Shown: piece by piece, positions 1-50,037 of the stretch
Position numbering within the stretch: the stretch's first letter is position 1
Layout: each line of letters opens with the position of its first letter
Source of the DNA: Kumtagia ephedrae
Lineage (GTDB): Bacteria > Pseudomonadota > Alphaproteobacteria > Rhizobiales > Rhizobiaceae
DNA: 50,037 nt
Assembly (NCBI RefSeq): GCF_003012745.1
Contig: NZ_PXYK01000038.1
Location: 1 to 50,037 of the forward strand
Reading direction: 5' to 3'
Position numbers and translations under genes: made by a program
Notes under the pieces: model-generated
The model's input: the letters and a program-made list of their open reading frames with translations, nothing else
Database searches by the model: none
What the model was told of the DNA's origin: nothing

Positions 1-127
1 AATCAACGCGCCCGACCGGGCTGCGCAACCCCGACCAGCTCTACCCGGTCGGGCGCTCAACGTCGTGCACCAAAAGGGGGTCAAAATTGGACGCCGATCC
101 GGGGTCAGTTTTGCAAGCCGTTTGACA
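1..127. mobile_element. End of an IS21-family insertion sequence (partial)
   Basis: The first bases look like the non-coding tip of an IS21-type element. There are two staggered motifs of the form GGGGTCAAAATTGGACGCCG (from about 77) and GGGGTCAGTTTTGCAAGCCG (from about 102), and the stretch ends TTTGACA at 121-127. Read from the other strand this gives a terminus starting TGTCAAACGGCTTGCAAAAC, the TG...CA end expected of IS21 elements with multiple terminal repeats. No istA/istB coding sequence is inside the window. The assignment rests on recalled similarity of the tip only. Confidence 0.6.
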
Positions 128-416
128 GATGACGATGATCGTCCCTCACAAGGACTGCCTAGGGCTGGGTCGCGACCTTCCGTCAACGGTTAGTCAATGG
201 CGATTCAGGGGTGCCGAGCTGCCGGGCGGCTCATGGGCTGGAAGCGCTCGTTCTCGAACCACCGAGACGGGGCCGATGCCGGAATGGCAGCTCCTAGCCT
301 CAGAAGCCGACCTTCAAGCCGCTGCGAGTGTCGTCGTGAGCTGCATGAAACCTCTGCAATCCACAACGTGAGAGGCAGCGATCATAGTGACTGGCTGTCC
401 GGCGATTGCGGGATTA
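128..416. other. Gap between IS tip and esterase gene
   Basis: No convincing gene is visible. The short open frames here have unnatural composition and overlap each other. This is the downstream flank of the esterase gene and the insertion flank of the IS element. Confidence 0.5.
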
Positions 417-1736
417 CTAGCTCATCAAGCCCGCTGCCCGCAGGGCATCCTCAATGATTCTTTTCACTCCCGGCGCGGCGGCAGTCGTGCACTGAGAGGA
501 GGTAGCCGCATCGGCCGGCCTGGTCTGCGCCTCCTTGAGAGTTTGCTCTTGAGAGCGAGATGGCTGACGAAAGCCGACAAGCCGTTCGTGGCTTGAAGTC
601 GTGGACACGCTTCTTTCGCTATCCAGAATCCCCCAAAAGCGTGCGATCTCCCTTGTTGACGAGATTCCCACATCAAGCATGTAAGGTCCTGGAATCCCAA
701 GGCCATCGCCGATCGGCGTGCCATGTCCCATCTCTTGAAGCATGTTGATCTCGATCAATGGGTCCCCGGCACGATCGCACCAGGCCCTTCTTGCGAGCTT
801 ACCTATCCTCTGCGAACGTGTCGGCGTCCTCTCAAGCCCGTGAACGCCTCGCCACTGTGTCGCGATGGCCTCCGCATTGGAAGGCGAAACGGTGCGGTCC
901 GCCGTCCCATGCCAGATGGATACTTTCGGCCAACGCCCCCGGTGCTTCGCTGCACTCCGGACAGCACTTGGCAGATCTTGTTCAGATGGGCCGCCTTGCC
1001 CGCGCATGCGATCGAATGCCTCGGGCACCGTCGCCGCACTGCCGTAAGGAAGTCCGGCGATAATGGCACCACCAGAGAAGACCTCCGGATACGCTGCGAG
1101 CATGACCGCAGCCATTGCGCCTCCCGCCGAGAGCCCCGTGATGAAGATGCGATCTCGGTCGAAGCCATGGATGACAACCATCGCCTCTATCATCTGGCGG
1201 ATCGAGAGTGCTTCGCCAGCGTCCCGTCGGGCATCTGCAGGCTGGAACCAGTTGAAGCAGAGATTTGGATTATTGGATCGCTTCTGCTCGGGATAAAGCA
1301 AGCCAAAGCCTGCTTCAGCGGCGAGTTTGCTCCAGCCGGAGTGGTGATCGTAGGCGGTTGCAGTCTGGGTGCAGCCGTGCAGCACGATGACAAGCGGTGC
1401 GCCCTGGGGTAGATTCTGCGGAAGATGGTACATCGCCCTTAAGGTGCCGGGGTTGGAGCCGAAGCTGGTCAGCGCCTGGAGATGACCGGCCGCACCGCTA
1501 TAATCTTTGAGGGCAGTGTTCCGGGCCTGTAACGCGGCGAGCCGCGCGATTGTGTCTGAGAGTTTTCGCAATGGGGCTGTCCCTGTTGTGGCGCCCGGAA
1601 TTGGACGGCGGTCTTTCCAACGCACCTGGAGCAATATCGTTGCTGCACTGCACCATGGCAAGGGAGACAGCCGCACGGCTGCCGAGGGACGCGCCGGTTC
1701 GCCGCTTCCTCGTATAGCGATAGGCATCCCACTCAT
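417..1736 (-). CDS. PHB depolymerase family esterase
   Basis: An alpha/beta-hydrolase of the short-chain-length polyhydroxyalkanoate depolymerase/feruloyl esterase type, which cleaves ester bonds. The lipase box GLSAGG has its nucleophile at about Ser203. HGTAD puts the acid near Asp280 and EMGHG the histidine near His338, so the triad is complete. HGCTQ near residue 120 fits the oxyanion site. The family N-terminus (KLSDTIARL) only begins near residue 58, so the first 57 residues are an extension. A TTG at 1571 would give the usual length. However, an AAAGG lies 9 nt before the ATG at 1727 (residue 4), which supports the longer form. The C-terminus (VKRIIEDALRAAGLMS) is typical of the family. 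It is the last gene of a minus-strand run after the AI-2E permease. Confidence 0.82.
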   Translation of the reverse strand: MSGMPIAIRGSGEPARPSAAVRLSPLPWCSAATILLQVRWKDRRPIPGATTGTAPLRKLSDTIARLAALQARNTALKDYSGAAGHLQALTSFGSNPGTLRAMYHLPQNLPQGAPLVIVLHGCTQTATAYDHHSGWSKLAAEAGFGLLYPEQKRSNNPNLCFNWFQPADARRDAGEALSIRQMIEAMVVIHGFDRDRIFITGLSAGGAMAAVMLAAYPEVFSGGAIIAGLPYGSAATVPEAFDRMRGQGGPSEQDLPSAVRSAAKHRGRWPKVSIWHGTADRTVSPSNAEAIATQWRGVHGLERTPTRSQRIGKLARRAWCDRAGDPLIEINMLQEMGHGTPIGDGLGIPGPYMLDVGISSTREIARFWGILDSERSVSTTSSHERLVGFRQPSRSQEQTLKEAQTRPADAATSSQCTTAAAPGVKRIIEDALRAAGLMS

Positions 1737-1751
1737 CCTTTCGGCGCGTGC

Positions 1752-2801
1752 CTACGCTTCTCTGTCGGCCGCCTGCCATTCAAGAAACAGGCTGTATCCC
1801 ACCGCCAATAGCACCGGGCCGAGGAACACACCGATGAAGCCGAAGGCCAAAATGCCGCCTAGGAAGCCGAAGAAACTGAGCAGTACGGGCAAGCTGTTCG
1901 CTTGCGTTAGAAGATAAGGCCTTAACAGGTTGTCGATGCTGCTCACCAGCAGCAAACCCCAACCCGCAACGAAGATGCCCCAGCCGACCTCGCCCTGAAA
2001 GAACAACCATAGTGCGACAGACCCCCAGACCAGGGGAGGAGCGGCGGGCACGAAGGATAAAAGGAATGTGAGGAAGCCGAGCAGTAGGGTCTGAGGCACA
2101 CCTGCGATCCAGAACCCAAGCCCCGCCAGCAGTCCTTGCGCAATAGCCGTCCCGATCACGCCGTAAACCACCCCCGTGACTGTTGAGCCGGCAACCAAGA
2201 GCAGACGCCGTGCGCGAGTGCCACCGATCCGCTCGGAACTGCCGCGCACGGAAGCTGCCATCTGGCGGCCGTACCGATAAAAGAAGAACGCGATGAACAC
2301 GCTCAGTGCCAGTTCGAGGAGTCCGACGCCCAGAACCGCACCGCTGGCCACCGCGATGTCGGTCGCAGGACGTATCAGCTTCGTCAGCTCGACGAGGAAG
2401 GCGGGCGCATTGTAGGCCAGGCCCTGCCAGTAAAGTGCCAGGCGCTCACCTACGAACGGGATTTCGGCCACCCAGGCGGGCGGCGCAGGTGGGCCTTGTT
2501 CAAGCAGGTTGTTCACGGCCTGGGCCACGGTCGCCACACTATCGGCCAGTGTTGCCACCAAGATGGCAAACGGCGCCACAACAACAGCTGCTACAATCAG
2601 GGTCATGAGAAGCGCTGCCGGCGTCCTCCTTCCTCCTAGAAGTCGCTCCAACCAAGTGTAGATTGGCCAGGTGGAGAAGCAGAGCACCGCCGCCCAGATC
2701 AATGCGGAGAGGAATGGCCAGAGCACGACAATGCAGCCAATGCCTAAAAGCAAAAGTGCGCCAATTCCCAAAATCTGCTCGACTGATCTGTCAAACATCA
2801 T
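1752..2801 (-). CDS. AI-2E family transporter (UPF0118 membrane protein)
   Basis: A 349-residue integral membrane protein of the AI-2E exporter/PerM family. Two hydrophobic segments near residues 10-35, one near 60-85 and a cluster from about 150 to the end surround a soluble loop (about 85-150, with PAPPAWVAEIPFVGERLA). The family hallmark region with PAAPP and a later GPVLLA segment is present, and the length is normal. Members are proposed to move small solutes, autoinducer-2 or Na+/H+, and the substrate cannot be told from sequence. It ends 15 bp before the start of the esterase gene, so the two may be cotranscribed. Confidence 0.88.
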   Translation of the reverse strand: MMFDRSVEQILGIGALLLLGIGCIVVLWPFLSALIWAAVLCFSTWPIYTWLERLLGGRRTPAALLMTLIVAAVVVAPFAILVATLADSVATVAQAVNNLLEQGPPAPPAWVAEIPFVGERLALYWQGLAYNAPAFLVELTKLIRPATDIAVASGAVLGVGLLELALSVFIAFFFYRYGRQMAASVRGSSERIGGTRARRLLLVAGSTVTGVVYGVIGTAIAQGLLAGLGFWIAGVPQTLLLGFLTFLLSFVPAAPPLVWGSVALWLFFQGEVGWGIFVAGWGLLLVSSIDNLLRPYLLTQANSLPVLLSFFGFLGGILAFGFIGVFLGPVLLAVGYSLFLEWQAADREA

Positions 2802-2972
2802 GCGCCGTGCAGCCCTTATCCGGTCCTTGGCAGGGGCAAAATCCTTCCCAAGAATGCGGCCCTTGAACCTACCAAGCTACACGGCGCACCCGCCATGCTC
2901 TCGGTCTTCGACGGCTAACTGAGCCGTTGGTTAGATGACGCGATCAGTGATAGCCAGCGCCGAGATCTGTGA

Positions 2973-3830
2973 CTATCTCTCCCGCGCGACATGTGCGGTC
3001 ACGTCCATGGCAATGAAATCCTCCGGCAGGCCGACATAGCCCCCGATGATCGGCATGATCTGTCGATTGCTGCGAGCCACCACTATCGGAACGAGATTAG
3101 CGTTCCCCACTCGGCGGTGTGTCGGGTCGAAGGCGATCCACCCCGAACCAGGGAGATAAATTTCGGCCCACGCATGAGTCGCGCCCTGCGTACCCGGAGA
3201 TGCGTGGGGATCGAAGAGGTAGCCTGAGACTGCTCGAGCCCCGAGGCCGAGATGACGAACAGCCTCGATGAAGAGCGCGGCGATGTCGCGACAGGAGCCA
3301 CTGGCAAGAGAAAGTGTCTCGAGTGGCGTCTGCGTACCCTCCTCGTCGCGAGTCCGGTAAGCCACTGCATCGAGCATGCCGGCATTGATATCCTTCAGCA
3401 GAGACAACGTATCTGTCGACGCGCCGCGAATGAAGCCCCGCGCCCACGCTCCCAGTCTGTCTTCCGGGTCCGCGTGTTCAAAGACAACGAGGGTGCCAAG
3501 AGCGGCGAGGTCGTCGGGTGAGTATTCGAACGGAAACGAATGTGCTTCTGGTGCGATCCGGAAAATCGGCCATTCCGCCGCCGATTGCCGGACAGTCAGA
3601 TCATTGATTATCTCGAGTTCGGCCGTGGGATGCGAGAACGTCGCAGTCGCGATCAGATTGCCGAAAACATCTTGTGTCCAGTCCAACTCCGCCTTGGGCG
3701 AGCAGCTGAGCGAACTCGCCAGCACCACGATGTCGTGGCTGCCGCGTGGCCTGAGCATGATACGGTGGGGCTGGAGCACGACGGGACGTGAGTAGCGATA
3801 CGTCGTCTTGTGATGGACTGTCAGCTTCAT
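2973..3830 (-). CDS. Transglutaminase-like cysteine protease family protein
   Basis: A 285-residue protein with the bacterial transglutaminase-like N-terminal domain (residues 1-90, starting MKLTVHHKTTYRYSRPV) followed by the papain-like transglutaminase core. The triad is visible: Cys180 in SGSCRD, His219 in THAWAE and Asp235 in FDPTHR. Proteins of this type usually act as peptidases or amidases, and many lie beside circularly permuted ATP-grasp genes. No such partner is present here. No signal peptide is seen, so it is probably cytoplasmic. It follows the small membrane gene by 13 bp on the same strand. Confidence 0.88.
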   Translation of the reverse strand: MKLTVHHKTTYRYSRPVVLQPHRIMLRPRGSHDIVVLASSLSCSPKAELDWTQDVFGNLIATATFSHPTAELEIINDLTVRQSAAEWPIFRIAPEAHSFPFEYSPDDLAALGTLVVFEHADPEDRLGAWARGFIRGASTDTLSLLKDINAGMLDAVAYRTRDEEGTQTPLETLSLASGSCRDIAALFIEAVRHLGLGARAVSGYLFDPHASPGTQGATHAWAEIYLPGSGWIAFDPTHRRVGNANLVPIVVARSNRQIMPIIGGYVGLPEDFIAMDVTAHVARER

Positions 3831-3843
3831 CGATGCGGTCCCA

Positions 3844-4125
3844 TCACCGTGTGCTTCGCTTATTGAACTCTTTCACATAGGCAACGTCGTGACGATGCCT
3901 CCGGACCCGTCTGAGGATGAAGCCGCCACAGAAGGCGACAACACTCCCAGTGACAAGGAAAGTGGGGTGATCCGGAAAACTGAAGCCGTAGAAGCGACCG
4001 ATGATCCAGAGAGACGCTCCGAGCAGAACCACCGCGATGAGGCCGTAGAGCAGAGACGACCCCTGAGGCGTTGGTGCATATTTTTCGGCGGCGTTCCGGG
4101 AATCCGTGCGGCGCTGTTTGCTCAT
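3844..4125 (-). CDS. Small two-helix membrane protein, hypothetical
   Basis: A 93-residue protein with a polar, basic N-terminus (MSKQRRTDSRNAAEKY), two hydrophobic segments near residues 24-45 and 54-71, and a basic tail (LRRVRRHRHDVAYVKEF). The positive charges predict both ends in the cytoplasm. I do not recognise a family with certainty. It is the first gene of the run that continues into the transglutaminase-like protein, only 13 bp away, so it may be cotranscribed with it. Confidence 0.6.
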   Translation of the reverse strand: MSKQRRTDSRNAAEKYAPTPQGSSLLYGLIAVVLLGASLWIIGRFYGFSFPDHPTFLVTGSVVAFCGGFILRRVRRHRHDVAYVKEFNKRSTR

Positions 4126-4258
4126 AAAATTCCCTTACCGTGGAGCTGACATCCAAAAGGCGGTGGCACTCAAAGTTCGCTAGGCATTTTCTTCTGCAGA
4201 GCGAAACTGATCAGGGATTCGCGGTAAATCGAGAGGCTTTGATGGGATCCAGCCTTCG

Positions 4259-4561
4259 CTAGTGAATCGTCCCTTTGTCGTTCGCGGGATGGAGGAGGTT
4301 TAGGACCTCCGTGATCTCCTCGGCATCGTTCCTCTGCATCTCTGTGGTCAGTCGGTCGCCAATCTCGGCAGATTTGTCGGTAAACGTGTCGAATACCATC
4401 CGTGTCCCGTTGTCTTGGATCCGCAAGGCGTAGCGGATCTCCAGAGGCTTAAACCGTGCATGACAACACCTTGGGTTGGTTTTGGGCGACTGGCGAGTCT
4501 TGCTACCACCTGCGTTCCTGGCGGAGTGCCTTCTCGACGCTGTTTTGATCTTCGCCATCAT
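4259..4561 (-). CDS. Hypothetical small protein
   Basis: The last 60 or so residues (RYALRIQDNGTRMVFDTFTD and onward to LLHPANDKGTIH) have normal protein composition, alternating hydrophobic and charged residues that suggest a beta strand followed by helices. The first 35 residues (SARNAGGSKTRQSPKTNP) look like out-of-frame reading, because another frame of the same strand ends at 4503 with a better-looking tail (RPDDGEDQNSVEKALRQ). The true start is therefore probably internal or the gene has been disrupted upstream. No function is suggested. Confidence 0.35.
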   Translation of the reverse strand: MMAKIKTASRRHSARNAGGSKTRQSPKTNPRCCHARFKPLEIRYALRIQDNGTRMVFDTFTDKSAEIGDRLTTEMQRNDAEEITEVLNLLHPANDKGTIH

Positions 4562-4617
4562 CCGGGCGATTTAGCGTCACGGTGCAGCGAATGAGCTGAT
4601 TCCAGTCCGGTCCGTGA

Positions 4618-4992
4618 TCAAATATTGCCGTCTTTCCCGATCTCACGCTTCCGCCGCGTGCCGTTCGCGTCGTTATCGGTCCGCTGCAAGGTCTCCATCC
4701 GAGGGGTTTTCCCAATTGCTCCGCCTTCATTATCCCAACGTTCAAGCGCTTTCCGCTTTGCACGAGCCGAGCCTGTTCGAGTTTCGCAACCAACATCGAA
4801 GCCGGCATTTGCGGCCTCTCCGGATATCGCGTCCTCCAGATCGGCATCCGAGATATCCAGCTCAGGAAACATCGTTCGGATTGCGCCCAGAGCCTCAGTT
4901 CCGGCAAACGGCGCCGCATCACTCTGACAATGGTGCAGGAAGGTAGCGATGGCTGCACGAACGTGCGCCGGAATGGCGCGCTTTATTGGCAT
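4618..4992 (-). CDS. Hypothetical small protein, possibly frameshifted
   Basis: The first 65 residues (MPIKRAIPAHVRAAIATFLH, then AIRTMFPELDISDADLEDAI) look like a compact helical rhizobial small protein of unknown function. After residue 70 the composition changes. A second motif, RKALERWDNEGGA, resembles the RxALxRWExEGG motif seen at the start of other small rhizobial proteins. Two short genes may have become fused, or a frameshift lies between them. It shares its strand with the 37-codon membrane gene just upstream. Confidence 0.4.
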   Translation of the reverse strand: MPIKRAIPAHVRAAIATFLHHCQSDAAPFAGTEALGAIRTMFPELDISDADLEDAISGEAANAGFDVGCETRTGSARAKRKALERWDNEGGAIGKTPRMETLQRTDNDANGTRRKREIGKDGNI

Positions 4993-4999
4993 AGGAGCG

Positions 5000-5113
5000 C
5001 TACCAGGTCATTCCATTGCCGACCAGATACACAAGGTAGCCAAGGATAGCTATTGTGCCAAACAGCAGGAGCCAAGACGAGGGCTGCTCGTTCATGCGCT
5101 GAATGAATTTCAT
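5000..5113 (-). CDS. 37-aa single-helix membrane protein
   Basis: A short reading frame starting ATG AAA TTC ATT CAG and ending TAG. The product begins MKFIQRMNEQ, then has one hydrophobic segment (SSWLLLFGTIAILGYLVYLV) and ends NGMTW. This is the layout of a small bitopic membrane protein with its N-terminus inside. A weak AGAAAG lies about 9 nt before the start. It sits 8 bp upstream of the 4618-4992 frame on the same strand. Function unknown. The coherent transmembrane pattern is the only support. Confidence 0.45.
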   Translation of the reverse strand: MKFIQRMNEQPSSWLLLFGTIAILGYLVYLVGNGMTW

Positions 5114-5569
5114 CTGAGTGCTTTCTGCGCTGATAGCGCGCCCCGCCGGCGTACACACGGAAAGGGTGGGGACATCTCACCAACACGTGGGGCAGCAAAA
5201 GGTTCCGCCATGGGAGCAAGGCTTGGCGCAGACGACGTGGCAGTGCTGCTCGCCGTTTGTTGACCCTGGTCGAAGTTGGAACAGACCGCCACCGCTGCTT
5301 CGCAACCCGGAGCGGCGGTTCTGTTGTCGCTCAGTCAGTTGCCGTTCCACATCCTCGTGCGGGAACGTCATGCGCGCCTGGGTCGCTCCAGACTTTCGCG
5401 GCGGCGCGAGGCTTTTCCGACATCGATCTGACTCGCGCAGGATTTAGTATGGTGTTGGCATGCACGGGGCGTGATAGGGTGTATTCGTCGAGTTCGTCTT
5501 TCCGGCTCGGCGGCGTTCCTGCCGAGTGATGGCTCGCTCCGTGAGTCTCCGGCCCTTGAGGGCCTCTTC
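5114..5569. other. Intergenic region upstream of the HWE kinase
   Basis: No firm gene is seen. A minus-strand frame at 5177-5371 (start MTFPHEDVERQLTERQQN, Cys-rich end GTFCCPTCW) has a plausible beginning and end but no recognisable family and an odd middle. I would not call it without homologues. The stretch must hold the promoter of the kinase gene and of the minus-strand small genes. Confidence 0.35.
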
Positions 5570-6622
5570 ATGCCAAAGACACCGACTGTGCATTTCGAGG
5601 CGGCGAGCACGCTTGCCGTTGTGGTATCGTCGAACGAACCGCTGCTTTTCCTGTCCGACGACCAGAAGGTCATTGCGGCGAGCGCATCGTTCTGTCGCGC
5701 CTTCGAGGTCGACCCAGCGACTGTTCCCGGTAAACGCCTCAGCGAACTTGGCAACGGCGAATGGGCGATGCCCAAGCTTGCGTCACTGCTCAAGGCTACC
5801 GTCTCAGGAAGTGCGCAGATCGAAGCTTACGAGATCGACTTCAAGCGGCCAAAGCAGAAAACACGGAACCTGGTCGTCAACGCTCGCACGCTCGACGACG
5901 GCGACACGGATCACATTCGCCTCCTGCTGGCCGTCACCGACGTGACGGACGCGCGCGCCGAGGCTCGACTGAAAGATGATCTCATTCGCGATAAAGCGAT
6001 CCTGTTGCAGGAGGTCCAGCATCGGGTGGCAAATAGCCTGCAGATCATTGCAAGCGTTCTCATGCAGAGCGCACGTCGGGTGCAGTCGGAAGAAGCGCGC
6101 GGGCATCTCCACAACGCCCATCACCGCGTCATGTCGATTGCAGCCCTGCAGAAGCAACTCTCGACGTCCAACAGCGGCACCGTCGAACTTCGTACCTATT
6201 TGACTCAGCTTTGCCAAAGTCTTGGCGCGTCTATGATAGCGGACCCTAATCGGCTCTCGATTCAGGTGACGGTCGACAACAGCGCAGTGGAAGCGGACGT
6301 TTCCGTCAGCTTGGGGCTTATCGTGACCGAGCTTGTCATCAACGCCCTCAAGCACGCGTTCCCCGATGAGCGAACCGGCACCATCGTGATCGACTATCGA
6401 TCGTCCGGCAATGACTGGGCCCTTTCGGTTACCGACAACGGCATCGGCATCCCTGCGGGTAATGATGCACCAAAGGCGGGACTAGGGACTGGCATTGTGG
6501 AGGCTCTTGCAAAGAACCTAAAGGGCGGAATCCAAGTGAGTGATGCGGGCCCCGGCACGGCCGTCAAAATCAGCCACCAGGAAAACGCCGGCGTTCGAAC
6601 CGACAGTTCTACGGTCGCATAG
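5570..6622 (+). CDS. Sensor histidine kinase, PAS + HWE/HisKA_2 type
   Basis: A 350-residue soluble kinase. Residues about 15-130 form a PAS-like sensor (EPLLFLSDDQKVIAASASFC, ending LLLAVTDVTDAR). The HisKA_2 phospho-acceptor follows, with EVQHRVANSLQIIASVL placing the phosphorylated His near residue 151. The HATPase domain shows N (VTELVINALKHAF), DNGIGIP and GLGTGIVEAL boxes. I start it at the ATG at 5570 (MPKTPTVHF), since the upstream 33 codons have poor composition. Such kinases usually phosphorylate a nearby response regulator, often in light or general stress signalling. The regulator expected just downstream is reduced to an 18-codon stub. Confidence 0.88.
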   Translation: MPKTPTVHFEAASTLAVVVSSNEPLLFLSDDQKVIAASASFCRAFEVDPATVPGKRLSELGNGEWAMPKLASLLKATVSGSAQIEAYEIDFKRPKQKTRNLVVNARTLDDGDTDHIRLLLAVTDVTDARAEARLKDDLIRDKAILLQEVQHRVANSLQIIASVLMQSARRVQSEEARGHLHNAHHRVMSIAALQKQLSTSNSGTVELRTYLTQLCQSLGASMIADPNRLSIQVTVDNSAVEADVSVSLGLIVTELVINALKHAFPDERTGTIVIDYRSSGNDWALSVTDNGIGIPAGNDAPKAGLGTGIVEALAKNLKGGIQVSDAGPGTAVKISHQENAGVRTDSSTVA

Positions 6623-6684
6623 GAACAATTGCCTCCGAATATCTACACCTTGGCACGGAAACGCCGCCCTTACCCGAGTGAGCC

Positions 6685-6741
6685 ATGAATAACAGCATAG
6701 CAGTCGTCCTGGTTGTCGAAGACAGCTCGATCTTCGGATAA
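6685..6741 (+). pseudogene. Truncated response-regulator start (18 codons)
   Basis: A frame 62 bp after the kinase reads MNNSIAVVLVVEDSSIFG and then TAA. VVLVVED is the first strand and acidic pocket of a receiver domain, so this is the very beginning of a response-regulator gene cut off within 18 codons. No continuation is found in other frames downstream. The rest was probably lost in a deletion or rearrangement next to repeat copy 1. Confidence 0.6.
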
Positions 6742-6944
6742 GCGGATAAGCCCTCCACCGCGGAGGTTTATTGCTCAGAGGAATGCCAGCGTAGCCGGAG
6801 CAGGAGCCTGGCGCCCGGTCGGCGACGATGTTCGGAAATCGCGCAACACGACTCCGAGATGTCAGCTTTCAGAAACCGCAGGATCACCGCTACGACCGAT
6901 ATATCGGGCGCATAACGGCCATTCAAAAGCAAAACTCGACCCAA

Positions 6945-7140
6945 CGACCGTAAGCGATTCGAACTTTTTCACCGCCACATATCGCCGTTTATATGCTTTT
7001 TTCACACCCAGGCCATTTCCCGCTCTTCACATGGGCGTAGTTTCGGCGGCCATAGCGTACTGCAGAGGGTAATCGGCGGTATCTGGCGCGCCGTATCAGG
7101 TGAAGATGATAAATACATCTACGCTATAGCCCTCTAAATT
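6945..7140 (+). repeat. Intergenic repeat, copy 1 of 3 (about 196 bp)
   Basis: This copy begins CGACCGTAAGCGATTCGAAC and ends TCTACGCTATAGCCCTCTAA. The same ends, in the same orientation, bound copies at 20999-21200 and 47133-47327. Both edges (about 30 bp left and 55 bp right) are strongly conserved; the middle is divergent apart from short blocks such as CGGCGG and GGCGCGCC. No terminal inverted repeat or obvious target duplication is seen. Its right end lies 23 bp from the outer-membrane protein fragment. Confidence 0.8.
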
Positions 7141-7163
7141 AAGCGAGGAAGATCGGTCGTAAC

Positions 7164-7439
7164 TCACTGAAATAAAGCATCGACGTCGATGGGCGGCGCG
7201 CCGAACTGCGCGACCGTTCCTATGATCCCTGCCATCCAGACATAGGGCGCGACGGCAAAGGTCCAGCCGCTTTCCGGCGGCAATTCGGGCGGCACTTCCG
7301 GCAGGGCCGGGTCGGCGCGAGGGCCGAACTCGCCCACATCGCAACCGATATTGCCACAAATGGCGTCAAAACCCTGATCATCACTTTCCTCCCTGAGCGT
7401 TACGCGCCGCGGCGGGCACAAACTTTGGTCGCACATCAA
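7164..7439 (-). pseudogene. Fragment of an outer-membrane beta-barrel protein gene
   Basis: The last 36 residues of this frame (GWTFAVAPYVWMAGIIGTVA, then FGAPPIDVDALFQ, stop) align with the mature N-terminus of the full-length protein encoded at 19849-20661 (EWTFSVAPYLWGAGLEGDVG, then FGREPINVDLSFDD). The match stops at the point where the full protein continues for some 200 residues. The upstream part has no signal peptide and odd composition. Both ends of the gene are therefore missing, and the break on one side lies within about 25 bp of repeat copy 1. Confidence 0.7.
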
Positions 7440-9413
7440 TCACTCAGCTGGCGTGTACCAGATCGGCGAGGTGTAGGCGCGTTCCGTGGTCGTCATCCGC
7501 ACTTCCGGAGGCATGGTCAGGCCAAAGTACTTAGCATCATAGGCTGTCCAGCGTGGGGTCGGGATTTCGATGACGCGGCCGTAGTAGAACGCGCGCTGCG
7601 CCGGATCGAACTCGGGATCGGTCCAGACAGCGATCAGTTCCGGAGCGCCGATCGTATTGGTCCAGGTGGCGTTCTGGACATCCACCGTGTCGCCGACCAG
7701 CGGCACCTTGCCGTCCGTGCCGGGCTTACGATCGCCCGACCACGCGACATCGTAGACCTTCTCGTGAACCTCGCTGGCCGCATCGAGCCAGCCCTTGACG
7801 ATCTGGTAGCGGTCGAGGTTCGCCCCGATCGGATCCTTCAGCGCCGCAACCAGGAAGGTCGGAGCCTTGCCCGCCGGTGCATCTGTCAGGTCGCCGCCCA
7901 TCGGCACACCTTTGCTGTAGCCGGCAAGGGCCGGATTTCTAGAATTGGCGTCTTCGGCTGTGAAGTCGAAGCCACCAAAGAAGCGGACCAGCATGCGCGG
8001 CCCCGTGGTGGCATAGGTTTCGCGGCGTTGCATGGCGTCGAAGATGGAGGCGCGTGTGTTTTCCTGAGCCCACACAGCTGCATAGCCCGACGCCGTCGTT
8101 TCCCAACCCATGATCTTCAAGCCAAGCTTGGCGTTCGTCGCGAACGGGTGGGCCGTGCGTTCCGGGCTAGGTTCCCCAGAGGAGACTTTTCCGAAGAAAT
8201 TGTCATCGTCCGCAGTGGTTAAACCGGTATGCGAGTCAGTCGAGCCGACCAGTCCGAATTTATAAGGATTGATGCCGAGCTTGGCTTCCAGCTTAAGGCC
8301 GTTCTTGAGCGCCGAGCGCGTGTACTCGAACTCCAGCATTTCCGGCTTCTTGGCCTCGCTGAGGTCGAGGTTACCCTTGTCCCACGTCTCGAAGTTCGCG
8401 AACTCGTCGTTGGGTGATAGCGTTGGATGGCTCTCGCCGTCACCCTTCATCTGCGTCGCCTCGTAGAGCACCTCCCAACGTGCGCGCTGCTCTGCGTATT
8501 CGCGATCAATCTCCTTGCCGGTGAAGGATTCTATCATCGGGAACATCGTGCCGTTGCTGAGATTTCCGTTGTGGGCAATGGCAAGGACGTCGCCGCCGGT
8601 CTTGTCCTCGTAGTTGTGCAGCCATCTCCAAAGATCACGCGGATTGTTGCTGCCGAGCGGAGGCTGGGTCGTATAGGGCTCCATCAGACCTGCTTTCTCG
8701 CCCCCGTCGCGATAGATCACGTTGCGGTGCAGGTTGTTGCCCTTGTCGAGCGACGTCCACTCATAGCCGATGACGGCCGTGAAGCGGCCAGGATCGTTCG
8801 CCTCTTCTGCCGCAGCGATAATGCTCTGCCATGTAGAGCGGTAGGCCAGCGTCCCAGGCTGGTACAGGAGTTCTGGCGGAAACTTGCCCTGCGCAAAGGT
8901 AGTGACGATGTCGAAGCCGGCCTCTGCTCCTTGCCCCGATTGCATCATATTGTTCCATTTGCGGGCCAGCGTGTTCTGCAGTATTTCAGGCTTTCCAGCC
9001 AGGAAATCGCCGAAGAACCCCATATTGTCCGAGTGATCTGTCACCACGAGGAAATCGAGGGGACGTGCCAACTTCACAGGCTGGCCCGTCGAGGAAACGA
9101 TCTCTTCGCCCTTGGCAAACCGGTAAGCCTCGCGCGGCCCTAGCCGGGCGCCGAACGCACCGGCATCGAAGGAAAGCATCGTATGGAGATGCGTGTCCCC
9201 AAACAGTGGCCGCGTTGGGAAGCTCCTGCCTGCCCAAGGCGAATAGGGGCGTTTGGTAGGATAAACCTTCGCGCCGGTGGTTTTGTCGAAATCGCCGATG
9301 TCCGTGTGAACGGTTTCCTGTGCCAGTGATGGCAGGGAAAGCGCCGCCAACAATCCGACAGCCGCGGCGCTGCGCAAGAGTGCCGTTTTCAGGGTGTAGC
9401 CTTTGCCGGTCAT
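7440..9413 (-). CDS. DUF3604 domain protein, exported metal-dependent hydrolase
   Basis: A protein of about 657 residues with a signal peptide (basic start, [20 protein letters not shown], cut after LAQ). The mature part has the DUF3604 pattern, related to PHP-type hydrolases: [14 protein letters not shown] near residue 75, [10 protein letters not shown] near 125, [11 protein letters not shown] near 280 and STDSHTG near 395, all likely metal ligands. The length is typical. Two ATGs lie in series. The second (9413) is 8 nt from GGAGG and the first (9419) only 2 nt, so I use the second. It is the last intact gene of the minus-strand envelope cluster. The substrate is unknown. Confidence 0.88.
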
Positions 9414-9485
9414 GATCATTTCCTCCCGTTTCGCGGCCGTGCCACGTTCCGCGCATGCTTTCTGATTATCCGATCCAACGTCTCA

Positions 9486-10502
9486 TCATCCCGCCGCTCG
9501 CAGCATGGCATCGAGCCGTTCGACGCCCCAGAATGCCGCGATCGTGCCGATCCCGTATGCAGATGCGATGACGGCCTGCCGCGGGATCGTGAAGAACTGT
9601 CTTGCGGCGGCGACGACCGCCAGAATTGCGGCGATGAATATCAGCTGCCCGAGTTCGACGCCGACATTGAACGAGAACAGCGCGAGCGGAATGTCGCCGC
9701 GCGGCAGGCCGAGATCCGCCAGCGCGCCCGCAAACCCGAATCCATGCAAGAGCCCGAACCCGAAAGCCACGACCCACGGCCAGGTGATGGTCAGGCTTGT
9801 TTCGCCGCGCTCCATGCGGACGATCTCCGCCCCGACGAGCACGATGCTGAACGCGATTATCACCTCGACGGGTGCGGAGGATAGCGCTGCCCATCCGAGC
9901 GTGGCGAAAGTGAGCGTTATCGAATGCGCCACCGTGAATGCCGTGACTGTTTTCACCAGCATGCGCCAGTCCCGCACGATCAGCATCAGGGAGGCGACGA
10001 ACAACAAATGGTCGAAGCCGAAAAGGATATGCTCGATGCCGCTGGCGACATAAGTTTTCGCCACAGTCCATCTGCTCTGCGTGGCAGGAATCGTCGCGCC
10101 GGGTTTGCCCGGCGTCAGCTTTTCCAGCCAGACATAGCCGTCGAGGAATTCGATCCTGACGAGCGCATCGGTCATCGTATTCTGCAAGCCGTCGATCGAT
10201 ACCTTCTGGCCCTCCAACGGCTCAAGGGCGCGTATCTGCCAGGTCTGCAGCATCGCGTCGCCTGTCGGGCGCGACATAACAGGCGTGAGCTTCACCAGAT
10301 CGCCTGAAAATGCAGCGGACAAAGCCAGCCGTGCATCGCCCTGCATAGGCGTCTTGAGCAATACGCTGAACACGCCGGGCGTCTCCTCGCGTATATCGAG
10401 ATAGGCAGGTCGAACTTCATGGGCGGCGGCGGCCCCGAGCAGGCTGGCGACCATCGAGGCTATGGTCAGTAACCGGACGAGCAAGCGGGGCAACATCGTC
10501 AT
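9486..10502 (-). CDS. HupE/UreJ family membrane protein
   Basis: A 338-residue protein with a signal-like N-terminus (LLTIASMVASLLGAAAAHEV), an exported domain of about 150 residues (VRPAYLDIREETPGVFSVLL), then six or seven membrane helices starting with the family motif SGIEHILFGFDHLLFVASL. HGFGFAGALADLG lies in a later helix, and the conserved His/Asp residues in helices fit metal transport or handling. The family is related to HupE/UreJ nickel permeases, but this two-domain form is uncharacterised. The start ATG overlaps the stop of the PPIase gene (ATGA), indicating translational coupling. Confidence 0.85.
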   Translation of the reverse strand: MTMLPRLLVRLLTIASMVASLLGAAAAHEVRPAYLDIREETPGVFSVLLKTPMQGDARLALSAAFSGDLVKLTPVMSRPTGDAMLQTWQIRALEPLEGQKVSIDGLQNTMTDALVRIEFLDGYVWLEKLTPGKPGATIPATQSRWTVAKTYVASGIEHILFGFDHLLFVASLMLIVRDWRMLVKTVTAFTVAHSITLTFATLGWAALSSAPVEVIIAFSIVLVGAEIVRMERGETSLTITWPWVVAFGFGLLHGFGFAGALADLGLPRGDIPLALFSFNVGVELGQLIFIAAILAVVAAARQFFTIPRQAVIASAYGIGTIAAFWGVERLDAMLRAAG

Positions 10503-11425
10503 TGCGCCGCCACCTTTGCCGCAGGTTGAGGCTCGAGCATCGCCCTGACGCTGTCGTCGAACTCCACCCCGTATTTCTGGCGCAGCCGTGCAAGATAGTC
10601 CGCGCTCACCTTCTGTTCGCTTTCGCGCCGCCACTCCGCAACCACCTTGTCACGAACCGCTTCGAACGCTGGCTTTCGGGCTGTCTCCTTTGCGCTGACG
10701 AAAACGAGGTGCGTGCCATAGCCTGACTTTAGCGGCCCGCTCCATTTGCCTGTTTCGACGGTGAGCAGCGCATCAGCGAAATCGTCTCCGAACACGTTGG
10801 CGATGGCCTGCCGGTCGGCACGCGTCATCTCTGCTTCGAGCAGAAACCTGTCCCCGAGTTCCGCCGCATCGGCGCCGGCATCAGCGTTCAGCTCTGCAAG
10901 GACGAGACCAGCGTCCTCGGCCGCATCCTTGCGGTTTTCCGGGTTGAAATAGATCTGGGAGAACGACACCCGAGGGCTATCCTCGAAACGTGCGGCATTC
11001 GCTTCGAAATACCGGCGCAGCTCTGCGTCTGTCGGCTCAGCCAGCCGCGACGTATCCTCGACGAGGAATTTCAGCTTCTGGGCCAGCCGGCGACGAATGA
11101 TCGTGTCATCATCTCCGAGGCCCATGGCCTGCGCCTCGCGGGCAAGCAACTCCTCCTCAACCAGATTGGTCACCAGCCCTTGAAGCTCATTGGCACCCGG
11201 CGGCCTGAGCCATTGGCTGGAATAGGTTTCCTTCAGCCACTGGATCTCGCCTTTGCCGATCCGCACGGGTTCGACACCATCCGCAACCGGCCTGCTGCCA
11301 TCTAGCCATGCATAGGCTGAAAATAGCACCACGCCCGCCACAACGAAATGAAACAAGGGCTCACGTAGAACTTTCATGAGACGTGCCTGTCTGCCGGACA
11401 TCGGCGCTAAATTCGCGGGACGCAT
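10499..11425 (-). CDS. Periplasmic peptidyl-prolyl cis-trans isomerase (parvulin type)
   Basis: A 308-residue protein with one N-terminal anchor helix (FHFVVAGVVLFSAYAWL), a SurA-like helical chaperone part (about 60-140, NLVEEELLAREAQAMGL) and a parvulin domain from about 145 to 260 (VSFSQIYFN ... GKWSGPLKSGYGTHLVFV). It likely folds exported proteins at the inner membrane. It begins 9 bp after the MBL hydrolase gene and overlaps the HupE/UreJ gene by 4 bp, so all three are made together. A start at residue 17 (MKVLREPLFH) is possible and would put the anchor nearer the N-terminus. Confidence 0.86.
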   Translation of the reverse strand: MRPANLAPMSGRQARLMKVLREPLFHFVVAGVVLFSAYAWLDGSRPVADGVEPVRIGKGEIQWLKETYSSQWLRPPGANELQGLVTNLVEEELLAREAQAMGLGDDDTIIRRRLAQKLKFLVEDTSRLAEPTDAELRRYFEANAARFEDSPRVSFSQIYFNPENRKDAAEDAGLVLAELNADAGADAAELGDRFLLEAEMTRADRQAIANVFGDDFADALLTVETGKWSGPLKSGYGTHLVFVSAKETARKPAFEAVRDKVVAEWRRESEQKVSADYLARLRQKYGVEFDDSVRAMLEPQPAAKVAAQ

Positions 11426-11434
11426 GGGGTCGGC

Positions 11435-12829
11435 TCACGGCTTCTCAGTTGCCTTGCCCTTCAACCACATGCCTTGTGGCACTTTGTCGGCCGGAATGAA
11501 GATGTCCTTTTCGGTCGGCCAGTACGGTATCAGTTCCGGCTTGAAGCCTTCCGGGTAGTAAACTTCCGGCGGAATCTCGGCATCTCTGATCGACTGTTCC
11601 TGGATGTCCTGACGCTTGATGTGCGGAGCTGGAATGACCAGCCCGCCCATCCCGGCAATGTCGAACTTCGGCGGCGCCGAGGCTGGGTAATCCGGCACTA
11701 TGCCGTCGCGTACCCAGACCTTGTCCCTTGTCAGGTTCACCACCACCATATCCGGTGCACCGAAATGGAAAGGTCCTTTGTAGTGATAGCGGATCTGGGA
11801 AAGCATCTCGGCGTTTGCGTAGGGGTCGTAGCTCATATGTGTAGTCATCGCCATGCGCGGCTTCACCTCGTTGAAGAGGTATCCGGCGGCGTAGGCAGGG
11901 TTGTGAGCCGAGTCGATGGTGTTGCGGGCAATCACCGGCAGTACGCCTGCCACCGTAGAACTGATCGCTACCAGTTCGACCTGGACTTCCGTGATGACCA
12001 CGTCACACCCTTTGGCGTATTTGATGGTGAGCGAGTTTGGACGACCGTCTCCGGTGAAGGCGACGCACATGCTGTTCCAGTCGAGCCGATAGGCTGATGC
12101 TCCGTCTTCGGTGTGCGATTGACGCCAATGCGTGATCTTGACGCCATTCTTCTCATACGCCACGCCGCCATCGTCGCGAAAATCGAACTCCTTGACTTCC
12201 ATGTCGAAGCCTTTGCCGATCGGCGAAGTGTCGAAGCTTGCGCGATGCCAGGCCAGCATCTCCTTCATGTGCTCCATCATGTGGCTGATACCGAACTCGG
12301 GCTTGCTGCCCGACGGTCCGGTGATGCGGAATGTTTCATGCCAGCGGCCTGCCCATGCGCCGAACATGTAGGCATAGGGCACCGTGGCCACGTGGTCCCA
12401 GTGCAGATGGGTTAGAAAGATATTGTTCAGTCGATTGAGCGGCACCCCCGCCGCCAGGTAGTTGGCGATCGAGCCCGGTCCCATGTCGAAGATGAAGTTG
12501 TCTCCGTTTCCGAGTTCGACGTAAACTGAAGTGCCCATCTGCCCAGGTCGAGGCAGTGGCGAACTTCCCATGAACGTCACGCGGATTTCTTCGGGCTGAA
12601 CATCCTCCGTCTTCGGGAACCAGTTCGATGCGCTCTTCAGCCAGGGCATTGGTGCGACCCCCTCGAAGGTCAAGCCTTCCTTCCAGCGGCCCATAGGCAA
12701 GCCACCAGTCGCCAATTCTTTTAGAACGCCTGGGTCTGTTTCGAAGGTCTGCTGATCCTGGGCTACTGCCTGTGCCAGCCCAATTCCAAAGTAGCAGAGT
12801 GAAGCGATCCAAGTTGTGGTTTTCATCAT
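11435..12829 (-). CDS. Exported metallo-beta-lactamase-fold hydrolase
   Basis: About 464 residues with a signal peptide (MMKTTTWIASLCYFGIGLAQAVAQ). The MBL zinc motif is THLHWDHVATVP, preceded by NFIFDMGPGSIANYL. Further expected ligands are HTEDGASAYRLD, AFTGDGRPN and MTTHMSYDP. It resembles arylsulfatase-like and GntH-like MBL proteins of about 500 residues. The actual substrate is not deducible. The start is chosen at MMKTT (12829) because AGAGG lies just upstream and the longer frame has no signal-peptide logic. It sits between the 69-aa secreted protein and the PPIase in the same operon. Confidence 0.84.
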   Translation of the reverse strand: MMKTTTWIASLCYFGIGLAQAVAQDQQTFETDPGVLKELATGGLPMGRWKEGLTFEGVAPMPWLKSASNWFPKTEDVQPEEIRVTFMGSSPLPRPGQMGTSVYVELGNGDNFIFDMGPGSIANYLAAGVPLNRLNNIFLTHLHWDHVATVPYAYMFGAWAGRWHETFRITGPSGSKPEFGISHMMEHMKEMLAWHRASFDTSPIGKGFDMEVKEFDFRDDGGVAYEKNGVKITHWRQSHTEDGASAYRLDWNSMCVAFTGDGRPNSLTIKYAKGCDVVITEVQVELVAISSTVAGVLPVIARNTIDSAHNPAYAAGYLFNEVKPRMAMTTHMSYDPYANAEMLSQIRYHYKGPFHFGAPDMVVVNLTRDKVWVRDGIVPDYPASAPPKFDIAGMGGLVIPAPHIKRQDIQEQSIRDAEIPPEVYYPEGFKPELIPYWPTEKDIFIPADKVPQGMWLKGKATEKP

Positions 12830-12884
12830 CAACCTCTTTGGCCGGGTGATCCAATCCGCCCGCAGGCTTGGCAATACGCCTGCG

Positions 12885-13094
12885 CTAGCAGTACGCGCCG
12901 GCCGCGCAGCGTCGGACGGAGCGCCGCGCCACTCCGGCAACGCTCACCGGCGTGCGCGGGCGCCCGACCCTTGCCTCCGCAGTGGAAATGATGCCGGAGA
13001 CACCAGGGAGCGAAGGCCGCTCAAAGGTCTCGAGCCCGATGAAGCCGATCGCTCCGGACAGCAGTATGATTCTCAGTCTCTTCATCGTTGTCAT
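12885..13094 (-). CDS. Small exported Arg-rich protein, hypothetical
   Basis: A 69-residue product with a hydrophobic N-terminal stretch (LRIILLSGAIGFIGL) and the motif AEARVGRPRTPVSVAGVARR followed by RSVRRCAAGAYC. This type of short tail (VGRPxTPVSxAGVARR) recurs in small rhizobial proteins of unknown function. Its ATG overlaps the stop of the DUF2092 gene (ATGA), which argues that it is a real, coupled gene. It probably faces the periplasm. The lone Cys residues near the end could matter, but no function is known. Confidence 0.55.
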   Translation of the reverse strand: MTTMKRLRIILLSGAIGFIGLETFERPSLPGVSGIISTAEARVGRPRTPVSVAGVARRSVRRCAAGAYC

Positions 13095-13896
13095 TGGCCA
13101 CCTCCTACGGAAAACTCCGATGGCAGTTCATCGGTGTCGGCAAGCTCCTTCACGTCGACCTTCGTGGAGTCGGCCGGCGCCTTGAAGGCAAAGTCGCCTG
13201 GCGCCGCCTGATCGCCTGCCTTCCAGCCGCTGATCTGAACGCTGTACTGCGGGCCTTGGTCCACCCCTTTGGACGTGATCACATAGCGGCAGGGATAGGG
13301 ATGCTCGCCTTGCGCGATCCATATCTGCCAATCGACCTCGCTGGTCCGAAACGCCAGATGGTCGCATTCCGTCCCGCCGATCACGCCACTGCCGAGATCC
13401 TTGACGTCGGTCACGTCGCGCATCAGCTCGTCATAGACGTTGGATAACAAAAGATCGGCGCCTGGAACCGGCCGCTGATATTTGTTCCTCAGCTCATCGA
13501 CCAGATTGTTGAGATTGCCGGGGATGTCGACCTGGCCGTAGCGATTGGCGTCCTTGCTGAGCAGGGTCAGCGTCTTTCCGTCAAAGACCATCTCGACCTC
13601 GGCAAGCCGCCGTGGCGGCTGGCGCGGAACTTGTCGGGCCGGGTCAGGTCGACCGCGCCGGAGCTGGCCAGCAGGAGCTTCTGGTGGTCCTTGGTAACGA
13701 TCTCAAGATTCGTGTCGTATGCAAAGGAAACGGTTTTCTGCGCGGCTAGATAGTCGGACATCGCCTTGAGAAGTGTCTTGGCCTCGGCCTCATAGGCAAG
13801 GGTGGCTGAAGCTCCCAGGCCGATCGTCAGGACCAGCACCACAGCGGATGCCGCTGTGGTGCTGCGTGCGATTGATTTCCAGGTTGCTCTGTTCAT
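13091..13896 (-). pseudogene. DUF2092 domain protein, single-base frameshift
   Basis: The N-terminal half (13567-13896) has a signal peptide (VVLVLTIGLGASATLA) and reads to LTRPDKFRASRHGG. The rest continues in another frame as MVFDGKTLTLLSKDANRYGQ through to the stop at 13091. Restoring one base between 13603 and 13606 joins them as ...HGGFAEVEMVFDGK, the normal DUF2092 sequence. The span is one base short of a multiple of three. DUF2092 proteins are exported and LolA-like in outline, and their function is unknown. GGAGGA lies 7 nt before the ATG. Everything else is intact, so this may be a sequencing error or a recent mutation. Confidence 0.8.
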
Positions 13897-13979
13897 CAGG
13901 TTCCTCCGTTGAGACGCTTTTCTTGCAAGACGCTTGGGCCAGAGACTTGGCAAGCTTCATCGCGACCCAAGCTTCCAGA

Positions 13980-14393
13980 TCAACTCAAGGGCCGCCCTTT
14001 CAGCGCAGTGCGCGCAGACGAGGAAACGTAGTGGCCACCGCCAAGAACCGTTTGGACTGCGGCGAGCAGTTCGTCGCCCGCATCGGACTTCACGACATAT
14101 CCGGCAGCTCCTTCGTCGACCGCTTTTTTGATAATGGCCGGCTCATCTCGAACTGACACGAAGATGATGCGGGCGGTCGGATGCGTGGCGAGGATGTTGC
14201 GTGCCGCAACCAGCCCGCTGATGCCTGGCATCGCGATGTCAGAAATAATGATGTCGGGCATGTTTGCATTCACTGCCGCAATCAAGCCCCCACCATCCGG
14301 CACGATGTCGACGTCATAGTCGACAAGCAAGGATCGAAGCTGCTCAGCCATCTCAGCATGATCCTCCGCGAGTACGAGACGTTTGCGTGGCAA
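13980..14393 (-). CDS. Receiver-only response regulator
   Basis: A 137-residue stand-alone receiver domain. The acidic pocket is AEDH (residues 9-12), the phosphorylated Asp is Asp52 in SDIAMPG, the switch Ser is in IIFVSV (about 80) and the Lys is Lys102 in GYVVKSD. No DNA-binding domain follows; the tail RTALKGRPLS is short. It could act as a phosphate shuttle or sink for the kinase at 15208-17034, or be a NarL-type regulator that lost its HTH. It lies about 190 bp downstream of the LuxR-type regulator. Confidence 0.85.
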   Translation of the reverse strand: MPRKRLVLAEDHAEMAEQLRSLLVDYDVDIVPDGGGLIAAVNANMPDIIISDIAMPGISGLVAARNILATHPTARIIFVSVRDEPAIIKKAVDEGAAGYVVKSDAGDELLAAVQTVLGGGHYVSSSARTALKGRPLS

Positions 14394-14495
14394 GTGAGGT
14401 CTCTCTCGGCTTGAGTATGGGGCCCGCTACTCGTTGGATGCTACGAGAGCAGCCAGGCCGGCGCATCCGGGAAACCCCCGAGACCAAGGCGTGGG

Positions 14496-14557
14496 AATCA
14501 CGGGGTTGACGGGCCGGAAATCACGGGGTTGGGGGGCGGCAAATCGCAGGATCAGGG
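14496..14557. repeat. Short 22-bp tandem repeat
   Basis: Two adjacent units share the core AATCACGGGGTTG (starting at 14496 and 14519), with G-rich unit ends GACGGGCCGG and GGGGGGCGG. A decayed third unit (AAATCGCAGGATCAGGG) follows. It lies in the gap between two regulator genes. Immediately beyond, CGGGAAAAACCCG can form a weak hairpin that might terminate the LuxR-type gene read on the minus strand. Confidence 0.5.
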
Positions 14558-14581
14558 TTCGGGAAAAACCCGGAAACCAGG

Positions 14582-15211
14582 TCAGTCGGCAATGAACCCC
14601 TGCTTCACGGCAAATCTGATCAGATCAGCCGTACTCTTGACGCCGAGGACGTGCAGCAACTGCGATTTGTGATCCTCGACAGTGCGCACGGAAATCTTCA
14701 ATTCAGCGGCAATCTCCTTCATGCGCTTGCCTTGCGCGACCATTCGCAGGATTTCTCTTTGGCGATTGGTAAGGTGGTGATCTTGTCGATCGGCAGACCC
14801 AGAAATCGTCTGCAAGACATCCCCCGCGATATGCGGTGTCAGATATATGCGGCCGGCCATGACGGCGCGTATGGCTTCAAGCAGTTCTTCGCCAGCCGCC
14901 GCCTTCAGAAGATATCCGCATGCCCCGGCGCGTATGGCTTCAGCAGCAACGCTCGCCTCAGTGTGAACCGTCAAGAATATGAAGCGCGCTTTGGAGTGCT
15001 CAGACTTGAGCTGACGCAGTGCGTCCAAACCACTCATCACCGGCATGGTGATGTCCGAAACAATGATGTCCGGCTTAAGATGCCGCGCTTGCTCAACGAG
15101 TTGCTGCCCATCGGCGGCCCGTCCAACCAGATCTGCGACCCCATCGATCAACCGGCCAAGTGCTTCAGCAACCATCACATGGTCGTCCGCAAGTATCACC
15201 CGCGGTCTCAA
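14582..15211 (-). CDS. NarL/LuxR-family response regulator
   Basis: A 209-residue regulator: receiver domain (ADDH at 8-11, phospho-Asp53 in VSDITMP, Lys in GYLLKAA) and a C-terminal LuxR HTH (LTNRQREILRMVAQGKRMKE through VEDHKSQLLHVLGVKS, about 145-205). It starts with TTG at 15211, which overlaps the kinase stop (TTGA), with GAGAGAGG just upstream, so the pair is coupled. It should be phosphorylated by the kinase at 15208-17034. The likely targets are the divergent alkylsulfatase gene and possibly the envelope cluster; this is an inference from position. Confidence 0.9.
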   Translation of the reverse strand: MRPRVILADDHVMVAEALGRLIDGVADLVGRAADGQQLVEQARHLKPDIIVSDITMPVMSGLDALRQLKSEHSKARFIFLTVHTEASVAAEAIRAGACGYLLKAAAGEELLEAIRAVMAGRIYLTPHIAGDVLQTISGSADRQDHHLTNRQREILRMVAQGKRMKEIAAELKISVRTVEDHKSQLLHVLGVKSTADLIRFAVKQGFIAD

Positions 15212-17034
15212 TGCCTCTCTCCCGTCGGAATGACGACGGTGGTGATAGTACCTCGACTGGACGACTCCACCTCGAAACTCCCCTCGAGCATTTTGACGCG
15301 TTCACGCATGCTCAGCAGCCCGATCCCATGCTGTCCGTTCGAGCCATTCTCCTGGAACCCACCTCCGTCGTCGGTGATCCGCATCACGACCTGTCCATTC
15401 CGACGTGCAAGCGATATGCGGGCCGTCCTGGCATGGGCATGCTTCGTTATGTTGCGAAGCGCTTCCTGTGCGACCCTGTACAGGCACAGTTCGATGTCGT
15501 CCGGGAGTTCGGACCATCCGTCGGCGACCTCGACATCTACCCTTGTGCCGGACTCACCGTCGATTTCCTCGCAGCGGCCCCGCAACGCCTCCAGCAATCC
15601 GACATGCTCAAGCGCTCCCGGATGCAGGTCGTGCGACAAATCCCGCAGGTCCTTCGCCAGCCCCACGACCTGCTGCTGAAGCCCAGAAAACTCGGTTCGC
15701 GCGGTATCATCGGGATCCGGGACTCGCCGCTTGAGGCTGCTCAATCCGATTGACAGCGACGCGACGCGCTGCCCGACATCGTCATGGAGTTCCCGCGCAA
15801 TTCGGGTCCGCTCCGCCTCCTGCGCATAGATGAGCCGGCCAGCCAATTGGCGAACCTGGTCGTAGCTGACGCGAAGTTCGCCTTCCTTTGCGCGAATGTC
15901 GATCTCGGCCGCGCGTCGCTTGGCCCGTTGCACGAGAAAGCTCACAATGAGAAGTGTCTGAAGGACGATCAGCGAAATCGCCCCGACAATGTACCAGCGA
16001 TAGAGCTCCCATACGCCCGGTGACCGAAAACGAACTTCGCTGCCCGGCGGCAGGCTGGCTTCGCCGATCCCCCATCGCTGCAATTCCCGCCAGTCGTAGA
16101 CCGGGAGTCCCAGTCCAAGCAGCGGGGTCTTGATGTCGCCTGCCTTCTCGCCGCCAAGGATACGCAGCGCAGCGTCAGCGGTTTGCTCGCCGATGGCCTG
16201 GGTTTGATCCGCAGGCCCGCCAACCGAGCCCAGCCCCAAATGGTAGTCGCCATAGCCGAAGACTGGTACGGCAGCGACTTCGCGTATCCGCGTGAAGGCG
16301 ACATCTAGCGGGTGCACGTTGCCTGCTCCATCCACGGCCAGCATGAAATAGAGGACTGCCGACTGCGGCGGCAGGTCTGCGACCCGCTCCAGGATTTCGT
16401 CGAGCGGCAACGCGTTCAGCCATTCGAAGTGCACGCGATCGGCAAACGGCTGAAATTCGTTCTGCAGCTCATGTGCCCAGAATTGCTCGTTTGGAGAATT
16501 GCCGACGACGATCGCGATGTTCTTGGTCTCGGGCAGCACACGCAGGATATTCTCGAGGAAGGCCGCAAGGTCGAGCTTGACCCCGATGAAGGTGTCATTG
16601 GGCGTGAGGGCGGCAGCCTCCATCAGCCTTGAATCTACACCCGATATCACCATGGGTGTGTCGGCAAACAGCTGCTGCCGGTACTCCTCGACGAAGGCGG
16701 CCGCCGGCCCGCCTTGAGCCACGATCAAATCGAGTCTGCGTCCGGAAAAGACATCCTGCAGATATTCGACGAGCGAGCCTTCGTTCTCGGGCTCCTGAAA
16801 CCGCGCCGTAAAAATCGACGCCTCGTAGAAATCGAGGAGATCCGGTGATCGTTTGATCAGCGCCGCCTGAAAGCTCTTGGTCATCTCGCTGAAAGGCGCA
16901 AAATCACGACCGAACGAGTGCAGCAAAAGTATGCGTTTTGGATCTGCTGCATTCGTCGCAAGCGTGGAAATCAGGAGGAAGACCCCCAGCAGCCCAACCC
17001 CATGCAGCAACGTCCTTGAGGGATATCCCATCAT
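15208..17034 (-). CDS. Sensor histidine kinase with ABC substrate-binding-like sensor
   Basis: A 608-residue membrane kinase. After an N-terminal membrane/signal segment (LLHGVGLLGVFLLISTLA) comes a periplasmic domain of about 300 residues resembling ABC_sub_bind (ILLLHSFGRDFAPF, LDLIVAQGGPAAAF, VPVFGYGDYHLGLGSVGGP). A transmembrane helix lies near 348-368, then a short coiled coil, HisKA_3 (ARELHDDVGQRVASLS, His near 417) and HATPase (RITDDGGGF, HGIGLLSMRERV). It likely senses a small periplasmic ligand and feeds the overlapping NarL-type regulator. I use the paired ATGs at 17034/17031; the longer frame has no support upstream. Confidence 0.9.
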   Translation of the reverse strand: MMGYPSRTLLHGVGLLGVFLLISTLATNAADPKRILLLHSFGRDFAPFSEMTKSFQAALIKRSPDLLDFYEASIFTARFQEPENEGSLVEYLQDVFSGRRLDLIVAQGGPAAAFVEEYRQQLFADTPMVISGVDSRLMEAAALTPNDTFIGVKLDLAAFLENILRVLPETKNIAIVVGNSPNEQFWAHELQNEFQPFADRVHFEWLNALPLDEILERVADLPPQSAVLYFMLAVDGAGNVHPLDVAFTRIREVAAVPVFGYGDYHLGLGSVGGPADQTQAIGEQTADAALRILGGEKAGDIKTPLLGLGLPVYDWRELQRWGIGEASLPPGSEVRFRSPGVWELYRWYIVGAISLIVLQTLLIVSFLVQRAKRRAAEIDIRAKEGELRVSYDQVRQLAGRLIYAQEAERTRIARELHDDVGQRVASLSIGLSSLKRRVPDPDDTARTEFSGLQQQVVGLAKDLRDLSHDLHPGALEHVGLLEALRGRCEEIDGESGTRVDVEVADGWSELPDDIELCLYRVAQEALRNITKHAHARTARISLARRNGQVVMRITDDGGGFQENGSNGQHGIGLLSMRERVKMLEGSFEVESSSRGTITTVVIPTGERH

Positions 17035-17557
17035 GATTTCAAGATAGCAGTTGCGGGGCGCGAGCGAAATGTCATCGCGATGCTCAAGCGCGACTCCGTC
17101 GATAGCTTGAAGGTCTGCTTCGAAGAAGCGCCAAGAATGTCCGGTTATGGCGCAACCGATCTCCACCATGCTCGCCGGCGACGGCTGCTATCAGGCAGGG
17201 GCTACGCTGAAATCAACAGCCGATATGCGGCGCATTACCGGCTGGCTGTTTTTGGCCGGAACCAGGCCGTCTGCTTTCCGGATGCATTTGCGAAGGGCAG
17301 CCCTAGATGACCAGCCGCGAGCCGTGGGAAGAGGTCGCATATGGCCAAGAAAGAATTTAGAAATACTCTAAAACGCCTCGAATACGTATGACTCGACAAT
17401 GACACGTCAAGCACGCGACCTGCGATTCGCGTTTCTATTTGGAAGCGAGTTATAAATCTAGATCAACAACCGCAGCTATAGTACTGTTTGCGGCAGTCGG
17501 GGGCGATTGCGGAGATACTGCTCTGCTATAGCAAGCAACGTGCCCAGGGAGGATGAA
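17035..17557. promoter_or_regulatory. Divergent control region, kinase / alkylsulfatase
   Basis: A stretch of about 520 bp with no convincing gene. It must contain the promoters for the two-component operon (leftward) and the alkylsulfatase (rightward). GCTATAG occurs at 17475-17481 and again at 17525-17531, 50 bp apart, in contexts GCAGCTATAGTA and CTGCTATAGCAA. These could be binding sites for the NarL-type regulator. The exact promoter elements cannot be fixed by eye. A good AGGGAGGA ribosome site precedes 17558. Confidence 0.4.
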
Positions 17558-19666
17558 ATGACCGTTCGGAGAAATGGTTTTGTCGTTGCGCTTGCCGCGC
17601 TCTTGATTGGAACTTGCAAATTGGCCTTTGCCGCCGGCGAGGGCAGCGTGTTGGCAGACCCCGGCGCGATGGAGGGAAAGCACTTTCACCCAAAGGGCAA
17701 AATGCCCTCGCAATTCACTATCGACTTCCAGAATGCGCAGCGCAAGACGCTCCCATTGGATGATCAGCGCGACTTCGAGGAAGCCAAGAGGGGTTTCATC
17801 GCGGCCCCGCCCTACAAGCAGATCATGGCCGAGGCCGGCAATGTGGCATGGGACATGGAGAGCTACGAGTTCCTGCTGCAGGGCAAGGATTTCGACAGCA
17901 TTCACCCCTCACTGCAGCGTCAGGCTATCCTGAACATGGCGTACGGTCTTTATGAAGTCGTACCAGACAAGATTTACCAAGTACGCGGCTTCGATCTCGC
18001 CAACATAAGCTTCATCAAGGGTGACACCGGCTGGATTGTGTTCGATCCGCTGACCACGAAGGAAACCGCCAAGGCGGCGCTGGAATTCATAAACGAGAAG
18101 CTTGGAACACGCCCGGTGGTGGCTGTCGTCTACTCGCATTCTCACGCAGATCACTTCGGCGGCGTGCGTGGCGTTGTCGACGAAGCCGACGTCAGGAGCG
18201 GCAAGGCCCAAATCCTTGCACCAGTCGGGTTCATGGAGCATGCGGTTGCCGAGAACGTTTACGCGGGCAATGCCATGACCCGGCGCATGTTCTTCCAGTA
18301 TGGTGTTCTCTTACCGCGCAGCCCGTTCGGTCACGTCGACCAATCGATCGGCAAAAACACGGCCGCCGGCAATGTAGGTCTAATCGAACCCACCCGTTAC
18401 ATCGAGGATGATTTCGAGGAGTTGACGATCGATGGCGTGAGGATGGAGTTCCAGAACACGCCTGGTACCGAAGCGCCGGCCGAGATGAACACCTACTTCC
18501 CGGATATGAAGGCGTTCTGGGCTGCCGAGAATATTACTGGCACCATCCACAACATTTACACGTTGCGTGGTGCGCTAGTGCGCAATCCATTGGCTTGGTC
18601 CAAGCATATCAATACGGCGCTTTATCGATACGGTCAGCTAGCTGACGTGATGTTCGCGTCACACAGTTGGCCTCGCTGGGGCAATGACCGTATTCAGGAA
18701 GTGATGCGCACCCAGCGCGACGTCTATGCGCACCTCAATAATGAGGTGCTGCACCAAGCGAACAAAGGGGTGACAATCAACGAAATCCACACCAGCTACA
18801 AACTACCCAAGAGTTTGCAGGACCAATGGGCAGCCCACAGCTATCACGGCTCGGAGGAACACAACAGCCGCGCCGTGATCAACCGTTACCTTGGCTACTG
18901 GGATGCCAATCCCGCTACGTTGATCCCACTGTCGCCGCGCGACTCTGCTCCGCTTTATGTCGAGATGATGGGCGGCGCCGAGAAGATCATGGCTAAGGGC
19001 AAGGAGTTGCACGATCAGGGTAAGTATCTTGAAGCGATGGAAATCCTCAACAAGCTCGTCTACGCCGAGCCTGGAAACCAGGCCGCCAAGGACCTGCTGG
19101 CCGACGTCTACGAACAGATCGGCTATCAAAAGGAAAGCCCCAGCGTTCGGAACAGCTTTCTAGCGGCTGCCTATGAGCTGCGCTCGGGGGTGCCTGGGGG
19201 CGCATCGCCCAAATCGGGTCCAGACGTGATCCGGGGAATGTCGACCGGGCTGTGGCTCGATTTCCTCGGCATCAGCTTGGATTCCAAGAAAGCCGAGGGA
19301 ATGAAGTTCACTATCAATCTGGTCACGCCGGATAACGGGGAGAACTACGTCATCGAAATGAGCAATTCGACGCTCACCAACATCAAGGGTCACCTTGCGA
19401 AGAATCCGGACCTGACCGTCACGCTCAATCGTTCGGATTTGGAGCAGGTCATGGGTGGTAGGTCGACCTTTGACGAATTGCTGGCGTCGGGGAAAGCGAA
19501 CTTTGACGGCGACCGCAAATTCTTCGACGATGTAAGGAGCACTCTGAGTGTGTTCCCCCCGGACTTCGAGCTAATCCCGGGAACGAAACCCTCCGAAAGC
19601 AGCGCGCCTTCGGCGAAGAAGGACCCCTTCGAGGTCGATGGACCGGCCGATACCTCGGGCGGCTGA
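17558..19666 (+). CDS. Secreted alkylsulfatase, SdsA1/BDS1 family
   Basis: A 702-residue protein with a signal peptide (VVALAALLIGTCKLAFAAG). The MBL zinc motif SHSHADHFGG lies near residues 193-201. AAENITGTIHNIYTLRGA and FASHSWPRWG hold the remaining ligands, as in SdsA1. A helical dimerisation region follows, and the C-terminal third is an SCP2-like lipid-binding domain (TGLWLDFLGISLDSKK ... LSVFPPDFELIPGTK). Enzymes of this family hydrolyse primary alkyl sulfates such as dodecyl sulfate to alcohol and sulfate. It starts at the ATG after GGGAGGATGAA. It is transcribed away from the two-component system and is followed by an outer-membrane protein. Confidence 0.93.
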   Translation: MTVRRNGFVVALAALLIGTCKLAFAAGEGSVLADPGAMEGKHFHPKGKMPSQFTIDFQNAQRKTLPLDDQRDFEEAKRGFIAAPPYKQIMAEAGNVAWDMESYEFLLQGKDFDSIHPSLQRQAILNMAYGLYEVVPDKIYQVRGFDLANISFIKGDTGWIVFDPLTTKETAKAALEFINEKLGTRPVVAVVYSHSHADHFGGVRGVVDEADVRSGKAQILAPVGFMEHAVAENVYAGNAMTRRMFFQYGVLLPRSPFGHVDQSIGKNTAAGNVGLIEPTRYIEDDFEELTIDGVRMEFQNTPGTEAPAEMNTYFPDMKAFWAAENITGTIHNIYTLRGALVRNPLAWSKHINTALYRYGQLADVMFASHSWPRWGNDRIQEVMRTQRDVYAHLNNEVLHQANKGVTINEIHTSYKLPKSLQDQWAAHSYHGSEEHNSRAVINRYLGYWDANPATLIPLSPRDSAPLYVEMMGGAEKIMAKGKELHDQGKYLEAMEILNKLVYAEPGNQAAKDLLADVYEQIGYQKESPSVRNSFLAAAYELRSGVPGGASPKSGPDVIRGMSTGLWLDFLGISLDSKKAEGMKFTINLVTPDNGENYVIEMSNSTLTNIKGHLAKNPDLTVTLNRSDLEQVMGGRSTFDELLASGKANFDGDRKFFDDVRSTLSVFPPDFELIPGTKPSESSAPSAKKDPFEVDGPADTSGG

Positions 19667-19675
19667 CGTTTGTGC

Positions 19676-19707
19676 CCTCAGCCCGTCGCCTCGCGCGACG
19701 GCTGAGG
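19676..19707 (+). terminator. Hairpin after alkylsulfatase
   Basis: CCTCAGCC-C-GTCGC pairs with GCGAC-GGCTGAGG around a 5-nt loop (CTCGC), giving a 13-bp stem with one bulged C, 9 bp after the stop codon. No clear T-run follows (TTCCACTTC), so it could be a factor-assisted terminator or an mRNA-stabilising hairpin. Confidence 0.55.
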
Positions 19708-19848
19708 TTCCACTTCAGCAGGTCATAACCTGCAGCTATCGATTGTTGTGTCCGTAGCCGCTCGTGGCCACAAGTGTACCTGGCCAAGCTTTTGAGTGGC
19801 CGTAGGGTGCTAACGATTGAGGGCGAGACCAAGGCAGGAGCAAATAAT

Positions 19849-20661
19849 ATGCGTAGCCTCATCTTGGCATTGGCGGGAATCGCGGGGCTGCTCGGCCCAA
19901 CATTCGCGAAAGCTGCAGATGTTTCAGCCGACGCACCTTCAGAAGCACCGTCGCCAGCAAGCGAATGGACTTTCAGCGTGGCGCCCTATCTCTGGGGTGC
20001 CGGACTGGAAGGCGATGTCGGGCTTTTCGGCCGCGAACCGATCAATGTCGATCTTAGCTTCGACGATATTTTCGACAATTTGCGTTTCGGCGGCATGGTC
20101 GTGGCCGAGCTCCACAACGGCACTTGGGGTGTGTTCGGCGACCTAGTCTACGTAAAAATCGAGGCGGACGAATCGATCACGCGGGAGATTGGAGGGGTTC
20201 CCGTTGCTCTTTCCGGCGGCGTTACCACGAGCAGCCTAACGGCAACGCTCATGGGCGAGTATCGCGCTTTGGCGACGAACGAGGCAACGGTGGACCTCAT
20301 GGCGGGCGCCCGCATCTGGAGCGTGGACAACGACATTGAGGTCGCCTTGTCGGCGGGTGATGTCCCGCTCGCGGCATTCAGCGGCAGCGACGGCAGCACG
20401 TGGGTGGACCCAATCATCGGCGTCAAAGGTCGTTATGATATCAGCCCGTCCTGGTATCTGACTGGATGGGGCATGATCGGCGGCTTCAGTGCTAGCTCCG
20501 ACATCACTTGGGATTTGCTGGGCGGGGTCGGCTATCAGTGGAGCGAGCGGCTTTCGATCGTCACCGGATACAGGGCGCTCGCCGTCGACTATGAGGATGA
20601 CGGTTTTTTCTATGACGTGATCCAGCAAGGTCCGATATTGGGCGCGGTTATACGCTTCTAG
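19849..20661 (+). CDS. Outer-membrane beta-barrel protein, hypothetical
   Basis: A 270-residue protein with a signal peptide (MRSLILALAGIAGLLGPTFAKA) followed by a Pro/Ala/Ser-rich linker. A series of amphipathic strands then runs from WTFSVAPYLWGAGLEGDV to a terminal strand ending in Phe (GPILGAVIRF), the usual signal for barrel insertion. About eight to ten strands would fit. AGGAG lies 7 nt before the ATG. It lies about 180 bp after the alkylsulfatase and may help uptake of its substrates or products; that is an inference. A truncated relative lies at 7164-7439. The exact family is not certain. Confidence 0.72.
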   Translation: MRSLILALAGIAGLLGPTFAKAADVSADAPSEAPSPASEWTFSVAPYLWGAGLEGDVGLFGREPINVDLSFDDIFDNLRFGGMVVAELHNGTWGVFGDLVYVKIEADESITREIGGVPVALSGGVTTSSLTATLMGEYRALATNEATVDLMAGARIWSVDNDIEVALSAGDVPLAAFSGSDGSTWVDPIIGVKGRYDISPSWYLTGWGMIGGFSASSDITWDLLGGVGYQWSERLSIVTGYRALAVDYEDDGFFYDVIQQGPILGAVIRF

Positions 20662-20998
20662 GGATGACAGGCCCAGATCAGCGAACTTGAGCGGCTTCCA
20701 CTCGACAAAGCACGCTGCGAAACAGCGGGAGAACTAAAACCTGGCCGAGGCCGACATCTTGACTGCTGCCACTATCATCCCGACTTTTACCGGCAAGGGC
20801 GGCGACGACAATGGCAACTCGCCAACATTCAAAGTCGAGGTTAGGCCCTTGGCACATCGCACTAGAAAGGCATCGCAGGCAGTCGGTTAAACGTCCCCTT
20901 GTGGGTGTCTTAGGTATCCCCTCGAACGACTGAATTGGGGGCGCAAAGCTGCCATCCAACGCCGATGCGTGCTCCGCCTTGGGCCAAAATACGTCATT
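20662..20998. other. Gap before repeat copy 2
   Basis: I see no supportable gene or hairpin. The frames are broken and the composition does not look coding. Confidence 0.4.
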
Positions 20999-21200
20999 CG
21001 ACTGTAAGCGATTCGAACTTTTCATCGCCGATCACCGCCGTTACCACGCTTTTCGCCCCTGGTTGTTACCCGCTCTTTGCGCAAGCGTAGTTCCGGCGGC
21101 GATTGGCGGTAATTCTCGGTGGTGGCGTGGTGGAAATGACAGAATTGGCGCGCCGCACCGGGCGATGATGAGAACTACGTCTACGCTATAGCCCTCTAAA
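20999..21200 (+). repeat. Intergenic repeat, copy 2 of 3 (about 202 bp)
   Basis: The left edge CGACTGTAAGCGATTCGAAC and the right block GGCGCGCCGCACCGGGCGAT followed by CTACGCTATAGCCCTCTAAA match copies 1 and 3. The centre differs more and is slightly longer, with a G-rich insert (TCGGTGGTGGCGTGGTGG). Same orientation as the others. Confidence 0.8.
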
Positions 21201-21506
21201 ATGATCCTCTGATGTTGGCGCAACTAGCGGAAAAATCACATAGGATTTTGCCGGTTTGGCCATCACGCCGTTCCGATGCGGCGTAAGAGCCCACCACGTA
21301 TAGGTTTTGTTTTGCACGGGAGGTGGCAACGTTTTGAGCGCCGCGTCCTTCATCTTGAGGACGAGATTGAGGCGTTCCGATCTCGTGTCGCGCCGGCGCC
21401 GGTAAGCAACACCGATGCCCAATGACGGCGGAGAGTGAATGGCCGGCCGTTGTCATGGGCCGGTCGCCGGGTCGACATTCATCGAATGAGGGTATATACA
21501 TGTATC
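21201..21506. other. Gap upstream of MarR gene
   Basis: A minus-strand frame (21186-21422, start MGIGVAYRRRRDTRSERL) has fairly natural composition in its middle (LNLVLKMKDAALKTLPPP) but runs into repeat copy 2 and matches nothing I know. I list it only as a weak possibility. The palindrome ATACATGTAT at 21496-21505, just before the chosen MarR start, may be an operator. Confidence 0.3.
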
Positions 21507-21905
21507 ATGTCTCGCTGTTATTGTTCCATGCTGCGCTCAGCGACCCGAAGGATAGGCTCGGTCTACGATCGGGCGCTCGCGCCGCTGGGCATCAACATCG
21601 CCCAGTTCTCCCTGCTGCGAACCATCCAGCGTCGCCAGCCCGTGAGCTTGACGGAGCTGGCCCGGAGCGTCGAGCTGGATCGATCGACGCTCGGGCGCAA
21701 TGTTCGGGTCTTAGAGCGTCTCGGCTTGGCGGCGATGGACCGCGGAGAGGATGATCACCGCGAGGCCGCCGTGAAGCTCACAGCCCGTGGAGTCGAAATT
21801 CTCGAGAAGGCCGGTCCGCTCTGGGAGGACTGCCAACGCAAGATCGAGACCCAGCTCGGCCCCGTGAAGGTGACCGCATTGCATGAGATACTTCGTTCCG
21901 TCTGA
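21507..21905 (+). CDS. MarR family regulator
   Basis: A winged-helix regulator of about 132 residues. SRCYCSMLRSATRRIGSVYD begins the dimerisation helix. The recognition part is SLTELARSVELDRSTLGRNV and the wing is RGEDDHREAAVKLT. Two cysteines near the N-terminus (CYC) could allow redox or electrophile sensing, as in some MarR proteins; this is inference. The start is uncertain between 21486 and 21507 and no good ribosome site favours either. I prefer 21507 because the perfect palindrome ATACATGTAT would then lie just upstream. It is followed by the MFS gene after a 16-bp palindrome and probably controls it. Confidence 0.85.
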   Translation: MSRCYCSMLRSATRRIGSVYDRALAPLGINIAQFSLLRTIQRRQPVSLTELARSVELDRSTLGRNVRVLERLGLAAMDRGEDDHREAAVKLTARGVEILEKAGPLWEDCQRKIETQLGPVKVTALHEILRSV

Positions 21906-21918
21906 TTTTTGCCCATAA

Positions 21919-21934
21919 ACGGGCATATGCCCGT
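21919..21934. promoter_or_regulatory. 16-bp perfect palindrome, likely MarR operator
   Basis: ACGGGCATATGCCCGT is perfectly symmetric and lies between the MarR stop and the GTG start of the MFS gene. Its core GGCATATGC recurs in the inverted repeat at 30738-30781, beside the second MarR gene. MarR proteins bind palindromes of about this length. Confidence 0.6.
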
Positions 21935-21948
21935 GTCTGGAGACGTTC

Positions 21949-23262
21949 GTGACAGGTCCAACGCCGCAATCCTCGCAATCACCTCCCCTGCCGGACCGTC
22001 TTGCCGCGCGCGGGGTCCATTACGGGTGGGTCGTCGTCGCCGTGACCTTCCTGACGATGATGGTGGCGGCGAGCGCGGTCGGTGCGCCGGGTGTTCTGAT
22101 TGGCCCCTTGCAGAGGGAGTATGGCTGGACTGTCGCGGACATCTCGGCTGCCTTCGCGGTACGCTTCCTGCTGTTCGGCGCAGTCGGGCCTTTTGCTGCC
22201 GCGTTCCTTAATCGCTTTGGCGTCAAGCGTGTCTGCGTCTTCGCGCTTGTTCTTATCGCTGCAGGCGTCGTTGGCTCCTTCGCCATGACCAGCCTCTGGG
22301 AGTTGTTCCTGCTTTGGGGTGTCGTGGTGGGCCTGGGCACCGGTTTCACCGCCATGGTACTCGGCGCGACAGTCGCTACCCGCTGGTTCGTGGCCCGCCG
22401 CGGGCTGGTAGTCGGCCTGCTGAGCGCCAGCGTCGCAACCGGCCAGGTGCTGTTCCTGCCTGCCTTCGCCGCGCTGTCCGAAGCCTGGGGATGGCGACTC
22501 GCCCTGGGGCTACTTCTCGCCATGCTGGCGGTTGCAACGCTCCTCGTGCTGCTTCTGATGCGGGACCGGCCGGTGGATGTCGGTCTTCTGCCCTATGGCG
22601 CCACCGAGGCGCCGGCCGCAGCCTCGCACAACGCGTCTTGGGTTGACACCTTGATTGCGCCGATCCGCGTGCTCGGGGAGGCATCCCGTACCGGGACCTT
22701 CTGGATACTGTTCGGCACCTTCTTCATTTGCGGTGCCACGACGACAGGCTTGGTGCAAACCCATCTCGTTTCCATCTGCGGCGACTTCGGGATCGCTGCG
22801 GTGACGGCTGCGGGACTGTTGGCGGCCATCGGCGCGTTCAACTTCATCGGCACGATTGGTTCGGGTTGGTTGTCGGACCGCTTCGACAGCCGTTGGCTGC
22901 TGTTCTGGTATTATGGCCTGCGCGGGCTCTCGCTGTTCTATCTGCCCTTCACCGATTTCGGATTCTACGAACTCACCCTGTTCACCGTCTTTTACGGTCT
23001 GGACTGGCTGGCGACCGTTCCGCCCACCGTCAAGCTGACGACCGAACGGTTCGGGCCCAACGCCACCATCGTCTTCGGCTGGATTTTCTTCGGCCATCAA
23101 ATCGGTTCCGCAGTCGCGGCTTATGGCGCTGGCCTGACCCGCGACGTCTACGCCACCTACCTGCCGGCATTCTTTATCGCTGGGCTCCTCTGCCTCGTCG
23201 CCGCGCTTGCCGTCTTTGTGATCCGCCGCTCACAGGGCGGCGCGGAACCGCAATTGGCCTGA
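21949..23262 (+). CDS. Major facilitator superfamily transporter
   Basis: A 437-residue protein with 12 predicted membrane helices, starting with a GTG preceded by GGAG. The first helix region is HYGWVVVAVTFLTMMVAASA, and the family loop after helix 2 is present in diverged form (AAFLNRFGVKRV). The second half repeats the pattern (SGWLSDRFDSRW). It resembles monocarboxylate/oxalate-formate-type MFS carriers, suggesting uptake or export of a small organic acid. It heads the run MFS - aldo/keto reductase - thiolase - tautomerase - enone reductase - SDR - YciI, so its cargo may be the substrate of that set. Confidence 0.88.
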   Translation: MTGPTPQSSQSPPLPDRLAARGVHYGWVVVAVTFLTMMVAASAVGAPGVLIGPLQREYGWTVADISAAFAVRFLLFGAVGPFAAAFLNRFGVKRVCVFALVLIAAGVVGSFAMTSLWELFLLWGVVVGLGTGFTAMVLGATVATRWFVARRGLVVGLLSASVATGQVLFLPAFAALSEAWGWRLALGLLLAMLAVATLLVLLLMRDRPVDVGLLPYGATEAPAAASHNASWVDTLIAPIRVLGEASRTGTFWILFGTFFICGATTTGLVQTHLVSICGDFGIAAVTAAGLLAAIGAFNFIGTIGSGWLSDRFDSRWLLFWYYGLRGLSLFYLPFTDFGFYELTLFTVFYGLDWLATVPPTVKLTTERFGPNATIVFGWIFFGHQIGSAVAAYGAGLTRDVYATYLPAFFIAGLLCLVAALAVFVIRRSQGGAEPQLA

Positions 23263-23288
23263 CCCTTCCAGAGACGAAAGGCATCTCC

Positions 23289-24296
23289 ATGGACTACACG
23301 ACCTTCGGAACCACAGGGCTTCAGGTCTCGCGGATCGCGCTCGGAACCGGCAATTTCGGGACTGGTTGGGGGCACGGCGCCGACCCCGACACGAGCAAGG
23401 CGATCTTTAACGCCTATGCCGAGGCCGGCGGCAACTTCATCGACACGGCGGATGTCTATCAGTTCGGCCAGTCGGAAGAGATCCTCGGCGGCCTGCTTCA
23501 GGGCCGGCGCGAGGAGTTCGTGCTGGCCACGAAATTCACTAGAGGCGATGCGCCAAATGCCGGCCGTCTGGTCACCGGAAACAGCCGCAAGGCGATGGCG
23601 GCTTGCGTCGAGGCCAGCCTGAAGAGGCTCAAGACGGATCGGATCGACGTCTACTGGGTGCACTGGCCGGACAATGTGACGCCTGCCGAGGAGATCGTCC
23701 GCGGCTTCGAGGATCTCGCGCGCGCCGGCAAGATTCTTTATGCGGGCCTTTCGAACTTTCCGGCCTGGCGGCTGGCGCGCGCGGTCACACTGGCGGAGCT
23801 GACCCGTGCGGTCCCGATCGCTGCGGCACAGTTCGAGCACAGCCTCGTCCATCGCGAGCCCGAAGCGGACCTGTTCCCTGCCTCGCAGGCGCTGGGCCTC
23901 GGCGTCGTCACCTGGTCACCGCTGGGCGGCGGCATGCTGACCGGGAAATATCGGCAAGGCGAAAAGGGCCGCGCCGAAGGCTTCGGCGGCAAGGTGTTCC
24001 AGCCGGAAAACTCCGAGCAGCGCACGAAAATCCTCGACACGGTTCTGGAGATCGCCGGAGAGCATGGCGTCAGCGCCGACCAGGTCGCGATCGCCTGGGC
24101 CGGCAGCCACGGCGCGGTCCCGATGATCGGCCCGCGCTCCGTGGCGCAGCTTGCCAGCAATCTCGGCGCTCTCACCGTCGCGCTCTCGGACGAACAGATC
24201 GAGCGGCTCGATTGTGTCAGCAGCCTCGACCCGGCCGGGTCGAAAAGGACGGCCGTGCCGACCGGCACACAAGGTGTTCGAGCTCCGGTCGCCTGA
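23289..24296 (+). CDS. Aldo/keto reductase
   Basis: A 335-residue NADPH-dependent (beta/alpha)8 reductase. The catalytic tetrad is visible: Asp52 and Tyr57 (FIDTADVYQFG), Lys82 (LATKF) and His125 (VYWVHWPD). The C-terminal cofactor site includes GPRSVAQLASNLGA. The start is at MDYTTFGTTGLQ, 26 bp after the MFS stop with AAAGG upstream. The longer open frame to the left lies inside the MFS gene and is not real. It reduces aldehydes or ketones; the substrate is unknown. Confidence 0.92.
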   Translation: MDYTTFGTTGLQVSRIALGTGNFGTGWGHGADPDTSKAIFNAYAEAGGNFIDTADVYQFGQSEEILGGLLQGRREEFVLATKFTRGDAPNAGRLVTGNSRKAMAACVEASLKRLKTDRIDVYWVHWPDNVTPAEEIVRGFEDLARAGKILYAGLSNFPAWRLARAVTLAELTRAVPIAAAQFEHSLVHREPEADLFPASQALGLGVVTWSPLGGGMLTGKYRQGEKGRAEGFGGKVFQPENSEQRTKILDTVLEIAGEHGVSADQVAIAWAGSHGAVPMIGPRSVAQLASNLGALTVALSDEQIERLDCVSSLDPAGSKRTAVPTGTQGVRAPVA

Positions 24297-24330
24297 GAGA
24301 CGTGCATTCTACTCCAATTGGGAGAAACCC

Positions 24331-25515
24331 ATGAGCACCACCGACATCATCCTCGCCCATCCGGTCCGGACCGCCATCGGCGCCTATAACGGAACGCTGA
24401 AGGGCGTGCCCGCCACAGAGCTCGGGGCGATCGCCGTGAAAGAGACGCTCAAGCGCGCCGGCCTGTCGGGAGAGGACATCGGCACGGTGGTCATGGGCAA
24501 CGTCATCCAGGCCGGCAACCGCATGAATCCGGCAAGACAGGCGGCGCTCGGCGGCGGCCTGCCGGTGTCCGTGCCGGCGCTGACCGTCAACCGCGTCTGC
24601 GGCTCCGGCGCTCAGGCGATCCTGAGCGCCGCGCTGGAGATCGCCGCCGGAGCGAGCCATGCCGCCATCGCCGGCGGCATGGAGAACATGGACCGCGCGC
24701 CTTATCTCATGGATAGCGGGCGCTGGGGCTACCGCATGGGGCCCGCCCAGATCCTCGACAGCATGCTGACGGACGGGCTTAACGATGCCTTTTCAGGCGA
24801 GCACTCCGGCTGGCACACCGAAGACCTCGTCACACAGCTTCAGATCACGCGCGAGGCGCAGGACGCCTTCGCGGCACGCTCCCAGCAGCGTTTCGCGGCG
24901 GCCCGGGACGCCGGAAAATTCTCGGACGAGATCGTGGCTGTCGAAATCAAGGGCCGCAAGGGACCCGAGATCTTCGACACCGACGAGGCGCCGCGCCCCG
25001 ATACGACGGCAGAGACGCTCGCCAGGCTGAAACCCGCCTTCCGCAAGGAGGGGACGATCACCGCCGGCAACGCGCCCGGCCTGAACAGCGCCGCCGCTGC
25101 GATGATCGTCGCCGAGCGCGGCTTCGCCGAGACCAGGGGCATCGAACCGTTCGCCCGTCTGGCGGGCTTCGGGGTCGCCGCCGTCGAGCCGGGTCTGTTC
25201 GGCCTCGGACCCGTTCCCGCCGTGCGCAAGGCGCTCGACCGCGCCGGCTGGACGCTCGGCGACATCCAGCGGATCGAGATCAACGAGGCCTTCGCGGCCG
25301 TGCCGCTCGCGATCATCAAGGAGCTCGGGCTGCCCGAGGACATCGTCAATGTCGAAGGCGGCGCCGTCGCCCATGGCCATCCCATCGGTGCGACAGGAGC
25401 GATCCTGACCACGCGTCTCCTTTACTCGATGAAGCGCGACGGGCTGTCGAAGGGCATCGTGACGCTGTGCATCGGCGGCGGACAAGGCATCGCGCTCGCG
25501 ATCGAGACGCTCTGA
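24331..25515 (+). CDS. Acetyl-CoA C-acyltransferase (thiolase)
   Basis: A 394-residue thiolase, the usual length. The acyl-accepting Cys is Cys90 in NRVCGSGAQAI. AHGHPIGATGA gives the active His (about 350) and CIGGGQGIA the second Cys (about 380); NEAFA near 317 is also present. It either condenses or cleaves acyl-CoA units. Here, in a reductase-rich cluster, thiolytic cleavage of a beta-ketoacyl-CoA during breakdown of a carbon source is plausible, but no CoA ligase or enoyl-CoA hydratase is next to it. The start at 24331 is set by GGGAG at 8 nt. Confidence 0.93.
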   Translation: MSTTDIILAHPVRTAIGAYNGTLKGVPATELGAIAVKETLKRAGLSGEDIGTVVMGNVIQAGNRMNPARQAALGGGLPVSVPALTVNRVCGSGAQAILSAALEIAAGASHAAIAGGMENMDRAPYLMDSGRWGYRMGPAQILDSMLTDGLNDAFSGEHSGWHTEDLVTQLQITREAQDAFAARSQQRFAAARDAGKFSDEIVAVEIKGRKGPEIFDTDEAPRPDTTAETLARLKPAFRKEGTITAGNAPGLNSAAAAMIVAERGFAETRGIEPFARLAGFGVAAVEPGLFGLGPVPAVRKALDRAGWTLGDIQRIEINEAFAAVPLAIIKELGLPEDIVNVEGGAVAHGHPIGATGAILTTRLLYSMKRDGLSKGIVTLCIGGGQGIALAIETL

Positions 25516-25538
25516 TCCCCGCGGCGAAAGGACCAGCC

Positions 25539-25943
25539 ATGCCCGTTTTCAACGCCCATATTCCCGCAGGTTGCTTCTCGCGTGAGCAAAAGCGTGCGCT
25601 TGCGGACGCGCTCAACCAGTCCCTCGTCCAGGGCCTCGGAATCCCGGAGGACGACCGCTTCGTCATCCTGAGCGAGCACGGCCCCGACGAACTGTTCATC
25701 CATCCGACATTCTTCGGCATGGAGCGCGATCCGGCCAATGCGATGATCGTCACCGTCATGATCGGCACGCATCGTCCCCTGGACGACAAGCGCAAGCTGG
25801 TGGCGGCCATCAACCGACTGGTCGTCGAGGCCGTCGGCATTTCGCCGGACGATATCTTCGTCACCCTCGTCCCGATCCCCAACGAGAACTTTTCATTCGG
25901 CAGGGGGGAGCTTCAGTTGGCGGACGCAGCACCCCGCTGGTAG
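25539..25943 (+). CDS. Tautomerase family protein
   Basis: A 134-residue protein with Pro directly after the initiator Met (MPVFNAHIPAG), the catalytic base of 4-oxalocrotonate tautomerase/MIF-like enzymes. It has two similar halves: FSREQKRALADALNQSLVQG and MIGTHRPLDDKRKLVAAINRLV, each followed by a strand. A fused or long tautomerase fits. These enzymes shift double bonds in keto/enol acids, as in aromatic degradation. It lies 23 bp after the thiolase with AAAGGA before the ATG. Confidence 0.87.
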   Translation: MPVFNAHIPAGCFSREQKRALADALNQSLVQGLGIPEDDRFVILSEHGPDELFIHPTFFGMERDPANAMIVTVMIGTHRPLDDKRKLVAAINRLVVEAVGISPDDIFVTLVPIPNENFSFGRGELQLADAAPRW

Positions 25944-26020
25944 GCCGCCGAGCCGATGCAATTCGCCAGGGCGCGGGTGCGGAGCCCGCCTTTGCCCGCC
26001 GCATAAGGGAGTTAGGCCTC

Positions 26021-27058
26021 ATGACGACAACACCGCATCTCAATCGCCGGGTGCTCCTGGCTTCCAGGCCGGAGGGCACGCCCACGCTTGAGAACTTCCG
26101 CTTCGAGGACAGGCCGGCGTCTGATCCGGCCGAAGGCGAAGTTCTGCTGAAGACACTCTATCTCTCGCTCGACCCGTATATGCGCGGCCGAATGAGCGCC
26201 GCAAAGTCCTATGCCAAACCGGTCGAAGTCGGAGACGTGATGGAGGGCGGCACGGTCGCGCAGGTGCTTCAGTCCCGCCATCCCGACTTTGCCCCGGGCG
26301 ATATCGTCCTTTCCTATTCCGGCTGGCAGAGTTTCTCGGTCTCCGACGGCAGCGGATTGCGAAAGCTCGATCCGCCGCAGGCGCCGGTCACCACCGCGCT
26401 GGGCATTCTCGGCATGCCCGGATTCACCGCCTATTCCGGCCTGCTCACGATCGGGCAGCCAAAGCCCGGCGAGACCGTCGTCGTCGCGGCGGCCAGCGGG
26501 CCGGTCGGATCGCTGGTTGGGCAGATCGCCCGGATCAAGGGGGCGCGGGCCGTGGGCATCGCCGGCGGGGCGGACAAATGCGCCTTCGTGCGCGACGAGC
26601 TCGGCTTCGACGCCGTGGTCGATCATCGCTCTGCGGACTTCGCCACGGAACTCGCCTCCGCCTGTCCCGACGGCATCGATGTCTATTTCGAGAATGTCGG
26701 CGGAAAGGTCTGGGATGGGGTCTTTCCGCTCCTCAACGACTTCGCCCGCATTCCGGTCTGCGGCCTCATCGCTCAGTACAACCATGCCGGAGACAGCTTT
26801 CCCGGCCCCGACCGCCTGCCCGGGCTGATGCGCGCGATCCTGAGCAAGAGCCTCCTTCTGCGGGGCTTCATCCAGCGCGAGTTCGTCTCCCAATATCCGG
26901 ATTTCCTGCGCGACGTCTCCGCCTGGATCGCATCGGATGAGGTTCGCTACCGGGAAGACATTGTCGACGGCCTCGACAACGCCCCGTCAGCCTTCATCGG
27001 CCTGCTCGACGGCCAAAACTTCGGGAAGCTCATTGTCCGGGTCGGTGACGCCGAATGA
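26021..27058 (+). CDS. NADPH-dependent enone/alkenal reductase (MDR, zinc-free)
   Basis: A 345-residue medium-chain reductase of the prostaglandin/leukotriene B4 reductase and curcumin reductase type. Hallmarks are LYLSLDPYMRGRMS near 45-60, LGMPGFTAYSGLL near 130 and a nucleotide loop AAASGPVGSLVGQIARIKG near 155. YFENVGGKVWDGVFPLLN near 220 and PVCGLIAQYN near 245 are also typical. No zinc ligands are seen. Such enzymes reduce the C=C bond of alpha,beta-unsaturated aldehydes and ketones. It follows the tautomerase by about 80 bp. Confidence 0.92.
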   Translation: MTTTPHLNRRVLLASRPEGTPTLENFRFEDRPASDPAEGEVLLKTLYLSLDPYMRGRMSAAKSYAKPVEVGDVMEGGTVAQVLQSRHPDFAPGDIVLSYSGWQSFSVSDGSGLRKLDPPQAPVTTALGILGMPGFTAYSGLLTIGQPKPGETVVVAAASGPVGSLVGQIARIKGARAVGIAGGADKCAFVRDELGFDAVVDHRSADFATELASACPDGIDVYFENVGGKVWDGVFPLLNDFARIPVCGLIAQYNHAGDSFPGPDRLPGLMRAILSKSLLLRGFIQREFVSQYPDFLRDVSAWIASDEVRYREDIVDGLDNAPSAFIGLLDGQNFGKLIVRVGDAE

Positions 27059-27110
27059 CGGCCGCCAAAGCCGCATCGCGATCCGCCCTTGGGGGAAGAA
27101 GGAAAGCGAG

Positions 27111-27893
27111 ATGATATCCAGTTCGGAACCAGGGGACGCGGCCATCCGCGGAAGTATCCTGATTGCCGGTGTCGGGTCCGCCCAAGGCCTTGGGGCGGCC
27201 ATCGCGCGCCGATTTGGCAGGGAGGGCTATCCTGTCGTGATCGCCGGACGCAATGCCGAGAAGCTGGAAGCGACCCGGTCCCGGTTGGACGCCGATGGCA
27301 TCACCGTCCGCGCGACATCGGGCGATGTGGCAAACCAGGAAGATGTGAAGCGTTTCGTCGCCGCCGCCGCGGAGCAGGCGCCGCTCGCGGTCGCCGTCCA
27401 CAACGCCGGCAGCAATCGACCCGCGCCGTTCCTCGAGTTGCTGCAGGAGGAATTCGAGGCGCATTGGCGCGAACATGCGCTGGGAGCCTACCACCTGGCG
27501 CGCGCAGCCTTGCCCGCACTGCTCGCCCGCCAGAACCGCGATCAACCCTTCAGCCATGGGCCGAGCCTCATCTTCACGGGTGCGAGCGGCAGCCTCCGGG
27601 GCAAGGCGAATTACGCGCCATTCAGTGCCGCGAAGGGCGCGCTTCGCAACCTCTCCCAGTCTCTTGCGCGCGAATTTGGCCCTTGGGGGGTGCATGTCGC
27701 GCATGTGGTGATTGACGGCGGGATCGCCGGCGAGCGCCTGCTGTCGAAGCGCCCGCAGTTGCGGGACAGCCGTGGCCCGGACGGTCTTCTGAACATCGAC
27801 GCGATCGCCGACGCCTACTGGACCCTGCACCATCAGCATCGCAGCGCCTGGACACAAGAGCTGGATTTGCGGCCATGGTCGGAGAGTTTCTGA
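27111..27893 (+). CDS. SDR-family protein with Phe in place of catalytic Tyr
   Basis: A 260-residue Rossmann protein. The nucleotide loop is GVGSAQGLGAAIARRFG and NAG is in VHNAGSN. The place of the YxxxK motif reads NYAPFSAAKGAL, so the residue four before the Lys is Phe. The AHVVIDGGI segment is typical of a non-classical SDR group that shares this Phe. It may be a poor or different oxidoreductase. GGGGAAGAAGGAAAG precedes the ATG. It lies in the MarR-MFS-led cluster between the enone reductase and YciI genes. Confidence 0.85.
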   Translation: MISSSEPGDAAIRGSILIAGVGSAQGLGAAIARRFGREGYPVVIAGRNAEKLEATRSRLDADGITVRATSGDVANQEDVKRFVAAAAEQAPLAVAVHNAGSNRPAPFLELLQEEFEAHWREHALGAYHLARAALPALLARQNRDQPFSHGPSLIFTGASGSLRGKANYAPFSAAKGALRNLSQSLAREFGPWGVHVAHVVIDGGIAGERLLSKRPQLRDSRGPDGLLNIDAIADAYWTLHHQHRSAWTQELDLRPWSESF

Positions 27894-27949
27894 GATCAGG
27901 CCGTGCGGGACACATGCCCGTTTCTGAACAACAGGAGGGAGGTCAAGCG

Positions 27950-28246
27950 ATGAAGTATTATCTTTGCAAGTACATACCGCCACGAGCGGATTTCCTCTCG
28001 ACGCTTAACGACGAGGAAAAGCAGTGGATGGCGAAGCACAGCGACTTCTTGAACGAACTGCTCGATCGGGGAACGATCGTCGCCCATGGCCCGGTCATCG
28101 ACCCGGCCGGCGGGTATGGCGTCTCGCTGTTCCGGATCGAGGATGATGCGGATATCGCCGCGATCACCGCGGCCGATCCCATCGTCCAGCAGGGAATCGG
28201 CCATTACGAGCATTATCCAATGCTCCATATCCGATCGAAGGGCTGA
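27950..28246 (+). CDS. YciI-like protein
   Basis: A 98-residue protein with the YciI fold pattern: MKYYLCKYIPPRADFL, then WMAKHSDFLNELLDRGTIVA, HGPVIDPAGGYGVSLF and the ADPIVQQGIGHYEHYPML ending. Related proteins are ferredoxin-like and some act on chlorinated or lactone intermediates (muconolactone-isomerase-like). The conserved His and Asp are present (KHSD, HGP). GGAGGGAGG precedes the ATG. It is the last gene of the rightward cluster; the next genes are on the other strand. Confidence 0.85.
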   Translation: MKYYLCKYIPPRADFLSTLNDEEKQWMAKHSDFLNELLDRGTIVAHGPVIDPAGGYGVSLFRIEDDADIAAITAADPIVQQGIGHYEHYPMLHIRSKG

Positions 28247-28309
28247 GCCGACGCTGCGACGCATCGGCTGACCGCCATTGGCCGCGGAAGCGCAGGACCC
28301 CCCTGCGTC

Positions 28310-29244
28310 CTACTCAGGCTTCGGTCGGCGCTGCCTTTCGTAGACCTGCAGGTGGCAGAAGGCCGTACGCAGAAGCGGCGCATCGAGGCCGCGGCGCTCG
28401 GCACGTTCCAGCATGTCGCCGACGATCGCGTCCGCCTCGATGCGCGGCGCGCCCTGGGCAATGTCGCGCATCATGGAGGCTGCCCACCCCGAGCTCCTGT
28501 CGAGCAGTCGCGCCTCCAGCTTCTGTACGTCGTCGGCCGTGAGCGCTATCCCCTCGGCCTGCGCCACGCTGCGGCATTCGGACATTGCTTGCCGCATGAG
28601 GCGTTCGCCGTCACGGGTCGCGCCACGATGTCCGTAACGGTGCCGCGCATCAGGCAGTTCATCATGGCGCCCGACGCCAGCATCACCCACTTGTTCCAGA
28701 GCGCATGCACGACATCGGAAGCGTGACTGCGCAGGCCGGGCGACTCTGCGAGCGAGCCGTGGAGAGCGGCCGCCATTGGTTCGCCCGCAGCCGAGCGGGC
28801 GCCGACGACAATGACGTCGTTCGTCCCGGCGTGGCGGATCACGCCATCTGCTCCCAGCGTCACGGCGATATAGGCAACGCCGCCGAGCACGCGGTCTTGG
28901 CCGAACTCGGCATCCAGATGATCATAGACCCCAAAGCCATTGAGGAACGGCAGGATGACGCTGCCGGGCCCGACCGCGGGCCGAATGTCCTGAATGGCGG
29001 AGTCGAGATCATATGCCTTGCAGGACAGGACGATCGCGTCGAACGGCGTTTTCAACTCGTCGCTGGAGATCGCATTGACGGGACCGTCGAAGTCTCCCAG
29101 CTCGCTGCGCACGCTCAGCCCCTGAGAAGCCAACGCCGCTCGTCTCCCTGGCCGCACGAGAAAGGTGACGTCGGCGCCCGCCTGCAGGAGCCTGGCGCCG
29201 TAATAGCCGCCGATCGCGCCAGCCCCGACCATCAGAATCCTCAT
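28310..29244 (-). pseudogene. panE: Ketopantoate reductase (ApbA/PanE family), frameshifted
   Basis: The N-terminal part starts MRILMVGAGAIGGYYGARLL, the NADPH loop of 2-dehydropantoate 2-reductases, and includes the LSCKAYDL segment and NKWVMLASGAMMNCLMRGTV. At about 28620 the frame changes. The family C-terminus continues in another frame from TRDGERLMRQAMSECRSVAQ to HLQVYERQRRPKPE. Adding one base restores the gene, and the span is one short of a multiple of three. GGAGG precedes the ATG at 29244. It may be a sequencing error. Members can also reduce other 2-oxo acids, which would fit the setting. Confidence 0.82.
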
Positions 29245-29299
29245 CTGACTATCCTCCATTCCGAGTGGTCGAAAGCGGTGCGCGCGTCGCCCCACGCCG

Positions 29300-30694
29300 C
29301 TATTGCCTGCGGTGTTTGAACCAGCTTCCCGACGCGACAGCCCAGAAGACGCAAAGGCCGTAGATCGCCATCGCGGCCGCGCCGAGGACGAAGAAGACGG
29401 TCAGCGATCCGGTCAGCGCCAGCGCGGCCCAGCCCACGCCTGCATAGAGTGTCAGTCGTAGCGCGCCTGCCAGCAGCGGCCATTTCAGCCGCCCGGCTCC
29501 CTGGGACGCGAAGTAGAGGGCAAGGCCCATGGAGAAGAAGCCATAGAAGGGGCCGACGATCCGGAGATAGTGCGCGCCCGTCTCGATCAGATGGGAGTCC
29601 GTGCCGAACAGCCGGAGCCAGATTTCGGGCCAGAACGCTGCCGCGAGGCCGACGGCGGAGCCGATGAGGAAAGCTATCAAGCCGCCTGCGACGGCAATGC
29701 TGCGGGCGCGCTGCGGCTGGCCCGCACCGATATTCGCGCCGACCAGGGCGACCATCGGGGCGCCGAGACCAAAGGCCACCGGAATCAGAAGATATTCCAG
29801 CCGAGCCGCCGTGGCGTAGCCGGCAAGCGCTTCGGTGCCGGCATAGGCGCCTACGATGGCTGCCGTCGACGCGATCAGGACGTTAGTGATCAGCGGGTTG
29901 AGGCAGGCCAGGCCACCGACGACCAGGATACTCCGCATCGGGCTCCATCGCATGGGGCCGGCTCTAAGCCTCGCGACATTGCGGCCACTCAGGCAGTACC
30001 AGCCCAGAGTGGCGGCGCCGGCGAGCTGATACAGCACCAATGCCCAGGCTCCACCGGCGACCCCAAGCGCCGGCAAGGGGCCGCAGCCGAAGATGAGGCC
30101 GGCGCAAACCGGGACCAGCAGCACCGCGCCACCGCAGATGACGGCCCCCGGCACGAGCATATTGCCAGTGCCGCGAACGACGCTCGCCAGCGCACTCATC
30201 AGCCACAAGGGCACGAGGCCGAGGAAGACCACCTGTCCGTATTCTTGCGCCGCCACGAGCGATGCGCCTTCGGCACCGAGAAGGCGGAACAGCGGTGCGC
30301 TGAAGGCCAGCAGCAGGACGGTGAACGCCAAGCCGATAGCGGCGCTGAGCACGGCTGCATGGCGCGCCAGATCGTCCGCGAGTGCGCCATTCCCGGACCC
30401 CAGCGCCCGAGCCACTGCCGCGGAGATGCCACCACCTAAAGCGCCCTGCGACATGTTCTGCATGAGCATCAGCACGGGCACGACGACTGCCACGCCAGCC
30501 AGCACGTCGGTCCCGAGTTTAGCCAGCAGCCAGACTTCGACGAGGCCGGTCGATGCCAGAGCCAGCATCATCAGGACGTTCGGCCAACTCATCCGCAGCA
30601 GCGTGGGCACGATCGCGCCATGGAGCATGCCGTGCAGGCGCGGATTGGCCTTCTGCAGCGCCGGGGCAGCCTGGAGCGACGACAGCTGTGTCAC
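29300..30694 (-). CDS. MATE family efflux transporter
   Basis: A 464-residue protein with 12 membrane helices in two similar halves (LRMSWPNVLMMLALASTGLV near 33 and GGLACLNPLITNVLIASTAA near 255). The family signature LVGANIGAGQPQRARSIA is near 330. It starts with GTG at 30694. It would export organic cations or drugs using a Na+ or H+ gradient. It is divergent from a MarR gene, and a strong inverted repeat between them (30738-30781) points to joint control. Confidence 0.9.
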   Translation of the reverse strand: MTQLSSLQAAPALQKANPRLHGMLHGAIVPTLLRMSWPNVLMMLALASTGLVEVWLLAKLGTDVLAGVAVVVPVLMLMQNMSQGALGGGISAAVARALGSGNGALADDLARHAAVLSAAIGLAFTVLLLAFSAPLFRLLGAEGASLVAAQEYGQVVFLGLVPLWLMSALASVVRGTGNMLVPGAVICGGAVLLVPVCAGLIFGCGPLPALGVAGGAWALVLYQLAGAATLGWYCLSGRNVARLRAGPMRWSPMRSILVVGGLACLNPLITNVLIASTAAIVGAYAGTEALAGYATAARLEYLLIPVAFGLGAPMVALVGANIGAGQPQRARSIAVAGGLIAFLIGSAVGLAAAFWPEIWLRLFGTDSHLIETGAHYLRIVGPFYGFFSMGLALYFASQGAGRLKWPLLAGALRLTLYAGVGWAALALTGSLTVFFVLGAAAMAIYGLCVFWAVASGSWFKHRRQ

Positions 30695-30737
30695 AGGCGC
30701 GCGAGGACAAAGAACATCGATCAGCCTCCGGAGTTAA

Positions 30738-30781
30738 TGGCATATGCACGCATCTGTCGACGCATTTGCGTGCATATGCCA
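30738..30781. promoter_or_regulatory. 14-bp-arm inverted repeat between MATE and MarR
   Basis: TGGCATATGCACGC (30738-30751) and its exact complement GCGTGCATATGCCA (30768-30781) are 16 bp apart. Each arm itself holds the palindrome GCATATGC, so this looks like two MarR dimer sites 30 bp, about three helical turns, apart. It sits in the divergent promoter region, 44 bp before the MATE start. Confidence 0.7.
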
Positions 30782-30863
30782 GTATCAGTCAAGCTGTTCC
30801 GCTGTTGATCACCCAGCGTCGCGATTGCGCTGGAATGCGACCGCAGTTTTGACGGAGCCCGGG

Positions 30864-31346
30864 ATGCAAGCATCGAAACGTGCGAAGGATCCGCTGATCT
30901 GCAATGGGGCGGCCTTGCGCAAGGCCACTCGCCGGATCACCCAGCTCTATGACGCCGTCCTCGCGCCTTGTGGGCTCTCTGTCTCGCAGCGCTCGGTGCT
31001 CGTGCATATCGCGCGCGCTGGCGAGCCCACCATGAGTGAGCTGGCGCAGGCGATGGTGCTCGATCGCTCAGCTCTTGCCCACAATCTCAAGCCGCTTCAA
31101 CGGGACGGTTACGTCGTGGTGCGGCGTGACGAGGTCGATGGCCGCAGCCGCCGGGTCGTACTGACGGAGGTCGGGCAGGAGAAGCTGAGCGCGTCCCACC
31201 ATCTCTGGCGCTCCGCCCAGGACCGCTTCGAGGCGGCTTACGGCGTTGAAAGGGCGGCCGATCTTCGCCTGGCCCTGGCTGAAATCTTTTCGGATGATTT
31301 CGCAAAGGCATTCAATCGGGCCCGGGCTGCACCGTCGTCAGGATGA
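30864..31346 (+). CDS. MarR family regulator
   Basis: A 160-residue winged-helix protein: dimerisation helix LICNGAALRKATRRITQLYD, recognition part TMSELAQAMVLDRSALAHNL, wing RRDEVDGRSRRVVLTEVG. It is a paralogue in outline of the MarR at 21507. The start is the ATG at 30864 with GGAG upstream; the upstream extension covers the operator region. It probably represses the divergent MATE pump and itself. A Cys sits near residue 13. Confidence 0.88.
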   Translation: MQASKRAKDPLICNGAALRKATRRITQLYDAVLAPCGLSVSQRSVLVHIARAGEPTMSELAQAMVLDRSALAHNLKPLQRDGYVVVRRDEVDGRSRRVVLTEVGQEKLSASHHLWRSAQDRFEAAYGVERAADLRLALAEIFSDDFAKAFNRARAAPSSG

Positions 31347-31458
31347 CGGTTGCGCGACCCGCGCTCACTGCTCATCGCCGCGGGGGGCCAGGGACGCTTG
31401 CGAACGTGAACGCTGCTCTGAGGCCGGCCCGTGTTCCTGTCGGATCGAGGCTCACCTA

Positions 31459-32310
31459 TCAGGCGGCCAGGAACGCCTTGGCCTTCGTCAGGAAGGCATC
31501 GTGATACTGGAAGATGCCGCCATGCCCGGCGTCGGGGTAAAGGACGAGTTCAGCCCCTGGGATGCGGCGCGCCAAATCGGACGAGTTCTCACTCGGTACC
31601 ATGATGTCGTGATCGCCGTTCGCCACGAGGACGGGCGTGCGGACGGCATCCAGCGGCTGCCGCGCCTGGAGGCCCCAGGCCTTGATCGCCTTCAGCTGGC
31701 GCAGGAAGGCCGTCAGGGAGACCGCCTTGTCGCGATCGCGGGTGCGCTCCTTTAACCGTGCAAGGAATGTCTTGGCCGCCCGCCTGCTTGCCGCGCTCGA
31801 CGTGAAGAAAAGATAGAATTTGGGATCGCGGAAGGTCAGGAGGCCTTTGATGATGAGCGGCCACGATACGGCGCCGACCCGCTCGATCCCGGCACCACCC
31901 GCAGGACCCGTGCCGGCGAGGATGGCGCGGCGGACGAGATCGGGTGCGTCGAGGAGGATCTGCTGCGCGACGAAGCCGCCGAGCGAGAAGCCGATCAGGT
32001 CGATCGACGTCAGTCTCAGCGCGCGGATCGTGGCGATCGTGTCGGCGGCCATCTCGGCGACGCTGAGCGGCGCTGTGCCGCCGGAACTGCCGATGCCGCG
32101 GTAATCGAGCGCATAGACCGGCCGATCCGCCGCCAGACCCTCGACGATGGGGGGATCGAAATTGTCGAGGTTCGCGCCCCAGTGATTGAGCAGCACCACC
32201 GGCACGCCGGCGTCAGGCCCGAGACGGCGATAGGCGAAGCGCGTGCCGGCAGCCTCGACGTGGCGGGTGAGTGCCGTCTTCCAATCTGCACTGCGGATGT
32301 AGGTGGCCAT
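31459..32310 (-). CDS. Alpha/beta hydrolase
   Basis: A 283-residue hydrolase. Nucleophile Ser109 in GFSLGG, acid in NGDHDIMVP (about 236) and His in PDAGHGGIF (about 265). LLNHWGANLDNFDPPIVEGL is the oxyanion region and YRGIGSSGG the next loop. It is similar in outline to the hydrolase at 34497-35336. It is the last gene of the leftward operon that starts near 37314. The substrate is unknown; esterase, lactonase and C-C hydrolase activity are all possible. Confidence 0.9.
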   Translation of the reverse strand: MATYIRSADWKTALTRHVEAAGTRFAYRRLGPDAGVPVVLLNHWGANLDNFDPPIVEGLAADRPVYALDYRGIGSSGGTAPLSVAEMAADTIATIRALRLTSIDLIGFSLGGFVAQQILLDAPDLVRRAILAGTGPAGGAGIERVGAVSWPLIIKGLLTFRDPKFYLFFTSSAASRRAAKTFLARLKERTRDRDKAVSLTAFLRQLKAIKAWGLQARQPLDAVRTPVLVANGDHDIMVPSENSSDLARRIPGAELVLYPDAGHGGIFQYHDAFLTKAKAFLAA

Positions 32311-32338
32311 GGTGGAATCCTTATTTCCCGGTATCGTG

Positions 32339-33340
32339 TCACTTCAGCGTGACGACGACCTTCCCCTTGGCGCGACCGGTGTCGATGTAGGCGAAGGCGT
32401 CGTTCAGCTTCTCGAACGGGAATGTGCGGTCCACGACCGGGCGGATCGTGCCGTCTTCGATCAGCTTCGTGATCCGGCCGAGCTGCTCGCCGTTGGCGCG
32501 CATGAACAGGAACGAATAGTCGACACCGGCGCGCTTCGCCTTGCGCCGGATGCCCCAACTCATCAGGCGCAACACGAGCCGCAGCATCGCATTCAAGCCT
32601 TGGGCGCGGGCGAAGGCCGTATCGGGTGGGCCGGAGATGGAGATCAGCTTGCCGCCGGGCTTGAGGACCCTCAGCGATTTCTCCAGCGTCGCGGCGTCGA
32701 GGCTGTTGAGGACGACGTCGTAGCCCGAGAGCTCTTCCTCGAACTTCTGGCTGCGATAGTCGATGACGACATCCGCCCCCAGTTCTTTCACCATCGCGGC
32801 ATTGGCGGCGCTCGCCGTCGTCGCGACGGTCGCGCCGAGATGCTTGGCGAGCTGGATGGCGAAGGTGCCGACACCACCCGATCCGGCATGGATCAGCACC
32901 TTCTGTCCCGGTTTGATCTGCGCGCGCTCGACCAGCAGCTGCCAGGCGGTCAGCCCGACCAGCGGGATCGACGCCGCTTCCGTCATCGACAGATTGGCAG
33001 GCTTGAGCGCCAGATCGGATTCGCTGACGGCGATCCGCTGGGCAAAGGTGCCGATCCGCCCGTCGCGGGGGCGGGCATAGACGGCGTCACCGACCTTGAA
33101 GCGCCGTACATTCGCGCCGACCTTGACGACGGCGCCGGCCAGGTCATGCCCGAGCACCAGCGGCGGCTTGTAGGGCAGTATCGGCTTGAACGCGCCGTCC
33201 CGGATCTTGGAATCGAGCTGGTTGAGTCCGGCGGCCTCAACCTCGACCAGCACGTCGTCGGGACCGGGCACGGGCTCGGGCATGTCGCCGAGACGCAGCG
33301 CCTGTTTCTTGCCGTAGCGGTCGAGGATGAAGGCCTTCAT
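32339..33340 (-). CDS. NADP-dependent quinone-oxidoreductase-like MDR
   Basis: A 333-residue zinc-free medium-chain reductase. GLNQLDSKIRDGAF, VLGHDLAGAVVKVGANVRRF, HAGSGGVGTFAIQLAKHLGA (nucleotide loop near 150), YDVVLNSLDAATLEKSLRVL and a C-terminal GRAKGKVVVTL are all typical of quinone oxidoreductase/Bi-domain NADP oxidoreductases. It reduces quinones or enones with NADPH. It lies 28 bp upstream of the first hydrolase gene on the same strand. Confidence 0.9.
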   Translation of the reverse strand: MKAFILDRYGKKQALRLGDMPEPVPGPDDVLVEVEAAGLNQLDSKIRDGAFKPILPYKPPLVLGHDLAGAVVKVGANVRRFKVGDAVYARPRDGRIGTFAQRIAVSESDLALKPANLSMTEAASIPLVGLTAWQLLVERAQIKPGQKVLIHAGSGGVGTFAIQLAKHLGATVATTASAANAAMVKELGADVVIDYRSQKFEEELSGYDVVLNSLDAATLEKSLRVLKPGGKLISISGPPDTAFARAQGLNAMLRLVLRLMSWGIRRKAKRAGVDYSFLFMRANGEQLGRITKLIEDGTIRPVVDRTFPFEKLNDAFAYIDTGRAKGKVVVTLK

Positions 33341-33379
33341 GCTGTCTCTCTCATCGGTTCGAGAACCCTGACGGAATTC

Positions 33380-34366
33380 TCAGGCATTGACGTCGATGAC
33401 AGTGCGTCCCTGGATCTTGCCTTCAAGGACGCGCCTCGCGATATCGGGCACGTCGGCGAGGCCGACCACCGTCGTCGTGCGGGCGAGTTTGTTGAGATCG
33501 AGATCACGGGCCAGACGCGACCAGGCCTCGATGCGGACTTCCTGCGGCGCGTTGACGGAATCGATGCCGGCAAGCGTGACATTGCGCAGGATGAACGGCA
33601 GGACGGTCGCGGGCAGATCGAGGCCCTGGGCCAGGCCGCACGCCGTCACGACGCCCCGATATCGGGTCTGGGCCAGCACATTCGCCAGCGTATGACTACC
33701 CACGGAGTCCACCGCACCGGCCCAGCGTTCGCCCGCGATCGGCTTTCCCGGCTCCGAAAGCGTGCGGCGATCGATGACTTCGGCCGCGCCGAGCTCGCGC
33801 AGATAGTCAGCTTCTTCGAGACGGCCGGTCGAAGCGACCACGCGGTAGCCGAGATCAGAGAGCAGCGCGATCGCGATCGATCCGACCCCGCCGTTGGCGC
33901 CCGTGACGATGATATCGCCGCGATCGGGTGTGATGCCGCCATGTTCCAGGGCCAGCACGCACAGCATGGCTGTGTAACCGGCCGTGCCGATCGCCATGGC
34001 GTCCTTCGTTGAAAAGGGTTCTGGGATTTTGACCAGCCAGTCGCCGCTCAGCCGCGCCTTCTGAGCATAGCCGCCGTGGTGGGTCTGGCTGAGGCCCCAA
34101 CTGTTCGCGACGACCTTGTCGCCCACCGCGATGCCGGGATAGGACGAGGCTTCCACCGTACCGGCAAGATCGATGCCCGGGACCAGCGGAAACTGCTTGA
34201 TGACGTCGATCCGGCCGCTCAGTGCGCCCGCGTCCTTGTAGTTCACGGTCGAATAGTCGACCCTGACCGTGACATCGCCCGGCATCAGATCGGCGTCGTG
34301 GAAGTCGGTCACCTTCGTCGAGAGCGCTTCGTTCTCTCGCGTGGCCACAAGTGCTTTGAAAGTCAT
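33380..34366 (-). CDS. acuI: Acryloyl-CoA reductase-like MDR (AcuI/YhdH family)
   Basis: A 328-residue enzyme. Family features: MTFKALVATRENEALSTKV at the start, VDYSTVNYKDAGALSGR near 40, FPLVPGIDLAGTVEAS near 62, nucleotide loop GANGGVGSIAIALL near 155 and SVGSHTLANVLAQTRYRG near 220. YhdH/AcuI reduces acryloyl-CoA and protects cells from acrylate. The start at 34366 is set by AAAGG upstream; the longer frame has poor composition. It is in the leftward operon between two alpha/beta hydrolases. Confidence 0.92.
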   Translation of the reverse strand: MTFKALVATRENEALSTKVTDFHDADLMPGDVTVRVDYSTVNYKDAGALSGRIDVIKQFPLVPGIDLAGTVEASSYPGIAVGDKVVANSWGLSQTHHGGYAQKARLSGDWLVKIPEPFSTKDAMAIGTAGYTAMLCVLALEHGGITPDRGDIIVTGANGGVGSIAIALLSDLGYRVVASTGRLEEADYLRELGAAEVIDRRTLSEPGKPIAGERWAGAVDSVGSHTLANVLAQTRYRGVVTACGLAQGLDLPATVLPFILRNVTLAGIDSVNAPQEVRIEAWSRLARDLDLNKLARTTTVVGLADVPDIARRVLEGKIQGRTVIDVNA

Positions 34367-34496
34367 TGCGCTATTCCTTTTGGGGTCGTTGATCACCGCG
34401 CGCATGCGATGACGGCGTCGATTGGGTTGCGTCGAAGGGGCATCGAAGCGTTGCGCCGAGCCGAAGCCCGACACCGCACCTGTCTCCGACCCAGCG

Positions 34497-35336
34497 TCAC
34501 GCCTTGTCCAGGAACAGGCCGGTGTGTGCCACGAACAACTCGGGATACTGGAATTGCGATCCGTGTCCGGAATCGGGATAGACGATCAGCTGCGCATTCG
34601 GGATGTGCTGCTGGAGGTGGAAGGAATTGATCGTCGGCACCATGATGTCGTCATGGCCGTTGACCACCAGCGTCGGCTGACCGATCTCTTTCAGATAGGC
34701 GAAGCGCTCGCCGCGTGGCTGGGTCCATTCTATGATCACTGCCATTTGTGCCTGCATGGCCTCGGGCGAGGACGGCGGATCCTGGTCCTGGCGCGCGTGC
34801 CGGCGTTCCCAGAAGGCGCGGCCCGCTGCCTGACTCGCCTCGGATGGCGAGAAGAACAGGAACAGGAAGTCATCGACGGTCGGAACGGGGTTGCCAGCGA
34901 CCTGGAAGATGCGCGGATCGGGATTCTGGTCGCCGTTGCGCGGTCCTGTGCCGGTCAGAACGAGGGGACGGACCAGTTCAGGATAGCGATGGGCGAAGCT
35001 CTGCGCGACGAAGCCGCCGATCGAAAAGCCGAGCACGTCGACGATGGAAAGGCCAAGCGCCTTAACGAAGACCGCGACGTGATCTGCCATGCCGTCGATC
35101 GTCGTCGCGTTCTCGCCGGTTGAACTGGCGACACCCGCATAGTTGAACAGGATCACCGGCCGGCTGGCGGCAAGACCGTCGGTGACCAGCGGGTCCCAAT
35201 GGTCCATCCCGCCCCGGAAATGCTGGAGAAACACAAGCGGCGTGCCGCCTTCGGCGCCGAAGCGGCGATAGGCATAGCGGATGCCGTTCGCCTCGACGAA
35301 CTGAGTAGGTGCGGTGAGATGGTTGTTGCTCGACAT
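34497..35336 (-). CDS. Alpha/beta hydrolase
   Basis: A 279-residue hydrolase. Nucleophile Ser in GFSIGGFVAQ (about 107), acid in NGHDDIMVP (about 233) and His in PDSGHGSQFQ (about 261). FLQHFRGGMDHWDPLVTDGL provides the oxyanion loop. The same plan as the 31459-32310 hydrolase suggests duplication within the operon. AGGAAGGATC lies before the ATG at 35336. It follows the Old Yellow Enzyme gene by about 40 bp. Confidence 0.9.
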   Translation of the reverse strand: MSSNNHLTAPTQFVEANGIRYAYRRFGAEGGTPLVFLQHFRGGMDHWDPLVTDGLAASRPVILFNYAGVASSTGENATTIDGMADHVAVFVKALGLSIVDVLGFSIGGFVAQSFAHRYPELVRPLVLTGTGPRNGDQNPDPRIFQVAGNPVPTVDDFLFLFFSPSEASQAAGRAFWERRHARQDQDPPSSPEAMQAQMAVIIEWTQPRGERFAYLKEIGQPTLVVNGHDDIMVPTINSFHLQQHIPNAQLIVYPDSGHGSQFQYPELFVAHTGLFLDKA

Positions 35337-35376
35337 TGCAAAGATCCTTCCTTCGATGGGTTCGACGGCCACCTGT

Positions 35377-36474
35377 TCAGGCGGCGGTCGCCTCAGCCGA
35401 GATGGAGGGATAATCGGTGTAGCCCTCCGCGCCGCCGCCATAGATCGTGGCGGGGTTCATCTGGGCGAGCGGCGCGCCGCTTTTCAGCCGTTCGACCAGA
35501 TCGGGATTGGCGATGAAGTGGTGGCCAAAGGCGAACAGGTCGGCCTTGCCCTCGCTGAGACGCGACTTGGCCAGCTCAAGATCGTAGCCATTGTTGGCGA
35601 TGTAGGTGTTGCGGAACCGCTGGCGCAGCGCATCGAAATCGAACGGCGTCGCATCGCGCGGCCCGCCCGTCGCCCCCTCGACGACGTGGATATAGGCGAT
35701 GCCGAGACCGTCGAGTGCGTCGACGACGTGGTTGAATTGCGGCTGCTCGTCGCTTGACGGCACGATGCCGCTGGCCGGCGATACCGGCGAGAGGCGGACG
35801 CCCGTGCGCTGCGCGCCGATCTCGCTCGACACCGCGGCCGTCACTTCGACCAGCAGCCGGGCGCGGTTTTCGATCGAACCGCCATAGGCATCGGTGCGGA
35901 CATTGGCGGTTTCCCGCAGGAACTGGTCGAGCAGATAGCCGTTCGCGCCATGCACTTCGACCCCGTCGAAGCCGGCCTCGATCGCATGGGCGGCGGCTTT
36001 GCGGAAATCCTCGACGATGCCAGGGATTTCCGTCAGTACCAGCGCACGCGGCTCGGACACATTGGCGAAACCATTGTTCACGAACGTCTTGGTCTCGGCG
36101 CGGATCGCCGATGGCGCGACCGGAGCCTCCCCGCCGTGAAGATCGACATGGCTCACGCGGCCCACATGCCAGAGCTGGACGAAGATGCGACCGCCCTTGG
36201 CATGAACCGCGTCGGTCACCTTGCGCCAGCCGGCAACCTGCTCGGGCGTATAGAGGCCGGGCGTATTCTGGTAGCCTTGGGCCTGCTTCGAGACCTGCGT
36301 CGCCTCGGTGATGATGAGCCCGGCGCTCGCCCGCTGCGCGTAATAGTCCGCCGCAAACGGGCTCGGTACGAGGCCGGCGTCGGCGCGGTTGCGCGTCAGC
36401 GGCGCCATGACGATGCGGTTTTTAAGCGTGAGGCCGCCGAGGTCGTAGGGGCTGAACAGATCTGTATCGGTCAT
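35377..36474 (-). CDS. Old Yellow Enzyme-type alkene reductase (NemA-like)
   Basis: A 365-residue FMN-dependent TIM-barrel protein. MAPLTRNRADAGLVPS near 24, LWHVGRVSHVD near 103, VEVHGANGYLLDQFLRETAN near 177 (active His/Asn and the following Tyr) and DLFAFGHHFIANPDLVERL near 320 are typical of the NemA/OPR branch. It reduces activated C=C bonds of enones, maleimides and nitro compounds. The gene is early in the TetR-facing operon, 50 bp after the SDR gene. Confidence 0.94.
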   Translation of the reverse strand: MTDTDLFSPYDLGGLTLKNRIVMAPLTRNRADAGLVPSPFAADYYAQRASAGLIITEATQVSKQAQGYQNTPGLYTPEQVAGWRKVTDAVHAKGGRIFVQLWHVGRVSHVDLHGGEAPVAPSAIRAETKTFVNNGFANVSEPRALVLTEIPGIVEDFRKAAAHAIEAGFDGVEVHGANGYLLDQFLRETANVRTDAYGGSIENRARLLVEVTAAVSSEIGAQRTGVRLSPVSPASGIVPSSDEQPQFNHVVDALDGLGIAYIHVVEGATGGPRDATPFDFDALRQRFRNTYIANNGYDLELAKSRLSEGKADLFAFGHHFIANPDLVERLKSGAPLAQMNPATIYGGGAEGYTDYPSISAEATAA

Positions 36475-36525
36475 TGTCGCGGTCTTTCGTTTTGATGATC
36501 TAAATTCGCTCGGCTCGAGCGGCCC

Positions 36526-37314
36526 TCAGGCGCCGACCAGATAGCGTTCGGCCGGCCGGGACTGTCCGAAGCCTGGGATCATGGATTGCCGGGCTGCCTC
36601 GAAGGCCTCCCATTGTCCGAGGTCGTGCAGCGGCGGGATGGTGACGGCTTCGCGGCGATCGAAGCCAGCCAGCGCCGCGTCGACCAGATCGTCCACTTCC
36701 ATCACGGCCGGCAGCGTGTCGACGTCGACCCCGGCGTGGCCCCAGATTTCTGTGCGGGTCGCCGCCGGAAGCACAGCCTGGACATAGACGCCCTGCGGTC
36801 CGAGCTGGAGGCTGAGCGCCTGGGACAGATGCAGGACGAAGGCCTTGGTCGCACCATAGACCGGCATGCCGTATTCCGGCGCCAGGCCGACCGCTGAACC
36901 AATGTTCACGATCGCGCCTTCGCCCGCTGACGCAAGGCGCGGTGCTATGGCGTGGGCAAGCCGCACCAGGGCGGTCGTGTTGAGCGCCACAAGCCGGTCG
37001 ATGTCCTCCACGGCGTGCTCGATGAAGGTTCCCGCGAGGCTCGTTCCGGCATTGTTGATGAGGATTCCGATCCGCGCATCCTCGCCCAGCCGCGCCTCGA
37101 CCGTTGCACGCTCCTGCGGATTCACGAGGTCCGCCGCGATGATGTCGATCCCGACGCCTGTCTCGCTTCGCAGCCGTTCCGCCCCCGTCTCCATTCGCGC
37201 GGTGTTTCGGGCAACGAGCACGAGGTCATGGCCGCGCCGTGCGAAGCGCTCGGCATAGGCCGCGCCCATGCCGGTCGAGGCGCCGGTAATGAGGACGGAT
37301 GGTTTGACGGTCAT
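36526..37314 (-). CDS. SDR family oxidoreductase
   Basis: A 262-residue classical SDR: TGASTGMGAAYAERFARRG nucleotide loop, NNAGTSLAG, NIGSAVG with the catalytic Ser and YGATK with Tyr and Lys (YxxxK). It is similar in plan to DltE/YqjQ-type SDRs. The start at 37314 follows GAAAGGGC; the 86-codon open extension crosses the divergent TetR promoter and is not used. It is the first gene of the leftward operon and probably the direct target of the TetR regulator. Confidence 0.9.
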   Translation of the reverse strand: MTVKPSVLITGASTGMGAAYAERFARRGHDLVLVARNTARMETGAERLRSETGVGIDIIAADLVNPQERATVEARLGEDARIGILINNAGTSLAGTFIEHAVEDIDRLVALNTTALVRLAHAIAPRLASAGEGAIVNIGSAVGLAPEYGMPVYGATKAFVLHLSQALSLQLGPQGVYVQAVLPAATRTEIWGHAGVDVDTLPAVMEVDDLVDAALAGFDRREAVTIPPLHDLGQWEAFEAARQSMIPGFGQSRPAERYLVGA

Positions 37315-37342
37315 GGTATTGCCCTTTCGCCGCATCAAAACT

Positions 37343-37359
37343 ATATTCATGATGAATAT
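37343..37359. promoter_or_regulatory. Palindrome in the SDR/TetR divergent promoter
   Basis: ATATTCAT-G-ATGAATAT is a perfect 17-bp palindrome 29 bp from the SDR start and 64 bp from the TetR start. A second inverted repeat, ATGAT-AGCC-ATCAT, lies at about 37378-37391. The AT-rich stretch stands out from its surroundings. Likely TetR operator and promoter elements. Confidence 0.6.
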
Positions 37360-37422
37360 CATCAATGCCCCAAATATGATAGCCATCATCAAAATGTCAA
37401 TGCCGAACGGAGGCCACCTGCA

Positions 37423-38007
37423 ATGAAAGTCAGCCAGGAGCAGAAGGCGCAGAACCGCAGTCGCATCCTGACCGAGGCAGGACGCCTGTTCCGTGAGAAG
37501 GGTTTTGATGCAGTGAGCGTTGCCGAAGTGATGAAGGCCGCCGGTATGACCCATGGCGGCTTCTACGGGCATTTTCAGTCAAAGGACGATCTCGTCGCCC
37601 AGACCATCTCTCATGCCGTAGGCAGCCAATCAGGGATCGACGATCTCGGCGCCTGGATCGACGCCTATCTCTCGGAGCCCCACCGTGAGCATCCGGATCT
37701 GGGTTGCCCGATGGCCGCCCTGGCCGGGTTCATGCGGCAACAGGCTCCCGAGGCACGCGCGTCCATGGCACAGGTTCTCGCCGCGCAGATTGCCACTCTT
37801 ACCGACGTCATGCCTGGAGAGGATTCTGCAAAACGCCGCAGAGCAGCAATCGGCAGTTGGTCGGCGATGGTCGGCGCGCTCATCCTCGCCCGGTCGATTG
37901 ATGCCCCCGCGCTGTCGGGCGAACTCTTGTCTGAGACACGGGCCTGGATCGACGAAAGAAAGGCGCCGGACCAGCCTACGCCAGCGCAGAAACGCCGCGC
38001 GGCATGA
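37423..38007 (+). CDS. TetR family regulator
   Basis: A 194-residue regulator. The N-terminal HTH is AQNRSRILTEAGRLFREKGF through VAEVMKAAGMTHGGFYGHF (residues 8-55). The helical ligand domain ends with RAWIDERKAPDQ. A Cys in LGCPMAALAGFM near 90 lies where NemR-like regulators carry reactive cysteines; this is an inference only. GGAGG lies 10 nt before the ATG. It faces the SDR-OYE-hydrolase-reductase operon and probably represses it until an electrophile or a product is bound. Confidence 0.9.
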   Translation: MKVSQEQKAQNRSRILTEAGRLFREKGFDAVSVAEVMKAAGMTHGGFYGHFQSKDDLVAQTISHAVGSQSGIDDLGAWIDAYLSEPHREHPDLGCPMAALAGFMRQQAPEARASMAQVLAAQIATLTDVMPGEDSAKRRRAAIGSWSAMVGALILARSIDAPALSGELLSETRAWIDERKAPDQPTPAQKRRAA

Positions 38008-38123
38008 TCGTATCCTTGGCCTAGACGGCCGGCCAGCTAGCGGGCCTCAGGAAGGCCATATACCGCCGACAATTCGTCTTCGCGTTCGATTATCTCGCGC
38101 CGGAGCTCTTTGGAGATAAGAAT

Positions 38124-38498
38124 ATGTTCACGCACGTCATGATCGGTAGCAACGACCTGGAGCGGGCCAGAGCTTTCTACGATGCAACATTCGCCGCGCT
38201 AGGAGGTGAGCCGGGCGAGATGGATGCCAGAGGCAGGCTGATCTATGTCCACAAGGGCGGTCGGCTAATGATCACGAAGCCGATCGACGGCAATCCAGCG
38301 ACGGCGGCCAACGGTGGGACTATCGGTATCGTCGCGGCGAGCCGTGACCATGTTCTCGCGTGGCATGAGGCCGGCACCACGCATGGTGGGACGGCGATTG
38401 AGAGCCCACCCAGCGAGCGCCCGAACGGAGCCTTCGTCGCCTACCTTCGCGATCCGGACGGAAACAAGCTCACCGCCCGCTCTCAGCCGACGAAGTAA
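38124..38498 (+). CDS. VOC family (glyoxalase-like) protein
   Basis: A 124-residue single VOC domain, MFTHVMIGSNDLERARAFYD at the start and AYLRDPDGNKLTA at the end. His4 and the region of the last metal ligand (DPDGNK) are as in glyoxalase-like proteins. It could bind a metal and act on a small carbonyl adduct or simply bind a ligand. GGAGA lies before the ATG. It stands alone between the TetR gene and the decayed cupin. Confidence 0.88.
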   Translation: MFTHVMIGSNDLERARAFYDATFAALGGEPGEMDARGRLIYVHKGGRLMITKPIDGNPATAANGGTIGIVAASRDHVLAWHEAGTTHGGTAIESPPSERPNGAFVAYLRDPDGNKLTARSQPTK

Positions 38499-38759
38499 CA
38501 CAACCGGCAACAGCCACTCCGAAGATCATCCCTTTTCGGAAATCCGTCAGCAACCAGACGGTTCAATCCCGACCTCTCCTTCGAATCGATCCGGTGCGAG
38601 GAAGCGTACCTCCCGGCAGTCCAGACGGGCTGATTTTACCCCTTTGATAACGGTCTGGAGCCTGACGTTCGCTGAGGCGACGGCACACGATGACCCGTAC
38701 GTAGCTGATGAGTCCCGGGGGTTGGTGCCCGCGCCTGAGGGCGGCGATGATCTTGTCTG

Positions 38760-39181
38760 GATCGGCGATCCAAGTGGTCGGGATAGGTAATCGCGTCGAC
38801 AGGCGCGCGTGTTCACGACAAGACCCCGGCTGGGACGATCGCTACAATCGCGCAGGTGATGGCCGACCGCCCCTCCGGCCTTGAAGGCGGAGGTGTCGCC
38901 GGCGCGCAAAACCGTTTTGGTTACGCTCTCGACCAGCGTGGTCACACCTTCCAGCACATAGATCAGTTCGTCCTGGGCGCTATGCCAATGCTTGAGCGAG
39001 TACTGCGCCCCCGCGCCAGAACCTCGATCAGCGCTCCGAACTGTGTTGGCCCAGCCGCTTCGCTGATCCAGTATGTGCGGGCCAGCCGGCACATATCATC
39101 CGGGGCGCGATCTTCGGGAATGAACTCCAGTGGCGTGAGGGCGGCGCGCCGGCGGCTTCCTTTAAGCGGCTTGAGCGACAA
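38760..39181 (-). pseudogene. Cupin domain protein, two frameshifts
   Basis: Three pieces in different frames join to one cupin. 38963-39181 begins MSLKPLKGSRRRAALTPLEF and reads to TQFGALIEVLARG. The next frame continues AQYSLKHWHSAQDELIYVLE, the metal-binding cupin motif, to VVNTR. A third stretch holds ITYPDHLDR, the usual later motif of this family. The first break is at the five-C run 39008-39012 (one G lost on the coding strand). The second, near 38800, is the loss of one CG in ACGCGCGC. The start would be TTG at 39181, right after the kinase stop. It has decayed further towards its end. Confidence 0.7.
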
Positions 39182-39772
39182 TCATGCAGGAAACTCGGCG
39201 ACCGCATCGAAGGCCGCGGGCGGCATGATGCTTCGGAAATAGACATCCTCCGCCTGATGCCATTGCCGTTCCCAAGGACCGATGATCCGCTCGCGCGCCA
39301 TGAGGCGAGCCATCCGCACGTCGTCCGGCGCCACCAGCATCACGCGCAGATCGATCAGATCGGCCAATTCCGGGCGCGCGGCGTAAACGCCTTCGAGAAT
39401 GACGATCCGCTTCGGCACCAGCCTGGTCGTCTGGTCTCGCAGGCGTCCGTCGAAGGTCTCCCAGTCGAAGGCTCTCCAGATCGCCTCGCGCCCGGCCCGC
39501 AAGGCTTCCAGTGCCGGCCGCTGCCGTGTCCAGTCGATACAGGCTTCGGCACGCGCCTCCGGGCTGTCTACACGAAGTTTGGTGCCGCCCGCATAAAAGT
39601 CATCCCCCTCGATGAGGACTGCGTCGAACATCTCCGCCAGCGTCTTGGCCAGCGTCGACTTACCCGCGCCGCTGCGCCCGTCGAGAGCAATGATGAAGGG
39701 CCGAATCATCCCTTTCATACGCGCGGCGACCAGGGTCGCAAGTTCGGTCGGATCGTTCAGCATATGCGGCAT
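39182..39772 (-). CDS. Uridine-kinase-like P-loop NTPase
   Basis: A 196-residue kinase with Walker A GRSGAGKST near residues 32-40, EGDDFYAGG near 55 (the acid following the second strand, as in uridine kinases) and IVILEGVYAARPEL near 123. The lid-like RERIIGPWERQW lies near 163. It phosphorylates a nucleoside or a similar small molecule; the acceptor is unknown. The stop is followed at once by the TTG of the broken cupin gene, so the two once formed an operon. Confidence 0.88.
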   Translation of the reverse strand: MPHMLNDPTELATLVAARMKGMIRPFIIALDGRSGAGKSTLAKTLAEMFDAVLIEGDDFYAGGTKLRVDSPEARAEACIDWTRQRPALEALRAGREAIWRAFDWETFDGRLRDQTTRLVPKRIVILEGVYAARPELADLIDLRVMLVAPDDVRMARLMARERIIGPWERQWHQAEDVYFRSIMPPAAFDAVAEFPA

Positions 39773-39917
39773 TCAGCGCTCCGTTTGCCGACAGTCTCAA
39801 AGCCCTGGCAGGCATAGGTGTTACATTTCGCGGCGAAGGCCCGCCCAGCGGAATCGGTTTGCTCATGTCGATCAGCACGCCGTTCGGATCCTGTAGGATG
39901 AAATGCCGCTGGCCGAC
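39773..39917 (-). pseudogene. C-terminal fragment of a VOC (glyoxalase) gene
   Basis: The minus strand from about 39917 reads VGQRHFILQDPNGVLIDMSK and then PIPLGG, the classic last strands of a VOC domain. Nothing before this matches. The fragment begins where the methyltransferase gene begins on the other strand, so a recombination joint probably lies near 39917. It runs into the kinase start. Confidence 0.6.
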
Positions 39918-39941
39918 TCCACATTTGAGGCAAAACCGGAC

Positions 39942-40364
39942 ATGGCCAAGCTATCGCCGCGACTGAACGATATACTGAATTCTCTGCCGCTTGCCGCTGG
40001 GATGCGGGTTCTGGAGGTGGGCTGCGGGCCCGGTGTGCTTGCCAGGGCGATGGCGTCACGCATTGGCGAGGGGCATGTCTTCGGCATCGATCGGTCCGCC
40101 CGGGCCATCTAGCAGGCCTTGACGGGATCGGAAGCGGAGATCGCAGCGGGCCGGCTATCGTTCCGGCACGTGGCGGCCGAGGACTTCGCCCGCTCGACCG
40201 GCGAGTTGCCGTTCGACCTCATCGTCGCGGCCCGCGTCGACGCGCTCGATGGCCGCCACCCGCAGACCGGCGCACGTGCGCGGCCGCGCCTCATTGCGGC
40301 GTTATCGCCGACGGGCCGCATCTTCATCGACGGATCGGAGATCGAGCTGGGGCGGCAGAAGTAA
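39942..40364 (+). pseudogene. Class I SAM methyltransferase with in-frame amber stop
   Basis: The reading frame begins MAKLSPRLNDILNSLPLAAG, with motif I VLEVGCGPGVLARAM, and reaches GIDRSARAI. Codon 57 is TAG (40110-40112). The same frame then continues without a break as QALTGSEAEIAAGRLSFRHV, FDLIVAARVDALDGRHP and GRIFIDGSEIELGRQK to a TAA at 40362-40364. A single base change (for example CAG to TAG) explains it. The full length, about 140 residues, is normal for this small methyltransferase group. Confidence 0.78.
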
Positions 40365-40475
40365 GAAGTAGCCTTCACCGCGGTATAGCCAATGTGGCGG
40401 ATGATTTCATGGAGGTAAGCCAAGGCCATCGGGCGGCCTACAAGAATGAACAATACGGGCGTGGAGAGAAAAGCC

Positions 40476-40610
40476 ATGTCCTATTTTGATTGCTATCTCA
40501 TTCCGGTTCCGACCAGCCAAGCTGGATGCCTACAAGCTGTTCTCGGAGCGGTTCGCCAATGCCCATCGCGAATACTTGGCGATTCGGGTGATGCCGAGGG
40601 CGCTCAAGCC
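40476..40610 (+). pseudogene. DUF1428-like gene remnant, frameshifted
   Basis: Starts MSYFDCYLIPVPT, the usual opening of DUF1428-type proteins, after GGAGAG. The continuation is in another frame: AKLDAYKLFSERFANAHREY. The frame change lies near 40515-40525. After about 40600 the similarity is lost. It is a broken and truncated gene. Confidence 0.5.
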
Positions 40611-41029
40611 GAGGTTTAGGGCGCCGAGCTCCGCAATTTCGACGCAGCGAGTATGCCGGTCGGGCGGACTTTGGGATTTGTCACATGACAGTTCCGACTA
40701 ATAACTTGTTTAAATTGCCTAGCTCATATCCGTCCAGTCATAGGCACGCCGATCCCGTCCGATTGATGACCGCACTCCATGCTGCGCTACGGCTTATCGG
40801 TGCTCCGCTCTCGGATGCTACTCCAGCGCGACGGTGAACATTGACCTCGATACCGGTTCGATTTTGACCAAGCTCGGCATTAGAGGGCGATGGCGTAGAC
40901 ATAGTGCTCATCGTCACCTCGCACGGCCCGCCCATTGCTGATTCGATATTTCTAAGAGCCGCTTACCTGCCAAACGCCCTCTATTGCCGCACAAATGTTA
41001 TCAACATCGATCGGACTGCGGCAGGCCGC
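40611..41029. other. Gap with no intact gene
   Basis: I see only short, mixed frames. It borders the decayed genes on the left and the end of the LysR gene on the right. Confidence 0.4.
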
Positions 41030-41932
41030 CTATTTCAAGAGCTGCCGTTTGAGCAGCGCCTCAAGCCAATCGGCGAAGACCTGTAGTCGTCGCGAGAGAT
41101 GCTGCCTGTGCGGATAGAGCAATGTCATGGGCATGGGTTCCGCGCGGTGATCCGGCATGACCTCAACTAGTTCTCCCGCTTCCAGATGGGCGCGAACGTC
41201 ATAAGCTGGGATCTGGATCAAGCCGAGGCCAGCCAGACAACAGGCGATATAGGCCTCGGCGCTGTTGACGGTGACGCGCCCACGCAACGGCAGTGAGCGC
41301 AGCGCGCCATGCTCTACCCATTCCCAATCTTCGACCCTGCCGTTGGAGGGCGAAGCATAGTTGACAGCCCAATGGTCGCCGAGATCGTCAGGGCTTTCGG
41401 GATTGCCATGGCGCTTCAGATAGGCGCGGCTGGCGACATTGATGAGCGGCAGCCTACCGATCGGCCTTGCGATCAGTCCCGAATCGTCGAGCGGCCCCAC
41501 GCGCAGCACGCAATCGACGCTGTCCTCGACCAGGTTCACCGCGCGATCGGTGACGCCAAGGTCGATATCGATCTGCGGATAGAGATCGAGAAATTCCGGC
41601 AGCGCCGGCGCGATGATGAGACGTCCGATGCGACCCGGGACATCGATCCGAATCTTGCCCGAGGGCTGCGCCGCCGTCTGCCGGAAGAGGTTTTCCGTAT
41701 CCTCGACGTCGGCGATGACCCGCAGGCAGCGATCGTAGAAGGCCGTGCCGTCCTGCGTCGGCGAGACCTTGCGGGTGGTGCGATGAAGCAGGCGCGCGCC
41801 GACGCGGCCCTCCAACTCCTGCACGGCCGCCGACACCGATGAGCGCGGGAGGCCAAGTGTGTCGGCAGCGCGAGTGAAACTCGAACATTCGACGACGCGG
41901 GTGAAGACGCGGAATAGGTCGATACGATCCAA
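41030..41932 (-). CDS. LysR family transcriptional regulator
   Basis: A 300-residue regulator. The HTH lies at residues 1-60 (FTRVVECSSFTRAADTLGLP, then SSVSAAVQELEGRVG), followed by the substrate-binding-like domain with GKIRIDVPGRIGRLIIAPAL near 92. It starts with TTG at 41932. It is divergent from the SDR at 42074, and a 9-bp-arm inverted repeat lies between them. By the usual LysR rule it should control that SDR and itself. Confidence 0.92.
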   Translation of the reverse strand: MDRIDLFRVFTRVVECSSFTRAADTLGLPRSSVSAAVQELEGRVGARLLHRTTRKVSPTQDGTAFYDRCLRVIADVEDTENLFRQTAAQPSGKIRIDVPGRIGRLIIAPALPEFLDLYPQIDIDLGVTDRAVNLVEDSVDCVLRVGPLDDSGLIARPIGRLPLINVASRAYLKRHGNPESPDDLGDHWAVNYASPSNGRVEDWEWVEHGALRSLPLRGRVTVNSAEAYIACCLAGLGLIQIPAYDVRAHLEAGELVEVMPDHRAEPMPMTLLYPHRQHLSRRLQVFADWLEALLKRQLLK

Positions 41933-41960
41933 TGTGAGAGCGGCCCTTCATTGTGCCGAT

Positions 41961-41983
41961 ATTCTGACAGGTGATGTCAGAAT
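41961..41983. promoter_or_regulatory. Inverted repeat, likely LysR box
   Basis: ATTCTGACA-GGTGA-TGTCAGAAT has perfect 9-bp arms. It is 28 bp upstream of the LysR start and about 90 bp upstream of the SDR start, a usual place for a LysR recognition site. It contains a T-N11-A pattern. Confidence 0.65.
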
Positions 41984-42073
41984 GACCATCTTTATCAGTC
42001 AATCCTAGACGATATGCTTCCCCAACGAAAGCGACCGCCGGTGTGGTCGCCGTACTTCCGAAGGAGGCCACCC

Positions 42074-42847
42074 ATGACCGACCACAGCATCAAAGGCAAA
42101 ACCGTCATCATCGCCGGCGGCGCAAAGAACCTCGGCGGGCTGATCGCGCGCGATCTCGCCGCCCACGGCGCCAAGGCGATCGCCATCCACTACAATAGCG
42201 CGTCCACCAAGGCCGATGCCGACGCGACCGTCGCCGCCGTCAAGGCCGCCGGCTCGGAGGCCGTCGCCTTCCAGGCTGACCTCACCACGGCGGGCGCGAT
42301 GGAGAAGCTCTTCGCCGATGCGGTCGCCGCCATCGGCAAGCCGGACATCGCCATCAACACCGTCGGTAAGGTGTTGAAGAAGCCAATCGTCGAAATATCG
42401 GAAGCGGAATACGACGAGATGACAGCGGTGAATTCCAAGACCGCTTTCTTCTTCCTCAAGGAAGCCGGCAAGCATCTCAACGACAACGGCAAGGTCTGCA
42501 CGCTGGTCACGTCGCTGCTCGGCGCCTACACGCCCTTTTACGCCGCCTATGCCGGCACCAAGGCGCCGGTCGAGCATTTCACGCGGGCAGCGTCCAAGGA
42601 GTTCGGCGAGCGCGGCATCTCGGTGACGGCGATCGGCCCCGGCCCGATGGACACCCCTTTCTTCTATCCGGCCGAGGGGGAAGATGCGGTCGCCTATCAC
42701 AAGACCGCGGCGGCGCTGTCCAACTTCTCCAAGACCGGCCTGACTGACATCGGGGACATCGTGCCCTATATCCGCTTCATGGTCTCGGAGGGCTGGTGGA
42801 TGACCGGCCAGACCATTCTCGTCAATGGCGGTTACACGACCAAGTAG
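42074..42847 (+). CDS. SDR family oxidoreductase
   Basis: A 257-residue SDR. Its nucleotide loop is slightly unusual, IIAGGAKNLGGLIARDLAA. The catalytic Ser is in LVTSLLGAYTP and the YxxxK motif is YAGTK. GPGPMDTPFFYP and TGQTILVNGGYTTK follow. AAGGAGG lies before the ATG. It is read away from the LysR gene and ends before a strong hairpin terminator. Substrate unknown; this type of LysR-SDR pair is common in proteobacteria and often linked to aldehyde or quinone stress. Confidence 0.92.
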   Translation: MTDHSIKGKTVIIAGGAKNLGGLIARDLAAHGAKAIAIHYNSASTKADADATVAAVKAAGSEAVAFQADLTTAGAMEKLFADAVAAIGKPDIAINTVGKVLKKPIVEISEAEYDEMTAVNSKTAFFFLKEAGKHLNDNGKVCTLVTSLLGAYTPFYAAYAGTKAPVEHFTRAASKEFGERGISVTAIGPGPMDTPFFYPAEGEDAVAYHKTAAALSNFSKTGLTDIGDIVPYIRFMVSEGWWMTGQTILVNGGYTTK

Positions 42848-42870
42848 GATCTCGGGCAAGTCAGTTCGGG

Positions 42871-42902
42871 GCGGCCTGTCCATAAAGCCAGGCCGCTCTT
42901 TT
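42871..42902 (+). terminator. Intrinsic terminator after SDR
   Basis: GCGGCCTG pairs perfectly with CAGGCCGC around a 10-nt loop, followed by TCTTTT. It separates the SDR from the next operon, which begins at 42928. Confidence 0.8.
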
Positions 42903-42927
42903 GCCATCACGAGGGGAAGGACCACAC

Positions 42928-43197
42928 ATGCACATGCTGCTTGTCATCACCGGAGGCGTCCTTCTGCTCGGCGTGTTCGCCCTGTTCGGGAAGCTCTGGG
43001 GCGGAGATGTCGCCGGGGTCGCTGCGGCGGCGAAAGTGTTCGTGCCTGTCTGGCTAGTCGTGGCGCTCGTCAACATGTGGGTCGGCGTCAACAAGGCTGG
43101 CTACACCGTGGCGCAGGAACTGCCGATCCTCCTCGTCGTCTTCGCCGTACCGGCTGTCATCGCCGCGCTCGTCGCCTGGCAATTGGCGAGGGGCTGA
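42928..43197 (+). CDS. Small membrane protein upstream of Kef-type antiporter
   Basis: An 89-residue protein with three hydrophobic segments (LLVITGGVLLLGVFALFG, VFVPVWLVVALVNMWVG, LPILLVVFAVPAVIAALVAW). The stop is 3 bp before the antiporter ATG, so the two are surely cotranslated. It may be an accessory subunit of the antiporter. GAGGGGAAGG precedes the start. I know of no characterised relative. Confidence 0.75.
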   Translation: MHMLLVITGGVLLLGVFALFGKLWGGDVAGVAAAAKVFVPVWLVVALVNMWVGVNKAGYTVAQELPILLVVFAVPAVIAALVAWQLARG

Positions 43198-43200
43198 CCG

Positions 43201-45006
43201 ATGGCCGCCGATGCTGTTTCGCATGCCGCTGAGGCCGCCTCACATGGCGGCTTCGATCTCATTCCGGTCGTCGTGTTGCTCGGCGCGGCGGTCGTCGCTG
43301 TGCCGCTGTTCAAGCGGCTCGGCCTCGGTTCCGTGCTCGGTTATCTTGCCGCGGGATTAGTGATCGGACCGTTCGGCGTCGGCCTGTTCTCCGATACGCA
43401 ATCAATCCTGCACGTCGCCGAGCTCGGCGTCGTCATGTTCCTGTTCATCATCGGGCTGGAGATGCAGCCCTCGCGGCTGTGGTCGATGCGGGGCGAGATC
43501 TTCGGTCTTGGCCTTCTCCAGGTCGCGTTGTGCATCGGGCTGCTCACCTGTGTCGGCCTGACGCTCGGCTATTCGGTGCCTCAGAGCTTCGTCGCGGGCA
43601 CGGGCTTCGTGCTGACCTCGACTGCTATCGTCATGCAGATGCTCGAGGAGCGCCGTGCGATGGGGCTGCCGAAAGGCCGGCGGATCGTCGCGATCCTGCT
43701 GCTCGAGGACCTGGCCATCGTGCCGCTGCTGGCGCTTGTCGCCTTTCTGGCACCCGGCGGCGAAAACGCCACGCTCACCAGTCGGCTGACTGGCGTCGCC
43801 ATCGGCCTCGCGTCGATCCTTGGCTTGATCGTCGCCGGCCGCTATCTGCTCGACCCGCTGTTTCGTATTCTCGGCAAGGCCAGGGCGCGCGAGGTGATGA
43901 CGGCAGCGGCGCTCTTCGTCGTGCTCGGCGCTGCGCTCGCCATGCAACTGGGCGGCCTGTCGATGGCGATGGGGGCCTTCCTAGCCGGCGTGCTGCTGTC
44001 GGAATCTTCCTTCCGCCACCAGCTCGAGGCCGATGTCGAGCCGTTCCGCGGCATCCTGCTCGGCCTGTTCTTCCTGGGCGTCGGCATGTCGCTCGATCTT
44101 GCGGTGATCGCCGCCAACTGGCGCCTCATCCTCGTCGCCGTCATCGCCTACATGGTGCTGAAGACCATTGGCATCTATGCGGTCGCCCGCCTGTTCCGGG
44201 CTGGCAACCGGGAAGCGATCGAACGCGCCGTGCTGATGGCGCAGGGCGGCGAATTCGCCTTCGTGCTCTATGCTGCGGCCGCATCGGTCGGCATCATCGA
44301 CGGCGAGGCCAACGCCATCCTGACGGCGACCATCATCGTCTCGATGGCGGTCACCCCGCTGATGATCATCCTGCACGACCGGTTGATACCCAAGCCCGCT
44401 CCATCGATGGATGGGGTCGAGGCCGCCGAAGGCTTATCAGCCGGCGTGCTCCTGATCGGTTTCGGTCGCTTCGGCCAGATCGTCAGTCAGCCTCTGTTGG
44501 CGAATGGTTGCTCAATCTCCATCATCGAGACCGACACGGACGCCATCCGCAATGCGCAGGATTTCGGGTTCAAGGTTTATTTTGGCGACGGCGCGCGCCT
44601 CGACATCCTTCATGCCGCCGGCGCCCATGACGCCCGCCTTGTCGTCATCGCGGTCAATGACCGCGAGGCGAGTCTGAAGATCGCGGAGCTGGTCAAGGCA
44701 GAGTTCCCGCTGGTGCCGGTTCTGGCGCGCTCCTTCGATCGCGAGCATGCCATCGAACTGATCCATGCAGGCGTCGACTATCAGATCCGTGAGACCTTCG
44801 AATCGGCGCTGGCACTCGGCCAGAAGGCGCTTGAAATGATGGATGTGGACGAGGAGGAACGCGTGCGCGTGATGGAGGACGTTCGCCAACGCGATTCCGA
44901 GCGCTTCGCCCTTGAGACCGCCGACGGCATCTATGCCGGCCGCGACCTGATCCATGGCAATGCTCCAGGCAAGGGCCAGCCTACGGAGCGGGAGGCTTCA
45001 TCATGA
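43201..45006 (+). CDS. CPA2-type K+/H+ antiporter with RCK domain (KefB/KefC-like)
   Basis: A 601-residue protein. About 12 membrane helices at residues 20-395, with GYLAAGLVIGPFGVGLFS near 48 and AGVLLSESSFRHQLEADVEP near 260, the Kef signature. An RCK/TrkA-N domain follows from about 415 (LIGFGRFGQIVSQPLL, then IIETDTDAIRNAQDFGFKVY). The length equals that of KefB/KefC, whose K+ efflux is gated by glutathione adducts of electrophiles and acidifies the cytoplasm as protection. Whether this one is gated so is unproven. It overlaps the DUF924 gene by 4 bp. Confidence 0.92.
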   Translation: MAADAVSHAAEAASHGGFDLIPVVVLLGAAVVAVPLFKRLGLGSVLGYLAAGLVIGPFGVGLFSDTQSILHVAELGVVMFLFIIGLEMQPSRLWSMRGEIFGLGLLQVALCIGLLTCVGLTLGYSVPQSFVAGTGFVLTSTAIVMQMLEERRAMGLPKGRRIVAILLLEDLAIVPLLALVAFLAPGGENATLTSRLTGVAIGLASILGLIVAGRYLLDPLFRILGKARAREVMTAAALFVVLGAALAMQLGGLSMAMGAFLAGVLLSESSFRHQLEADVEPFRGILLGLFFLGVGMSLDLAVIAANWRLILVAVIAYMVLKTIGIYAVARLFRAGNREAIERAVLMAQGGEFAFVLYAAAASVGIIDGEANAILTATIIVSMAVTPLMIILHDRLIPKPAPSMDGVEAAEGLSAGVLLIGFGRFGQIVSQPLLANGCSISIIETDTDAIRNAQDFGFKVYFGDGARLDILHAAGAHDARLVVIAVNDREASLKIAELVKAEFPLVPVLARSFDREHAIELIHAGVDYQIRETFESALALGQKALEMMDVDEEERVRVMEDVRQRDSERFALETADGIYAGRDLIHGNAPGKGQPTEREASS

Positions 45007-45578
45007 TCGCCGCGCTCAGGATGCGCCCCCGAGGAGACGAGGAGCTGATTTCGGAGGTCGTCGGCTTCTGGAAGGACGCCGGGGCGCAAGGTCGGTGGTT
45101 CGACAAGGATGAGGGTTTCGATCGCATCTTCCGGGACCGCTACTTCGATCTTCACATGGCGGTCGCGGCGCGGCGACATGACGGCTGGATCGAAAACCCG
45201 AAAGGCGCGCTCGCCTTGCTGATCCTGACCGACCAGTTCCCGCGCAATGCGTTTCGCGGGACAGCGCACATGTATGCGACCGACCCATTGGCGCGGCACT
45301 ACGCCCGTCTGGCGCTCGATGCCGGGCACATGGAGCAGGTCGAGCCGGATCTGCGGCTGTTCTTCTGCCTACCCTTCGCGCATTCGGAAGATATCGCCGA
45401 CCAGGACCTATCGGTGAAACTCAATGCTCGATTGGGGCAGCCATGGCTCGATCACGCTGAAGGCCACTGCGACATCATCCGCCTTTTTGGACGCTTTCCG
45501 CACCGCAATTTCATGCTGGGCCGCGCCACAACTGCGCTGGAAGCAGAGTTTCTCGAAGCGGGCGGCTTTCAGGGATAG
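45003..45578 (+). CDS. DUF924 family protein
   Basis: A 191-residue helical protein with the family pattern ISEVVGFWKDAGAQGRWFDK, LILTDQFPRNAFRGTAHMYA, LRLFFCLPFAHSEDIADQDL and GRFPHRNFMLGR. The fold is TPR-like. Its function is unknown. Translationally coupled to the antiporter (ATGA overlap), which is suggestive but does not reveal its role. Confidence 0.92.
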   Translation: MIAALRMRPRGDEELISEVVGFWKDAGAQGRWFDKDEGFDRIFRDRYFDLHMAVAARRHDGWIENPKGALALLILTDQFPRNAFRGTAHMYATDPLARHYARLALDAGHMEQVEPDLRLFFCLPFAHSEDIADQDLSVKLNARLGQPWLDHAEGHCDIIRLFGRFPHRNFMLGRATTALEAEFLEAGGFQG

Positions 45579-45598
45579 GGATCAAGAGAGGAAAGTCC

Positions 45599-46093
45599 AT
45601 GACAAAATCCAGAAGCAGAACTTTGACCGGCATACTCGTCGCAGCTCCCGTTGGCTTGCTGTTGGCCTTCGGCGCCGCCGCGAAATCAAAAGTCGACCCC
45701 ATGCCGACCGACAATGTGCGGTCCTACTCCGCGCTGTCCAATGGCACGTCTTCGACCTTGGGGACGACGATGAAGCTCAGTCGCACCTCGGCGAGTTTCT
45801 CGAAGCTTAAAGGGGAACTGACGCTCCAGTATTCTGACGTCTGGAACAACGGGAACGACACGGACTACGGCGGAAACGTATACAAGGTCCTCAACGCCGA
45901 CGCGTTCTTCTCGCAGAACAAGGGAAAGAACGGTTTTTGCGACGAACCGGTGCGATGGCTCACCGTCATGGATATGAGCAATCAGCTCGGTGATGGGGCT
46001 GTTCGCATCGGAATGCTCAGCATCGACGACTGGCGCAAATACAGTCCGGACGCCTTGGGCGCGTGCAGTGCCGACACGTTCACGCTGAAATAG
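45599..46093 (+). CDS. Exported protein of unknown function
   Basis: A 164-residue protein with a signal peptide (LTGILVAAPVGLLLAFGAAA). The mature part is rich in Ser, Thr, Asn, Asp and Tyr (YSALSNGTSSTLGTTMKLS, LQYSDVWNNGNDTDYGGN) and has two Cys (GFCDEPVRW near 120, GACSADTF near 157) that could form a disulfide. I do not recognise a family. AGAGGAAAG lies before the ATG, 20 bp after DUF924, so it probably belongs to the antiporter operon. Confidence 0.7.
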   Translation: MTKSRSRTLTGILVAAPVGLLLAFGAAAKSKVDPMPTDNVRSYSALSNGTSSTLGTTMKLSRTSASFSKLKGELTLQYSDVWNNGNDTDYGGNVYKVLNADAFFSQNKGKNGFCDEPVRWLTVMDMSNQLGDGAVRIGMLSIDDWRKYSPDALGACSADTFTLK

Positions 46094-46241
46094 CATCGCT
46101 GACAAATAGCTTTCGGGGGCATGCCGAGGCCATCGCAGCCTCGTGCGACGCTTATGGGCGCTTCCCGCGCGCCGCAACCATGACCACGGCAAGGCGCTCT
46201 CCGGCCATCCTGCAAAACGAAACAAGAAAAGGCCCTTTCAA

Positions 46242-47000
46242 ATGCCAGCATCAGACCTGAAAATCGATACCCGCATCGGCGTTAAGCGCAAGCCACGCCG
46301 CATCCTGTCGATTGTTTCCAACACGACGGAGCTCAAGGGCTTTCCGGTCGGCTTCTTCGCCGAGGAAATGACGCGCGCCTTCCTGATGTTCACCGAGGCT
46401 GGACATCAGGTCGATCTCGCCTCGCCGAAGGGCGGCGAGGTGATGTTCGACACCCACAGCGATCCACGCACGCCGGACGGCGCCTATGCCGACGATCTGA
46501 TCAGCCTGGGCTTCGTCCATCATGCGAAGTTTGGGGCGATGCTGAAGAACACCCTGCCGATCAGCGCCGTGTCGGTGGACGAGTATGACGCGGTGTGGGT
46601 GGCGGGCGGCGGCGGTCCGCTGCTGACCTTCAAGGATGATATAGCGCTGCATGAGCTGATCGCGTCCTTCTATGAGAAGGGCAAGATCGTCACGCTGATC
46701 TGCCACGGGTCCGGTCTTCTATTGTGGACGCGCCTGTCCAACGGAAAGCTGCTCGCTGACGGCAAGAAATGGACCGGCTTCACCGACGAGGAGGAAGAGC
46801 AGGTCAACGCCGCCTTCGGCATGACGCTCAACGACTACACCATCCAGAGCGAGGCCGCTGGCATCAAGGGCACCAGCTTCCTGTGCCGTGGCGCCAATGA
46901 ACCGTTTGCCATTCGCGACGGGCGTCTCATCACCGGCCAGCAGCAGTACAGCAGCGCGCTTACGGCGGAACTCGTGCTGGAGGCACTCGACGAATATTGA
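46242..47000 (+). CDS. DJ-1/PfpI family protein (Hsp31/glyoxalase III-like)
   Basis: A 252-residue protein with the class I glutamine-amidotransferase-like fold. FPVGFFAEEMTRAFLMF carries the conserved Glu (about 41) and LICHGSGLLLW the nucleophile elbow with Cys154 and His155. VWVAGGGGPL lies near 118 and ITGQQQYSSALTAELVL at the end. Members act as glyoxalases, chaperones or amidases, and several remove methylglyoxal without glutathione. It lies 148 bp after the exported protein, so it could be in the same operon or have its own promoter. Confidence 0.9.
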   Translation: MPASDLKIDTRIGVKRKPRRILSIVSNTTELKGFPVGFFAEEMTRAFLMFTEAGHQVDLASPKGGEVMFDTHSDPRTPDGAYADDLISLGFVHHAKFGAMLKNTLPISAVSVDEYDAVWVAGGGGPLLTFKDDIALHELIASFYEKGKIVTLICHGSGLLLWTRLSNGKLLADGKKWTGFTDEEEEQVNAAFGMTLNDYTIQSEAAGIKGTSFLCRGANEPFAIRDGRLITGQQQYSSALTAELVLEALDEY

Positions 47001-47132
47001 TGATTACACGAGCGGCGAATTGGTGTCGGCGCCTGGATCCGCCCCGTTCACACATTTAGCTACCTCAGACAGCGTGCTGATGGGGCGATGCCACATAGAT
47101 TTCCGACGTCAGGGACAGCCAAATGCGTAGTT

Positions 47133-47327
47133 CGACCGTAAGCGATTCGAACTTTTTCACCGCCGAACGCCGTCGTTTCTACGCCATCTCGCGCACCGAC
47201 TGTCCTTCATTCTATGCATAGGCGTACGTTCGGCGGCTACAGCGTATTGTGGAGGGCAATCGACGGTATTTGGCGCGCCGCACCGGGCGATGATGATAAC
47301 TTTGTCTACGCCATAGCCCTCTAAATT
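47133..47327 (+). repeat. Intergenic repeat, copy 3 of 3 (about 195 bp)
   Basis: The left edge CGACCGTAAGCGATTCGAAC and right edge GGCGCGCCGCACCGGGCGAT, then CTACGCCATAGCCCTCTAAA, match copies 1 and 2. GGAGGGC in the middle can pair with GCCCTC near the end. It lies between the convergent DJ-1 and ATPase genes. Confidence 0.8.
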
Positions 47328-47466
47328 CGAACCCGTAGCCCGACGAGAAGCCCTTGAGATCGCAGTAGGTTTCGAGACGATTGCCGCAATCCTTCTGTAC
47401 CTATAATCGCGTGACGTCGTATCGGACTCCAGAACAAAGACCCCTTGAAGACGCGCTCTTCCCTCA

Positions 47467-47490
47467 GGCGTTTCCGAATGCGGAAATGCC
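47467..47490 (-). terminator. Hairpin after the ATPase gene
   Basis: On the minus strand, GGC-A-TTTCCG, loop CATT, CGGAAA-C-GCC forms a 9-bp stem with one mismatch, starting right at the stop codon. No clear T-run follows, so termination strength is uncertain. Confidence 0.5.
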
Positions 47491-49817
47491 TAACAGCGCG
47501 CTTCAGGCGTCTCCGCGGTGGCTATTGATCCTTCTATGCCAGAGTGAATCGCGGCAGCTTCCGTCACGAGCTCGACGGCAACCGCAGCAGCTTCCTCGTT
47601 GGGGACGGGCGCGGCTTCCTCCGGTCCCATCATCATCTCGTAGTGCGCACCATGGTTGGTCGACTCGAAGATCAGCTTGAAGACTGCAAGGTAGCGGCCT
47701 ACGGTCGTATCATCGGCTGCAACATACAGGTCGTCCGCGAAGTAATGCGATCCGTCGTTGATCCACGAAAACAGCGACGCGCAGATCTGCTGGTCGCGTC
47801 CTTCGAATTTCGCGATGACGGCATCCTTGTCCATATTGCCGAGGATGGTGAAGTAGTGCTCCAGGATCCGCCGCAGGACATTCTGGATCGTCAGGTTTGA
47901 TCGGTTCGGATTCCTGACCTCGGCCCAGAGCAGTTCATATGAGGTGCGGATCGGATTCCTCTGGTGGCCTTCGACGATCGTGGCCGCTCCGGCTTTACGA
48001 ACGACCCAGAACGTCTCGTGCGTACGGCGTTCTCCTTGCTGCCGCTTCGGGTCGAAGGACACTTCCTTGTGGAAGTAGATGTTGTGGGTCAGCACAAAGA
48101 CTTGCTTCACGCGTCCGTTGCCGTCCACCGCTTCAGCCAGGACGCGCTTGATGAGCGCGCTGACGATGAAGAGCACGTCGCTGTCGAGGCTCGACACGGG
48201 ATCGTCGAAGACGACGATGCGATCGGCGTTCACGCCGCTTGCGGACGTACTGCCCCGGATCAGATGATAGAAGTACAGGAAGGTGATGAAGCTGCGTTCC
48301 CCTTCGCTGAGCGTCTCCCGGGCGTCACTCCCGTCGCCGCGGACAATAGCGTAGAACTGCTGCTTATCGCCGGCTGTCGCGAGCCTGAAGCTGGTGAAGC
48401 CAAATGACGCGAGGGTCGCGTTGATTTCGGTGACCGTGGGCTGGACGCTGGTGACCTGCTTTTCAAGGTCGGCCAATGCTGCCCGAGCGGCGGTCAGGGC
48501 CTGTGTCTTGGTCTCGATCCCGGTCGATATCCCCGTGATGGCCTTGTCGAGATTGCTCTTGGCAGTCGTGTATTGCCCAATGACGTCCTTCTTCTCGTCG
48601 GTCAGGCATTTCCAGATCTCGGAGCTGAGCGTCTTGCGCTCGGCGGCGAGATTATCGACCAGGGCATTGTGTTTCGCGATCTCGCTGTTCGCCTGTTCGA
48701 TGATGGTGGCCACCGCGGCCAAAGGCTCGGCGAGCGGCTCCAGCTTTACCGGTGTGCTGGGCTCCTTCCGCTTCCGTTCTATATGACCCTTGTTGAGGGT
48801 GATGAGCGAGCGCAGTCGATCGCAGAGGGGGCGCAGCTTCTCCACGTCGATATGCGGACTCCCGGATGCGAGAACGGCATCGATCGTGGCCAGGATTGCG
48901 TCGGCGAAAGTGCGATAGGCTTCTTCGGTGCCCGCGATCACCGCGATGTCGGCGAGGTACGTTTCGTCGAAGAAGGCGTTCAGCTTGGCCAGAAGCTCCT
49001 CGTCGAGCGGCTTCTGGCAGAACGGACATGGCGTGCCCGGTCCTTCCACGTATCGCAGTCCCTGGCGCACCCAATCGCTGTTGCCGAGGCGGCGAACGAG
49101 CGCTCCGATATCTATGTCCTCTTTGCCGACAACCTTCTTGGCGAGTACGGGCTCCTGCTCGATACCGAGCAAGTCCTCTGCGGCAATCGTTGGCACGGTC
49201 GCCAGTCGAGCGACCCCTTCGGCGAATACGGTTCGGGCGCGGGCCTTCAGATCGTCGACTGGGTGAACAGCCGCTTGATTGCCGTATGTCTCCTCGAGCA
49301 CCTTGTCGCAGAATCTCGTGCGCGAATTACGCAAACCTGTGAATGCGCCCTGGAAATGGGGATCATGCGTGGTCTTGATCTTCCAGCATTGCTCTTCGAA
49401 TGCATTGCGCAAGTCGCGAAGTTCGGCCCGCTTGCCGCTTGAGTGATCCTCGGCGCCGAGGGTTGTTTTCAGTGTGCCAATCTGGATTTCGATCTCTGCG
49501 ACCTTGGCGCGGGCTGCCTCGATCTTCTCCAGCGTGTCGGTCTGGACTTCCCCCAGAGTGAAGATACCGCGCAATTGCGGAGTGAAGTTTCGGTCAACGA
49601 AATCGCTGTTGTAGACGAGTGTCTCAAGGGGGCGAGCACCGCGCCAGTTCACGGCACAGGACGGATGTTCTGTTGGATCAGCGATGACCCGAGAGATCGT
49701 CGTCTTGCCTGATCCGTTCGTTCCGAACAGAAAGTTGATCTGGCGAAGACCGTCAAGATGCTGCGGTTGCTCCCCATAATTCGCCACTTTGGCAATGCTG
49801 ACGTCTTCAAGCATCAT
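47490..49817 (-). CDS. AAA_13 ATPase with zinc hook, RloC/PrrC-like candidate anticodon nuclease
   Basis: About 775-781 residues. In the 781-residue numbering: Walker A GTNGSGKTT (38-46), ABC signature LSEGERSF (509-516), Walker B RIVVFDDPVSSLDSD (539-553) and LTHN (582-585). The centre is coiled coil with a CPFC motif (270-273), like the Rad50 zinc hook. After the ATPase, R655-x3-E659-x37-H697 fits the catalytic pattern reported for PrrC/RloC tRNA anticodon nucleases. RloC proteins couple DNA-damage sensing to tRNA cleavage during phage attack. The start at 49817/49814 (MMLEDVSIAK) agrees with the family better than 49835. No restriction-modification genes are in view. Confidence 0.75.
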   Translation of the reverse strand: MMLEDVSIAKVANYGEQPQHLDGLRQINFLFGTNGSGKTTISRVIADPTEHPSCAVNWRGARPLETLVYNSDFVDRNFTPQLRGIFTLGEVQTDTLEKIEAARAKVAEIEIQIGTLKTTLGAEDHSSGKRAELRDLRNAFEEQCWKIKTTHDPHFQGAFTGLRNSRTRFCDKVLEETYGNQAAVHPVDDLKARARTVFAEGVARLATVPTIAAEDLLGIEQEPVLAKKVVGKEDIDIGALVRRLGNSDWVRQGLRYVEGPGTPCPFCQKPLDEELLAKLNAFFDETYLADIAVIAGTEEAYRTFADAILATIDAVLASGSPHIDVEKLRPLCDRLRSLITLNKGHIERKRKEPSTPVKLEPLAEPLAAVATIIEQANSEIAKHNALVDNLAAERKTLSSEIWKCLTDEKKDVIGQYTTAKSNLDKAITGISTGIETKTQALTAARAALADLEKQVTSVQPTVTEINATLASFGFTSFRLATAGDKQQFYAIVRGDGSDARETLSEGERSFITFLYFYHLIRGSTSASGVNADRIVVFDDPVSSLDSDVLFIVSALIKRVLAEAVDGNGRVKQVFVLTHNIYFHKEVSFDPKRQQGERRTHETFWVVRKAGAATIVEGHQRNPIRTSYELLWAEVRNPNRSNLTIQNVLRRILEHYFTILGNMDKDAVIAKFEGRDQQICASLFSWINDGSHYFADDLYVAADDTTVGRYLAVFKLIFESTNHGAHYEMMMGPEEAAPVPNEEAAAVAVELVTEAAAIHSGIEGSIATAETPEARC

Positions 49818-49877
49818 GCCCCCAGATGGCGACATTGTTGTTTACTTATCGCCAAGCCCAAGGGTGATTGAGCGTCA

Positions 49878-50006
49878 ATGAAGCAGAAAAATCAATCGCC
49901 TTCTGGCGACTGGACACCTCGAACTACCGGCATTCGCGGCGTGTTTTGTCTCGCTGAGGTGTGGCGCGGCCCGATGAGCGGCGATCGCGTCGGGTTTGGT
50001 CGATGA
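49878..50006 (+). CDS. Possible 42-aa protein at window edge
   Basis: An open frame starting MKQKNQSPSGDWTPRTTGIR and ending ...GDRVGFGR. Its stop overlaps the next ATG (ATGA), suggesting coupling. It is divergent from the ATPase gene. No family is recognised and chance is possible. Confidence 0.25.
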   Translation: MKQKNQSPSGDWTPRTTGIRGVFCLAEVWRGPMSGDRVGFGR

Positions 50007-50037
50007 GATTGCTGCTGGACGCCGATTTCGGCGTCGC
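50003..50037 (+). CDS. Start of a gene cut by the window edge
   Basis: ATG followed by codons for RLLLDADFGV up to the last base. The hydrophobic strand ending in Asp resembles the start of PIN-like (DUF5615) toxins, but 11 codons are not enough to decide. It overlaps the 42-aa frame by 4 bp, which would fit an antitoxin-toxin pair or another small operon. Confidence 0.25.
   Translation, partial: MRLLLDADFGV

Follow-up and report, generated by a model that had tools for sequence, protein, structure and literature searches.

An RloC-like zinc-hook ATPase gene with a candidate anticodon nuclease domain at the end of a Kumtagia ephedrae contig

The anticodon nuclease PrrC is silenced by EcoprrI. 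It is described as a protein of 341-416 aa, without a hook insert and linked to type Ic restriction-modification (R-M) systems (PMC2610378). RloC, known from Geobacillus kaustophilus (GkaRloC) and Acinetobacter baylyi (AbaRloC), is built of a split ABC head, a coiled coil and a CXXC motif (PMC2610378, PMC3874168), spans 658-897 aa and carries the motif R-x3-E-x36-52-H, in which a Ser often precedes the His (PMC2610378). According to the same description, RloC is usually not R-M linked, with 8/73 genes linked to a type I or III R-M system. Cleavage of the anticodon, with the wobble nucleotide excised, and DNA-dependent ATPase activity also count among the traits of RloC. Substitution of R692, E696 or H737 of GkaRloC by alanine abolished its activity, and the zinc hook was implicated in the regulation of the nuclease (PMC2610378). 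AbaRloC disrupted tRNA-Glu and tRNA-Gln, and a DNA-break inducer could activate it also in host mutants deficient in R-M (PMC3874168). RloC has also been placed among the HEPN RNases, for which an Rx4-6H motif is described (PMC3710099). In strain surveys, RloC was counted as a defence system in 17/263 strains of Streptococcus thermophilus, its function not being tested there (PMC12322248), and was found in Pseudomonas strains to correlate with phage susceptibility, not resistance (PMC12447246).

The window analysed here, a stretch of 50,037 nucleotides that is the entire contig C38 of the K. ephedrae assembly, encodes at 47490-49835, on the minus strand, one uninterrupted frame of 781 aa, exactly where the first-pass annotation had put the gene. 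We consider it very probable that this gene is a stand-alone RloC orthologue, in which a Rad50-like zinc-hook ATPase would hold back a C-terminal anticodon nuclease and DNA ends would trigger tRNA cleavage. In the protein, a helical insert carrying CPFC divides the ABC ATPase head, and R655-x3-E659-x37-H697 lies in the C-terminal region. The features are as follows.

47490..49835, minus strand: RloC-like gene, 781 aa, single open frame; matches AAA_13 (582.8 bits) and PADLOC PDC-S06 model PDLC04890 (940.9 bits)
49701..49724, minus strand: Walker A motif GTNGSGKT, residues 38-45; from the motif and its conservation in relatives
49017..49028, minus strand: putative zinc-hook motif CPFC, residues 270-273, between helical stretches; from Cys conservation and the flanking helices of the model
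48297..48311, minus strand: ABC signature LSEGE, residues 509-513; from the motif and its conservation in relatives
48183..48212, minus strand: Walker B/D-loop VFDDPVSSLD, residues 542-551; from the motif and its conservation in relatives
48081..48089, minus strand: switch histidine motif THN, residues 583-585; invariant in 82/82 rows
47859..47873, minus strand: R655-x3-E659, first two residues of the proposed nuclease triad; from conservation and alignment with R314/E318 of the PrrC row L104
47745..47750, minus strand: S696-H697, with H697 as third residue of the proposed triad; from conservation and alignment with the SH of PrrC
47643..47645, minus strand: H731, within HYEMMM; kept in 142/142 rows with a letter in the wider set described below

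The true start of the gene may be Met7 or Met8 (near 49817/49814), as the family consensus starts at about Met8.

Profile searches showed that Pfam AAA_13 spans residues 17-724, far above its gathering cut-off of 36 bits, and that PDLC04890 spans residues 8-741; its system PDC-S06 is a single-gene phage defence candidate and bears a candidate label only. The PADLOC PrrC model matched at 40.6 bits over residues 493-697, its best stretch stopping at the position of H697. All 15 NCBIfam families found up to an E-value of 0.1 scored far under their cut-offs. Set against the published description of RloC, the protein agrees in every sequence trait examined. It has the ABC ATPase motifs (Walker A, signature, Walker B and switch His), a putative CXXC hook, seen in both sequence and model, in the helical insert that splits the ATPase, a length of 781 aa, a triad motif with a spacing of x37 and S696 in front of the His, and homology to PrrC that includes the nuclease region. 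The split ATPase and the positions of R655, E659 and H697 are thus as the first-pass annotation had read them. The spacing of x(23-41) that it gave for RloC differs from the x36-52 of PMC2610378, and x37 fits the latter. Its assignment of the gene to RloC is backed by conservation and the PrrC profile match as well as by these traits.

The triad pattern by itself was discarded as evidence, being too common in shuffled and unrelated proteins: R-x3-E-x(36-52)-H occurred in 1451/2000 shuffles of the 781-aa protein and in 58/98 unrelated frames of 600-1000 aa. Within the protein itself it matches four places, only the match at residue 655 having a Ser before the His. This stricter form was found in 152/2000 shuffles of the whole protein, 33/2000 shuffles of residues 590-740 and 4/98 unrelated frames; CPFC appeared in 0/2000 shuffles of the protein and 0/98 unrelated frames. 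The weight of the case therefore rests on conservation, for which we aligned 82 rows: the window protein, 80 relatives from bacterial genome contigs and L004 from a related genome. The 80 relatives are the best 80 of 98 confirmed and were found via patterns derived from the query or its alignment, hence a non-random sample; eight self or distant loci were excluded, and shortened frames were kept unaltered. R655 and E659 are each kept in 79/80 rows with a letter and H697 in 78/79, while C270 and C273 are each kept in 81/81. In the 74 full-length rows, conservation reaches at least 97% in 100 of the 781 columns; the triad thus ranks with the best-conserved positions but shares this rank with other columns. 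The spacing between E and H is 37 in 60/74 rows and 38 in 14/74. The sole exception at all three positions is L087, a relative from a Muribaculaceae MAG (L087:10001-12190), in which R, E and H are replaced by G, G and Y and the hook cysteines and switch His are retained. Such a joint loss is the expectation if the three residues form one site. L087 is also a natural candidate for a dead nuclease.

To compare the protein with PrrC, we used the PADLOC PrrC model, which matched 22/289 genomes of the class, and aligned the proteins of the seven strongest matches (361-420 aa), whose invariant residues include R314, E318, R351 and H358 (L104 numbering). Alignment of the RloC-like family against these seven by hhalign, which used 70/74 rows of alignment A1, gave a probability of 95.1% and an E-value of 3.3e-8 over residues 501-726, in a register that puts R655 on R314, E659 on E318 and SH on SH. 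The ATPase tail and the nuclease residues therefore align with those of PrrC, but the Arg that stands seven residues before the His in PrrC has no counterpart in the window protein, where the position is S690; Ser is found there in 72/79 rows with a letter. The Rx4-6H motif of HEPN RNases is likewise absent from the RloC-like branch, residues 690-692 being S, W and I. Membership of PrrC itself was rejected on the length of 781 aa, the CPFC hook insert and the weak score of the PrrC model, which gives 463.6 bits for L104, a PrrC found with that same model, compared to 40.6 for the window protein. As to the type Ic linkage of PrrC, the contig stops 202 bases upstream of the gene, and relatives of hsdM and hsdR were seen on another contig only.

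The full-length structure model has a mean pLDDT of 85.0 and a pTM of 0.59, and shows helices on either side of CPFC; residues 692-704, the loop that holds H697, have a pLDDT below 50. In a structural similarity search of the PDB, its top-ranking hits were Mre11-Rad50 heads (E 3.0e-8), which are without a nuclease, followed at lower rank by SMC-type, retron and Lamassu ATPases. The C-terminal region modelled alone (pLDDT 74.0) gave 148 PDB matches at E<=10 and 0 at E<=0.001, leaving a HEPN fold unconfirmed. Searches of the PDB by sequence or profile gave 0 matches and found no PrrC or RloC chain, so that fold comparison cannot decide on the nuclease. The structure alignments A1 and A2 included 73/81 relatives, without L004, L042, L046, L047, L052, L071, L076 and L084. 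Since the ATPase head and hook layout are those of Rad50/SbcC, and since SbcC-type and recombination endonuclease subunits are among those viral matches that carry a name, the gene could be thought to encode a DNA repair ATPase without a nuclease of its own. We regard this as extremely improbable, because the protein has a conserved extra C-terminal region that aligns with PrrC and, in the description of PMC2610378, has no equivalent in Rad50/SbcC, and because its occurrence is sporadic, with a match of any strength in 6/101 genomes including its own.

The first-pass annotation had pointed to the lack of a visible restriction partner. This is true of the window, but the suggestion that it is a distinctive state was rejected: HsdM, HsdS or HsdR relatives occur in 7/81 loci, the contig end at 50037 hides the upstream side, and the genome does have a type I system elsewhere. 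As RloC is rarely linked to hsd genes, in 7/81 loci here and 8/73 genes in the published set, a missing restriction partner is normal for the family. In the source genome, one N6_Mtase and one HSDR_N match, relatives of hsdM and hsdR, both lie on contig C3, where the PADLOC models for type I methyltransferase and type I restriction enzyme score 883.7 and 144 bits, respectively; the frame between these two genes is taken as a putative hsdS. An RloC whose trigger is the state of this type I system in trans, in the manner of PrrC and EcoprrI, would fit with these genes, with the seven loci that have hsd relatives within reach, with an Acetobacter plasmid relative immediately preceded by the gene for a type I subunit R, and with the interaction in trans that the authors of PMC3874168 left possible. 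We nevertheless judge such a trigger unlikely, given that 74/81 loci showed no hsd relative, though 29/81 are shorter than 15 kb and 52/81 at least that long, and that AbaRloC responded to a DNA-break inducer in R-M-deficient mutants (PMC3874168). Activation by DNA ends, as in the stand-alone RloC reading, remains the preferred one.

At the contig end, 127 bases (49910-50036), beginning 75 bases upstream of the gene, are identical to the end of contig C44 (L101:11666-11792), and DNA similarity to the copy in Aureimonas (90.6%) ends at 49913, about the same point. The stretch common to contigs C38 and C44 indicates that the assembly broke in shared sequence bordering the gene. Searched against plasmids, the 202 upstream bases gave one partial match, in Mesorhizobium. 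Within the 492 bases to the left of the gene, one stretch resembles sequence elsewhere in the genome, which confirms the neighbouring repeat reported earlier: it lies at ~47121-47327 and is 72-76% similar to window positions 6945-7140 and 20987-21200, and short matches to it occur in 12 plasmid records, from Rhizobium, Agrobacterium and others. An ARAGORN scan of the window for tRNA genes was negative, and ten other frames examined, out of 38 of at least 240 aa, encode enzymes, transporters and one domain of unknown function. One further stretch, 43254-45568, has a 71% similar copy in the same genome (G000:C4:80770-83130), and matches in the congeners G001 and G003 lie at 70-72%; the copy in the window is possibly accessory, and its 601-aa frame is presumably a KefB-type antiporter. 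The genome also has a second PDC-S06 gene, of another branch, on contig C17 (G000:C17, L091:5418-8039), encoding 874 aa with CVLC (PDLC04891, 621.6 bits); part of this second protein aligns with the window protein at ~27% identity.

The gene is absent from all three congeners examined, of which one is 85% complete; of 100 related genomes, G094 alone has a close copy (57%, the matched span containing one stop). A homologue 92% identical is present in Aureimonas fodinaquatilis (L010:1823-18087), where 6/8 neighbours have a PADLOC match at E<=1e-10, namely a type II methyltransferase, Vsr, a type II restriction enzyme, an MzaB-like protein, an SNF2-type helicase and a HamB-like helicase. Moreover, 173 plasmid records have a match, 93 of them covering at least 80% of the query, and relatives occur in 9 phage records; a search of plasmids for closely related DNA gave no match. 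This sporadic, plasmid- and phage-borne occurrence fits a mobile defence gene. The anatomy of the protein, its conservation, its relation to PrrC and its sporadic occurrence are thus directly observed.

By analogy with GkaRloC and AbaRloC, from which we infer hook silencing, DNA-end activation, tRNA cleavage and defence, the protein may work as follows. The zinc hook and the ATPase would keep the C-terminal anticodon nuclease off until DNA ends, arising from phage attack or DNA damage, engage the Rad50-like head, whereupon ATP turnover would switch the C-terminal domain on. R655, E659 and H697 would then cut one or a few tRNAs in the anticodon loop, and excision of the wobble nucleotide would stop translation. 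A suicide or antiphage action of the gene is plausible on the same analogy.

The wider set, comprising 143 distinct full-length proteins with that of the window included and with duplicates and frames below 690 aa dropped, adds relatives from viral contigs; these 80 are the best 80 of 93 confirmed, found via query- or alignment-derived patterns and thus a non-random sample. In this set, the complete triad is present in 103 proteins, R and E but no H in 28, neither the exact R-E pair nor H in 11, and H without the exact pair in one. The triad His is therefore absent in 39/143, 37 of them from viral contigs (e.g. L155, L160 and L203), a count that depends on how a variable loop, held in place by conserved flanks, is aligned. 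Among these 39 proteins, 34 keep R-x3-E or R-x3-D; all 37 from viral contigs keep both hook cysteines. Parsimony requires the His state to have changed four times on the tree. L087 aside, the 38 proteins without the His group with two others that have a His at this position (40 in all, support 0.883). Identity of this clade to the window protein is 22-31%, and the genome contigs contributed none of the 38. The clade includes a protein of Streptococcus phage Javan105 annotated as RloC, and PDLC04890 scores two of these proteins without the His at 711.8 and 718.3 bits. We make no claim that this clade is unpublished.

These proteins, together with L087, in which the scaffold persists without the textbook triad, raise the question whether the window protein is an RloC-shaped ATPase whose C-terminal domain has lost RNA cutting or has another role. 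This is very unlikely, as the full triad is present in the window protein, in its five nearest tree tips and in 103/143 proteins overall. The window gene is probably a functional RloC orthologue, and one more member of a known family rather than a new type of system. For the family, we tentatively propose, at less than even confidence, that RloC/PDC-S06 comprises at least two biochemical kinds: the R-E-H kind, to which the window protein belongs, and the viral-contig clade without the His, which perhaps lacks the known anticodon-nuclease chemistry or has H731 carrying part of it.

For annotation it is useful that the window gene adds one RloC to a genome in which another PDC-S06 gene and a type I restriction system are also present. 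If the proposal of two kinds is true, phage proteins annotated as ‘translation-disabling ACNase RloC’ would be mislabelled. In view of the clade without the His, the triad should probably be checked before a protein is named RloC, and the clade provides a natural way of testing which residues are needed for nuclease activity.
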